Virus record (IMG/VR): IMGVR_UViG_3300010370_000080
Location: 1 to 39,766 of that record
Direction: 5' to 3' (one strand)
DNA: 39,766 bases
DNA from: a virus
Below, piece by piece: positions 1-39,766 of this stretch (the first letter of the stretch is position 1; each line of letters starts with the position of its first letter). The notes under the pieces are model-generated. The model searched no databases. It saw only the letters and a list, made by a program, of their open reading frames with translations, and was not told the origin of the DNA. Made by a program: the position numbers and the translations under genes.

Positions 1-659
1 AAATCGAACTGTTCGAAATAAGATTTATCTAAATTATAAATTGATTGCCAAGTAGTGATTGTCAAAAATTTATTTGTATGCTTTTCTTTTCCTGAATATT
101 GTCGATGACAAAAAGATTCAACATCGTAACCGTATGACTTAAAATCTGTGTACATTTGTTCAACTAGAGAAGTTGTGGGAACAATTAGTAATCCTTTATT
201 GCATTGTTGTTGAATGTATCTTACAATAAGATATTGAATGAATGACTTACCAGATGCAGTTGGTGAAAGAAGCAATATTCTCCTACTTCTTATCGCTTGA
301 ACGAATGCCGCTTTCTGATAATCTTTTGGTTCGAAGGGTGTATTTAGAGTTGATATAAAATCTTCAGCTTCTTTCAAAGAAAAATTTTCTTCTAGCTCAA
401 CATCTTTATGAAATGCAATGCTGTATTTTCTATCAGAACAAAACTTTCTGATATAAGGTATTAATCCATAGTATATTTGATTAGTTCTTAAATCAAACAG
501 ACGAATTTTTCCATCCCACAATTTATTTTTATACGCAGGAACAAATTGATATCCTGGGACCTGAAATGTGAAGTAGTCCGAAAGTTCTTGAGATAAACTT
601 CTTTCACAATCTATATGAATAAAAGCTTCATTTTTTTTCGTTACTACTAAATCCATCAT
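1..659 (-). CDS. uvsW: UvsW-like recombination/repair helicase, N-terminal part (cut by window edge)
   Basis: Superfamily 2 DNA/RNA helicase of the T4 UvsW type, which in T4 unwinds branched recombination intermediates, helps switch origin-dependent to recombination-dependent replication, and works with UvsX/UvsY. I translated the frame directly. From the ATG at 659 about 219 residues are visible before the edge. A small N-terminal domain (about 1-105) precedes a Q-like PKDYQ segment (about 111-115), Walker A SPTASGKS (132-139), motif Ia VPTTSL (about 160-165) and ITTWQS (about 201-206). The DEAH box and the second RecA-like lobe lie beyond the edge. The start could be either of two adjacent ATGs (659 or 656); GGAAG just upstream is the likely ribosome site. 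The first about 30 bases overlap the end of the DUF2452 gene, suggesting coupling. Family assignment is strong; completeness of the gene cannot be judged. Confidence 0.93.
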   Translation of the reverse strand, partial: MMDLVVTKKNEAFIHIDCERSLSQELSDYFTFQVPGYQFVPAYKNKLWDGKIRLFDLRTNQIYYGLIPYIRKFCSDRKYSIAFHKDVELEENFSLKEAEDFISTLNTPFEPKDYQKAAFVQAIRSRRILLLSPTASGKSFIQYLIVRYIQQQCNKGLLIVPTTSLVEQMYTDFKSYGYDVESFCHRQYSGKEKHTNKFLTITTWQSIYNLDKSYFEQFD

Positions 660-1068
660 CTACTTCTTCCCATGTGCTATCGCCCATTAAACGTACTGTC
701 ATAACATATGTATAGTGACTTGGGAAAACGCTCCAATTATCTGGTCCAATTATACTAAGAACATTTTGTTTTTTTCTGGAATCACAATAAACATAATAGC
801 ATTTCCCATGAACGACTCGAAAAGAGTAGACACAATCATGCATCATTTCACTGACCTGTATACGATTGTTTAGTGATTCCGCTTGTTTTTTTAAAACCTC
901 AACTTGCTCCATTATTCTGTCATATTCTTGTTTTGCATTTAGCTTGCTAACATTTAACAGAATATCTTTTTCTTTTTCAATAGCAATAGGAGCAAAAGCA
1001 GGACTTCCTAGTTCCATAGGATAGGGAAGACTGCTTCTTCTCATTAAGTCATGTTCATCGAGTTCCAT
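628..1068 (-). CDS. DUF2452-like conserved phage protein
   Basis: About 146 residues, function unknown. The middle is a predicted coiled coil (about residues 40-85) rich in K, E and Q. The C-terminal half has a compact signature, GKCYYVYC followed by LSIIGPDNW, which matches my memory of the DUF2452 family seen in bacteria and T4-like marine phages. I chose the ATG at 1068 over an in-frame ATG at 1095: it forms a TAATG overlap with the uvsY stop and has AAGGTG about 8 bases upstream, whereas 1095 has no ribosome site. The gene sits between uvsY and uvsW and overlaps the start of uvsW, so it is co-translated with recombination genes; a role near recombination or replication is inference from position only. 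Confidence 0.8.
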   Translation of the reverse strand: MELDEHDLMRRSSLPYPMELGSPAFAPIAIEKEKDILLNVSKLNAKQEYDRIMEQVEVLKKQAESLNNRIQVSEMMHDCVYSFRVVHGKCYYVYCDSRKKQNVLSIIGPDNWSVFPSHYTYVMTVRLMGDSTWEEVDDGFSSNEKK

Positions 1069-1502
1069 TATACACCTTGAATAAATCTTTCCCATTCTAT
1101 AAATGATTTAAGTTGGAATGTCCTACTATGCAATTCTTTTAGAATCATTTCACAACAACTAATAATTTCATCGTGCATAGTTTTATTAGCGATACATTTT
1201 TGAATATCAATATCGCCATCCAAGTATGTCGCAATGTCACTCTTCAGCACAAAAGGAAATTGTTGCCATCCAAACTTTTGTAATTCTTCTGGTCCCATCT
1301 TTCCTGTATAGTATTCCCACTTTGTTTTCTTCAATTGATTATATTTGAATTCGGCTTCCTTCGACAATAATTTGTGCCGTGAAAGAATTGTCAAATATTT
1401 GCTATGAAGTTTTGGAATATCGAGCAGAGCTTTTCCTGGTTCAGTACGATCAATTTCAGTATCTTTTGACCATTCGGCCATCAATTCATCAAGTTTAGTC
1501 AT
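1068..1502 (-). CDS. uvsY: UvsY-like recombination mediator
   Basis: 144 residues, close to the T4 UvsY length (137). UvsY loads the UvsX recombinase on gp32-coated single-stranded DNA during strand exchange and recombination-dependent replication. Visible features agree: an acidic N-terminus (LDELMAEWSKDTEID), a basic middle with a YNQLKKTKWEYYTGK segment like the KARLDYYSG region of T4 UvsY, and a helical C-terminus ending in LKSFIEWERF, comparable to the C-terminal oligomerisation helix. A strong GAGGAG ribosome site lies about 7 bases before the ATG. A sigma70-like promoter stands directly upstream (1526-1554), so this gene probably starts an early/middle unit with the DUF2452 gene and uvsW. 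The assignment rests on length, sequence pattern and synteny. Confidence 0.9.
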   Translation of the reverse strand: MTKLDELMAEWSKDTEIDRTEPGKALLDIPKLHSKYLTILSRHKLLSKEAEFKYNQLKKTKWEYYTGKMGPEELQKFGWQQFPFVLKSDIATYLDGDIDIQKCIANKTMHDEIISCCEMILKELHSRTFQLKSFIEWERFIQGV

Positions 1503-1525
1503 AATAAATCTCCTCTTACGGAGTA

Positions 1526-1554
1526 ATTATACATCAATTAAAACAATTTTTCAA
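1526..1554 (-). promoter_or_regulatory. sigma70-type promoter in front of uvsY
   Basis: Read on the minus strand: TTGAAA (1549-1554), a spacer of exactly 17 bases, then TATAAT (1526-1531). This is five of six matches at -35, a perfect -10 and optimal spacing. Transcription would start near 1519, about 17 bases before the uvsY ATG, leaving room for the GAGGAG site. It overlaps the stop of the preceding tail gene (1538-1540). It looks like a host-polymerase early or middle promoter, unlike the late-type boxes before structural genes. Activity is inferred from sequence. Confidence 0.65.
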
Positions 1555-2074
1555 TATTAAAATATGTAAATCTGAAAGAAGCATCCGCTGTTATAACGTT
1601 ATCGGGACTGTCTTGAGTTGAAAGAGAAAAAGAAGAGAGTGATGTCGGAAAAAGATTAAAAAATTTAAAACGATAATAAGGAGTAAAAGACGATGAATAT
1701 ACGGTTAATGTTGCATCCGAAAATTGAGGATTCGGTTTGTTACTTACTTTAGATAGTCTACTCAGATTTTCATACTCCTGAAAGTTTTCAGGAAAAGTCA
1801 TACCTCGAATCCAATCATGGATCTCTATCCAAGATCTCATTTCTTCATCGATGGCAAAAGTAACATTCATTATATCATATATTGCTTTTTCACCTGGAGA
1901 ATACATATCAACGAATGGTGTTGGCACAGTTATTTCACCTAACGATATTCCTGGAACATTTACCATTTGACAAAAAAATTCCATATTAGGAATTCTTTTA
2001 AAAGTTAAATGGAACTTATTAGGATGTAAAAAGTTTTGGTTGGAGGGTGTCGTTGATAATGCTATATTTGTCAT
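1538..2074 (-). CDS. 3: gp3-like tail completion protein (tail-tube-fold family)
   Basis: 178 residues. The N-terminal half has the pattern of tail-tube-fold proteins: a strand KFHLTFKRIPN (about 20-30), then FFCQMVNVPGISL, PTPFVDMYSPG and a VTFAIDEEMRSWIEIHDWIRG block, followed by beta-rich sequence to the C-terminus. The tube protein gp19 at 8913-9458 has the equivalent CKTAQLPGS and QYFGRELKFAG signatures, so the two look distantly related. T4 gp3 (176 residues) terminates the tail tube, and marine T4-like phages carry a gp3 gene between 23 and uvsY; the name here rests mainly on that synteny and length. A gp54- or gp48-like tube/baseplate protein is the alternative. The start overlaps the preceding stop by ATGA, so translation is coupled to the 67-residue protein. 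Confidence 0.65.
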   Translation of the reverse strand: MTNIALSTTPSNQNFLHPNKFHLTFKRIPNMEFFCQMVNVPGISLGEITVPTPFVDMYSPGEKAIYDIMNVTFAIDEEMRSWIEIHDWIRGMTFPENFQEYENLSRLSKVSNKPNPQFSDATLTVYSSSFTPYYRFKFFNLFPTSLSSFSLSTQDSPDNVITADASFRFTYFNIEKLF

Positions 2075-2274
2075 TGTTTTTTAATATACTGTGATATGTC
2101 TATTACTGTTTCTTTCTGAATCATATCAATAATTTTACTTGTTAATTGTATCTCTTTTTGTATAAAAAACATTTTCTCTTCGAGTTCTTTCATTTGATTA
2201 TGATAGAACTCTAATTCTTTTAATTTTCTGGCTCTAACATCGAGTAGATCTGATATAAGAATTATTTCACTCAT
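2071..2274 (-). CDS. Small coiled-coil protein, 67 residues, unknown function
   Basis: Not recognised. From the ATG at 2274 it encodes 67 residues, almost entirely predicted alpha-helix, with heptad-like leucine, isoleucine and charged residues (LDVRARKLKELEFYHNQMK, then KMFFIQKEIQLTSKII), suggesting a short coiled coil. The frame extends upstream to 2340, but that part overlaps the gp23 terminator hairpin, so the internal Met is the better start. There is no clear Shine-Dalgarno sequence; a CATAAATA box sits only about 6 bases upstream, so the message may have a very short leader. It ends in an ATGA overlap with the gp3-like gene. A chaperone or tail-assembly partner is possible by position only. 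Confidence 0.6.
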   Translation of the reverse strand: MSEIILISDLLDVRARKLKELEFYHNQMKELEEKMFFIQKEIQLTSKIIDMIQKETVIDISQYIKKQ

Positions 2275-2279
2275 AGTTG

Positions 2280-2287
2280 TATTTATG
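2280..2287 (-). promoter_or_regulatory. Late-promoter-like box CATAAATA downstream of the gp23 terminator
   Basis: On the minus strand the sequence is CATAAATA, one base from the T4 late consensus TATAAATA. It lies directly after the gp23 terminator and just before the ATG at 2274. The same CATAAATA variant occurs before gp13 and the large collagen-like gene. Here the distance to the start codon is unusually short. Confidence 0.35.
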
Positions 2288-2290
2288 CAT

Positions 2291-2323
2291 AAAAAAAGAG
2301 GAGAATCTTTCGACTCTCCTCTT
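2291..2323 (-). terminator. Rho-independent terminator after gp23
   Basis: On the minus strand a 12-bp stem (AAGAGGAGAGTC with GATTCTCCTCTT, one G-U pair) closes a GAAA tetraloop and is followed by a run of seven T, two of which are in the stem. Arms are 2312-2323 and 2296-2307, loop 2308-2311, T-run 2297-2291. It lies about 43 bases after the gp23 stop and should end the head-gene transcript. Confidence 0.9.
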
Positions 2324-2365
2324 AAAGGGGTTACCCCCAACTACTATCTCTCTACGGAGATTTAA

Positions 2366-3700
2366 TTACATTAGATTAGAAATCTTGAATCCTCTGTAAT
2401 AGTTGTTGCTTGTGGCAGTAAGAGCACCATTGCCTTGTGTAGTACCTTCAGCAAATGGGTTAGCAACTAGACCATAACGTGTCTTGAAGCCGATCTTTGG
2501 CTGGAAGGTGTTAGTGTCAACAGCGCGAACCATTTGTAGAGGAACGTATGGGCAGTAGAAAATACCTGCGTCATAAGCATTCGAACCTTTGAAGCCGATG
2601 ACTGCAAACTCAGATGTTGAACCTGTTGGGAAGTATGGGTCAATGTAAACCTTGATACGACCAAATAGGGTACCAGCAAATGTGTTGCCTGTGTCATCAA
2701 CAGTCAAGCTAACTTGACCAGCAAGTGCTGAGTTGTAATCAAGAATACCAGCCATTGCAAGAGCAGATGCTACGTCTGACGAGCAGATCATAACATTACC
2801 TTTACCACGACGAGTCAACTTAGCGATTTGGTTAGCTTCACGCTCGATCTGGAATGCAAGACCCTTAACTTTTTCAACCATCCAACGACCATTCGAATCC
2901 GTGTCTAGGTCGAATGTACCGACAGTTGTTGTACCAACTTTACAGCCGACTTTCGAAACAGTGTAGATTGTGCGAAGGACTTCACGATTGATCTCAGCAA
3001 GAATTTCTGAAGAAAGAATATTGCTGAGTTCTGTCTCTGCGTCAAGACCATGAACTGCTTTAAGATCTTGTGCAAGTTCCATCGAGTATTCTGCTTTAAG
3101 AGCACGAGTCTTAGCAGTAACAGTAACTTTCTCGATGCTGAAGCCCATCTCTAAAGGTGTAAGACCTTCAGCAGTTGCAGTTGCCATTCCACCAGCAGTA
3201 TTAGCATTGAATACGCCGAAAGGAACATCTGAAGTTGTTGCTTTTAGACCAAATGTTTGTTGTGCAGTTGCAGAAGCACCAGCGTGTGCAGTATTAGCTT
3301 CATTGTAGAAAGCTTCTGTACCAGTTGATGCGCTGCGATTATCACCGTACATAGTACGCATTGCGAAGATCATACCTGTAGGACCAGTCATAGGCTGAAC
3401 ACCGCAAACGTCATAAGCGATAAGATTAGGAAGTGAACGACGAACCAAGCTGATAAGAATTGGATCGAAACCAGCAACTGGACCTGCATTCTGAGCATCA
3501 GCACCACCAAAACCGCCTGTACCAGAGGAATTGGTTGGTGCAGCTTCAGTGATAACGCCAGCTTCTTTTGCCATAGCTTGAATTTGATTTTCAAGAACGA
3601 CAGCGGTGACTGCACGACGATAAGGATCGCTGATCTTAGGAAGATCGGCGTGTTCTAGGACCGGAGCCCATTTCTTTTGAAGTTGTTCGGAAAGATACAT
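2366..3700 (-). CDS. 23: Major capsid protein gp23
   Basis: 444 residues, HK97-fold major capsid protein of the T4 type, somewhat shorter than T4 gp23 (521). Clear family signatures include LLxxW-like LQKKWAPVLEH near the N-terminus, DPYRRAVTAVVLENQ, the DPILISLVRRSLPNLIAYDVCGVQPMTG stretch, EMGFSIEK and AEYSMELAQDLKAVHG. The N-terminal about 52 residues form the delta propeptide: VITE followed by AAP at 49-55 matches the gp21 protease consensus (I or L, any, E), so mature protein probably begins at Ala53. The ribosome site AAGGAGA lies about 7 bases upstream of the ATG. It is the last head gene before a strong terminator, and a late promoter stands before gp22 upstream. Confidence 0.98.
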   Translation of the reverse strand: MYLSEQLQKKWAPVLEHADLPKISDPYRRAVTAVVLENQIQAMAKEAGVITEAAPTNSSGTGGFGGADAQNAGPVAGFDPILISLVRRSLPNLIAYDVCGVQPMTGPTGMIFAMRTMYGDNRSASTGTEAFYNEANTAHAGASATAQQTFGLKATTSDVPFGVFNANTAGGMATATAEGLTPLEMGFSIEKVTVTAKTRALKAEYSMELAQDLKAVHGLDAETELSNILSSEILAEINREVLRTIYTVSKVGCKVGTTTVGTFDLDTDSNGRWMVEKVKGLAFQIEREANQIAKLTRRGKGNVMICSSDVASALAMAGILDYNSALAGQVSLTVDDTGNTFAGTLFGRIKVYIDPYFPTGSTSEFAVIGFKGSNAYDAGIFYCPYVPLQMVRAVDTNTFQPKIGFKTRYGLVANPFAEGTTQGNGALTATSNNYYRGFKISNLM

Positions 3701-3726
3701 CTAAATCTCCTTGTTGTTTTTTAAAA

Positions 3727-4746
3727 TTAAATTCTTGTTGTTTTTGAGATTGACTGAACGATAGAATTCATGAAAGAATCGGTAACGACTGCTTTCTGCC
3801 CGTCTTCTACTTGTTCGTTGAGTTGACTCTCATCAGCTTTCTTTACACCTGAAGGAAAATAATTCTCGCGAATTGTCTCAAGTTTTGTTCTGTATTCTTC
3901 CTCTGTGGAAAAATCTACACTCTCTGCGAGTGATTTAATTTTTTCGACTTGAGTTGCGGTTAATCCTTCGCATACTTCATGTGTAACTACTTCTTTAAAA
4001 GCTTCAATGAGAGCAGCACGGTACTCTACACCACGCTCAACTTCTTCGTTAAGTTTGCTTTCAAGTTCGTCAACTTTACTTGCTAGTTCATCAACGAGGT
4101 CAACTTTTTCGGCAGGAACATCAATATAGTGTTCTGCGAATAGGTTACGAAGACCACCAATAAAGTCTTCGGTAATTTCTGTACGAATACCTTTTTCGAT
4201 TGCGATTTCGTTTTCTTCCATCCATTCTTCGACAACGTAACCGAGATAATCGTTTACTTTATTAGTGAGATCTTCTTTAAGAGACTCAACAGCTTCTTCT
4301 AACATAGAAGCGTATTGTGCTTCAATTTCTTCTTGAATTTGTTCTACGCGATCTTGTACGCGAGCTTCAAAAATTGTGGAAACTTTTGTTTTAAAATCTT
4401 CAGAGATCGTCTTGTCATCTGCAAACAATGCATCAACGTCTTCTTTCATTTTCTTTTTCCACTGCATTTTTTCATCGATCTGTTCCTCTTCGGAAACAAT
4501 CTCTTCATTCTCAACTTCTGCTTCTTCCATTTTAGCGGAAGCATCAGAAGCTTTAGTTGTTGGTGCAGCAGCAGACTTGGACATAAAATTCATCTTATGC
4601 GAATCGTCATCAGGCTTAGCATTCTCTGGTGTTGGACCACCAGCTACTTGAACTTCACCATCTAGCTTTTGTGGAGGCATAGCATTCTTGCCCTTACCAG
4701 CAGCAAGAATTTCAGCAGCAGCCTCAAAAAGTTTGTTAGTAGCCAT
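3727..4746 (-). CDS. 22: Prohead scaffolding core protein gp22
   Basis: 339 residues. Main scaffold of the prohead core, around which gp23 assembles; in T4 it is degraded by gp21 before packaging. The sequence shows the expected features: a disordered Ala/Pro/Lys-rich N-terminal third, a very acidic Glu-rich middle (EEAEVENEEIVSEEEQIDE region, about 73-91), then long charged helices with coiled-coil character (about 100-290), and a short C-terminal tail with SFMNSIVQSISKT. Several L/I-x-E sites that could be cut by gp21 are scattered through it. An exact TATAAATA late promoter is 25 bases upstream and AGGAGATTCCTA gives a ribosome site. It lies between the protease gp21 and the capsid gp23, the standard T4 order. 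Confidence 0.94.
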   Translation of the reverse strand: MATNKLFEAAAEILAAGKGKNAMPPQKLDGEVQVAGGPTPENAKPDDDSHKMNFMSKSAAAPTTKASDASAKMEEAEVENEEIVSEEEQIDEKMQWKKKMKEDVDALFADDKTISEDFKTKVSTIFEARVQDRVEQIQEEIEAQYASMLEEAVESLKEDLTNKVNDYLGYVVEEWMEENEIAIEKGIRTEITEDFIGGLRNLFAEHYIDVPAEKVDLVDELASKVDELESKLNEEVERGVEYRAALIEAFKEVVTHEVCEGLTATQVEKIKSLAESVDFSTEEEYRTKLETIRENYFPSGVKKADESQLNEQVEDGQKAVVTDSFMNSIVQSISKTTRI

Positions 4747-4770
4747 TAGGAATCTCCTTTTGTGTTTATA

Positions 4771-4778
4771 TATTTATA
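4771..4778 (-). promoter_or_regulatory. T4-type late promoter TATAAATA before gp22
   Basis: Exact match to the T4 late consensus TATAAATA on the minus strand, between gp21 and gp22, ending 25 bases upstream of the gp22 ATG. It would give extra transcription of gp22 and gp23, the most abundant head proteins. T4 late promoters need gp55, gp33 and the gp45 clamp; those genes are not in this window. Confidence 0.8.
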
Positions 4779-4781
4779 ATT

Positions 4782-5435
4782 TTAAAGTTTTGATAAAAAG
4801 TTTTCGAAGAGGCGAATTGCCACTTGCTCAATATCTTTTCTTGAGGCTTTTTGTATAGCTTGTTTGGTTCTATCAATATCAACTTCAACAAAACGTCCCT
4901 CAACAAATAACCAATCTTTATTTTCCATGATACCATTTACGAACGCGCCTGGTGCTGAAGGATCAGCAACAACATCAGCGGCGGTTGCTAATCTAAAATC
5001 ATCAGCAACGATGTTAACACCGTTCTCACCTGGCAACAAAGAACCCATACCTCTTGAAGACACTCCTAAACTAACACCAGACTCAATAAAATTCTTTACG
5101 ATATTACCGTAAGGAGTATCGAGAACTTTTGCTTTGCCTATAAATCGATTTTGATCATCTTCAACAAGAGATTCAATTTTAATGCAAACTCTTTCCAAAT
5201 TTAAATTTGGTGTGTCTGGATGACCCAACTCACCGAGAGCACGATTTGCAGTAATATATTCATTAGTATAACGTTTAACTTCTTCTCTTAGAGTATCAAT
5301 TTTATACATTCTTCTATTTCTGTTCGCTGTTTCGCCAACGAGAAATGGACCTTGAATATAAAGAGATTTTTTTCCTGATTCAGTAGTTTCAGTTAAATAC
5401 TTAACTTCTTCTACATTTTCTGTTATAAGTTTCAT
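4782..5435 (-). CDS. 21: Prohead core protease gp21
   Basis: 217 residues (T4 gp21 is 212). Serine protease of the T4 prohead/herpesvirus assemblin-like family; it cleaves gp23, gp22 and other core proteins after L/I-x-E and then itself. Visible features are GPFLVGETANRNRRMY near residues 29-44, the catalytic-His segment ALGELGHPDTP (His72), and the Ser segment GVSLGVSSRGMG (Ser126/Ser127 candidates), followed by DFRLATAADVVADPSAPGAFV, a hallmark of the family. The C-terminus is helical and charged. Its start overlaps the preceding 119-residue gene by ATGA, so it is translationally coupled. The gene lies between the gp68-like/119-residue genes and gp22, as expected for a head-core operon. Confidence 0.96.
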   Translation of the reverse strand: MKLITENVEEVKYLTETTESGKKSLYIQGPFLVGETANRNRRMYKIDTLREEVKRYTNEYITANRALGELGHPDTPNLNLERVCIKIESLVEDDQNRFIGKAKVLDTPYGNIVKNFIESGVSLGVSSRGMGSLLPGENGVNIVADDFRLATAADVVADPSAPGAFVNGIMENKDWLFVEGRFVEVDIDRTKQAIQKASRKDIEQVAIRLFENFLSKL

Positions 5436-5791
5436 ACGTTCTCCAAAACAGTGGAGTAAGTTGCGATCTTAGACATCTCAATAACAACAGAACCACCTGT
5501 TACAATAGTAATAACAACATTTCCAGTATTTGTATTTGCTATTGAATAACCTAGCTCATCCAATCTCATTTGACCCGATGTTGAAAGTGATAGCATTGGA
5601 GTTGGAGTTGCTCCTCTTCCAATTGTTATTGAACCATTTGATGACCACAAAACTCTTTTAATACTAGCAGCACTCACCGTTTCTAATTCAGTATTAGAAG
5701 ACAAGTTATTAAGAGTAATTGTGTATGTGCCAGGATCAACTGCACGGATAATACTGGCGCCTCTTAAATTGTTAACTACTTCGTATGGCAT
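5432..5791 (-). CDS. Conserved beta-rich head-operon protein, unknown function
   Basis: 119 residues, not recognised as a named T4 protein. It is rich in Thr, Ser, Val, Ile and Asn and looks all-beta, for example GTYTITLNNL (about 21-30), VLWSSNGSITIGRG (about 47-60) and NVVITIVTGGSVVIEMS (about 91-107), a pattern fitting a small beta-sandwich decoration or internal head protein. No signal peptide or membrane segment is visible. It is placed between the gp68-like gene and gp21 and overlaps the gp21 start by ATGA, so it is made with the core proteins. T4 has no counterpart at this position; I recall a similar small gene in marine T4-like phages, but that is memory and not tested here. Confidence 0.8.
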   Translation of the reverse strand: MPYEVVNNLRGASIIRAVDPGTYTITLNNLSSNTELETVSAASIKRVLWSSNGSITIGRGATPTPMLSLSTSGQMRLDELGYSIANTNTGNVVITIVTGGSVVIEMSKIATYSTVLENV

Positions 5792-5792
5792 T

Positions 5793-6227
5793 TTATTTTA
5801 TTCCCATTGATTTGCGGCGGCGCATAGACATTTTTCTTTTTAATAAAGTTCTTGTTAGTCTAGCTCTACCTTTTGTTTTCCAGTATCTCTTTAACTTTCT
5901 AGTTTTTTGTATTCTTTGTGCAGCGGGTATTCTTTTAACTGTACTTCCTGAAATTCTAAATCCTTTTACTGCTGAACGTCTAACATTTCTCTGTACAGTG
6001 ATTTGTCCTTTTGCGTTTCTTCTAATTCTTCTTCTTATTCTTTGTATTCTACCTTGTCTAACAATGTTAGCTTCTAATAATTCTGCAACATCATCTCCGT
6101 ATATATCTGCCGAAATCTCTCTTCTTTTTTCTTCAAGTCTTTTTGCGGCAATAGAATTAAGAATATCAAACACATCTTCTTTTAATGAAGATAGTTTATT
6201 TTCTAAAAGTTTATCTACAATACTCAT
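5793..6227 (-). CDS. 68: gp68-like prohead core protein
   Basis: 144 residues (T4 gp68 is 141). The N-terminal half is helical and mixed charge (VDKLLENKLSSLKEDVFDILN). The C-terminal half is extremely basic: IQRIRRRIRRNAK (about 61-73), VQRNVRRSAVKGFRIS, then RKLKRYWKTKGRARL and LLKRKMSMRRRKS, ending a few residues later. Such an Arg/Lys-rich tail is typical of gp68-like core proteins of marine T4-like phages and may bind the acidic gp22 scaffold. A putative gp21 cleavage motif LLE followed by A lies near residue 51-54. It lies two genes after gp67 in the head-core operon. Sequence identity to T4 gp68 is not obvious by eye, so the name is by position, size and charge pattern. Its start overlaps the 254-residue gene by ATGA. 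Confidence 0.7.
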   Translation of the reverse strand: MSIVDKLLENKLSSLKEDVFDILNSIAAKRLEEKRREISADIYGDDVAELLEANIVRQGRIQRIRRRIRRNAKGQITVQRNVRRSAVKGFRISGSTVKRIPAAQRIQKTRKLKRYWKTKGRARLTRTLLKRKMSMRRRKSMGIK

Positions 6228-6988
6228 TTCGATTTTTTAAATGCGAAATCGGCAGCTTTTGAAAAATGTTCAGGAGATTTATGAATCATATCTGCAAACT
6301 TCTTTTTATTATCATCATTCAAAGCTTTATGCACTTGTGTAATAGCTGAAGCAGTAAAGTGATCGACTTTTCTTGTTTCACCTGTTGCAAACTTTACACT
6401 TTGAGAAGTTTTGCCTTGAACTATTTTATGCAAAGTGTTCATAACAGATTCAGCTTGAATCATACCAGCTTGATCTTCTACAAAAGGAACTGCGAAATCT
6501 TTATCTAGTTTATCGTTGTGATAAATGGCAACTTTCATGTTGTTTGGATATAAACGTATCGCTGTTCTTTTTAAAATCAAAACATAAGGAGGCTCTTTTG
6601 TGTAAGCTTCGTTGATGTCATATTGTTCTTTAATATCTTCTTTTTCATCTTTATCAAAATGAATACGATGTGCTTTTACTTTTTTACCTGTTTTAGATAA
6701 CTTATAATCGGCAGTGTCTACAACATTTTCTTTGACTGCGGTACGAGTTTGACGAAATACTTGTGGATTATTAGTAATAACATCAACCATTTTATTGAAA
6801 AGATTTTGAATGATAGCTCTATCAGCAGGAGTAAAATTGGGTTTCTCTTCTCCCATTTTATCCAAAATTTGATGCATACGTTGAATCTGTGCTTTGTTTC
6901 CTAACCCAGCACGAACCAAAGCATCAAATTTGCTATAATCTTTTTTCTCTTCTTCGAGGATGTTTTTAAACTCGTTTAAAGATTTCAT
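6224..6988 (-). CDS. Conserved head-operon protein of 254 residues, probable prohead core component
   Basis: Not a classical T4 head protein, although I recall similar sequences at this locus in marine T4-like phages. The N-terminus (residues 1-90) is helical and conserved-looking: FDALVRAGLGNKAQIQRMH, LDKMGEEKPNFTPADRAI and IIQNLFNKMVDVI. The middle is charged and probably flexible (90-130). The C-terminal part holds a mixed alpha/beta region with PPYVLILKRTAIRLYPNN (about 133-150) and a Lys-rich end. Possible gp21 sites occur at ILE near residue 10-12 and INE near residue 124-126. The gene is inserted between gp67 and gp68-like genes and overlaps both by ATGA, so stoichiometric co-synthesis with core proteins is likely. 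A structural or morphogenetic role is inferred from context. Confidence 0.8.
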   Translation of the reverse strand: MKSLNEFKNILEEEKKDYSKFDALVRAGLGNKAQIQRMHQILDKMGEEKPNFTPADRAIIQNLFNKMVDVITNNPQVFRQTRTAVKENVVDTADYKLSKTGKKVKAHRIHFDKDEKEDIKEQYDINEAYTKEPPYVLILKRTAIRLYPNNMKVAIYHNDKLDKDFAVPFVEDQAGMIQAESVMNTLHKIVQGKTSQSVKFATGETRKVDHFTASAITQVHKALNDDNKKKFADMIHKSPEHFSKAADFAFKKSK

Positions 6989-7188
6989 TCGGTTGTTTCG
7001 TCCGTTTCTGTTTCTACTTCTTGTTGCTCAAGTTCTTCTTCACGACCATTGAATAGTGTTGAAGCCACTTCTTGTTTTTTTGCTTCAAGTGCTTCTAAAG
7101 CACGAGTTGAAAGTAATTCTTCTAATGCATCTTTAGCTTCTGCTGATTGACCAGCAGCTAACATATCTAGAAATTGTTTTGCGTCCAT
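6985..7188 (-). CDS. 67: gp67-like prohead core protein (PIP)
   Basis: 67 residues, acidic (T4 gp67 is 80). In T4, gp67 is an essential small internal core protein cut by gp21 into internal peptides. The sequence here is one long helix, DAKQFLDMLAAGQSAEAKDA followed by LEELLSTRALEALEAKKQEV and STLFNG, then an acidic tail dominated by Glu and Thr. The SAEAKDALEELLS block resembles the EAxDAxxxLxxxRAxEALExxKxExA pattern of gp67 in marine T4-like phages. A clear AAGGAGATATT ribosome site precedes the ATG. It lies immediately downstream of gp20, exactly as in T4. Confidence 0.85.
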   Translation of the reverse strand: MDAKQFLDMLAAGQSAEAKDALEELLSTRALEALEAKKQEVASTLFNGREEELEQQEVETETDETTE

Positions 7189-7197
7189 AATATCTCC

Positions 7198-7515
7198 TTA
7201 TCTATTATTTAGAACTCTACTGAATCGTTTTACGACACTATCAAGTTCTGGCGTATCCGACTCTTCTTCACCTCTTTCTACAGTATTGTTTACTGGAGCA
7301 GCTTGTTCTGGTGTAATTTGTTCTTGTTGATCTTGTTGCATCATTTGATCGCCTTGTCCAGGAACTTGGGGTTCGGGCTCAGAATCAATTTCTTTTTGCA
7401 TATCTTTTATCTCATCATCATCTAAATGTAACACATTTTTCTTAACCCACATTTGAGAAAAATAGCGACCAACATATGGATCAACTAATCCTAAAAGTTG
7501 TAATCTATTCTGCCA
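7198..7515 (-). CDS. 20: Portal gp20 C-terminal continuation beyond the in-frame amber
   Basis: Reading on past the amber at 7516-7518 in the same frame gives 105 residues that are plainly portal sequence: WQNRLQLLGLVDPYVGRYFS, then WVKKNVLHLDDDEIKDM, followed by an acidic and Gln-rich tail ending FSRVLNNR. The DPYVGxYFS and WVxKNVLxxxDDEI patterns are the usual end of gp20 in T4-like phages. The first ATG inside is at 7452, which would give an 84-residue fragment starting MWVKKN, but it has no ribosome site and cuts a domain, so I do not treat it as an independent gene. Either the amber is read through or the portal lacks this end. Joined, gp20 would be 555 codons including the amber, a normal family length. 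Confidence 0.8.
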   Translation of the reverse strand, partial: WQNRLQLLGLVDPYVGRYFSQMWVKKNVLHLDDDEIKDMQKEIDSEPEPQVPGQGDQMMQQDQQEQITPEQAAPVNNTVERGEEESDTPELDSVVKRFSRVLNNR

Positions 7516-7518
7516 CTA
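7516..7518 (-). other. In-frame amber codon inside gp20
   Basis: TAG on the minus strand between FTELKEAE and WQNRLQLL. T4 and related portals have a hydrophobic residue (usually Ile or Leu) here, so a TTG to TAG change is one simple origin. The flanking frame is fully intact on both sides. Confidence 0.85.
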
Positions 7519-8862
7519 TTCCGCTTCTTTCAACTCTGTGAAATTATTATCTTTCTTATATTGAAAATAAATTACATCTCTAAATTCTTTCCACTCTTCT
7601 TTAGTACAAATACCTTTTAGAACTAATTGTGTTTCGAGTGCATCATCAAAAACTCTAGAAAATTTGTTTCGTATTTTATCAATAAATTTATTGAATTTTA
7701 ATTCATCTCTAGTAACTTCTGTTGATCTTCCTAAACCTACCAAGCCACCGCTCTGTGCTTCCAGTCTAGAATAAGGAACGTTCATCGACTGATATAATTT
7801 TTTCTGAAAATAAAGTACATCATCCATTTGTCCAAGATTCTGCCCAGCAGGCAGTGTTGTGATTTCTGTGCCTTTACCACCTTCTCTTCTAGGCAACCAA
7901 AAATCTTCAAGCATCGAGAGATGTTTTCTATCATCTCGCAGTTCACCTGTCTGAGCATCATATACCATTTTGTTGCGATACTTGATCATGATATCGCGAA
8001 TATATTGTTCAGCTTTACCTTTAGGAAGATTACCAACGTCAATATAAAATACTCGACGTTCTGGTGCTCTACTGATTCGATAAATTACTGTAGCGTCCTC
8101 GATCATTCTTAATTGATTCAGAGGCTTGATTGCTTTGTGTAAAAAAGAAATCACGAAAGTATTCTTAGCATCCATCAAACCAGAATTAACATTAATCACC
8201 GATTCAGGTGCAATTCTTAAACCCTGATTTGCTGCTGCCGTAAATGATTGTGTAGTAGTGCCTCTGTCATTATAAATGTAATACTCAGCAATCGATTTGA
8301 TTATCTCAGCACCAGTCTTCAGATCTCTTCCTTTTTGAACTTCTCGAACTTTGCGAATCTTTCTTGGATCAATATAACGAAGTTCTTTAATACCTTCTTT
8401 AGGATTCGATTCGTTTACAATAACATGATAATAAATTCTTCCGTCTATGTACCAACGTCTGAATATATCATCCGCTAAATTGGAGAAGTTTAACATTTTT
8501 AAAATGTTATCAAACTCTTCTCTGATTTTTTTCTTGATTGATTCTGGTTGTTTTAAATCATCCAAAATAATCTCAACAACTCTTCCATCTTTGTCGTGAG
8601 CGATGGCTTCATCTACGATTTCTGTTATTGCTTGGTCACACTCGGGATGATTGGACATCTCTCTGTATCGCGTTATAAGTTCCAATTCATTTCGAACTGA
8701 ACCTTCTAAATCGACATATGTACCAAAATGTGCATTCTGTGTTATGGTGACAGCACCATCATCCAGTGCATCAGTCGGAAGAGCGAAAGAAGCCTGTTCA
8801 GGAATTTCTTTCTGAACTATGTCTTTCTGACCGAGTGTGAACCCAAATAGTTTTATTGCCAC
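7516..8862 (-). CDS. 20: Portal vertex protein gp20 (up to an in-frame amber codon)
   Basis: Dodecameric portal of the head, site of prohead initiation, DNA entry, and neck and terminase docking. The 448 residues to the TAG cover most of the family: NAHFGTYVDLEGSVRNELEL and YREMSNHPECDQAITEIVDEAI near residues 44-86, DDIFRRWYIDGRIYYHVI, LRYIDPRKIRKVREVQKG, the YRISRAPERRVFYIDVGNLP stem region and GLGRSTEVTRDELKF. The frame stops at TAG (7516-7518) right after FTELKEAE, yet continues as portal for 105 more residues. The start codon is GTG with AAGGAA upstream. The gene follows a terminator after gp19; no clear late promoter was found between them, so it may rely on partial readthrough. Confidence 0.96.
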   Translation of the reverse strand: MAIKLFGFTLGQKDIVQKEIPEQASFALPTDALDDGAVTITQNAHFGTYVDLEGSVRNELELITRYREMSNHPECDQAITEIVDEAIAHDKDGRVVEIILDDLKQPESIKKKIREEFDNILKMLNFSNLADDIFRRWYIDGRIYYHVIVNESNPKEGIKELRYIDPRKIRKVREVQKGRDLKTGAEIIKSIAEYYIYNDRGTTTQSFTAAANQGLRIAPESVINVNSGLMDAKNTFVISFLHKAIKPLNQLRMIEDATVIYRISRAPERRVFYIDVGNLPKGKAEQYIRDIMIKYRNKMVYDAQTGELRDDRKHLSMLEDFWLPRREGGKGTEITTLPAGQNLGQMDDVLYFQKKLYQSMNVPYSRLEAQSGGLVGLGRSTEVTRDELKFNKFIDKIRNKFSRVFDDALETQLVLKGICTKEEWKEFRDVIYFQYKKDNNFTELKEAE

Positions 8863-8883
8863 TTAATTTCCTTTTTCATTATT

Positions 8884-8911
8884 AAAAGAGAGGAGCGAAA
8901 GCTCCCCTCTT
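8884..8911 (-). terminator. Rho-independent terminator after gp19
   Basis: On the minus strand an 11-bp stem (AAGAGGGGAGC with GCTCCTCTCTT, one G-U pair) around a TTTC loop, then TTTTAAT. Arms are 8901-8911 and 8886-8896. It begins two bases after the gp19 stop codon. The T-run is only four bases, so termination is probably partial, which would fit continued expression of gp20. Confidence 0.75.
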
Positions 8912-8912
8912 A

Positions 8913-9458
8913 TCAAACTACTGCGTCCTCTACTGCTTCCCACCATTGATATGTCAAGTTAACTGTGAATTCTTCAATAGTATCATTAGAACCCCAATCA
9001 ACATCGATAGCGGAAATGTCTGTTGGAAACAAACCAATAAATTTATATTTTTTGATAGTGTTTCCAGCTTTTCCATACTGACGAACTTCACCATCAACAC
9101 TATAGCCTAGAGCGGTGGCAGCAGCAGGATTTCTAACATTTAAACTGTGACTATTAATACCATTTAACCATCTTTCAAAAGCATTACGAATTACGAAATC
9201 TTCATCATTGATAATTGTAACTGACCAATCAGTGAATGTTCTATTACCAGCGAATTTAAGTTCACGACCAAAGTATTGAACGGGAACTGCGCCGATAGTA
9301 GAACCAGGTAATTGTGCAGTCTTACACATAAAGGACATTTTAGTTTGTGCATTTCCTGGCAATGAGAAAGCTGGGAAAGGAAGCGTAACCTCAAATAGAT
9401 TTGGGCGTGCTCCATCTCCCTGCATCTGAGAGCGGAATTCGTTAATGTTAAAAGCCAT
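8913..9458 (-). CDS. 19: Tail tube protein gp19
   Basis: 181 residues (T4 gp19 is 163). Forms the inner tube of the contractile tail. The recognisable core is ARPNLFEVTLPFP (about 17-29), MSFMCKTAQLPGSTIG, VQYFGRELKFAGNRTF and WSVTIINDEDFVIRNAFERW, with a C-terminal FIGLFPTDISAIDVDWG block and a final EEFTVNLTYQWWE strand, all typical of gp19. GGAGAT gives a ribosome site and a late-promoter-like AATAAATA box lies 23 bases upstream, overlapping the gp18 stop. A hairpin terminator follows directly. The abundance needed for tube and sheath fits the separate promoter and terminator. Confidence 0.96.
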   Translation of the reverse strand: MAFNINEFRSQMQGDGARPNLFEVTLPFPAFSLPGNAQTKMSFMCKTAQLPGSTIGAVPVQYFGRELKFAGNRTFTDWSVTIINDEDFVIRNAFERWLNGINSHSLNVRNPAAATALGYSVDGEVRQYGKAGNTIKKYKFIGLFPTDISAIDVDWGSNDTIEEFTVNLTYQWWEAVEDAVV

Positions 9459-9480
9459 TTAATTTATCTCCTATCTCTCT

Positions 9481-9488
9481 TATTTATT
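9481..9488 (-). promoter_or_regulatory. Late-promoter-like box AATAAATA before gp19
   Basis: AATAAATA on the minus strand, one base from the T4 late consensus, 23 bases before the gp19 ATG and overlapping the gp18 stop. The position matches that of the exact box before gp22. Confidence 0.5.
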
Positions 9489-11175
9489 AAAATCTTCCAA
9501 CAACTTCTTCGAACGCAACACCCGTTCTAACAGCAACGAAATTGAGTTGAATGTAGTTGATTGAACGAGCGGGTTTAACGTAAATATCGCCAACAAATTC
9601 ATTGCGATCAATTACTTCTGGAGTATTATTTGTTGTGTCACAAACTACTCTGAAGTCAAAAATTCCTCTACGACCTTGAATTTCTCTCAAATAAGGCTCA
9701 ACGAGATTCACAAAAGCTGCGCGAGTAAATTCGTCATTAAATTCAAACAGTGATGAACGCGCGGCGCGAGCGATTGTTTTTTCTAAAACGATGAATAAAC
9801 GACGGACATTAATTCTATCGAATGCGCTAGGTTTATTCAAAAGAGTTTTATCGCCATAAAGTATTGTTCCTTCACCAGGGAAAGTAACAACAGGATTTAC
9901 ACCAGCTTTGTACAATGCATCTCTCTCTGCTTTATTAGGATTCCATGATAGTTTAACAACATTTTTGATTACACCTCTGTTTAAACCAGCAGGCGAGAAC
10001 CATGGATCACGTTCGGAATCTGTGCGAGCACATAGACCTGCAATATCACCATTTAGAGGAATCCAACGATATACGTCATTATACTTATCATATTGATATT
10101 TCCATCCACTATCCATTACCGCATATGATGATTTTGTCAATGCGTTTGCTTCTGCAACAATATTAGAAGATACATTTGTTAATGCACTAACAGAATTAGC
10201 GAAACTTGGAGAAATGAAAACAATACAATCTTTTCTGGATTCGGCTATGGTAATTAAATTATTGTGTACATTTGAACTGGATGAACCGCTCATTATAAGT
10301 GAAACATCAACAGAATCTGGATTTTCAAATAAATCATACGCTGTGTTTAATCGATCATCACCAGCAGTTTCATCTACACCACCTGTGAATATAATAGAAT
10401 AGATGTTAGTATTTGGAGTAAACTGAGTTAGTGCTGTATTACTTACGTTACTTGTACCCCAATTCGAACCTCCGATAGGATGTCCTCCCCACCAAATATA
10501 TTTCGAACGTGTATTTAAGACATCTTTATAGTAATTACTTGTTCCATCAGAATTCTTAGCATTTCCTAATTTAGATACATAAGCAAATTTCTCTAAGACT
10601 GTGTTTGCTGTTCCAGAAATTTTTCCTTCTTTGTCAACGACTACAATGTGCAATTCATCTCCTGTAGCACCGATTCGGCTGGCAAAAGTTGATGTTGATG
10701 GAGCGGAATCAAATTGATTACTAAATGTCCAAGCAGTGTTCCAAGTATTGGCATCAACAATTTCAATACTAAGAGAATTGCCTAATGAACCAGCATATTT
10801 TGCATGAAATGCCACATTTGAATTTGCGCTATGATTGAGAAGGTAATCATTTTCGTTTTCAATTAGTTCAGCATTACCTGCATTACCTGTATTGGCACGT
10901 GCGTTTCTAGCATTCGATCCTACGGCTCTTATAACTCGTAAATCGCTTCCATATGCCAAAAAATTTGCTGCTGTAAAGAATGAATTTGCTGTGTTACCAT
11001 CTGGTTTACCAAAAACTTGTACTAATTGGAGTTCGTTATTGATTACCGTAATTTCGTTCGCCGGTCCCCAATTAAAATTTCCAGCAAAACCTCCCACGGT
11101 AGTTGCAACAGACGGAACAACTGTTGTCAAGTCTACTTCGGAGACATTAACTCCTGGTGACAGTTGAAAAGCCAT
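9487..11175 (-). CDS. 18: Tail sheath protein gp18
   Basis: 562 residues, shorter than T4 gp18 (659), as in many marine relatives. Forms the contractile sheath around the gp19 tube. The N-terminus AFQLSPGVNVSEVDLTTVVP and the GFAGNFNWGPANEI and VFGKPDGNTANSFFTAANFL segments are sheath hallmarks; the C-terminal domain carries INVRRLFIVLEKTIARAARS, FNDEFTRAAFVNLVEPYLRE and a final RSINYIQLNFVAVRTG strand. The middle, about residues 90-330, is variable and probably the surface-exposed protease-resistant domain. AAGGAGAACAG is the ribosome site and an AATAAATA late-type box lies 40 bases upstream. Order gp17-gp18-gp19 is canonical. Confidence 0.97.
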   Translation of the reverse strand: MAFQLSPGVNVSEVDLTTVVPSVATTVGGFAGNFNWGPANEITVINNELQLVQVFGKPDGNTANSFFTAANFLAYGSDLRVIRAVGSNARNARANTGNAGNAELIENENDYLLNHSANSNVAFHAKYAGSLGNSLSIEIVDANTWNTAWTFSNQFDSAPSTSTFASRIGATGDELHIVVVDKEGKISGTANTVLEKFAYVSKLGNAKNSDGTSNYYKDVLNTRSKYIWWGGHPIGGSNWGTSNVSNTALTQFTPNTNIYSIIFTGGVDETAGDDRLNTAYDLFENPDSVDVSLIMSGSSSSNVHNNLITIAESRKDCIVFISPSFANSVSALTNVSSNIVAEANALTKSSYAVMDSGWKYQYDKYNDVYRWIPLNGDIAGLCARTDSERDPWFSPAGLNRGVIKNVVKLSWNPNKAERDALYKAGVNPVVTFPGEGTILYGDKTLLNKPSAFDRINVRRLFIVLEKTIARAARSSLFEFNDEFTRAAFVNLVEPYLREIQGRRGIFDFRVVCDTTNNTPEVIDRNEFVGDIYVKPARSINYIQLNFVAVRTGVAFEEVVGRF

Positions 11176-11214
11176 TTTCTGTTCTCCTTATTTTATAGAA
11201 CTTTTTTATTATAC

Positions 11215-11222
11215 TATTTATT
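11215..11222 (-). promoter_or_regulatory. Late-promoter-like box AATAAATA before gp18
   Basis: AATAAATA on the minus strand in the short gap between gp17 and gp18, 40 bases before the gp18 ATG. One mismatch to TATAAATA. Confidence 0.5.
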
Positions 11223-11225
11223 ATT

Positions 11226-12866
11226 TTAAAAAGTTGAAGATATATAGCCTCGATTTTTTACCGCTGTCCACAAATCTTTGCCATCGGATTCTTTCTCATC
11301 TTGCAGGCCATCATTTAGTTCTCCTATTGGCAACATTTCTTCTTCAAGTTGTAATTCTCTTTCTTCCAAAAGTCTTTTTCTTACATCAGAATCGGTAAGT
11401 TCTCTAAAATAACTTTGTGCAGTTAACCAAGAAAATAAAACTAAAGTCATAACTACATCGTCATTATTTCCTTCCTCTGCCGCATAAGAATCTTTTTGTC
11501 TTACAAAAGTGTTAAATTCTGCTATGGTATCAAAATCATTAGTAATTAATTTATCGGTTTCTATTAAGGTTTTAAGATTGGCACATCCGATTTTTTTAAC
11601 AGATTTTGATGTTTTTATACCATATGATGCTCCTTTTTTGAATCCAGAAGCAACATGAACACCTTTTACATCGTGACTTTCAATTCTGAATATGTTCTCA
11701 TACTCTAATTCATAATGTAAAATATCAACAACCTGTTGTCCTACATTATTCGTTTCTACTAAAATGAATGCTCTATTATATCTATTTGCTATGTTATAGA
11801 CATATGTAGGAAAAATTAATGGTGATAGTTTATTATCTCTAAATTTTGCAACATGACGATATGGCAATTCTGTAACATCCACTATTGATACTACAGAATA
11901 ATCTCTATTTACACCTTCAGAACAATCGACTATTGCCACATAAGTATGTCCCTTTTTGGGCTCTTCATAAATGTCTAGATACTCTTCTTGTTTGATAGGA
12001 TGCAAGAATGTTAGAGTTTTCAGTTTGAAACCAGGAATAAGGGTTGCATTTGATCCAATGAATTCTGTTTCAAACTCTTGTCTAAACTGTTCCTCACTAG
12101 TATTCCTAATGGTTTCTTCTTTCCATTTCTCATCTCTTCCTGGTACCATGGACCAGTGAACTTCAAATGGAACATATAATGATCTCTTTTCAATTGCATC
12201 TGTCCACATTTTATAGAACTGATTTAGACCATTAGGCGTCGAAACTATAATAACTTTAGTAGTTTTACCAGATGATATAACGGGATAAGTTGCGGTGAAG
12301 AATTCTACTGCCATGTTTTGAGGAACGAATGCAAATTCGTCCAAAAATATCAAGTTATAAGATCCACCACGAACACCCGAAGAACTGGTTGCATATGCTG
12401 AAATTTCTGAACCGTTCTCTAAAACAATATTACCTTTATTCCATTCCAGAATTCCTTGCTGTAACCACAAAGGAAGAAATTCATAAGCATATTTTATTCT
12501 ACCTAAAATATCTCTAGCCAAATCTCCTTTATTAGCCATTATAGCAATTTTATAATCTTCATAAAATAAAACAGACCATAACATAAAACCCGCAACAGTG
12601 GTTGTTTTACCTACCTGTCGAGGCATTTTACATATCGAAAATCGATTAATATGGAAACCTTTGACCATTTCTTCTTGAAATGGCCACATATCAAATGGCA
12701 CCAAACCTTGGTCCACATTTACGATTTTTACATACTTTTTTATGAAGTAAATAGGATCTCTAATACATTTGGTAATCTCAATTAATTGTTCCTGTGTGTA
12801 TTCAATCGCTACACCAGGCTTTTTTAGATTAGGATTACCTAGATATCCGCCCTGATTTGTTATCAC
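11226..12866 (-). CDS. 17: Terminase large subunit gp17 (packaging motor ATPase and nuclease)
   Basis: 546 residues (T4 gp17 is 610). Pumps DNA into the prohead through gp20 and cuts the concatemer. The N-terminal ATPase has an adenine-binding-like WPFQEEM (61-67), Walker A MPRQVGKTT (81-89, Lys87), Walker B LIFLDEF (172-178, Asp176 and catalytic Glu177) and coupling motif STPNG (209-213). The C-terminal RNase H-like nuclease has acidic residues Asp314 (AIVDCSEG), Glu371 (LVETNN) and Asp469/Asp470 (NNDDVV). All key residues are present, so it should be active. The start is GTG, overlapping the Dps-like stop as GTGA, so its translation depends on that gene. Only the unusual upstream neighbour departs from the T4 order. 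Confidence 0.98.
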   Translation of the reverse strand: MITNQGGYLGNPNLKKPGVAIEYTQEQLIEITKCIRDPIYFIKKYVKIVNVDQGLVPFDMWPFQEEMVKGFHINRFSICKMPRQVGKTTTVAGFMLWSVLFYEDYKIAIMANKGDLARDILGRIKYAYEFLPLWLQQGILEWNKGNIVLENGSEISAYATSSSGVRGGSYNLIFLDEFAFVPQNMAVEFFTATYPVISSGKTTKVIIVSTPNGLNQFYKMWTDAIEKRSLYVPFEVHWSMVPGRDEKWKEETIRNTSEEQFRQEFETEFIGSNATLIPGFKLKTLTFLHPIKQEEYLDIYEEPKKGHTYVAIVDCSEGVNRDYSVVSIVDVTELPYRHVAKFRDNKLSPLIFPTYVYNIANRYNRAFILVETNNVGQQVVDILHYELEYENIFRIESHDVKGVHVASGFKKGASYGIKTSKSVKKIGCANLKTLIETDKLITNDFDTIAEFNTFVRQKDSYAAEEGNNDDVVMTLVLFSWLTAQSYFRELTDSDVRKRLLEERELQLEEEMLPIGELNDGLQDEKESDGKDLWTAVKNRGYISSTF

Positions 12867-13297
12867 TTAATTAAACTTTTTAACATCCAAGCTTGTTTTT
12901 GGTGTGCATCCAACAGATCTTGTAAGAAATTTCCTATGGCAGGTTCATCAGCGGCATCGGCTGCAACGATGCCTGCACGAAGATGAAAAATCATTTTATC
13001 ATTCGATTGCATCAAATCTCTAAGCATGGAAACTGCATCTGGAATATTTTCATTTTCAGAAACATCACTTAGCTCATGAATTCTAGTTAAGTTGGTTGGA
13101 GCATAAGAACCAAGCATACGAATTTTTTCGGCAATTAAATCCGTCTGATTCCAAACCGCAGTGTAAAAATCACCCAAAAAACCATGATACTGAACGAAAT
13201 CTGGTCCTTCAATATTCCAATGAAATGAATGTGCTTTAAAATATAGTCCAAAATTTGTACCCAAAATAGTTTTCATTTGTTCAATTAAAGTTTCCAT
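12863..13297 (-). CDS. Dps-like ferritin-family protein
   Basis: 144 residues with the Dps/ferritin four-helix pattern. Dps proteins form 12-mers that oxidise and store iron and protect DNA. The signature spans residues 18-60: FKAHSFHW (His26), EGPDFVQYHGFLGDF (His38, Asp43) and NQTDLIAEKIRMLG (Asp53, Glu57), followed by SYAP. Compared with E. coli Dps ferroxidase residues (His51, His63, Asp67, Asp78, Glu82), four align; the fifth acid is shifted by one residue (Gly42-Asp43). The C-terminal helices contain ADEPAIGNFLQDLLDAHQKQ. There is no Lys-rich N-terminal tail for DNA binding. The gene sits between gp16 and gp17, 3 bases from the gp16 stop and overlapping the gp17 GTG, so it is made with the packaging motor. 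Family call is strong; its role is unknown. Confidence 0.9.
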   Translation of the reverse strand: METLIEQMKTILGTNFGLYFKAHSFHWNIEGPDFVQYHGFLGDFYTAVWNQTDLIAEKIRMLGSYAPTNLTRIHELSDVSENENIPDAVSMLRDLMQSNDKMIFHLRAGIVAADAADEPAIGNFLQDLLDAHQKQAWMLKSLIK

Positions 13298-13300
13298 TTA

Positions 13301-13687
13301 TTATCCTATTTGTTTTATTTGTTTGATTAAATCTGCGGTTGATCCAAGAAAAACTGCTTTGTCAACGTTCACAACAGACTTTTCTTTAATCGGTGTAAGA
13401 TCTTTCTTCTTCTTTTGTAATTCTATTAGGTCTTTGTTTATATCAGACATATTTTTTATTAGTGTGGCAGCTACTTCGTATGCTCTTGGATGATCGGTTG
13501 CTGCGGCAACTTGTAGAATATTATCAACTGCTATTTTTCCTTTTTCTGCCAATTCTCTAATATTTTGTCTGGCAAATTCAAAATCCGTATCGACTTGCGA
13601 ATCAATAACTTCTGGTAAAGAAGATTCTTCTTCTTTGAGTGGTTGTATATCAAAAATCTCAGAAAGTTTTTCGTCTATTTTTTTCAT
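13301..13687 (-). CDS. 16: Terminase small subunit gp16
   Basis: 128 residues (T4 gp16 is 164). Recognises or presents the DNA end and regulates gp17. The central region aligns by eye with T4 gp16: TDHPRAYEVAATLIKNMSD followed by INKDLIELQKKKKD corresponds to the T4 segment with SPRHMEVFATLMGQM and LKLHKDMKD, and the C-terminal NVDKAVFLGSTADLI corresponds to T4 NATVFMGSPTELM. The N-terminus is acidic and shorter than in T4. Its start overlaps the gp15 stop by ATGA, coupling it to the neck genes. The length suggests a compact ring-forming subunit without long tails. Confidence 0.92.
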   Translation of the reverse strand: MKKIDEKLSEIFDIQPLKEEESSLPEVIDSQVDTDFEFARQNIRELAEKGKIAVDNILQVAAATDHPRAYEVAATLIKNMSDINKDLIELQKKKKDLTPIKEKSVVNVDKAVFLGSTADLIKQIKQIG

Positions 13688-14670
13688 GATATTGTGTCCT
13701 TAAAACCATAATCATCATCTGGAGATGATGATAAAGGACTAACTTCTGTTATCAATGAAATGCTTTTAGATGGATTCAGATCCACATCATTAATCGTATA
13801 TTTCGCATTTGTATAATCACCAATCACTATATCACCTTCTTCCAAATTTTCAGAAAGATTCGAAACTAATAATGTTCCCAAACTATTGTTGGAAAAATAT
13901 GTTATTGTTCCTGTCTTATTTTTATTTAAAACTCTAATGGTTTCGCCTGTGGTATAAACACCATTACCAGAATTCATATCAACAAAAACTTTTTGTATTA
14001 CTGTATTTCGATCATCAACATACACATTCGTGTTTGCTCTGCTAATCAACTTATCGACTCCGGACTTCACTGAAGGAAATATCCATCCTCTTAATGTGAA
14101 TGTTAAATTCCATATGACTAATCTCGTTGTGGAAAAATCGCCTTCATACTCTATTTGCGGCGAAACTGAATCTAGTGTTACTGGAATATCATATTTTCTT
14201 CCTAATGTAGGAATCAAGTCAACAGTAACAGTGAAATCAGGAGTAAAGAAAGGCAATATTTGTTCCAGTATTTGAGTTCCATCTTCCTGATTTCTTACGA
14301 AAATGCTTAAATCGAATTCGAAATTGTATGGAATAGGAGAATACTGCGAGATAATTACATTATTACCATCATTCACAGCAAAGTTTTTTCCTAATGTATT
14401 CATCTTTCTTGTTGAATCATATGATATGCCAACAAGATCAAATGCTATTCTAGGAACATATACATTAATAGATTTTGTTAAAGTTGGATCAGAACTCAAA
14501 CGAGTTATATATTTTTCTTTTGATCCATAGGATAGAGGAACTATTGTTCTTTCGTATTCTTCTGTTCCATCTTTACTATGTCTAACCAATACAATATCAT
14601 TAAAGATTGTTCCAAATGCGACAATCATTTTTCTTATAATACGATTATAAAAATGTGAATTACCTAACAT
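13684..14670 (-). CDS. 15: Tail terminator / sheath stabiliser gp15
   Basis: 328 residues, longer than T4 gp15 (272). Caps the tail and joins it to the neck. Agreement with T4 gp15 is visible throughout: SHFYNRIIRKMIVAFGTIFN, VPLSYGSKEKYITRL, YVPRIAFDLVGISYDS, ISQYSPIPYNFEFDLSIF, EQILPFFTPDF and WNLTFTLRGWIFP (about residues 187-199). Residues about 235-295 form an extra beta-rich segment (GVYTTGETIRV, GTITYFS, GTLLVSNL, EEGDIVIGDY) not seen in T4, similar in style to insertions in gp13 and gp14. The ATG overlaps the gp14 stop (TAATG) and the end overlaps gp16 (ATGA), so the neck and packaging genes are translated as a coupled series. Confidence 0.95.
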   Translation of the reverse strand: MLGNSHFYNRIIRKMIVAFGTIFNDIVLVRHSKDGTEEYERTIVPLSYGSKEKYITRLSSDPTLTKSINVYVPRIAFDLVGISYDSTRKMNTLGKNFAVNDGNNVIISQYSPIPYNFEFDLSIFVRNQEDGTQILEQILPFFTPDFTVTVDLIPTLGRKYDIPVTLDSVSPQIEYEGDFSTTRLVIWNLTFTLRGWIFPSVKSGVDKLISRANTNVYVDDRNTVIQKVFVDMNSGNGVYTTGETIRVLNKNKTGTITYFSNNSLGTLLVSNLSENLEEGDIVIGDYTNAKYTINDVDLNPSKSISLITEVSPLSSSPDDDYGFKDTIS

Positions 14671-15575
14671 TATGCCTCACCAAAAGGATTTTTTTCTGTC
14701 CAGTCTAATAGATTATCACCTTCATTTTCAACAAGTTTATTATCAGATATGTCTTCGAAAACATTTCCATCTACTTGAGTTGAAGTGTCTGCTAATGTAA
14801 TACCTCTTAATGCACCACTGGTACTACCACGAATATTGCCGGTTGAAAATGTTCCCTGTACTCTTATGACATTTAATTGTGTGTGAGGCTCATATGAATA
14901 GACTATAGCTTGTGCATTAGCTGTTTCTAATGATGATCCCTGATATACTATTTCACCAGGAACAAAATAACCCGTACTCATTGGAAAAACTATATTATTT
15001 GCTAGAACCAATTTCGTTCTTCTATATTCATCAAAAGCTTGATCATCAACTTCTTGCACACCAGTTGAAATGATCTCTTCGCTGAATACATATTGTTTCA
15101 TTTTTAAGGCATAAACATATACGTTTCCACCGCGTCCTCTACCTAATGTATAGAACATCGCTTGATCGTTTTCATGTTCAACAAAAGTAATTTCGAAGAA
15201 ATTTTGTACTAGTGGTATGTAAATTAAATCGCCTTCTCTAGGTCTACCTAAAGGAACAGTATATTTGAATCTTCTTCGTGACATTAACATAGTAACTTCA
15301 TCTCGAATTTCTAAACCAAATTTTGAAATGAAATCTCCTTCACCATCCATTCCCGTCACATTTTCCATATACATTTCAATAGAATATGCTGTTCGATATT
15401 CTTTTAATGGATCTTCACCATACAACATATCCACTTCATCGCGACTTGTTCTAGGTAAATAATAAACATCCATGCCATGTATCTGCATGGCTTCGATGAC
15501 TAAATCCTCAACTAGTAATTGCTCACTAGTTACTTGTTGTTGAGGAAAATTATTAAAGTAAAAATTGGTGGGCAT
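14670..15575 (-). CDS. 14: Neck protein gp14
   Basis: 301 residues (T4 gp14 is 256). Part of the neck/head-completion complex with gp13. Family features include the N-terminal NFYFNNFPQQQ and LVEDLVIEAMQIHGMDVYYLPR (about 20-42), EYRTAYSIEMYMENVTGMDG, FGLEIRDEVTMLMSRRRF and PREGDLIYIPL followed by FFEITFVEH; the C-terminus ends DWTEKNPFGEA. Residues about 200-265 are an accessory beta domain (GYFVPGEIVYQGSS, AIVYSYEPHTQLNVIRVQG, GNIRGSTSGA) resembling repeats in phage tail proteins. It follows gp13 by one base and overlaps gp15 as TAATG. Confidence 0.95.
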   Translation of the reverse strand: MPTNFYFNNFPQQQVTSEQLLVEDLVIEAMQIHGMDVYYLPRTSRDEVDMLYGEDPLKEYRTAYSIEMYMENVTGMDGEGDFISKFGLEIRDEVTMLMSRRRFKYTVPLGRPREGDLIYIPLVQNFFEITFVEHENDQAMFYTLGRGRGGNVYVYALKMKQYVFSEEIISTGVQEVDDQAFDEYRRTKLVLANNIVFPMSTGYFVPGEIVYQGSSLETANAQAIVYSYEPHTQLNVIRVQGTFSTGNIRGSTSGALRGITLADTSTQVDGNVFEDISDNKLVENEGDNLLDWTEKNPFGEA

Positions 15576-15576
15576 T

Positions 15577-16530
15577 TTAACCTATGAATATCTCGCTTGG
15601 CATAGAAAGAGTGCTTTTTGCATCTTCTTCTAAAGATTTTATTTCCTCTTTAGCTTCTTCCATTATTCTAGGACCATCTAGTGTTACACCACCAGGCATT
15701 TGAATGCCTGCAAACTTACTTAGATTCGTGCCCCATTGATATTTAATTTTTGCTGTAGCATACGATTTTAAAAATCTATCATTCCAAACATCAGGAAATC
15801 CAGTTATTGTCATCGAATTTCCATTTGACGAGGCTACAAAAGTCGAACTGACATTCAACGAGGTATCACTATCAATTGAAATGACTCTTTTGGATTCGTT
15901 AGCAATAACAATTTCATCGTTTATTGATACTTGAGTTGTGAATGATGTTCCTGTTCCGATCACAGTATTTGAAGAGGAACTTACATTTGCTGTTCCAGAT
16001 AATGTTGTATTATCAGGAGAAATATATCTATAACATTCGATGATGATATAGTCATCAACTTTGAGATCGCGAGTCCAATCTATATCCAGATGTAGACGAT
16101 CCATTTTACGATTAAAACGTATCTGAGGTGTACCGGAAAATAATAAATTCAATGTTCGAATATGTTGCATGGTAATTTCATATGAAACATATGAAACGGA
16201 AGTAAAGTCATATAAGTCGTGCAATCTGAGTTGGTATCTCAAATCGAACATATTAACAGATGAATTTGATTGATCGAATGGTAAAATACCAACTATAAAT
16301 TGAATTGCATCTGGGCAGGGAATCCATTGTCTATCCATATCAGCTTGTGTTATCTTGTGTTTAAGATACATTTGCTGAGTTCCATCGTAGTGATAATCAC
16401 CAAAAAACGCTAAGGCATCATCAATTCTATCTTCCACTTGATCATCATCTACATTGATTTGAATTACTGGATGACCTAAACGGCGTAAGCAATAGTCTTT
16501 AAACTGCGCTCTAGTTGAAATTTTTGCCAT
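15577..16530 (-). CDS. 13: Neck protein gp13
   Basis: 317 residues (T4 gp13 is 309). Head-completion neck protein that binds the portal after packaging. Typical features: STRAQFKDYCLRRLGHPVIQ and INVDDDQVEDRIDDALAFF (about 25-43), DYHYDG, and the C-terminal DVWNDRFLKSYATAKIKYQW followed by GTNLSKFAGIQMPGGV and GPRIMEEAKEEI. Residues about 173-243 form a Ser/Thr-rich beta insertion (GTANVSSSSNTVIGTGTSF, INDEIVIANESKRVISID, SLNVSSTF) of a kind usually found in fibre and baseplate proteins. A CATAAATA late-type box 24 bases upstream suggests it begins the neck-packaging transcript. The conserved core on both sides of the insert is intact. Confidence 0.95.
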   Translation of the reverse strand: MAKISTRAQFKDYCLRRLGHPVIQINVDDDQVEDRIDDALAFFGDYHYDGTQQMYLKHKITQADMDRQWIPCPDAIQFIVGILPFDQSNSSVNMFDLRYQLRLHDLYDFTSVSYVSYEITMQHIRTLNLLFSGTPQIRFNRKMDRLHLDIDWTRDLKVDDYIIIECYRYISPDNTTLSGTANVSSSSNTVIGTGTSFTTQVSINDEIVIANESKRVISIDSDTSLNVSSTFVASSNGNSMTITGFPDVWNDRFLKSYATAKIKYQWGTNLSKFAGIQMPGGVTLDGPRIMEEAKEEIKSLEEDAKSTLSMPSEIFIG

Positions 16531-16553
16531 ATGATACCTATATTTTTATTAGA

Positions 16554-16561
16554 TATTTATG
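16554..16561 (-). promoter_or_regulatory. Late-promoter-like box CATAAATA before gp13
   Basis: CATAAATA on the minus strand, one base from the late consensus, 24 bases before the gp13 ATG and overlapping the stop of the glycosyltransferase-methyltransferase gene. Confidence 0.5.
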
Positions 16562-17843
16562 CTTTCTTAAAACACATTAAATTATTCACAAACCATCCCA
16601 TATGATATCCTTCTTTACAAAAATCCACACATTTTGTTGTGGTCATTTCATCATAAATCAAACCACTGTCCTCAAATTTTTGTTTCCAATATGATTTAGG
16701 TCTGCAATTTATATGCATAACACCGCCTTGACCTGGAACAGCAGCGGTCCACATGAGTAAACCACCATTTTTTATGGTGCTACAAACAGACTCGACTATT
16801 TTATCTGAATATTGTGAATCTATGTGTTCGGCAACTTCAAAACAAATGACCAATTCAGATTGATATTTTTGCTTTAAATTCAATAGATCATCTTGTATAA
16901 GATAATTTTTTCCATCAACCCTTTTATCAATATCTACTCCTACACATTTTATTCCGTTTTCATTGAGGGAATATGTGTGAATTCCTGGTCCACAACCCAA
17001 ATCTAAAGCTTCAGTTACATTTAATTCTTGCTTAATCCATTTCGCCAATCTATCAGAAAAAGGTTTCTCTTCTTTATATACCTGCTCATAATCAATTTTT
17101 TCTGAAACATTTGGATAGTATTTTTTGTTGAAATTGGATTCTGTTCTGTTTGAATTGATTTTGTACCATCCTTTATCATTATGAATATCGAGTATAGAAT
17201 CAAAAAATTCTTCATACATGGAAGCAACTCTTTCCAAAGAAAAGTTGTTTATTGCCCAATTTCTACAATTATTAGGATCAATTTTATGAATATTTTTTGC
17301 TGCCCAAACAAAATGATCAAAGGTTCGGCAACGATAACCTGTTACTCCATGAATATTATTTTCAGTAAATGAGCCCCAATCTGTTGTTATAGTTGGCGTT
17401 CCTGAAAATAGACATTCTACTTGAACACCACCAAAAGGTTCAACATAGAAACTGGCAACAAAAGCGCCTTTAGCTCTCGACATAAGTTTTTTTCTTTTCT
17501 CGACATCAGCATAACCAACAAATTCCACATGATCGGGAACTTTATCATAGCCACAATCTTTTAAATTGTTTTGTCCCGCAACGACAAGTTTAGCGCCTAT
17601 TTCTTTTGTTGTCTGTATTGCTACATGAATTCCTTTTCCTTCATAGACTCTTCCCAAAAACAAAAAATAATCATCTTTTTGTTCCGAAAATTCAAAATCG
17701 TCTGGATCGAAATAGTTTGGAATTACTGTATCATACCAACTTTGCTTACATCTTCCAACAGCATCTAAACCATAGTAAGCATGATAAATGGCGTATGACT
17801 CGAATATTTTATACTTAGCCCAATGCCCACCAGCATAACCTAT
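16557..17843 (-). pseudogene. GT4 glycosyltransferase (C-terminal half) fused to a SAM methyltransferase, separated from its N-terminus by two stops
   Basis: The frame after the double stop runs 428 residues. It opens with [20 protein letters not shown], continues [19 protein letters not shown] and reaches the GT4 donor-site motif EPFGGVQVE (E-x7-E) and [13 protein letters not shown] linker follows, then a class I SAM-dependent methyltransferase: [12 protein letters not shown] (motif I), GVDIDKRV (motif II), QDDLLNL and [10 protein letters not shown], ending near [15 protein letters not shown] retaining sugar transfer followed by methylation of the sugar or acceptor is the likely original chemistry. 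The first possible internal start is a TTG at 17663, which would lose half the glycosyltransferase; I do not support it as a start. The methyltransferase could only be made by internal initiation or readthrough. Confidence 0.8.
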
Positions 17844-17852
17844 TCAAGGTTA
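17844..17852 (-). other. Two in-frame stop codons (TAA, CCT, TGA) inside the glycosyltransferase
   Basis: Minus-strand codons read Val, TAA, Pro, TGA, Ile-Gly-Tyr. Related phage glycosyltransferases commonly have V-E-P-G-I-G-Y here, so GAA to TAA and GGA to TGA, two G-to-T changes six bases apart, would explain both. No frameshift is present on either side. Confidence 0.8.
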
Positions 17853-18239
17853 AACACAGAGCAAATCTGGGTGAGCATCGCAAACAGGTCTGTGTCCTGA
17901 ACCCCAAAAAGGTAAAATGAAATCATCTTTTCTTTTTCTCTTTTGTATTTCTTCTATGGAGTTTTTATAGAATGTTTGATATGCATGATCACTTGCGTCA
18001 AACTTGAAAAAGTTTTTTCTCCAATCATAACTACCATATGCTATTTTCAGATCTTTATTTGTTGTAACAGTAACATGTTCAGTGCATTCCAAATCGGATT
18101 CTTCATGACCATAATGTATTACTTCATGACCTCTTTGAGTCATCATCTTACCAAATTTAAATACTTTTTGCGTATATGCACATGCAACATATTCTTTATT
18201 TGTAACAGTATGTGGAAGACCTAGAATGTGGAATCTCAT
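17850..18239 (-). pseudogene. GT4 glycosyltransferase, N-terminal fragment
   Basis: 129 residues before TAA. The start [21 protein letters not shown] with [18 protein letters not shown] fits the N-terminal Rossmann half of a GT4-type glycosyltransferase, where the acceptor usually binds; it ends [17 protein letters not shown]. The frame is the same as the downstream portion, so the two were one gene of about 560 codons. The ATG at 18239 is preferred because the protein then begins like related transferases; an in-frame ATG at 18269 adds ten residues and lies 25 bases after a late-type box, so it remains possible. Alone this fragment lacks the donor-binding lobe and is unlikely to be active. 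Confidence 0.75.
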
Positions 18240-18293
18240 AATTTTTGTCCATGTTAAATTGATATTCACCGAAAAAGTGCGTCATTTCATTGG

Positions 18294-18301
18294 TATTTAT
18301 T
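18294..18301 (-). promoter_or_regulatory. Late-promoter-like box AATAAATA before the glycosyltransferase
   Basis: AATAAATA on the minus strand in the 70-base gap upstream of the glycosyltransferase, 25 bases before the ATG at 18269 and 55 before that at 18239. It lies within a small dyad, GGTA-ATAAA-TACC. Confidence 0.4.
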
Positions 18302-18338
18302 ACCATCAAAATAATATGAAAATGAAGCGACGATTATT

Positions 18339-18758
18339 TCAAATTTTCAATTCAATCCAATTTAAACTATCTTCGACCCATTGATACAATTTACCATCAT
18401 CAGGAAAAGGTATTGGTGGACGAAACCAACAAATTTCTTCGTCAAATGTCCAAGACGGAAATCCTTGTTGTTCTACCCAAGCTTCTTTATTTCTTGCCTG
18501 TTTTTGTTGTTTTTCTTCCTCAGTCATTGGTTCTGTGTGCCAAACATCTTTAACAATATTACCCACAAATTCGTAAGTCGAAGTTAGATTTTTTTCATAT
18601 ACTCCAAGCATCGGCTCGGGCACTCTTTCAAACCAAGCATAATCGCTGGGTAAATTGTTCAAATCTACTCCTGGATTTGTTTCAATGAAATTATCCAAAA
18701 GAATAGGATGTCCTACAGGACTATTATCTTCAATTTTGATAACTAAAGTATATTCCAT
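18339..18758 (-). CDS. Probable tail-fibre assembly chaperone-like protein
   Basis: 139 residues. The C-terminal third carries the pattern FPSWTFDEEICWFRPPIPFP followed by DDGKLYQWVEDSLNWIEL (about 102-137), which I associate with small proteins near marine phage fibre genes; short Trp/Pro-rich endings of this kind also occur in fibre-assembly chaperones. The middle (about 75-98) is a charged helix with EEEKQQKQARNKEAW. The N-terminus begins with a beta strand YTLVIKIEDNSPVGHP. It lies immediately downstream of the glycine-rich adhesin, with GGAGAATAAAA as ribosome site. The chaperone role is inference from location and sequence style; a minor virion protein is the alternative. Confidence 0.65.
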   Translation of the reverse strand: MEYTLVIKIEDNSPVGHPILLDNFIETNPGVDLNNLPSDYAWFERVPEPMLGVYEKNLTSTYEFVGNIVKDVWHTEPMTEEEKQQKQARNKEAWVEQQGFPSWTFDEEICWFRPPIPFPDDGKLYQWVEDSLNWIELKI

Positions 18759-18775
18759 TTTTATTCTCCATCAAT

Positions 18776-20037
18776 CTAGGCTGCATTATTTGGGTAACTT
18801 CTTCCAGGTCCCCAAATTATCCTAACCGCACCACCGCCCGAGACGGGAGTGCCACTGAGACTTATTCCTCCATACATACCACCCGCCCCTGCACCATATT
18901 GGCCACCTCTACCTCTAGCATCAGCTGGATTAGGACTTATGTAAGCATAAACACGTTCTCCACTGGTACCACCCGATCCACCAGTGGCTGCTGTACCTCT
19001 ATAACCAGAGGCTCCATTTTGCTCAAACTGTAGACTTTGACCAGCAGTACCACTGGCGCCAGCTCCTAAAATTCCCACACCGCCACCACCACCGCCAACA
19101 GTTGAAGAACCACCACCACCGCCACCACCACCACTACCATTGGTAGAAATATTATCGGCGCCGCCCGCCTCAACTGCTCCCCTTCCACCGTTGCCAGAAT
19201 ATCCGCCAGCACCACCACCGCCACCCGACATACCCGTTACTTGATTTGGATAAGTGTTTGGAGGCATTCCGGGTAGTACCCCACCATTACCGCCACCTTC
19301 ACCAACATTATCTGTTCTTGCGCCACCCGCGCCTCTGAGTAGAATTGTGGCGCCTCTTGAGATATAGCTGCTTTGGCCTTTTGCTGCATCTGTAAAATAA
19401 TAGTCGAATGAATTAACTTCTGGGCTTGTTCGTGCTGCTCCGACAAATACTGTCAATACTTCTCCAGGAGTTACTGCAATACTACTTGTCCATCTGAGTG
19501 ATCCACCCTGCCCTCCAGCACCACCACCGCTACTTGTTTTAATACCCGCATGTCCTGAACCAACTGCTACTGCACTTATAGCTGTTACTCCAGCAGGCAC
19601 CGTGAAAGAATATGTTCCCGCTGTTGTATAACTGCTTTCTCCAGATGGTATATCGAGTATGGTTACTGTTCCGCTTGTTGCGACAAGTTCTCCGGATTGA
19701 GAATTAATTCTTGCTTCTATCCTAAAAGATTCAGTTTCAGTTAATCCATCATTGACGAGATTAATATTGAATGATGTATTCCAACTTCCTTGTGCTGCAC
19801 TATATGCAAGAGTTTGTGTCCAACCTTGTGTAACAGGATTCGCAGGGCTGCTGAAATCAGCATCACCAACTGTGCCCGTCACAGTTACGATTTTAAAATA
19901 AATTGTAATCGGACCTGTATTGAAAGCACTGAATGCTACACTAACAGATTGTGCTTCATATTGACTGGTTGTTCCTAGTGGAGAGCCAAAAGAATATGTT
20001 TGTAATCTATTAATGAATGGATTTATTAAAAAAAGAC

Positions 20038-20041
<4 letters not shown>
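18776..20041 (-). CDS. Glycine-rich tail adhesin with Calx-beta-like N-terminal domain
   Basis: 421 residues. Residues about 25-130 look like a Calx-beta or similar beta-sandwich ([42 protein letters not shown]). Then [20 protein letters not shown] begins a glycine-rich module found in phage fibres, continuing as glycine runs up to nine long (about 165-400) and ending [16 protein letters not shown]. The poly-glycine loops recall polyglycine II sandwich adhesins such as gp38 of phage S16, which bind outer-membrane proteins at the fibre tip. The ATG overlaps the collagen-like gene by ATGA. It stops at TAG, the only ordinary amber stop in the window, with TAA four codons later. Host-binding role is inferred. 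Confidence 0.8.
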
Positions 20042-20775
<734 letters not shown>

Positions 20776-20784
20776 TAATACCTC

Positions 20785-23700
20785 TTATCTCGTAAAATGT
20801 GGTTGCACAGGAGGACTAAAATTACCAGTATATCTAGCATAACCATGCGTTATTCTTAAATCGTCCATATATCCACTGTAAACTGATGATCCTAATGATG
20901 TGCCTGCTGATCCTATAACAGGTCTGTATAGTCCTGTAATATAAGAGTTTGTATCTGCATATGTGGCACCGACTTGTATTCCATCAACAAATAAACGTGT
21001 ACTTGATGAGAATCTAGTCAATGCAATATGTATCCATTGATTATTAGGCAGAGTTGAACCCGCAATTCTATCCGCACTGTTTGTAAAATATGTTATAACA
21101 CCAGCATTTATATACAATACGGGATAAAGACCTTGCGTACCTGTTGGTCTATAATCGATCAGAATGCCTGTTTGACTTGATGCCGTTGCTGAATTTAACC
21201 AAAATTCAATCGTAAAATCACCTGTGCCAAAACTTGTGGCTATATTGTTCGCTGCAATACCTGATGAAGAAAGAATATAATCACCAGTTCCATCAAAAAA
21301 TATTGATTGATTTCCGAATTTTGATCTGAAAGTTGTCACTTTAGCATCACCCACTGTTACCATATTATTCTTGTATGTTGTATCATAATTTGTTAATGCT
21401 GTTGATGAGTGATCCAATTGTAGAATCGTATTTGGTGTTGGTTGAGTGACGCGCATCGTAGGAATAAAGCTTGTGTTTGCTTTATATAAAGATTCTCCTC
21501 TAATAACTTTTAAATTTGAAATATATATCGTGCTGTAAGCAGGCGATGCCGTATCCCATCGTCTTCCAATGTACCATGCAGCCGATGGCATACTGGGTGG
21601 AGAGTAAGTAGACTGTGTTGGATTTACTGTTATATCAACTCCATTTAAAAATATCCTAGGTCCAACTGTTCCGAAGCCATCATATGAAATAGCGAGGTGA
21701 TTCCAAGAACCCATGTCGATTTGTCTGTTTCCGCTATTTCCTTGCCACGCAGTACCGGTATAATATCCGAAATAGGGAAATCTCGCACTTGTAGCAACTG
21801 GGGTGGGCCCGCCCGCGCCACTTATCGTGCCACTTAAAGGAGCAGCTATCGTAAAGATAGTGAATTGTATGGTTGAGGCAAGTGCACCCCCATAAATATA
21901 AGATGTACTACCAAATCTTGGTAAATATACCCATGCTTCCACTGTAAATGGAGCATATCCCAAACTAGTATATGTACTATTAATTGTTGGATTTTTTGTT
22001 AGTTGATCCAAACTGTCATCAGTAACAGTGTTTTCAATGAGGACACTTCCACCATGTATCGCCGGATCATATGATACGCCAATTTCTCGTGTATAACCAA
22101 AAGGATTAACACCAGATAAAGTGGGATTACCATTAACAGCAAAGTTTTTGCCTGTGATTTCCAAGACAGTATTACCTGCCTGTGCAATCAATACTTGAGT
22201 GTTTGAATTTGATGTCAGCGGTTCTCCAGGAACGACAAAGTTTCCGGTGTATATTATATCATTTTTATTATATCTAAAGTTGCTTATTAGTCCATTAAAC
22301 AAAGCAGATGTGGAAACATAACCACCTATGGCTAAAGTTGTTCCATTATAATTATTTGTATCTATTATATCTCCGCTTGTTCCAACTGTCGTATCCTTTG
22401 AACCATTAATGAATATATTTGTGATATTCGAAGATGAACTGTGTGTTAATGCTAAATGATGCCATGTATTTTTTGTTATTGTTGAACCTGTACTAGTGTA
22501 AATAGTATTATTATTAGCACGAATTGAAACTTTATCATTGATGATACTCATCGTCAATGTTTCTGTGTGTCCATTTGTTATGCCAAATGGTGCAGTGCTT
22601 ATTTGAAATATACCATTATTACTTCCGACTCTATTGTATACCCATGTTTCTATTGTGAAGCTATTTGCGCCAATAACCAGATTTGCATTATTACAAGATA
22701 TGAAGTCACTGCCCGTGAAGTTGATAGAGTAATTCTTTGGAGTTTTTGTTTGTGGACCAAAAGGACCAAAGGGAAGCATTGCAGTACCCTCAGATACCGT
22801 TGCGATTGGAATTCTATTTGGTCCTTGATCTTCAAATGTTCCTGTATCTGTGAACATCAATAATGTTGTATTTGCTATGGGCACTGGTGTGTCTGTTGGA
22901 GGAGTAAAGCTTTGTGTGTATACTACATTTCCATTAACAACTCTTAAACCATGAACGTGTCCTCTATAAGAACCCGCTCCAGCCGATTGCCACCTTCCAA
23001 TAGAAACATTGCCTGTCGTTCCGGATTGATTAGTTAATATTGTAGTTCCAGTAAGTGTTTGTTGTATTCCATTAATGTACATTCTAAGAACACCGGAATT
23101 CGCAGTAACAGCATAATGTGTCCAAGTATTTAATTGTATTGTTGTATTACCTATAGCACGTTTTTCTGCACCATCAAACCAAAAGAAAACTGGTGTTCCA
23201 TTACTATTATAAGGACCAATACTCCAATAATTAATGCCTCCAGTGGCATGCATTTGTCCAAATACAGTGCCAGCAATTGTTGATGTTGTATGTGCAGTTG
23301 GATACAACCAACATTCGATTGTAAATGTTGATGTAGAAGTTAGAGTTAATATGCTTCCAGCGGTAGATGCTCCTGTGGTTATCCATTCTGTACCGCTAAA
23401 AAATGCAGACCAAGCTGAAGGAACGAATGGTGAAAATGAACCAGAAGATGTTCCTGGTTGACCACCTACCGATCTAATAATCGAATCATAACCCGAAGAA
23501 TCAACATGTCTTGTTGTTCTATCTGGAATAGATGATTGTAAAGTTAAAAGAGTGGTATTCGATATATTAGCTAAAGGTTCTTTTGGAGGAATAAACGGTC
23601 TGGTATATAAAGCAGTTCCTTTAATGATACGAAGATTTGATAATCTACCAGTAAGAAGCTGTATATTGGAAAATGCGCCTATTGTTAGTCCTGAAGATAT

Positions 23701-26361
23701 TAATGTTGATGAATCTGTTGTTGTTACTCCTGGAATTCCATTAGTGAATACTCTTAAACTTGTACCTGAACGAGAGAAAGCAACATGATTCCATGTATTA
23801 GCTTTTACCAGAGGTCCGTTGGCCCTGAATCCACCATTAAAGTAAACATTAGGAGTATTATTACTTATATTAAAATAAGGATTAGCAACGGAGCCATCAC
23901 CATTAGCCACTATAGTTTGATAACCGGCAGATGAAACAGAAGGATATACCCAAGCTTCAACAGTAAAATCTCCTGTTCCAAAAGCAAATGCAGCATTATT
24001 TTGAGAAACAGTTATGTAATCGCCAGTGCCATCAAAAAACGCAGAACCTCCAGAAAATTCTGACTGCCAATAACTTGTATTAGTTGTAACAACTTCACCA
24101 AAAGGATTCCACCCACTCATTCTCGCATCACCATTTACGGTAATGGCAAAATTATTATTGCTATTGTCTATCACTGTAGTGCTTTGACAGGTTAATAAAC
24201 TAGTATTGGCAATGGAAGTCAGGGCTGTGGTTGAGGGGGTGAAATTGGCTGTGTAAAGGGCAGTACCTTTTAAAATACGAAGATTTGAAATATAGCCATT
24301 GAAATATTGTGAACCAGCTTGACCAGTTTGATAACCAATAAGTAATGGTCGAGAACCATTTACAATAGTGGACACCTGCGAACTTGAATTAGTTTGCAGT
24401 CCATTTTGAAAAACTCTTATTGTTGTTCCAGTTTTTACGCAAGCTACATGAGTCCAAGTATTTGAAGTAATTACATTACCTGTATAACTTGTTAACCCTG
24501 TTACACCATTGCCGTTTCCTAATTCTGCCTTAAAGACCCCAGCAGAAGTAATGGATAAAGCATAAGCAGGTAGAGACACTCCGGATGATCCATCTTTATT
24601 CAAAATTTGTTGATCGCCGGCAGTAAGTGCATTACAATAAATCCAACATTCTATTGTAAAGTCGCCGCTGGATAAATCTAAGGCAGTATTATGGGGTATT
24701 GACAAATTATCCCCATTTCCATCAAAATATACACTCGAACTATTGGACGTTATTGTATAAGTATTCGAGAAAAATGGACTAAATCTAACTGTTTCTGGAC
24801 TTCCTACAATAGTAAGTGTATTATTTCCGCCAGAGGAATCTTCGAAATTGTTATCTCTAAAAAATAAACAAATAGTATTAGAAGTTGGTGATAATGGTTT
24901 ATTAGATAATGTAAAATTTGTTGTATACAGCAAATCTCCATATACATATCTAAAATTTGAAATATAACCGTTCCAAGCGTTCGAACCGGTGGCTGGTGTT
25001 CCTAAATAAATTGGAGTAGCATGAGCGGTTTGTGTTGAAAAATTTAATCCTGTAAATGTATCAATTAAATTTCCATTCACGAAAAATCTAATTGTTGTAC
25101 TGGCTGCTGTTGTTGCATCAATCGTCATAGCAACATGGGACCATGATTGCACAGGAATGTTAGCCACACTAGCTGTGACCGTTGCTTCAACTGAAGTGCT
25201 AGTTGTATAACCAAAAAATAATCTATTTAAACCATAGTTTGCTTGACCTATAATTCCGAAACTCCATCTTCCATTTACAGCACTGCCCGACATGTTACTG
25301 AATAATGCATGTCTGAAGCTGTTTGTTGATACTGAAGCATTGAGATATATCCAGGCTTCAATTGTGTGTAATTTGTTTCCTGTTCCTGCCCAACCTCCTC
25401 CTGTTTTTGCAGTAAAAGTTGAAGGTAATGTAAAATAACTTGCATTAGATGGAAAAAATACGGAATGTCCACCTTTCCAATACGGACTCAATCTAGTTGG
25501 AGCAACATCACCAACAACAGTTAACATATGATTGTAACTGCTTGCATCTCGAATAAAAGTATTCGGTTGAGTTTCTGAACTCATCAATAAAATCGTTTGA
25601 TCGAAGAAAGAATCACCCAAAACTATTGTTATGAAGAAATCTTTCTGAGTTGATTGTTGTTCTTTATCAGTTACAACCATGGTTAGTGATACTGTAGTTT
25701 GTGTTGTATAACCTGTTGGTGTACCTGTAATAAGTCCTGAACTACTTAAAGATAGTCCTGTCGGTAAACTACCACTACCCGATTTTATTGTATAAATTAA
25801 TGGACCACTATCACTGTAGGCTTCTAACTGATACGTTATTGAGTTATTACTCAGAAGTGTTATATTTGATGGAGTAATCCAAACAGGAGCACCACTGAAT
25901 CGTAAGTAGGTGTTACTTAATGCACCTCCTGTGTTTGCACTATTGAAAACTGATACCGTGGCATTTCCTAAAAAACCTTTATAACCAACTGTTGCTATAA
26001 TAGCTGATGAGTTTACGAATTGAGATGTTACTAGAGTGTCATCTATATAAACTTTTGTATTACTGGTAAAATTAGTTCCATTGATTAAAACATTACCACC
26101 TAATGTTGATATCGCAACTGAATTAGTTGTTTGATTATTGGCATCAAGATATACGATACTACTAATCTTTGAACCACCAGATACGGATGTAAATGTTCTA
26201 GGCGAACCAGGATTCAATACATCCAAAAATGTATTTGTTTGTGTTGACACATCACCAGTTACGACAACACCATCGCCATTAGGATATTGATATGTTGCTG
26301 TTTGTTTAGACTTAACTGATGAAATTATACTTGTCTTAGTTTTAGATGTACTGTAACCCAT
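20785..26361 (-). CDS. Giant multidomain LamG (concanavalin A-like) tail protein
   Basis: 1858 residues. After a short N-terminal region there is an IPT/TIG-like domain (about 70-160: SIVYLDANNQTTNSVAISTL, VLINGTNFTSNTKVYIDDT), then an Ig-like He_PIG domain (about 160-250: YTIKSGSGSLPTGLSLSSSG followed by LITGTP). From about 250 to the end I count seven LamG/ConA-like repeats of roughly 230 residues, each with the pattern hhFDGTGDYIthS, GDFTIExWhY, NTWTHVAhT, hRhFhNG, YISNLRIxKGxALYTxNF and PxxPLxxxxNTxLL. LamG domains usually bind sugars, so multivalent binding to surface polysaccharide is a likely role; no catalytic residues are evident. It overlaps the 110-residue upstream gene by TAATG. 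It is the longest complete gene in the window. Confidence 0.9.
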   Translation of the reverse strand: MGYSTSKTKTSIISSVKSKQTATYQYPNGDGVVVTGDVSTQTNTFLDVLNPGSPRTFTSVSGGSKISSIVYLDANNQTTNSVAISTLGGNVLINGTNFTSNTKVYIDDTLVTSQFVNSSAIIATVGYKGFLGNATVSVFNSANTGGALSNTYLRFSGAPVWITPSNITLLSNNSITYQLEAYSDSGPLIYTIKSGSGSLPTGLSLSSSGLITGTPTGYTTQTTVSLTMVVTDKEQQSTQKDFFITIVLGDSFFDQTILLMSSETQPNTFIRDASSYNHMLTVVGDVAPTRLSPYWKGGHSVFFPSNASYFTLPSTFTAKTGGGWAGTGNKLHTIEAWIYLNASVSTNSFRHALFSNMSGSAVNGRWSFGIIGQANYGLNRLFFGYTTSTSVEATVTASVANIPVQSWSHVAMTIDATTAASTTIRFFVNGNLIDTFTGLNFSTQTAHATPIYLGTPATGSNAWNGYISNFRYVYGDLLYTTNFTLSNKPLSPTSNTICLFFRDNNFEDSSGGNNTLTIVGSPETVRFSPFFSNTYTITSNSSSVYFDGNGDNLSIPHNTALDLSSGDFTIECWIYCNALTAGDQQILNKDGSSGVSLPAYALSITSAGVFKAELGNGNGVTGLTSYTGNVITSNTWTHVACVKTGTTIRVFQNGLQTNSSSQVSTIVNGSRPLLIGYQTGQAGSQYFNGYISNLRILKGTALYTANFTPSTTALTSIANTSLLTCQSTTVIDNSNNNFAITVNGDARMSGWNPFGEVVTTNTSYWQSEFSGGSAFFDGTGDYITVSQNNAAFAFGTGDFTVEAWVYPSVSSAGYQTIVANGDGSVANPYFNISNNTPNVYFNGGFRANGPLVKANTWNHVAFSRSGTSLRVFTNGIPGVTTTDSSTLISSGLTIGAFSNIQLLTGRLSNLRIIKGTALYTRPFIPPKEPLANISNTTLLTLQSSIPDRTTRHVDSSGYDSIIRSVGGQPGTSSGSFSPFVPSAWSAFFSGTEWITTGASTAGSILTLTSTSTFTIECWLYPTAHTTSTIAGTVFGQMHATGGINYWSIGPYNSNGTPVFFWFDGAEKRAIGNTTIQLNTWTHYAVTANSGVLRMYINGIQQTLTGTTILTNQSGTTGNVSIGRWQSAGAGSYRGHVHGLRVVNGNVVYTQSFTPPTDTPVPIANTTLLMFTDTGTFEDQGPNRIPIATVSEGTAMLPFGPFGPQTKTPKNYSINFTGSDFISCNNANLVIGANSFTIETWVYNRVGSNNGIFQISTAPFGITNGHTETLTMSIINDKVSIRANNNTIYTSTGSTITKNTWHHLALTHSSSSNITNIFINGSKDTTVGTSGDIIDTNNYNGTTLAIGGYVSTSALFNGLISNFRYNKNDIIYTGNFVVPGEPLTSNSNTQVLIAQAGNTVLEITGKNFAVNGNPTLSGVNPFGYTREIGVSYDPAIHGGSVLIENTVTDDSLDQLTKNPTINSTYTSLGYAPFTVEAWVYLPRFGSTSYIYGGALASTIQFTIFTIAAPLSGTISGAGGPTPVATSARFPYFGYYTGTAWQGNSGNRQIDMGSWNHLAISYDGFGTVGPRIFLNGVDITVNPTQSTYSPPSMPSAAWYIGRRWDTASPAYSTIYISNLKVIRGESLYKANTSFIPTMRVTQPTPNTILQLDHSSTALTNYDTTYKNNMVTVGDAKVTTFRSKFGNQSIFFDGTGDYILSSSGIAANNIATSFGTGDFTIEFWLNSATASSQTGILIDYRPTGTQGLYPVLYINAGVITYFTNSADRIAGSTLPNNQWIHIALTRFSSSTRLFVDGIQVGATYADTNSYITGLYRPVIGSAGTSLGSSVYSGYMDDLRITHGYARYTGNFSPPVQPHFTR

Positions 26362-26693
26362 TACGTTATCTCACTACCAAAAACAGATAAACTAACTGTT
26401 GCGTTTGCAACATTTGCTGAAATCACATCGGTATTTCCTAAAGATAATCCTAGTGTTAAAGCAATCGTATCATTACCAGGTAAAGATGTATCGAAGTTGA
26501 TATAATGAGCATTAGTTATTGAAGCTCCTGCAGGTCTTACAGCCAAACTAAATGTCGTTGTGATATTCGATCTATTGCATACTGTAATTGTACTTATAAT
26601 TGCTTGAGTATTTGCAGGAACGGAATATACTGTGGTTAAAACATTAGCAGAAGGTGAAGATTGTCCCAAAACTTTATATGTGTATATTGACAT
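26361..26693 (-). CDS. Small conserved beta-rich virion protein
   Basis: 110 residues. The sequence YKVLGQSSPSANVLTTVYSV followed by PANTQAIISTITVCNRS, SLAVRPAGASITNAHYINFD, GNDTIALTLGLSL and a final SVFGSEIT is a widespread small all-beta protein of marine phages, usually next to tail-fibre genes. Its exact role is not established to my knowledge; a trimeric fibre connector or collar is plausible. It directly follows the large collagen-like gene with no gap and overlaps the LamG gene as TAATG, so the three are probably made in a set ratio. Confidence 0.8.
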   Translation of the reverse strand: MSIYTYKVLGQSSPSANVLTTVYSVPANTQAIISTITVCNRSNITTTFSLAVRPAGASITNAHYINFDTSLPGNDTIALTLGLSLGNTDVISANVANATVSLSVFGSEIT

Positions 26694-29438
<2,745 letters not shown>

Positions 29439-29461
29439 TCACTATCCCCTTTGTATTTTTT

Positions 29462-29469
29462 TATTTATG
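29462..29469 (-). promoter_or_regulatory. Late-promoter-like box CATAAATA before the large collagen-like gene
   Basis: CATAAATA on the minus strand, overlapping the stop of the upstream 197-residue gene and 27 bases before the TTG start. Same variant and spacing as the box before gp13. Confidence 0.5.
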
Positions 29470-30058
29470 AAGGAATCAAAACAATTGAACCCTTAATAGT
29501 AGTCGATGAGTTCGTGGGTGTAAACAACAAACTCAACGTTCCTGTTGTTATAGAAGAATCAAATGTTCCTAAAGAGTTGCCAGTTTTCACTTCGCCATAC
29601 TGAGACATATGAACAGTTGTATTATCATGTATTAATAATAATTCTATCATATGATATTCTGAACCGCTACTCATTTGTACCAAATATTTTGCGGATCTAT
29701 AAGAGGAAGAAGACCAAGAATCGAAAGTAACTTGTGACAAAGAAGAAGTTACTATTGATGTTGACTCCATTACAACATTTGTGTTAATCGATACAGAACC
29801 ACCTACACTTAATTGGCCTGTGGTTTTATTGAAAGATAATTTATCAGATGCACCAAATTCACCGAGATCATTAAATTGTATCTCACCATCTAGACCTGAA
29901 GGATTACTAGATGGTGAGAATTCTATTATGTGATTAGTTAAATTTCCATAAAACAACTTGCCATCATAAACATTGATGGCAAGTTCTCCTGGTTGCAATT
30001 GTTGTGGAACATTACCCGTTGCACCAGAATGTTTTAATTGAATTATCGTATTGGCCAT
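29465..30058 (-). CDS. Tail-fibre/baseplate-associated virion protein with MANTIIQLK N-terminus
   Basis: 197 residues. N-terminal module ANTIIQLKHSGATGNVPQQL followed by QPGELAINVYDGKLFYG (about 1-38) resembles the start of the 545-residue protein upstream and of many phage fibre proteins, where it probably docks to the baseplate. The middle has GEIQFNDLGEFGASDKLSFN. The C-terminal domain (about 95-197) contains SYRSAKYLVQMSSGSEYHMI, ELLLIHDNTTVHMSQYGEV and SLGTFDSSITTGTLSLLFTP, a beta-sandwich common in marine virion proteins. It stands between the coiled-coil gene and the large collagen-like gene. Fibre role inferred from module and context. Confidence 0.8.
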   Translation of the reverse strand: MANTIIQLKHSGATGNVPQQLQPGELAINVYDGKLFYGNLTNHIIEFSPSSNPSGLDGEIQFNDLGEFGASDKLSFNKTTGQLSVGGSVSINTNVVMESTSIVTSSLSQVTFDSWSSSSYRSAKYLVQMSSGSEYHMIELLLIHDNTTVHMSQYGEVKTGNSLGTFDSSITTGTLSLLFTPTNSSTTIKGSIVLIPS

Positions 30059-30068
30059 CTAGTGAATC

Positions 30069-30740
30069 TTAGAATGTTCCTCCAGATCTAACACCATCAT
30101 CTGGAGTTTCCGTTTGAGATACCTCTTCACCTAACTTAACTTTTTTCAACTTGGAAGCAGGTACAATAGCTTCAAGCTTTGAAATATATTTAGTTAGCTC
30201 ATCAATACGGGTGTTATTTCTGATAAGAACATCTTGCGATTCACTTTTTATTTTTAATACTTCACTTTTTGTCTCATTTAGCTGCCTCATGTAATCATTT
30301 ACAGCCTGTTGCAATCTTGTTTTTTCTTGACCAAAATTACTCATGCTAGAAATTTGATTCTCTTTTTGTTGAATGTCTTTTACTAGATTATCACGTTCAA
30401 CAGTCAGGGAATTAATCATTCTATCTTTCTCTGAAGATAGATTAGTCAATGCTCTTTCTCTTTCAGCAGCAGAATTATTCAATAGAGCAGACTTTTCACT
30501 ATTTAAAGTTACAATCGCTCTTTCTTTTTCCGATAATAATTGATCTTTTGCAGAAACAACCTTTTGTAATTCTTCATTACGAGTTGAAAGTTCAGCAATT
30601 TTTCTCTTTATATCATTAGCTTCATTAGTCTCAGATTTAGTAACTTCCATCTGAGCTTGAAATAAAATGTTTTGCTTGACAACCGATATAAAATTGTCAA
30701 GCAAAACTTGTACATATGTATTTTGCAACTTCACATCCAT
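30069..30740 (-). CDS. Coiled-coil protein ending in GGTF, unknown function
   Basis: 223 residues. Residues about 30-190 form a long predicted coiled coil rich in Glu, Lys, Leu, Asn and Ser (for example IKRKIAELSTRNEELQKVV and LLSEKERAIVTLNSEKSALL). The C-terminus is flexible and ends DDGVRSGGTF; the last four residues equal those of the next two genes upstream. The N-terminus, VKLQNTYVQVLLDNFISVVK, is a conserved-looking helix. It may be a fibre-connecting or chaperone-like rod; I do not recognise a family. A perfect 14-bp inverted repeat lies within its first codons (30669-30707). It has a GGAG-type ribosome site and follows the fibre gene by 22 bases. Confidence 0.75.
   Translation of the reverse strand: MDVKLQNTYVQVLLDNFISVVKQNILFQAQMEVTKSETNEANDIKRKIAELSTRNEELQKVVSAKDQLLSEKERAIVTLNSEKSALLNNSAAERERALTNLSSEKDRMINSLTVERDNLVKDIQQKENQISSMSNFGQEKTRLQQAVNDYMRQLNETKSEVLKIKSESQDVLIRNNTRIDELTKYISKLEAIVPASKLKKVKLGEEVSQTETPDDGVRSGGTF
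30669..30707. repeat. Perfect 14-bp inverted repeat inside a coding region
   Basis: Arms GTTTTGCTTGACAA (30669-30682) and TTGTCAAGCAAAAC (30694-30707) with an 11-base loop. On the minus-strand message it is followed by ATTTTATTT, so it resembles an intrinsic terminator or attenuator placed about 34 bases inside the coiled-coil gene. Confidence 0.85.
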
Positions 30741-30762
30741 AATAAACTCCTTTCAAAATGAT

Positions 30763-32400
30763 TTAGAATGTTCCGCCATTTATATGAGCGAAAGTGGGTG
30801 CTCCTGAAGAATTGATTTGTAATACATGTCCTTCCGTTGAAGATGTCAATGATGTCAATGCACCCGTTGAAGATGATGTGTCCGAAACTATAACACCCTT
30901 AATCGTGAAGGTAGATGATCCTGTACCACCTCTAGCGACACCTAATGTTCCTGATGTTACTTGTGAGGCGTCTATTGCGATAGCTGTATTAGTTATGGCA
31001 CTTACACGACCGTAAGCATCAGTTGTAATTACAGGAACATGAGATGCATTAGCATACGTTCCTGCTGTGCCAGTGTTAGCTAACGATGATAGTTTTGTTC
31101 CATCGAAATGTATTAGTTGACCAACATTATATGCATCATTATTTGTACCGCCTCGACCAAGTGATAAAATACCAGAAGTTATTTGACTTGTATTGATAGC
31201 TATCGAACCACCGGTTGCAGCAGAAACTCTACCATAAGCATCAACCGTCAGTGATGTTATAGTATTAGCAGCAGAAAGACCACCAGTTAATGTATAAGTT
31301 ACATTTGATAGTTCTTGTAGTGCGCCTGATCCATTACCTATAAGTATTGCACCCGATGTAAATGAACTTTGTCCAGTACCACCATCAGACACGGATATGT
31401 CTTGAGTAAGATTCGTTACTTTGCCGCCTCTTAGATTTGCGATAAGATTTGCAGTAACTAAATTTGGATCAGCGATATTTAATACATGATCTACTTGTAC
31501 ATCAGCCACATAGTTATCAAACAGATACCATGTATTTGATGCAACGTTTTTAACAAGGCCAGTATGTTTTGTTGTTCCACCTTCAACATAATGAGCAACA
31601 AAACCTATGTCAACTGAATTTCCTGTATTATTATTTGCGTAAAGAACAATAGCATCTTCAATCGCGATTGTATCGACAGAAATTGTAGTTGTATTACCTT
31701 GAACTATTAAGTTACCATTCAGTGTAAAATCACCAGTAATTGTTTGATTACCAGTTGTTCTAATGACTGTATTATCGACACCAATTGTTACACTATCTGT
31801 TGGATTAATTGAAGTGGTAATACCATCACCACCAACAATTGTTAAAGTATCCGTCAATAAGTTAATTGTATTAGTACCAGAATCCGCATTAACCGTTAAA
31901 GTTGTCGCAACACTTACATTCGCAGCATAGCTTAAACGACCTTCATCATCAACAGTAAATACTGGAATGCTAGTTGTTCCGCCATAAGTACCAGCGGCAA
32001 CTCCAGTAGAAGAAAGATCAAATGTAATATCAGCATTCGCCGATCCATCAAAAATGGATGATCCAGTACCATCACCAGAAATGTTAATGTATCTGGCTGT
32101 TTCTAATTTTGTAGCTGTTTGTGCGTTACCAGCGATTGAACCAATAAGATTTACGGCAGTAATGTAATTAAATGTGGCATTTCCTGTCGAATCTCTTCTG
32201 ACCAGAGTATTGCCAGTGGCGGCAGATGTTGCATTATCAAGTATTTGTGTATAATGTTTACCGCCAATTGCTACGACGCCTGTTCCATCATCAATCCACA
32301 ATTTTCCTGAAACACTAGAGTATGCTGGTTCAGATACATTTAACGTAGGAGGTTGTGATGTAACATTAGAATACTTTAGCTGAATGACTGTGTTTGCCAT
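30763..32400 (-). CDS. Tail-fibre protein with repeated beta modules
   Basis: 545 residues. It begins ANTVIQLKYSNVTSQPPTLN (N-terminal module like the 197-residue protein) and contains the phage fibre repeat phrases AGTYGGTTSIPVFTVDDEGR, ISVSDGGTGQSSFTSGAILI, ITTDAYGRVSAITNTAIAID and GTLGVARGGTGSSTF. A central domain (about 225-315) with LTLNGNLIVQGNTTTISVDT-like strands and IEDAIVLYANNN is also seen in the S74 fibre (LADNEILLNSN). The last residues are HINGGTF. These features fit a trimeric beta-prism fibre. An exact TATAAATA late promoter stands 30 bases upstream of the ATG. Position in the virion (short or long fibre) cannot be told from sequence. Confidence 0.82.
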   Translation of the reverse strand: MANTVIQLKYSNVTSQPPTLNVSEPAYSSVSGKLWIDDGTGVVAIGGKHYTQILDNATSAATGNTLVRRDSTGNATFNYITAVNLIGSIAGNAQTATKLETARYINISGDGTGSSIFDGSANADITFDLSSTGVAAGTYGGTTSIPVFTVDDEGRLSYAANVSVATTLTVNADSGTNTINLLTDTLTIVGGDGITTSINPTDSVTIGVDNTVIRTTGNQTITGDFTLNGNLIVQGNTTTISVDTIAIEDAIVLYANNNTGNSVDIGFVAHYVEGGTTKHTGLVKNVASNTWYLFDNYVADVQVDHVLNIADPNLVTANLIANLRGGKVTNLTQDISVSDGGTGQSSFTSGAILIGNGSGALQELSNVTYTLTGGLSAANTITSLTVDAYGRVSAATGGSIAINTSQITSGILSLGRGGTNNDAYNVGQLIHFDGTKLSSLANTGTAGTYANASHVPVITTDAYGRVSAITNTAIAIDASQVTSGTLGVARGGTGSSTFTIKGVIVSDTSSSTGALTSLTSSTEGHVLQINSSGAPTFAHINGGTF

Positions 32401-32429
32401 TTTATTTCCTTTAGATTAATGCTTTTTTA

Positions 32430-32437
32430 TATTTATA
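32430..32437 (-). promoter_or_regulatory. T4-type late promoter TATAAATA before the 545-residue fibre gene
   Basis: Exact TATAAATA on the minus strand in the gap between two fibre-cluster genes, 30 bases before the ATG at 32400. Confidence 0.75.
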
Positions 32438-32441
32438 ACTT

Positions 32442-33002
32442 TTAGAAAGTGCCGCCATAAACAGTTTTTAGTCCTACTTCACCAACATATCTGTAACCCA
32501 TTACCATAATTACTTTATTTGTAGTCAAAGAAGAAGGAATCGTATTGCCTATGAAATTTAAAATACCAGCCTGATAATCAAAATGCCACTCTCCAACGCC
32601 TGCTGTGCCCGAATCAAATAATTGTGTGCCTGTCGATGCAGGATTAACTGCACCGGAAGAATCAACGTACACTTTCACAAAATAACCTGAACCAAATTCT
32701 GGTGGTATCCAGTCAGCTAATTGAGTTTTCCATGTAGGATAAACACCATTTATCGGATTTGATGTTGTATCGGCTACACACTGAACTCTGGATGTTCCCT
32801 GATAAGATTGTGTGATTCCTGAAATTTGCGCTGCGATTAAAGGAATTTCTGTTGATCTTGTCCATATCTTATCCCCTCTATTTAATTGAGGGCTTAAAAT
32901 TGATTCATTACTTGGACTCTTATTTGTTGCTGTGTCCGTTTTGGAAACACCAAATAATTTTTTAAAAAGTAAATCGATTTTTTGTGTGTCAGAAACTGCC
33001 AT
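32442..33002 (-). CDS. Conserved virion structural protein of the fibre cluster
   Basis: 186 residues. Recognisable pattern shared with marine T4-like phages: an N-terminal helix SDTQKIDLLFKKLFGVSKTD, then NESILSPQLNRGDKIWTRS (about 33-50), TWKTQLADWIPPEFGSGYFV (about 91-110), GVGEWHFDYQAGILNFIGN (about 134-152) and a C-terminal YRYVGEVGLKTVYGGTF. The GEWHFDYQxGxLxFxG block suggests a beta-sandwich domain. I recall it as a common unnamed structural protein beside tail-fibre genes; a baseplate-to-fibre connector is plausible. It starts directly after the stop of the 736-residue gene (TAAATG) and ends with GGTF as two other neighbours do. Confidence 0.8.
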   Translation of the reverse strand: MAVSDTQKIDLLFKKLFGVSKTDTATNKSPSNESILSPQLNRGDKIWTRSTEIPLIAAQISGITQSYQGTSRVQCVADTTSNPINGVYPTWKTQLADWIPPEFGSGYFVKVYVDSSGAVNPASTGTQLFDSGTAGVGEWHFDYQAGILNFIGNTIPSSLTTNKVIMVMGYRYVGEVGLKTVYGGTF

Positions 33003-35213
33003 TTAGTTGCTCGCGCTTTCTAATGATAATGCCGTGATTGATTGTCCATTCGTCAATTTTATTCTAACATAAATCTCATTAGTTGTGGTGCTGGAACTTG
33101 AGATTGTTCCGAATGTACACGTTTTGCTATGATTCGTCACAAAAGTGTTTAAAGTTACCGTACCACCTAAAGCACAACCATTGCTTCCATTACCAGGAGA
33201 ATTTATACCAGGAATTCCTGAACCAGCATACGAACGAGACATGTCCAACCAGCCATTCAAAGATGATGTATTATCTATATCGCTTCCAGGAAGAGCTACC
33301 CACATGCCAGATATTGTGCCTGTAAATTTAATATTAAATTTTGACACAGAACTTCTTACGAATTTAAATGTGAAATATTGGGCACCAGAGCGTCCAGAAC
33401 TCAAATTTGGACCAACAGGAAGATGACCAACAGAATAATTTGTTTGATCGTGTTTCAAAATTCCACCAACGATTGTTGCATCATAATCATATAGTGTACT
33501 ATTTTGACTATCGAAAACAGAAGCACTATTCGTAAAAGATGGAGTATCGCTATTACCAAAATTTATAACTCTGCTTGCCAAATTTGAACCAACACCTATA
33601 GTAGAACCAAAAGTTATTGATGTTTCTTCCATTAAACTGGATGTTCCCGTCTTCCTTAAAACAACATTAGCTAGAGCACTGGTAAATGAATGGGAACCTA
33701 TGCTGTAACTATTATCAACTCTGACAGTCGGTCCCGAAGAACTAAAACCAAATCCAGATGTTATATTTGCTTGAGTGTTAACTGTAGCAGAACCAGAAGA
33801 TACGAACAAATCTCTAGACAATGGTAAAGGAATGGATGCATCTGTGTAAGTTTTGCTTAATGGTGTAGAAAAACTACCAGCGGCGACACCTGTAAAAAAT
33901 GTATCAGATACAGGAAACATATCACCACTGAGCTTATTCACATCAACTGATAAATTGAATGTTGTATTGTTACTATAATGTGGAATAGTGCTGGAGTATG
34001 TTAATACTTCGACTGCTGGTGTTATAGTTGCATTAGAAAATGTTGGTGTTCCTGGAGCACTGGAGTCATAGTACCAATACGCAACATCCGAATCAGTTGC
34101 CGATGTGTGAGAGAAATAAATTTCATTCCAACCAGGATTGACTATTCCATTCGCTTGGGCATCAAAACTATACCAGAAACCTGGAGCATCTCCTGTTACA
34201 AGAGAATAATCTTTATTATCACTAATTGTAATATCATCATAAGTTCCATTCGCTGTAAACTCAGAAAAAGCTACAGTACCCGCAAGTGATCCATTTTTAT
34301 ATAAGTTTAGGAATCCTTGATTTCCAGGACCTACATCATTAAAATTGTTTGTGTTATAAGATGCATCTCTTCTAACGTTCGTTACAATCGTACCTCCTGG
34401 AACATTTCTTCCACTATTTGTATTATCGCCTTGGGAAAAATCACACATTCTACAAGTGGAAAAATCACTCACAACTAAAGATGTGTTTCCTGGAAAAGCT
34501 GGTGGAGAAGGAGGTATCAAGCGTCCAACAAATTGATTCAATATCGCTATTCCATCAGTAATACTCATTTCAGGATTCAAACCACTTATGTTAAAGTTTC
34601 CTTGTGTATTAAAACCCAACAATAAATCATTTCCTTGAACAGTATTGGCAAATTCAAAAGCTAAATTTGCAATATCTATCGCAACATTTACGACTTCTGA
34701 TACAGATTGAACTGTTGTGGTTAAACTGTCTATAGCATCAACGCTTGTTTCGGCAACAAATAATGCTTCGGATGCGTTATTGGCAACTTGATTAAATTCT
34801 ACTGGTGTTTGACCAGGACTAGCAATCACTAGTCCAGTTCCTGTATTTCCTAAAACTATTCCATCGATATCAACTGAACCAGGACCAACGTATAATGAAT
34901 GCCATCTATATTGTTCACTTCCCAAATAATAAAAATTATCTATTGTTGGTGTGATATTTCCTGTTAAATTTAAATTCGAAGATAAATTTCCTGTTGATTT
35001 AAATTCAACTTTTTTTGTTATGAATTTTGTATTTGCTGCATCATATACAAGAGCATCACCATCTTCCAATATCGAAATGTCAACATCGGTTAATTCCGAT
35101 AAAGATACATTCGGTTTAGGTTTGTATTTTGGATCAGCAATAGACGTTGTTATGTTTTGCTGAACTGTAACTTTTCCTATCGTTCCAGCAGGAGTAATTC
35201 TGGCTCTAACCAT
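33003..35213 (-). CDS. Large virion structural protein of the fibre/baseplate cluster
   Basis: 736 residues. N-terminus VRARITPAGTIGKVTVQQNI and the segment PNVSLSELTDVDISILEDGD followed by ALVYDAANTKFITKKVEF (about 34-71) are a common start of marine phage fibre or baseplate proteins; YYLGSEQYRWHSLYVGPGSV (about 95-114) is another fibre phrase. Residues 150-190 are helical. From about 240 to the end it is beta-rich, with four cysteines: CRMC near 257-260 and two single Cys near the C-terminus. The C-terminal region contains WVALPGSDIDNTSSLNGWLD and IYVRIKLTNGQSITALSLES. It is translated between the 110- and 186-residue proteins. A receptor-exposed role is inferred. Confidence 0.8.
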   Translation of the reverse strand: MVRARITPAGTIGKVTVQQNITTSIADPKYKPKPNVSLSELTDVDISILEDGDALVYDAANTKFITKKVEFKSTGNLSSNLNLTGNITPTIDNFYYLGSEQYRWHSLYVGPGSVDIDGIVLGNTGTGLVIASPGQTPVEFNQVANNASEALFVAETSVDAIDSLTTTVQSVSEVVNVAIDIANLAFEFANTVQGNDLLLGFNTQGNFNISGLNPEMSITDGIAILNQFVGRLIPPSPPAFPGNTSLVVSDFSTCRMCDFSQGDNTNSGRNVPGGTIVTNVRRDASYNTNNFNDVGPGNQGFLNLYKNGSLAGTVAFSEFTANGTYDDITISDNKDYSLVTGDAPGFWYSFDAQANGIVNPGWNEIYFSHTSATDSDVAYWYYDSSAPGTPTFSNATITPAVEVLTYSSTIPHYSNNTTFNLSVDVNKLSGDMFPVSDTFFTGVAAGSFSTPLSKTYTDASIPLPLSRDLFVSSGSATVNTQANITSGFGFSSSGPTVRVDNSYSIGSHSFTSALANVVLRKTGTSSLMEETSITFGSTIGVGSNLASRVINFGNSDTPSFTNSASVFDSQNSTLYDYDATIVGGILKHDQTNYSVGHLPVGPNLSSGRSGAQYFTFKFVRSSVSKFNIKFTGTISGMWVALPGSDIDNTSSLNGWLDMSRSYAGSGIPGINSPGNGSNGCALGGTVTLNTFVTNHSKTCTFGTISSSSTTTNEIYVRIKLTNGQSITALSLESASN

Positions 35214-35219
35214 TTAGCA

Positions 35220-35552
35220 TTACCTTGTAACTGACGGAAGCACAGTCACTATTCCTTCTACAACCCTCGTGACAATATTTGTTGGAGATGTTATTTTCAA
35301 ATCGTAAACATATCTTCCTGGTGAAAGAAGAGATGTGTTTGCGGCAGTCATAGAAAGAGTTATTTCACCATTTGATGTTCCTGTTATGTCACTTTTAATT
35401 ACTGTTGATGATGAAGAATAATAGGATTTTCTCATCTGTGATGATGCGCTATAAGCATATAAATTTATAGCTAATCCATTCACATCTTCAACATTTATTG
35501 TTGTACTAAAAGTAGCACCCTGTTCAATTAGTATTTCTGAAAATGCTGCCAC
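35220..35552 (-). CDS. Small beta-sandwich virion protein
   Basis: 110 residues. Sequence pattern FSEILIEQGATFSTTINVED, SASSQMRKSYYSSS, GEITLSMTAANTSLLSPGRY followed by VYDLKITSP, and VVEGIVTVLPSVTR at the end is a familiar small beta-sandwich in marine phages, resembling the N-terminal domain of siphophage upper baseplate proteins. It probably links fibres to the baseplate. The start is GTG with AGGAG about 7 bases upstream; the gene lies two bases after the S74 fibre gene. No signal or membrane segment. Confidence 0.8.
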   Translation of the reverse strand: MAAFSEILIEQGATFSTTINVEDVNGLAINLYAYSASSQMRKSYYSSSSTVIKSDITGTSNGEITLSMTAANTSLLSPGRYVYDLKITSPTNIVTRVVEGIVTVLPSVTR

Positions 35553-35554
35553 TT

Positions 35555-38500
35555 TTACTCCTTTTTCTTCAATTCATCGATTTCATTCTTCAATTCTTTA
35601 ATAGCAGCAAATGCTAGTGCTACTAATTTGACATAATCAACAGCTAAAGTTCCATCTTCTCTTTCTTTTACAGCCAAAGGAAACACTTGTTGAACATCTT
35701 GAGCGATCACACCAAAATCAGATTTGTTAATAAAATAACCATCTTCCCCACCATTCTCTTCAATATATTCATCTTTCCAATCAAATGTTTTTCCACCAAT
35801 AGCCGAGACTTTTTCTAAAGGAGAAGATATATCTTTAATATTCTCTTTTAATTTTCTATCGGATGAAAATACAGATATTATATCCGCTGTTGCTCTAATT
35901 TGACCAGTTACTCCAGATGCTGTTACACCAATACCTAGAGATTTAAATTGAACATCATTGGTTGTATTTAAATCTTGATTAGAAGACGAAATAGATTGAT
36001 TGGTAATACTTGTTATAAATCCTTGATTGTCAACTTGAACGACTGGAACTTGAGATGCGCTTCCATAAGTTCCTGCTGTAATAGTTGCAGTCGTTATATC
36101 TAATGCAGTTATTGATGTTATATGACCTGTAGAATTAACTGCAATTTGAGGTACTTTTCTAGCTGTTCCGTATGTTCCACCAGTCACACCGCTCGCTGCA
36201 TGAGAAATATTTCCAGTGAATCTATCCAACTGTATAGGAAGAGTATTTGAACTTGCAACTCTATTACCATTGTCGAATATACCTGTAGATGATGTTACAG
36301 GAGGCGCGGTGGCACCACTGTTAATTAATCCAGCAACGAATGTATTACCACCTACACCAAGACCTCCAGTGTTGATACGCACTGCACCTGTAGCAGATGA
36401 AGTTGATGCTGTTCCATTTGTAAATTGTACAGCGCGATCAGTTGTTGCGCCTCGTGTTGTTACTGTTTGTAGAGTATCCGCTTCTGCTGGAAAAGATATA
36501 CTAGTATTAGTTACAGAAGTAATTCTTCCTTTAGCATCAACAATTATTCTTGGATAGTTTGTTCCATTGCCGCCATAACTTCCAGCGACCGCTCCCGAAT
36601 CTGCCATTCTAGCAGTATTCAATGTTCCAGAGCTAATAAAATTAGCATTTGTTGTATCTGTTGTTGCTGATGTGGCTAGACCAGTAACGGAAGAAGAAGG
36701 AATTGCTATAGATTTATTTTCTATAGCCGTTACTCTTCCTTTAGTGTCTACAGTAACAGCGACAGATGTTGCATTACCGCCATAAACACCTGCCACTCCA
36801 GCAGAAACAGTCGCTAATCTATCTGCGCTTAATGTTCCTGAACTAATATTGTCAGCGTTTCTTGTATCTGTTGTTGCAGATCCGGCTAGACCAGTAACCG
36901 AACCGGAAGGAATCGATACTGCTACGTTAACAACATCAGTTATTCTTCCTTTAGCGTCAACAATAATTCTTGGAATTGTTGCTGCGTTACCATAACTTCC
37001 AGCGACCGCACCGGAATCTGACAATCTAGCAAAAGCTAATGTTCCTGAACTAATATTGTCAGCGTTTCTTGTATCTGTTGTTGCTGATCCAGCTAGACCA
37101 GTAACCGAACCGGAAGGAATTGACACCGCAACATTGACAACATCAGTTATTCTTCCTTTAGCGTCAACAATAATTCTTGGAATTGTTGCTGCGTTACCAT
37201 AACTTCCAGCAGTTGCACCAGAAGTTGCTAATCTGTCTACACTTAATGTTCCTGAACTAATATTGTCAGCGTTTCTTGTATCCGTTGTTGCTGATCCAGC
37301 TAGACCAGTAACAGCAGTGTAGGAAATTGCAATATCCGTATTGGTTACACCCGTAATATGCCCTGTGTCATTAGTTACAAATACAGGAACTTTACTTGCT
37401 GATCCATGTGTTCCTGCTGTGCCTGCTGTTGCGTGTATGAATTTGCCTGTTGAAGAATTATAACTCAAAGGAGCATCAGCACTAACACTCTCTCTAGATC
37501 TTTGTGTAGTAAAATAAAGATTGGTGTCTTCCGTTAGATATTTTGTAGTATTGGCTAGTCTAAATTCATTTGCAGATAAACCATTATTTGCTACCCAAGA
37601 ATCAATAGTCTCATTCCAACGAATATAAACATTTGTTAGCGTTCCCCTATTGATTAAAATTCCTGAATCTTGTGATGGTGCTTGATTTTGAGCTAAATTA
37701 GAATTTAATAATATTTCATTATCAGCTAAATTTATTTCTTCCGTATTTACAGTTGTGTATGTACCAGTAACAGTGAGATTTCCCGTAACACTAACGTCAC
37801 TGCTGATAGTCTGTGTTGTGCCCGTACCAGAAACTTTTAAGAAATTACCATCAACATAACTCTTCATGTTGGTATTAGCAGTATCAACATAATTTTTCAT
37901 GTTGGTATTGGCTACGTCAACATAAGACTGCATTCTAGTATTTGCTACATCAACATAACTCTTCATGTTGGTATTAGCAGTATCAACATAATTCTTCATG
38001 TTGGTATTTGCTGTAACAATACTTTCACTTAATGTTTTTGCTCCAGCAGAACTTAATGCAACCGTCTGACTTGTGGAAGTTAATGAGCTACTAATGGAGT
38101 TTGTAGTTAAGATATTGGTATAACTTGTTGATAGATCATTATTGAAAACATCTCTAATTTGCCAAGTGTTTGAAGAAGCTGTCCATCTAATATATGCATT
38201 AGCATTAGAGTTTGTTCCTCCTGAGCCACCATTAACACCACCTTTATCGTTACCTCTAAAAACACCGAAATATGCAGCACCAGTCGTTGTAACAGGAGTT
38301 GTTGTGCTAATAGTTAATGCATCTGTATCATAAAGTATATCACCAGTTAAGACAAAATCTCCTGCAACCGAAAGTTTTCCTTGTACGGCTAAATCAGTCG
38401 AAACAGTTAAAGAACCAGTGATGGTTTGTGTAGGACTTGTTAATTTGACAAAAGACGCATCTGTATAACTTTTCAGACCGGTATTTGCTACGTCAACATA

Positions 38501-39766
38501 AGACTGCATTCTAGTATTGGCTACGTCAACATAGGACTTCATGTTGGTATTAGCAACATCAACATAGGACTTCATGTTAGTATTAGCAGTATCAACATAA
38601 TTCTTCATGTTGGTATTGGCTACGTCAACATAACTCTTCATGTTGGTATTAGCAGTATCAACATAATTCTTCATGTTGGTATTGGCTACGTCAACATAAC
38701 TCTTGAGATTAGTGTTTGCTACGTCAACATAAGACTGCATTCTAGTATTGGCTACGTCAACATAAGACTGCATTCTAGTATTTGCTACATCAACATAACT
38801 CTTCATCTTGGTATTGGCAGTTGTAACTACATTCGACACTACCACTGTAGTTTCGCTCGTACTTCCTTCAGTTGTATCGAGTTGAACTACGCCTGTCAGT
38901 GAAGTTGTTGCTGAACGTATTGTTGTATTTGTTACTGCTGAAACATGTCCTGTATCGTTTACAACAAAAACAGGTACTTCTATACTTGATCCATGAGTGG
39001 CTGCCGTTACTCCTGAAGTTGCATGAGATACTGATAAAGATCCATCTGATATTGAAGATACTATTGGAGAAGACGGAGTAACACTTCTAACAACTCTTAT
39101 TCCAGAATCATGTACTCCTGCTGCTCCATAAATTGCACCCGTGGATACCAAGTTTGAAGACCAAACATTTCCTGTTACACCAACACCTCCAGAAACTCTT
39201 AATGCGCCGCTTGTTACAGATGTTGTTCTCTCATCACTACCCAAATTCAAATTGCCAGTAACAGTAGAATTTCCTTGTACTGTTAAAGAGCCGTTGGCGC
39301 CACCATTAAGAGTATTCGCAGCATAAACAAATACATTACCAGCACTATTAGATGTTCGATCACCGATGGATACAAGAACTGATGTATTAACGGCACCAGC
39401 AGCATCACCTTTAACAGTGAGATTACCAGAGATAAATGCAGATTTCGAAACACCAAGACCACCAGGAGTTACCATGGATCCCGTTGAATTACTTGTCGAT
39501 TCTGTCGTTTCGGTGGATCTAATTGTGCCACCAACTAGAGAATTCGATGCTATAAAATGAGCACCAGTAGTATTAGAAGTAATTCTGGCTGTGTCTGCTA
39601 CTAATGATCCTGATGCTATGAAGTGTGAACCTGTTGTATTCGAAGCAATTCTAGCCGTGTCTGCTACTAATGATCCTGATGCTATAAAATGAGCGCCAGT
39701 AGTATTCGAAGCAATTCTAGCCGTGTCTGCTACTAATGATCCTGATGCTATAAAATGAGCGCCAGT
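35555..39766 (-). CDS. Giant tail fibre with C-terminal peptidase S74 chaperone (5' end beyond window)
   Basis: 1403 residues are visible; the frame stays open to the right edge, so the true start is outside. From N to C: 22-residue repeats (GAHFIASGSLVADTARIASN plus two residues), fibre modules such as GGLGVSKSAFISGNLTVKG, two blocks of 11-residue repeats of the MKSYVDVANTN type, a DNEILLNSN domain, four copies of a 69-residue repeat containing GLAGSATTDTRNADNISSGT, and the C-terminal S74 domain of about 102 residues starting SDRKLKENIKD, with DFGVIAQDVQQVFPLAV and a final coiled coil. In endosialidase-type fibres this domain trimerises the fibre, then cuts itself off before the Ser of SDRxxKE. 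The Ser and Lys are both present. It is the first gene of the cluster in the window. Confidence 0.92.
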   Translation of the reverse strand, partial: TGAHFIASGSLVADTARIASNTTGAHFIASGSLVADTARIASNTTGSHFIASGSLVADTARITSNTTGAHFIASNSLVGGTIRSTETTESTSNSTGSMVTPGGLGVSKSAFISGNLTVKGDAAGAVNTSVLVSIGDRTSNSAGNVFVYAANTLNGGANGSLTVQGNSTVTGNLNLGSDERTTSVTSGALRVSGGVGVTGNVWSSNLVSTGAIYGAAGVHDSGIRVVRSVTPSSPIVSSISDGSLSVSHATSGVTAATHGSSIEVPVFVVNDTGHVSAVTNTTIRSATTSLTGVVQLDTTEGSTSETTVVVSNVVTTANTKMKSYVDVANTRMQSYVDVANTRMQSYVDVANTNLKSYVDVANTNMKNYVDTANTNMKSYVDVANTNMKNYVDTANTNMKSYVDVANTNMKSYVDVANTRMQSYVDVANTGLKSYTDASFVKLTSPTQTITGSLTVSTDLAVQGKLSVAGDFVLTGDILYDTDALTISTTTPVTTTGAAYFGVFRGNDKGGVNGGSGGTNSNANAYIRWTASSNTWQIRDVFNNDLSTSYTNILTTNSISSSLTSTSQTVALSSAGAKTLSESIVTANTNMKNYVDTANTNMKSYVDVANTRMQSYVDVANTNMKNYVDTANTNMKSYVDGNFLKVSGTGTTQTISSDVSVTGNLTVTGTYTTVNTEEINLADNEILLNSNLAQNQAPSQDSGILINRGTLTNVYIRWNETIDSWVANNGLSANEFRLANTTKYLTEDTNLYFTTQRSRESVSADAPLSYNSSTGKFIHATAGTAGTHGSASKVPVFVTNDTGHITGVTNTDIAISYTAVTGLAGSATTDTRNADNISSGTLSVDRLATSGATAGSYGNAATIPRIIVDAKGRITDVVNVAVSIPSGSVTGLAGSATTDTRNADNISSGTLAFARLSDSGAVAGSYGNAATIPRIIVDAKGRITDVVNVAVSIPSGSVTGLAGSATTDTRNADNISSGTLSADRLATVSAGVAGVYGGNATSVAVTVDTKGRVTAIENKSIAIPSSSVTGLATSATTDTTNANFISSGTLNTARMADSGAVAGSYGGNGTNYPRIIVDAKGRITSVTNTSISFPAEADTLQTVTTRGATTDRAVQFTNGTASTSSATGAVRINTGGLGVGGNTFVAGLINSGATAPPVTSSTGIFDNGNRVASSNTLPIQLDRFTGNISHAASGVTGGTYGTARKVPQIAVNSTGHITSITALDITTATITAGTYGSASQVPVVQVDNQGFITSITNQSISSSNQDLNTTNDVQFKSLGIGVTASGVTGQIRATADIISVFSSDRKLKENIKDISSPLEKVSAIGGKTFDWKDEYIEENGGEDGYFINKSDFGVIAQDVQQVFPLAVKEREDGTLAVDYVKLVALAFAAIKELKNEIDELKKKE
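35558..35863 (-). other. Peptidase S74 intramolecular chaperone domain
   Basis: Codes for the last about 102 residues of the giant fibre. Begins with SDRKLKENI (Ser nucleophile and Lys dyad), contains GVIAQDVQQVFP and ends in a Lys/Glu coiled coil. Self-cleavage is expected at about 35863. Confidence 0.88.
36500..37325 (-). repeat. Four tandem copies of a ~207-bp coding repeat
   Basis: Units of about 69 residues, each with SGTL, a GRIT-like turn and VTGLA. The two central units are nearly identical in DNA, showing recent duplication; the outer two have diverged. Confidence 0.8.
37853..38005 (-). repeat. 33-bp tandem coding repeats, short block
   Basis: Four and a half units encoding 11-residue repeats (MKNYVDTANTN and MKSYVDVANTR types), probably a right-handed or hendecad coiled-coil stalk segment. 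Confidence 0.85.
38461..38815 (-). repeat. 33-bp tandem coding repeats, long block
   Basis: About ten and a half units of the same 11-residue repeat as at 37853-38005, including MQSYVDVANTR and LKSYVDVANTN variants. The 11-residue period suggests a hendecad coiled coil of the fibre shaft. Confidence 0.85.
39541..39766 (-). repeat. 66-bp tandem coding repeats running off the window
   Basis: Just over three units of 66 bp (22 residues, GSLVADTARIASN followed by TTGAHFIAS). The rightmost units are nearly identical and the array continues beyond 39766. Confidence 0.88.

Follow-up and report, generated by a model that had tools for sequence, protein, structure and literature searches.

A Single In-Frame TAG in the Portal Gene of a T4-Like Virus Contig Is Probably an Error of the Assembled Consensus

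The DNA analyzed here (the window) is a whole virus record of 39,766 bases that carries T4-like myovirus head, neck, and tail genes, nearly all of them on the minus strand. The large terminases of the nearest isolates (e.g., pelagiphage Mosig and cyanophages) share only about 54% identity with its own. The window contains a T4 gp20-type portal gene on the minus strand (positions 7198 to 8862; 554 codons plus a stop). The gp20 portal is the DNA gateway, and its gene is essential. In the record as given, this gene is interrupted at codon 449 by an in-frame TAG, also on the minus strand (positions 7516 to 7518, read as 7518-7516). The frame opens with a GTG at 8862, runs for 448 codons up to FTELKEAE, reaches the TAG, and continues for 105 sense codons (WQNRLQLLGLVDPYVG...) to a TAA at 7200-7198. 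The preliminary description had stated that the portal frame resumes after the TAG for 105 codons without a frameshift, and this was confirmed both by the frame itself and by the Pfam matches of the two pieces. The TAG is the only codon that disrupts the gene, which is conserved in all other respects.

Both pieces belong to PF07230, the family profile that covers the wing, stem, clip, and crown. The Portal_T4 matches are consecutive, spanning profile positions 3-386 (544 bits) before the TAG and 389-433 (36 bits) after it. Likewise, gp20 entries of the PDB were matched by the part before the stop (E = 7.8e-107) as well as by the part after it (E = 2.5e-4). The window portal is therefore of the same family as the T4 gp20 portal (PDB 3JA7 and 6UZC; PF07230) over its whole length and on both sides of the TAG. 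It lacks the single uninterrupted frame seen in its orthologues, which describes the state of this copy and not of the family. The portal is a member of a known family, and no new mechanism is needed here. By mapping, the TAG corresponds to residue 462 of T4 gp20, the crown domain of which is given as residues 451-524 in PMC4493910. A portal ending at codon 449 would accordingly lose almost the entire crown. The downstream portal part (7198 to 7515, minus strand) consists of a conserved crown-domain region (codons 450-495) followed by a variable C-terminal tail.

We compared the portal with IMG/VR relatives, the identity of which to the window portal reached 96%. The preliminary description had proposed such a comparison at the interrupted codon, and none of the relatives shares the TAG. 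The aligned codon encodes leucine in 91 and isoleucine in 7 of 98 relatives (rows that include a few overlapping pieces of one contig). The closest relatives have CTT at this site, while the commonest leucine codon overall is TTG (55/98), from which TAG is reached by one substitution. Intact portals of 554 amino acids with a full-length C terminus were found in four orthologues (L002-L005), and the portal of the close relative L002 is in the same register as the window frame. Among 25 relatives, 355 columns of the N-terminal part are invariant, and the window departs from none of them; over codons 450-495, it differs from L002 by 10 synonymous and 2 nonsynonymous base changes. The intact N-terminal columns and the ratio of changes after the TAG give no sign of an older lesion, and they bear out the earlier remark that the frame around the TAG shows no decay. 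From these comparisons, the portal protein is constrained on both sides of the TAG, with purifying selection continuing past it, and the lesion would be either very young or not real. Among the IMG/VR relatives and in a further scan with a 28-mer from the tail region, we found no other portal copy of the same species. A scan of bacterial-genome contigs for this site yielded 52 pattern matches, but no portal is encoded at any of them.

We then considered whether the window could encode a viable portal that ends at residue 448 and lacks the crown domain. The portal of phi29 is described in PMC4493910 as lacking most of the crown domain, so such portals can exist. However, all relatives aligned across the site read through it, close ones such as L002-L005 have the full C terminus, and the region after the stop is under purifying selection. 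Furthermore, there is no credible restart nearby, since the first in-frame ATG (7452) has no obvious ribosome-binding site. The passages found on amber mutants of T4 gene 20 describe no truncation at the position of the window's TAG. We regard a naturally crownless portal as the least probable of the readings considered here.

Another possibility is that the TAG is translated, either through amber suppression or through programmed readthrough by a host or phage tRNA, which would yield a full-length portal, perhaps together with a crownless short form. The frame and the purifying selection indeed persist past the TAG, and most of the genome lies outside the 39.8-kb record, so that a suppressor tRNA could be encoded there or in the host. 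On the other hand, the stop occurs in none of the 98 relatives, which led us to reject a conserved readthrough site, that is, one kept in orthologues. A stimulatory RNA structure at the TAG was also rejected, as the fold over 183 nt was not distinguished from shuffled sequences (z = 0.27). The portal TAG is moreover the only in-frame TAG in 33 coding sequences totaling 12,681 codons, in which glutamine is written CAG or CAA 415 times, and TAG still terminates another gene in the window (ending at 18776).

General reassignment of TAG, as in genetic code 15, was rejected on the basis of this single in-frame TAG and of the gene that ends with TAG. In code 15, used by some crAss-like phages, TAG encodes glutamine, and the portal is among the proteins detected in them (PMC9523058). 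Like those phages, the window has a late structural gene with a TAG in frame. Unlike them, it has only one TAG per 12,681 codons, it uses TAG as a terminator, and the relatives examined have no suppressor tRNA. In one published case, the standard code would split a single protein into six (PMC9523058). Here, the late genes do not carry multiple in-frame TAGs, and reading TAG as glutamine does not reveal denser coding, the coding fraction being already 0.96. Reassignment of TGA was rejected as well, TGA being the terminator of nine genes.

The preliminary description had also suggested looking for a tRNA with a CUA anticodon. None was found in the window, in which no tRNA genes were detected at all and which represents part of the genome, nor in four large tRNA arrays of related phages (L198, L199, L200, and L201). 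These arrays comprise 23-27 tRNA genes each and come close to covering all the amino acids, but no amber suppressor is among them. Overall, a programmed or genome-wide recoding mechanism is not supported. We consider suppression or readthrough of the portal TAG improbable, and more so its specific form, in which a T4-like lineage recently gained a suppressed or leaky portal amber and would make full-length and crownless portals in each infected cell.

The portal is not the only interrupted gene of the contig. A fusion of a group 1 glycosyltransferase and a methyltransferase (positions 16557 to 18269, minus strand; Pfam Glycos_transf_1 and Methyltransf_23) carries a TAA (17852-17850) and a TGA (17846-17844) two codons apart (together 17844 to 17852, minus strand). 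The degenerate DNA pattern used to recover 65 relatives of this glycosyltransferase did not fix the changed bases, and all 65 have glutamate and glycine at the two positions. They include L107, in which the whole aligned frame is free of stops. L107 belongs to the same species as the window: over 10,901 bp, aligned without gaps to window positions 12788-23688, the two differ at 16 sites (99.85% identity). Three of these 16 differences (17826, 17846, and 17852) lie within 27 nt; two of them create the stops, the third is synonymous, and L107 is normal at all three. The chance that any three of 16 differences would fall so close together is about 0.009. In addition, at each of the three sites the window repeats the base that comes just before it on the coding strand, a three-for-three pattern that is weak on its own (about 1 in 27 if a single direction is fixed). 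The buildup of errors toward read ends has been attributed to phasing and prephasing (PMC4787001), and the copies of the preceding base could reflect a lagging (phasing) signal near read ends, as in late-cycle Illumina errors. Taken together, the clustering, the double stop, the universal conservation of the two residues, and the base-copy pattern point most naturally to a local consensus error, and the glycosyltransferase stops are probably of this kind. Judged against L107 and the 65 relatives, the contig that carries the portal TAG therefore has error-like sites elsewhere, at 17826, 17846, and 17852. In the same alignments, those of many relatives stop near residues 390-414, short of the C-terminal methyltransferase domain. 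The C-terminal part of the glycosyltransferase had no match in 13 records, most of which bear a portal.

We next compared the number of stops in the window with that in its relatives. No interior stop was found in 179,198 aligned codons of structural genes from the relatives (about 200,000 in all), and the 19 asterisks in the glycosyltransferase alignments were all located near natural gene ends. In contrast, the corresponding genes of the window contain three stops within 5,351 codons (Fisher P = 1.7e-5; P = 0.026 for the portal stop alone against the relatives), P values that serve as a guide only, because they assume independent codons in sequences that are related and because the window was chosen for its portal stop. 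By this count, the contig is unusual for its stops, which fall both in an accessory gene and in an essential one. A random substitution in the compared genes would create a stop in about 4.5% of cases, so that some tens of consensus errors would give one or more stops.

Based on these comparisons, we propose that the portal TAG is probably an error at the level of a base, introduced into the consensus assembled for a metagenomic contig of thin coverage. The absence of the TAG from all 98 relatives, the conservation of the gene on both sides, and the stop cluster that L107 does not have lead to this reading. The phage itself would probably encode a normal gp20 portal of full length, in which codon 449 specifies leucine (or isoleucine). 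The thin coverage of the contig, a technical cause of the same kind for the portal stop, and the ancestral residue in this species are elements that we infer. As we found no sequence of the same species that covers the portal codon, the portal error itself is deduced rather than seen. With regard to known Illumina error profiles (PMC4787001 and PMC3334598), the window resembles low-coverage consensus errors in having isolated or clustered substitutions without indels as well as copies of the preceding base. The portal change itself is a lone substitution that bears no diagnostic signature: its neighbors are T and G, so that it is not a copy of the preceding base as in the glycosyltransferase cluster, and nothing else anomalous was seen close by. 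The portal stop may thus have arisen separately, for example through a real mutation.

Such a mutation would be a very recent nonsense change in a defective or minority genome, packaged for instance with the help of intact coinfecting genomes and caught by the assembler. A single change from the commonest leucine codon is all that it requires, the remaining frame is as intact and constrained as a very recent event predicts, and the lack of a phasing-like signature at the portal would be expected. However, a lethal allele should be rare, and a consensus that carries it would therefore also imply low coverage; moreover, with two more technical-looking stops in the same contig, a technical cause is simpler. 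We accordingly rank the consensus error first, as the probable explanation, and a real dead-end nonsense variant second, as a possible but unlikely one. Of the four options raised in the preliminary description, the assembly or sequencing error, which had been listed last, or the equivalent recent null is thus favored, whereas suppression or readthrough and a viable truncation are unlikely.

Two further origins of the stops were rejected. Oxidative damage, by which all three stops would be G-to-T changes, fits the glycosyltransferase pair but fails at the portal, where the relatives have leucine. An origin from a local repeat was considered since a further GAATAG lies 11 nt downstream, but with 20 occurrences in the window against 23 expected, the hexamer is not enriched over chance.

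Most likely, the phage itself does not have the portal TAG. If it were real, the toleration of an amber codon by an essential portal gene would imply natural suppression in the host or a portal made in two forms. It was the comparison with a contig of the same species that exposed the second and clearer error-like cluster, and stops in single metagenomic contigs should be compared in this way before recoding is inferred from them.

Two other observations were made in the window. Putative tail-fiber proteins with collagen-like Gly-Ala-Thr-Gly repeats are encoded on the minus strand at positions 20038-20775 and 26694-29435. Finally, a 148-bp stretch near the end of L107 (window positions 12911-13058) contains 6 of the 16 differences between the two contigs, 5 of which are synonymous; it resembles true strain variation or a short tract acquired by recombination.
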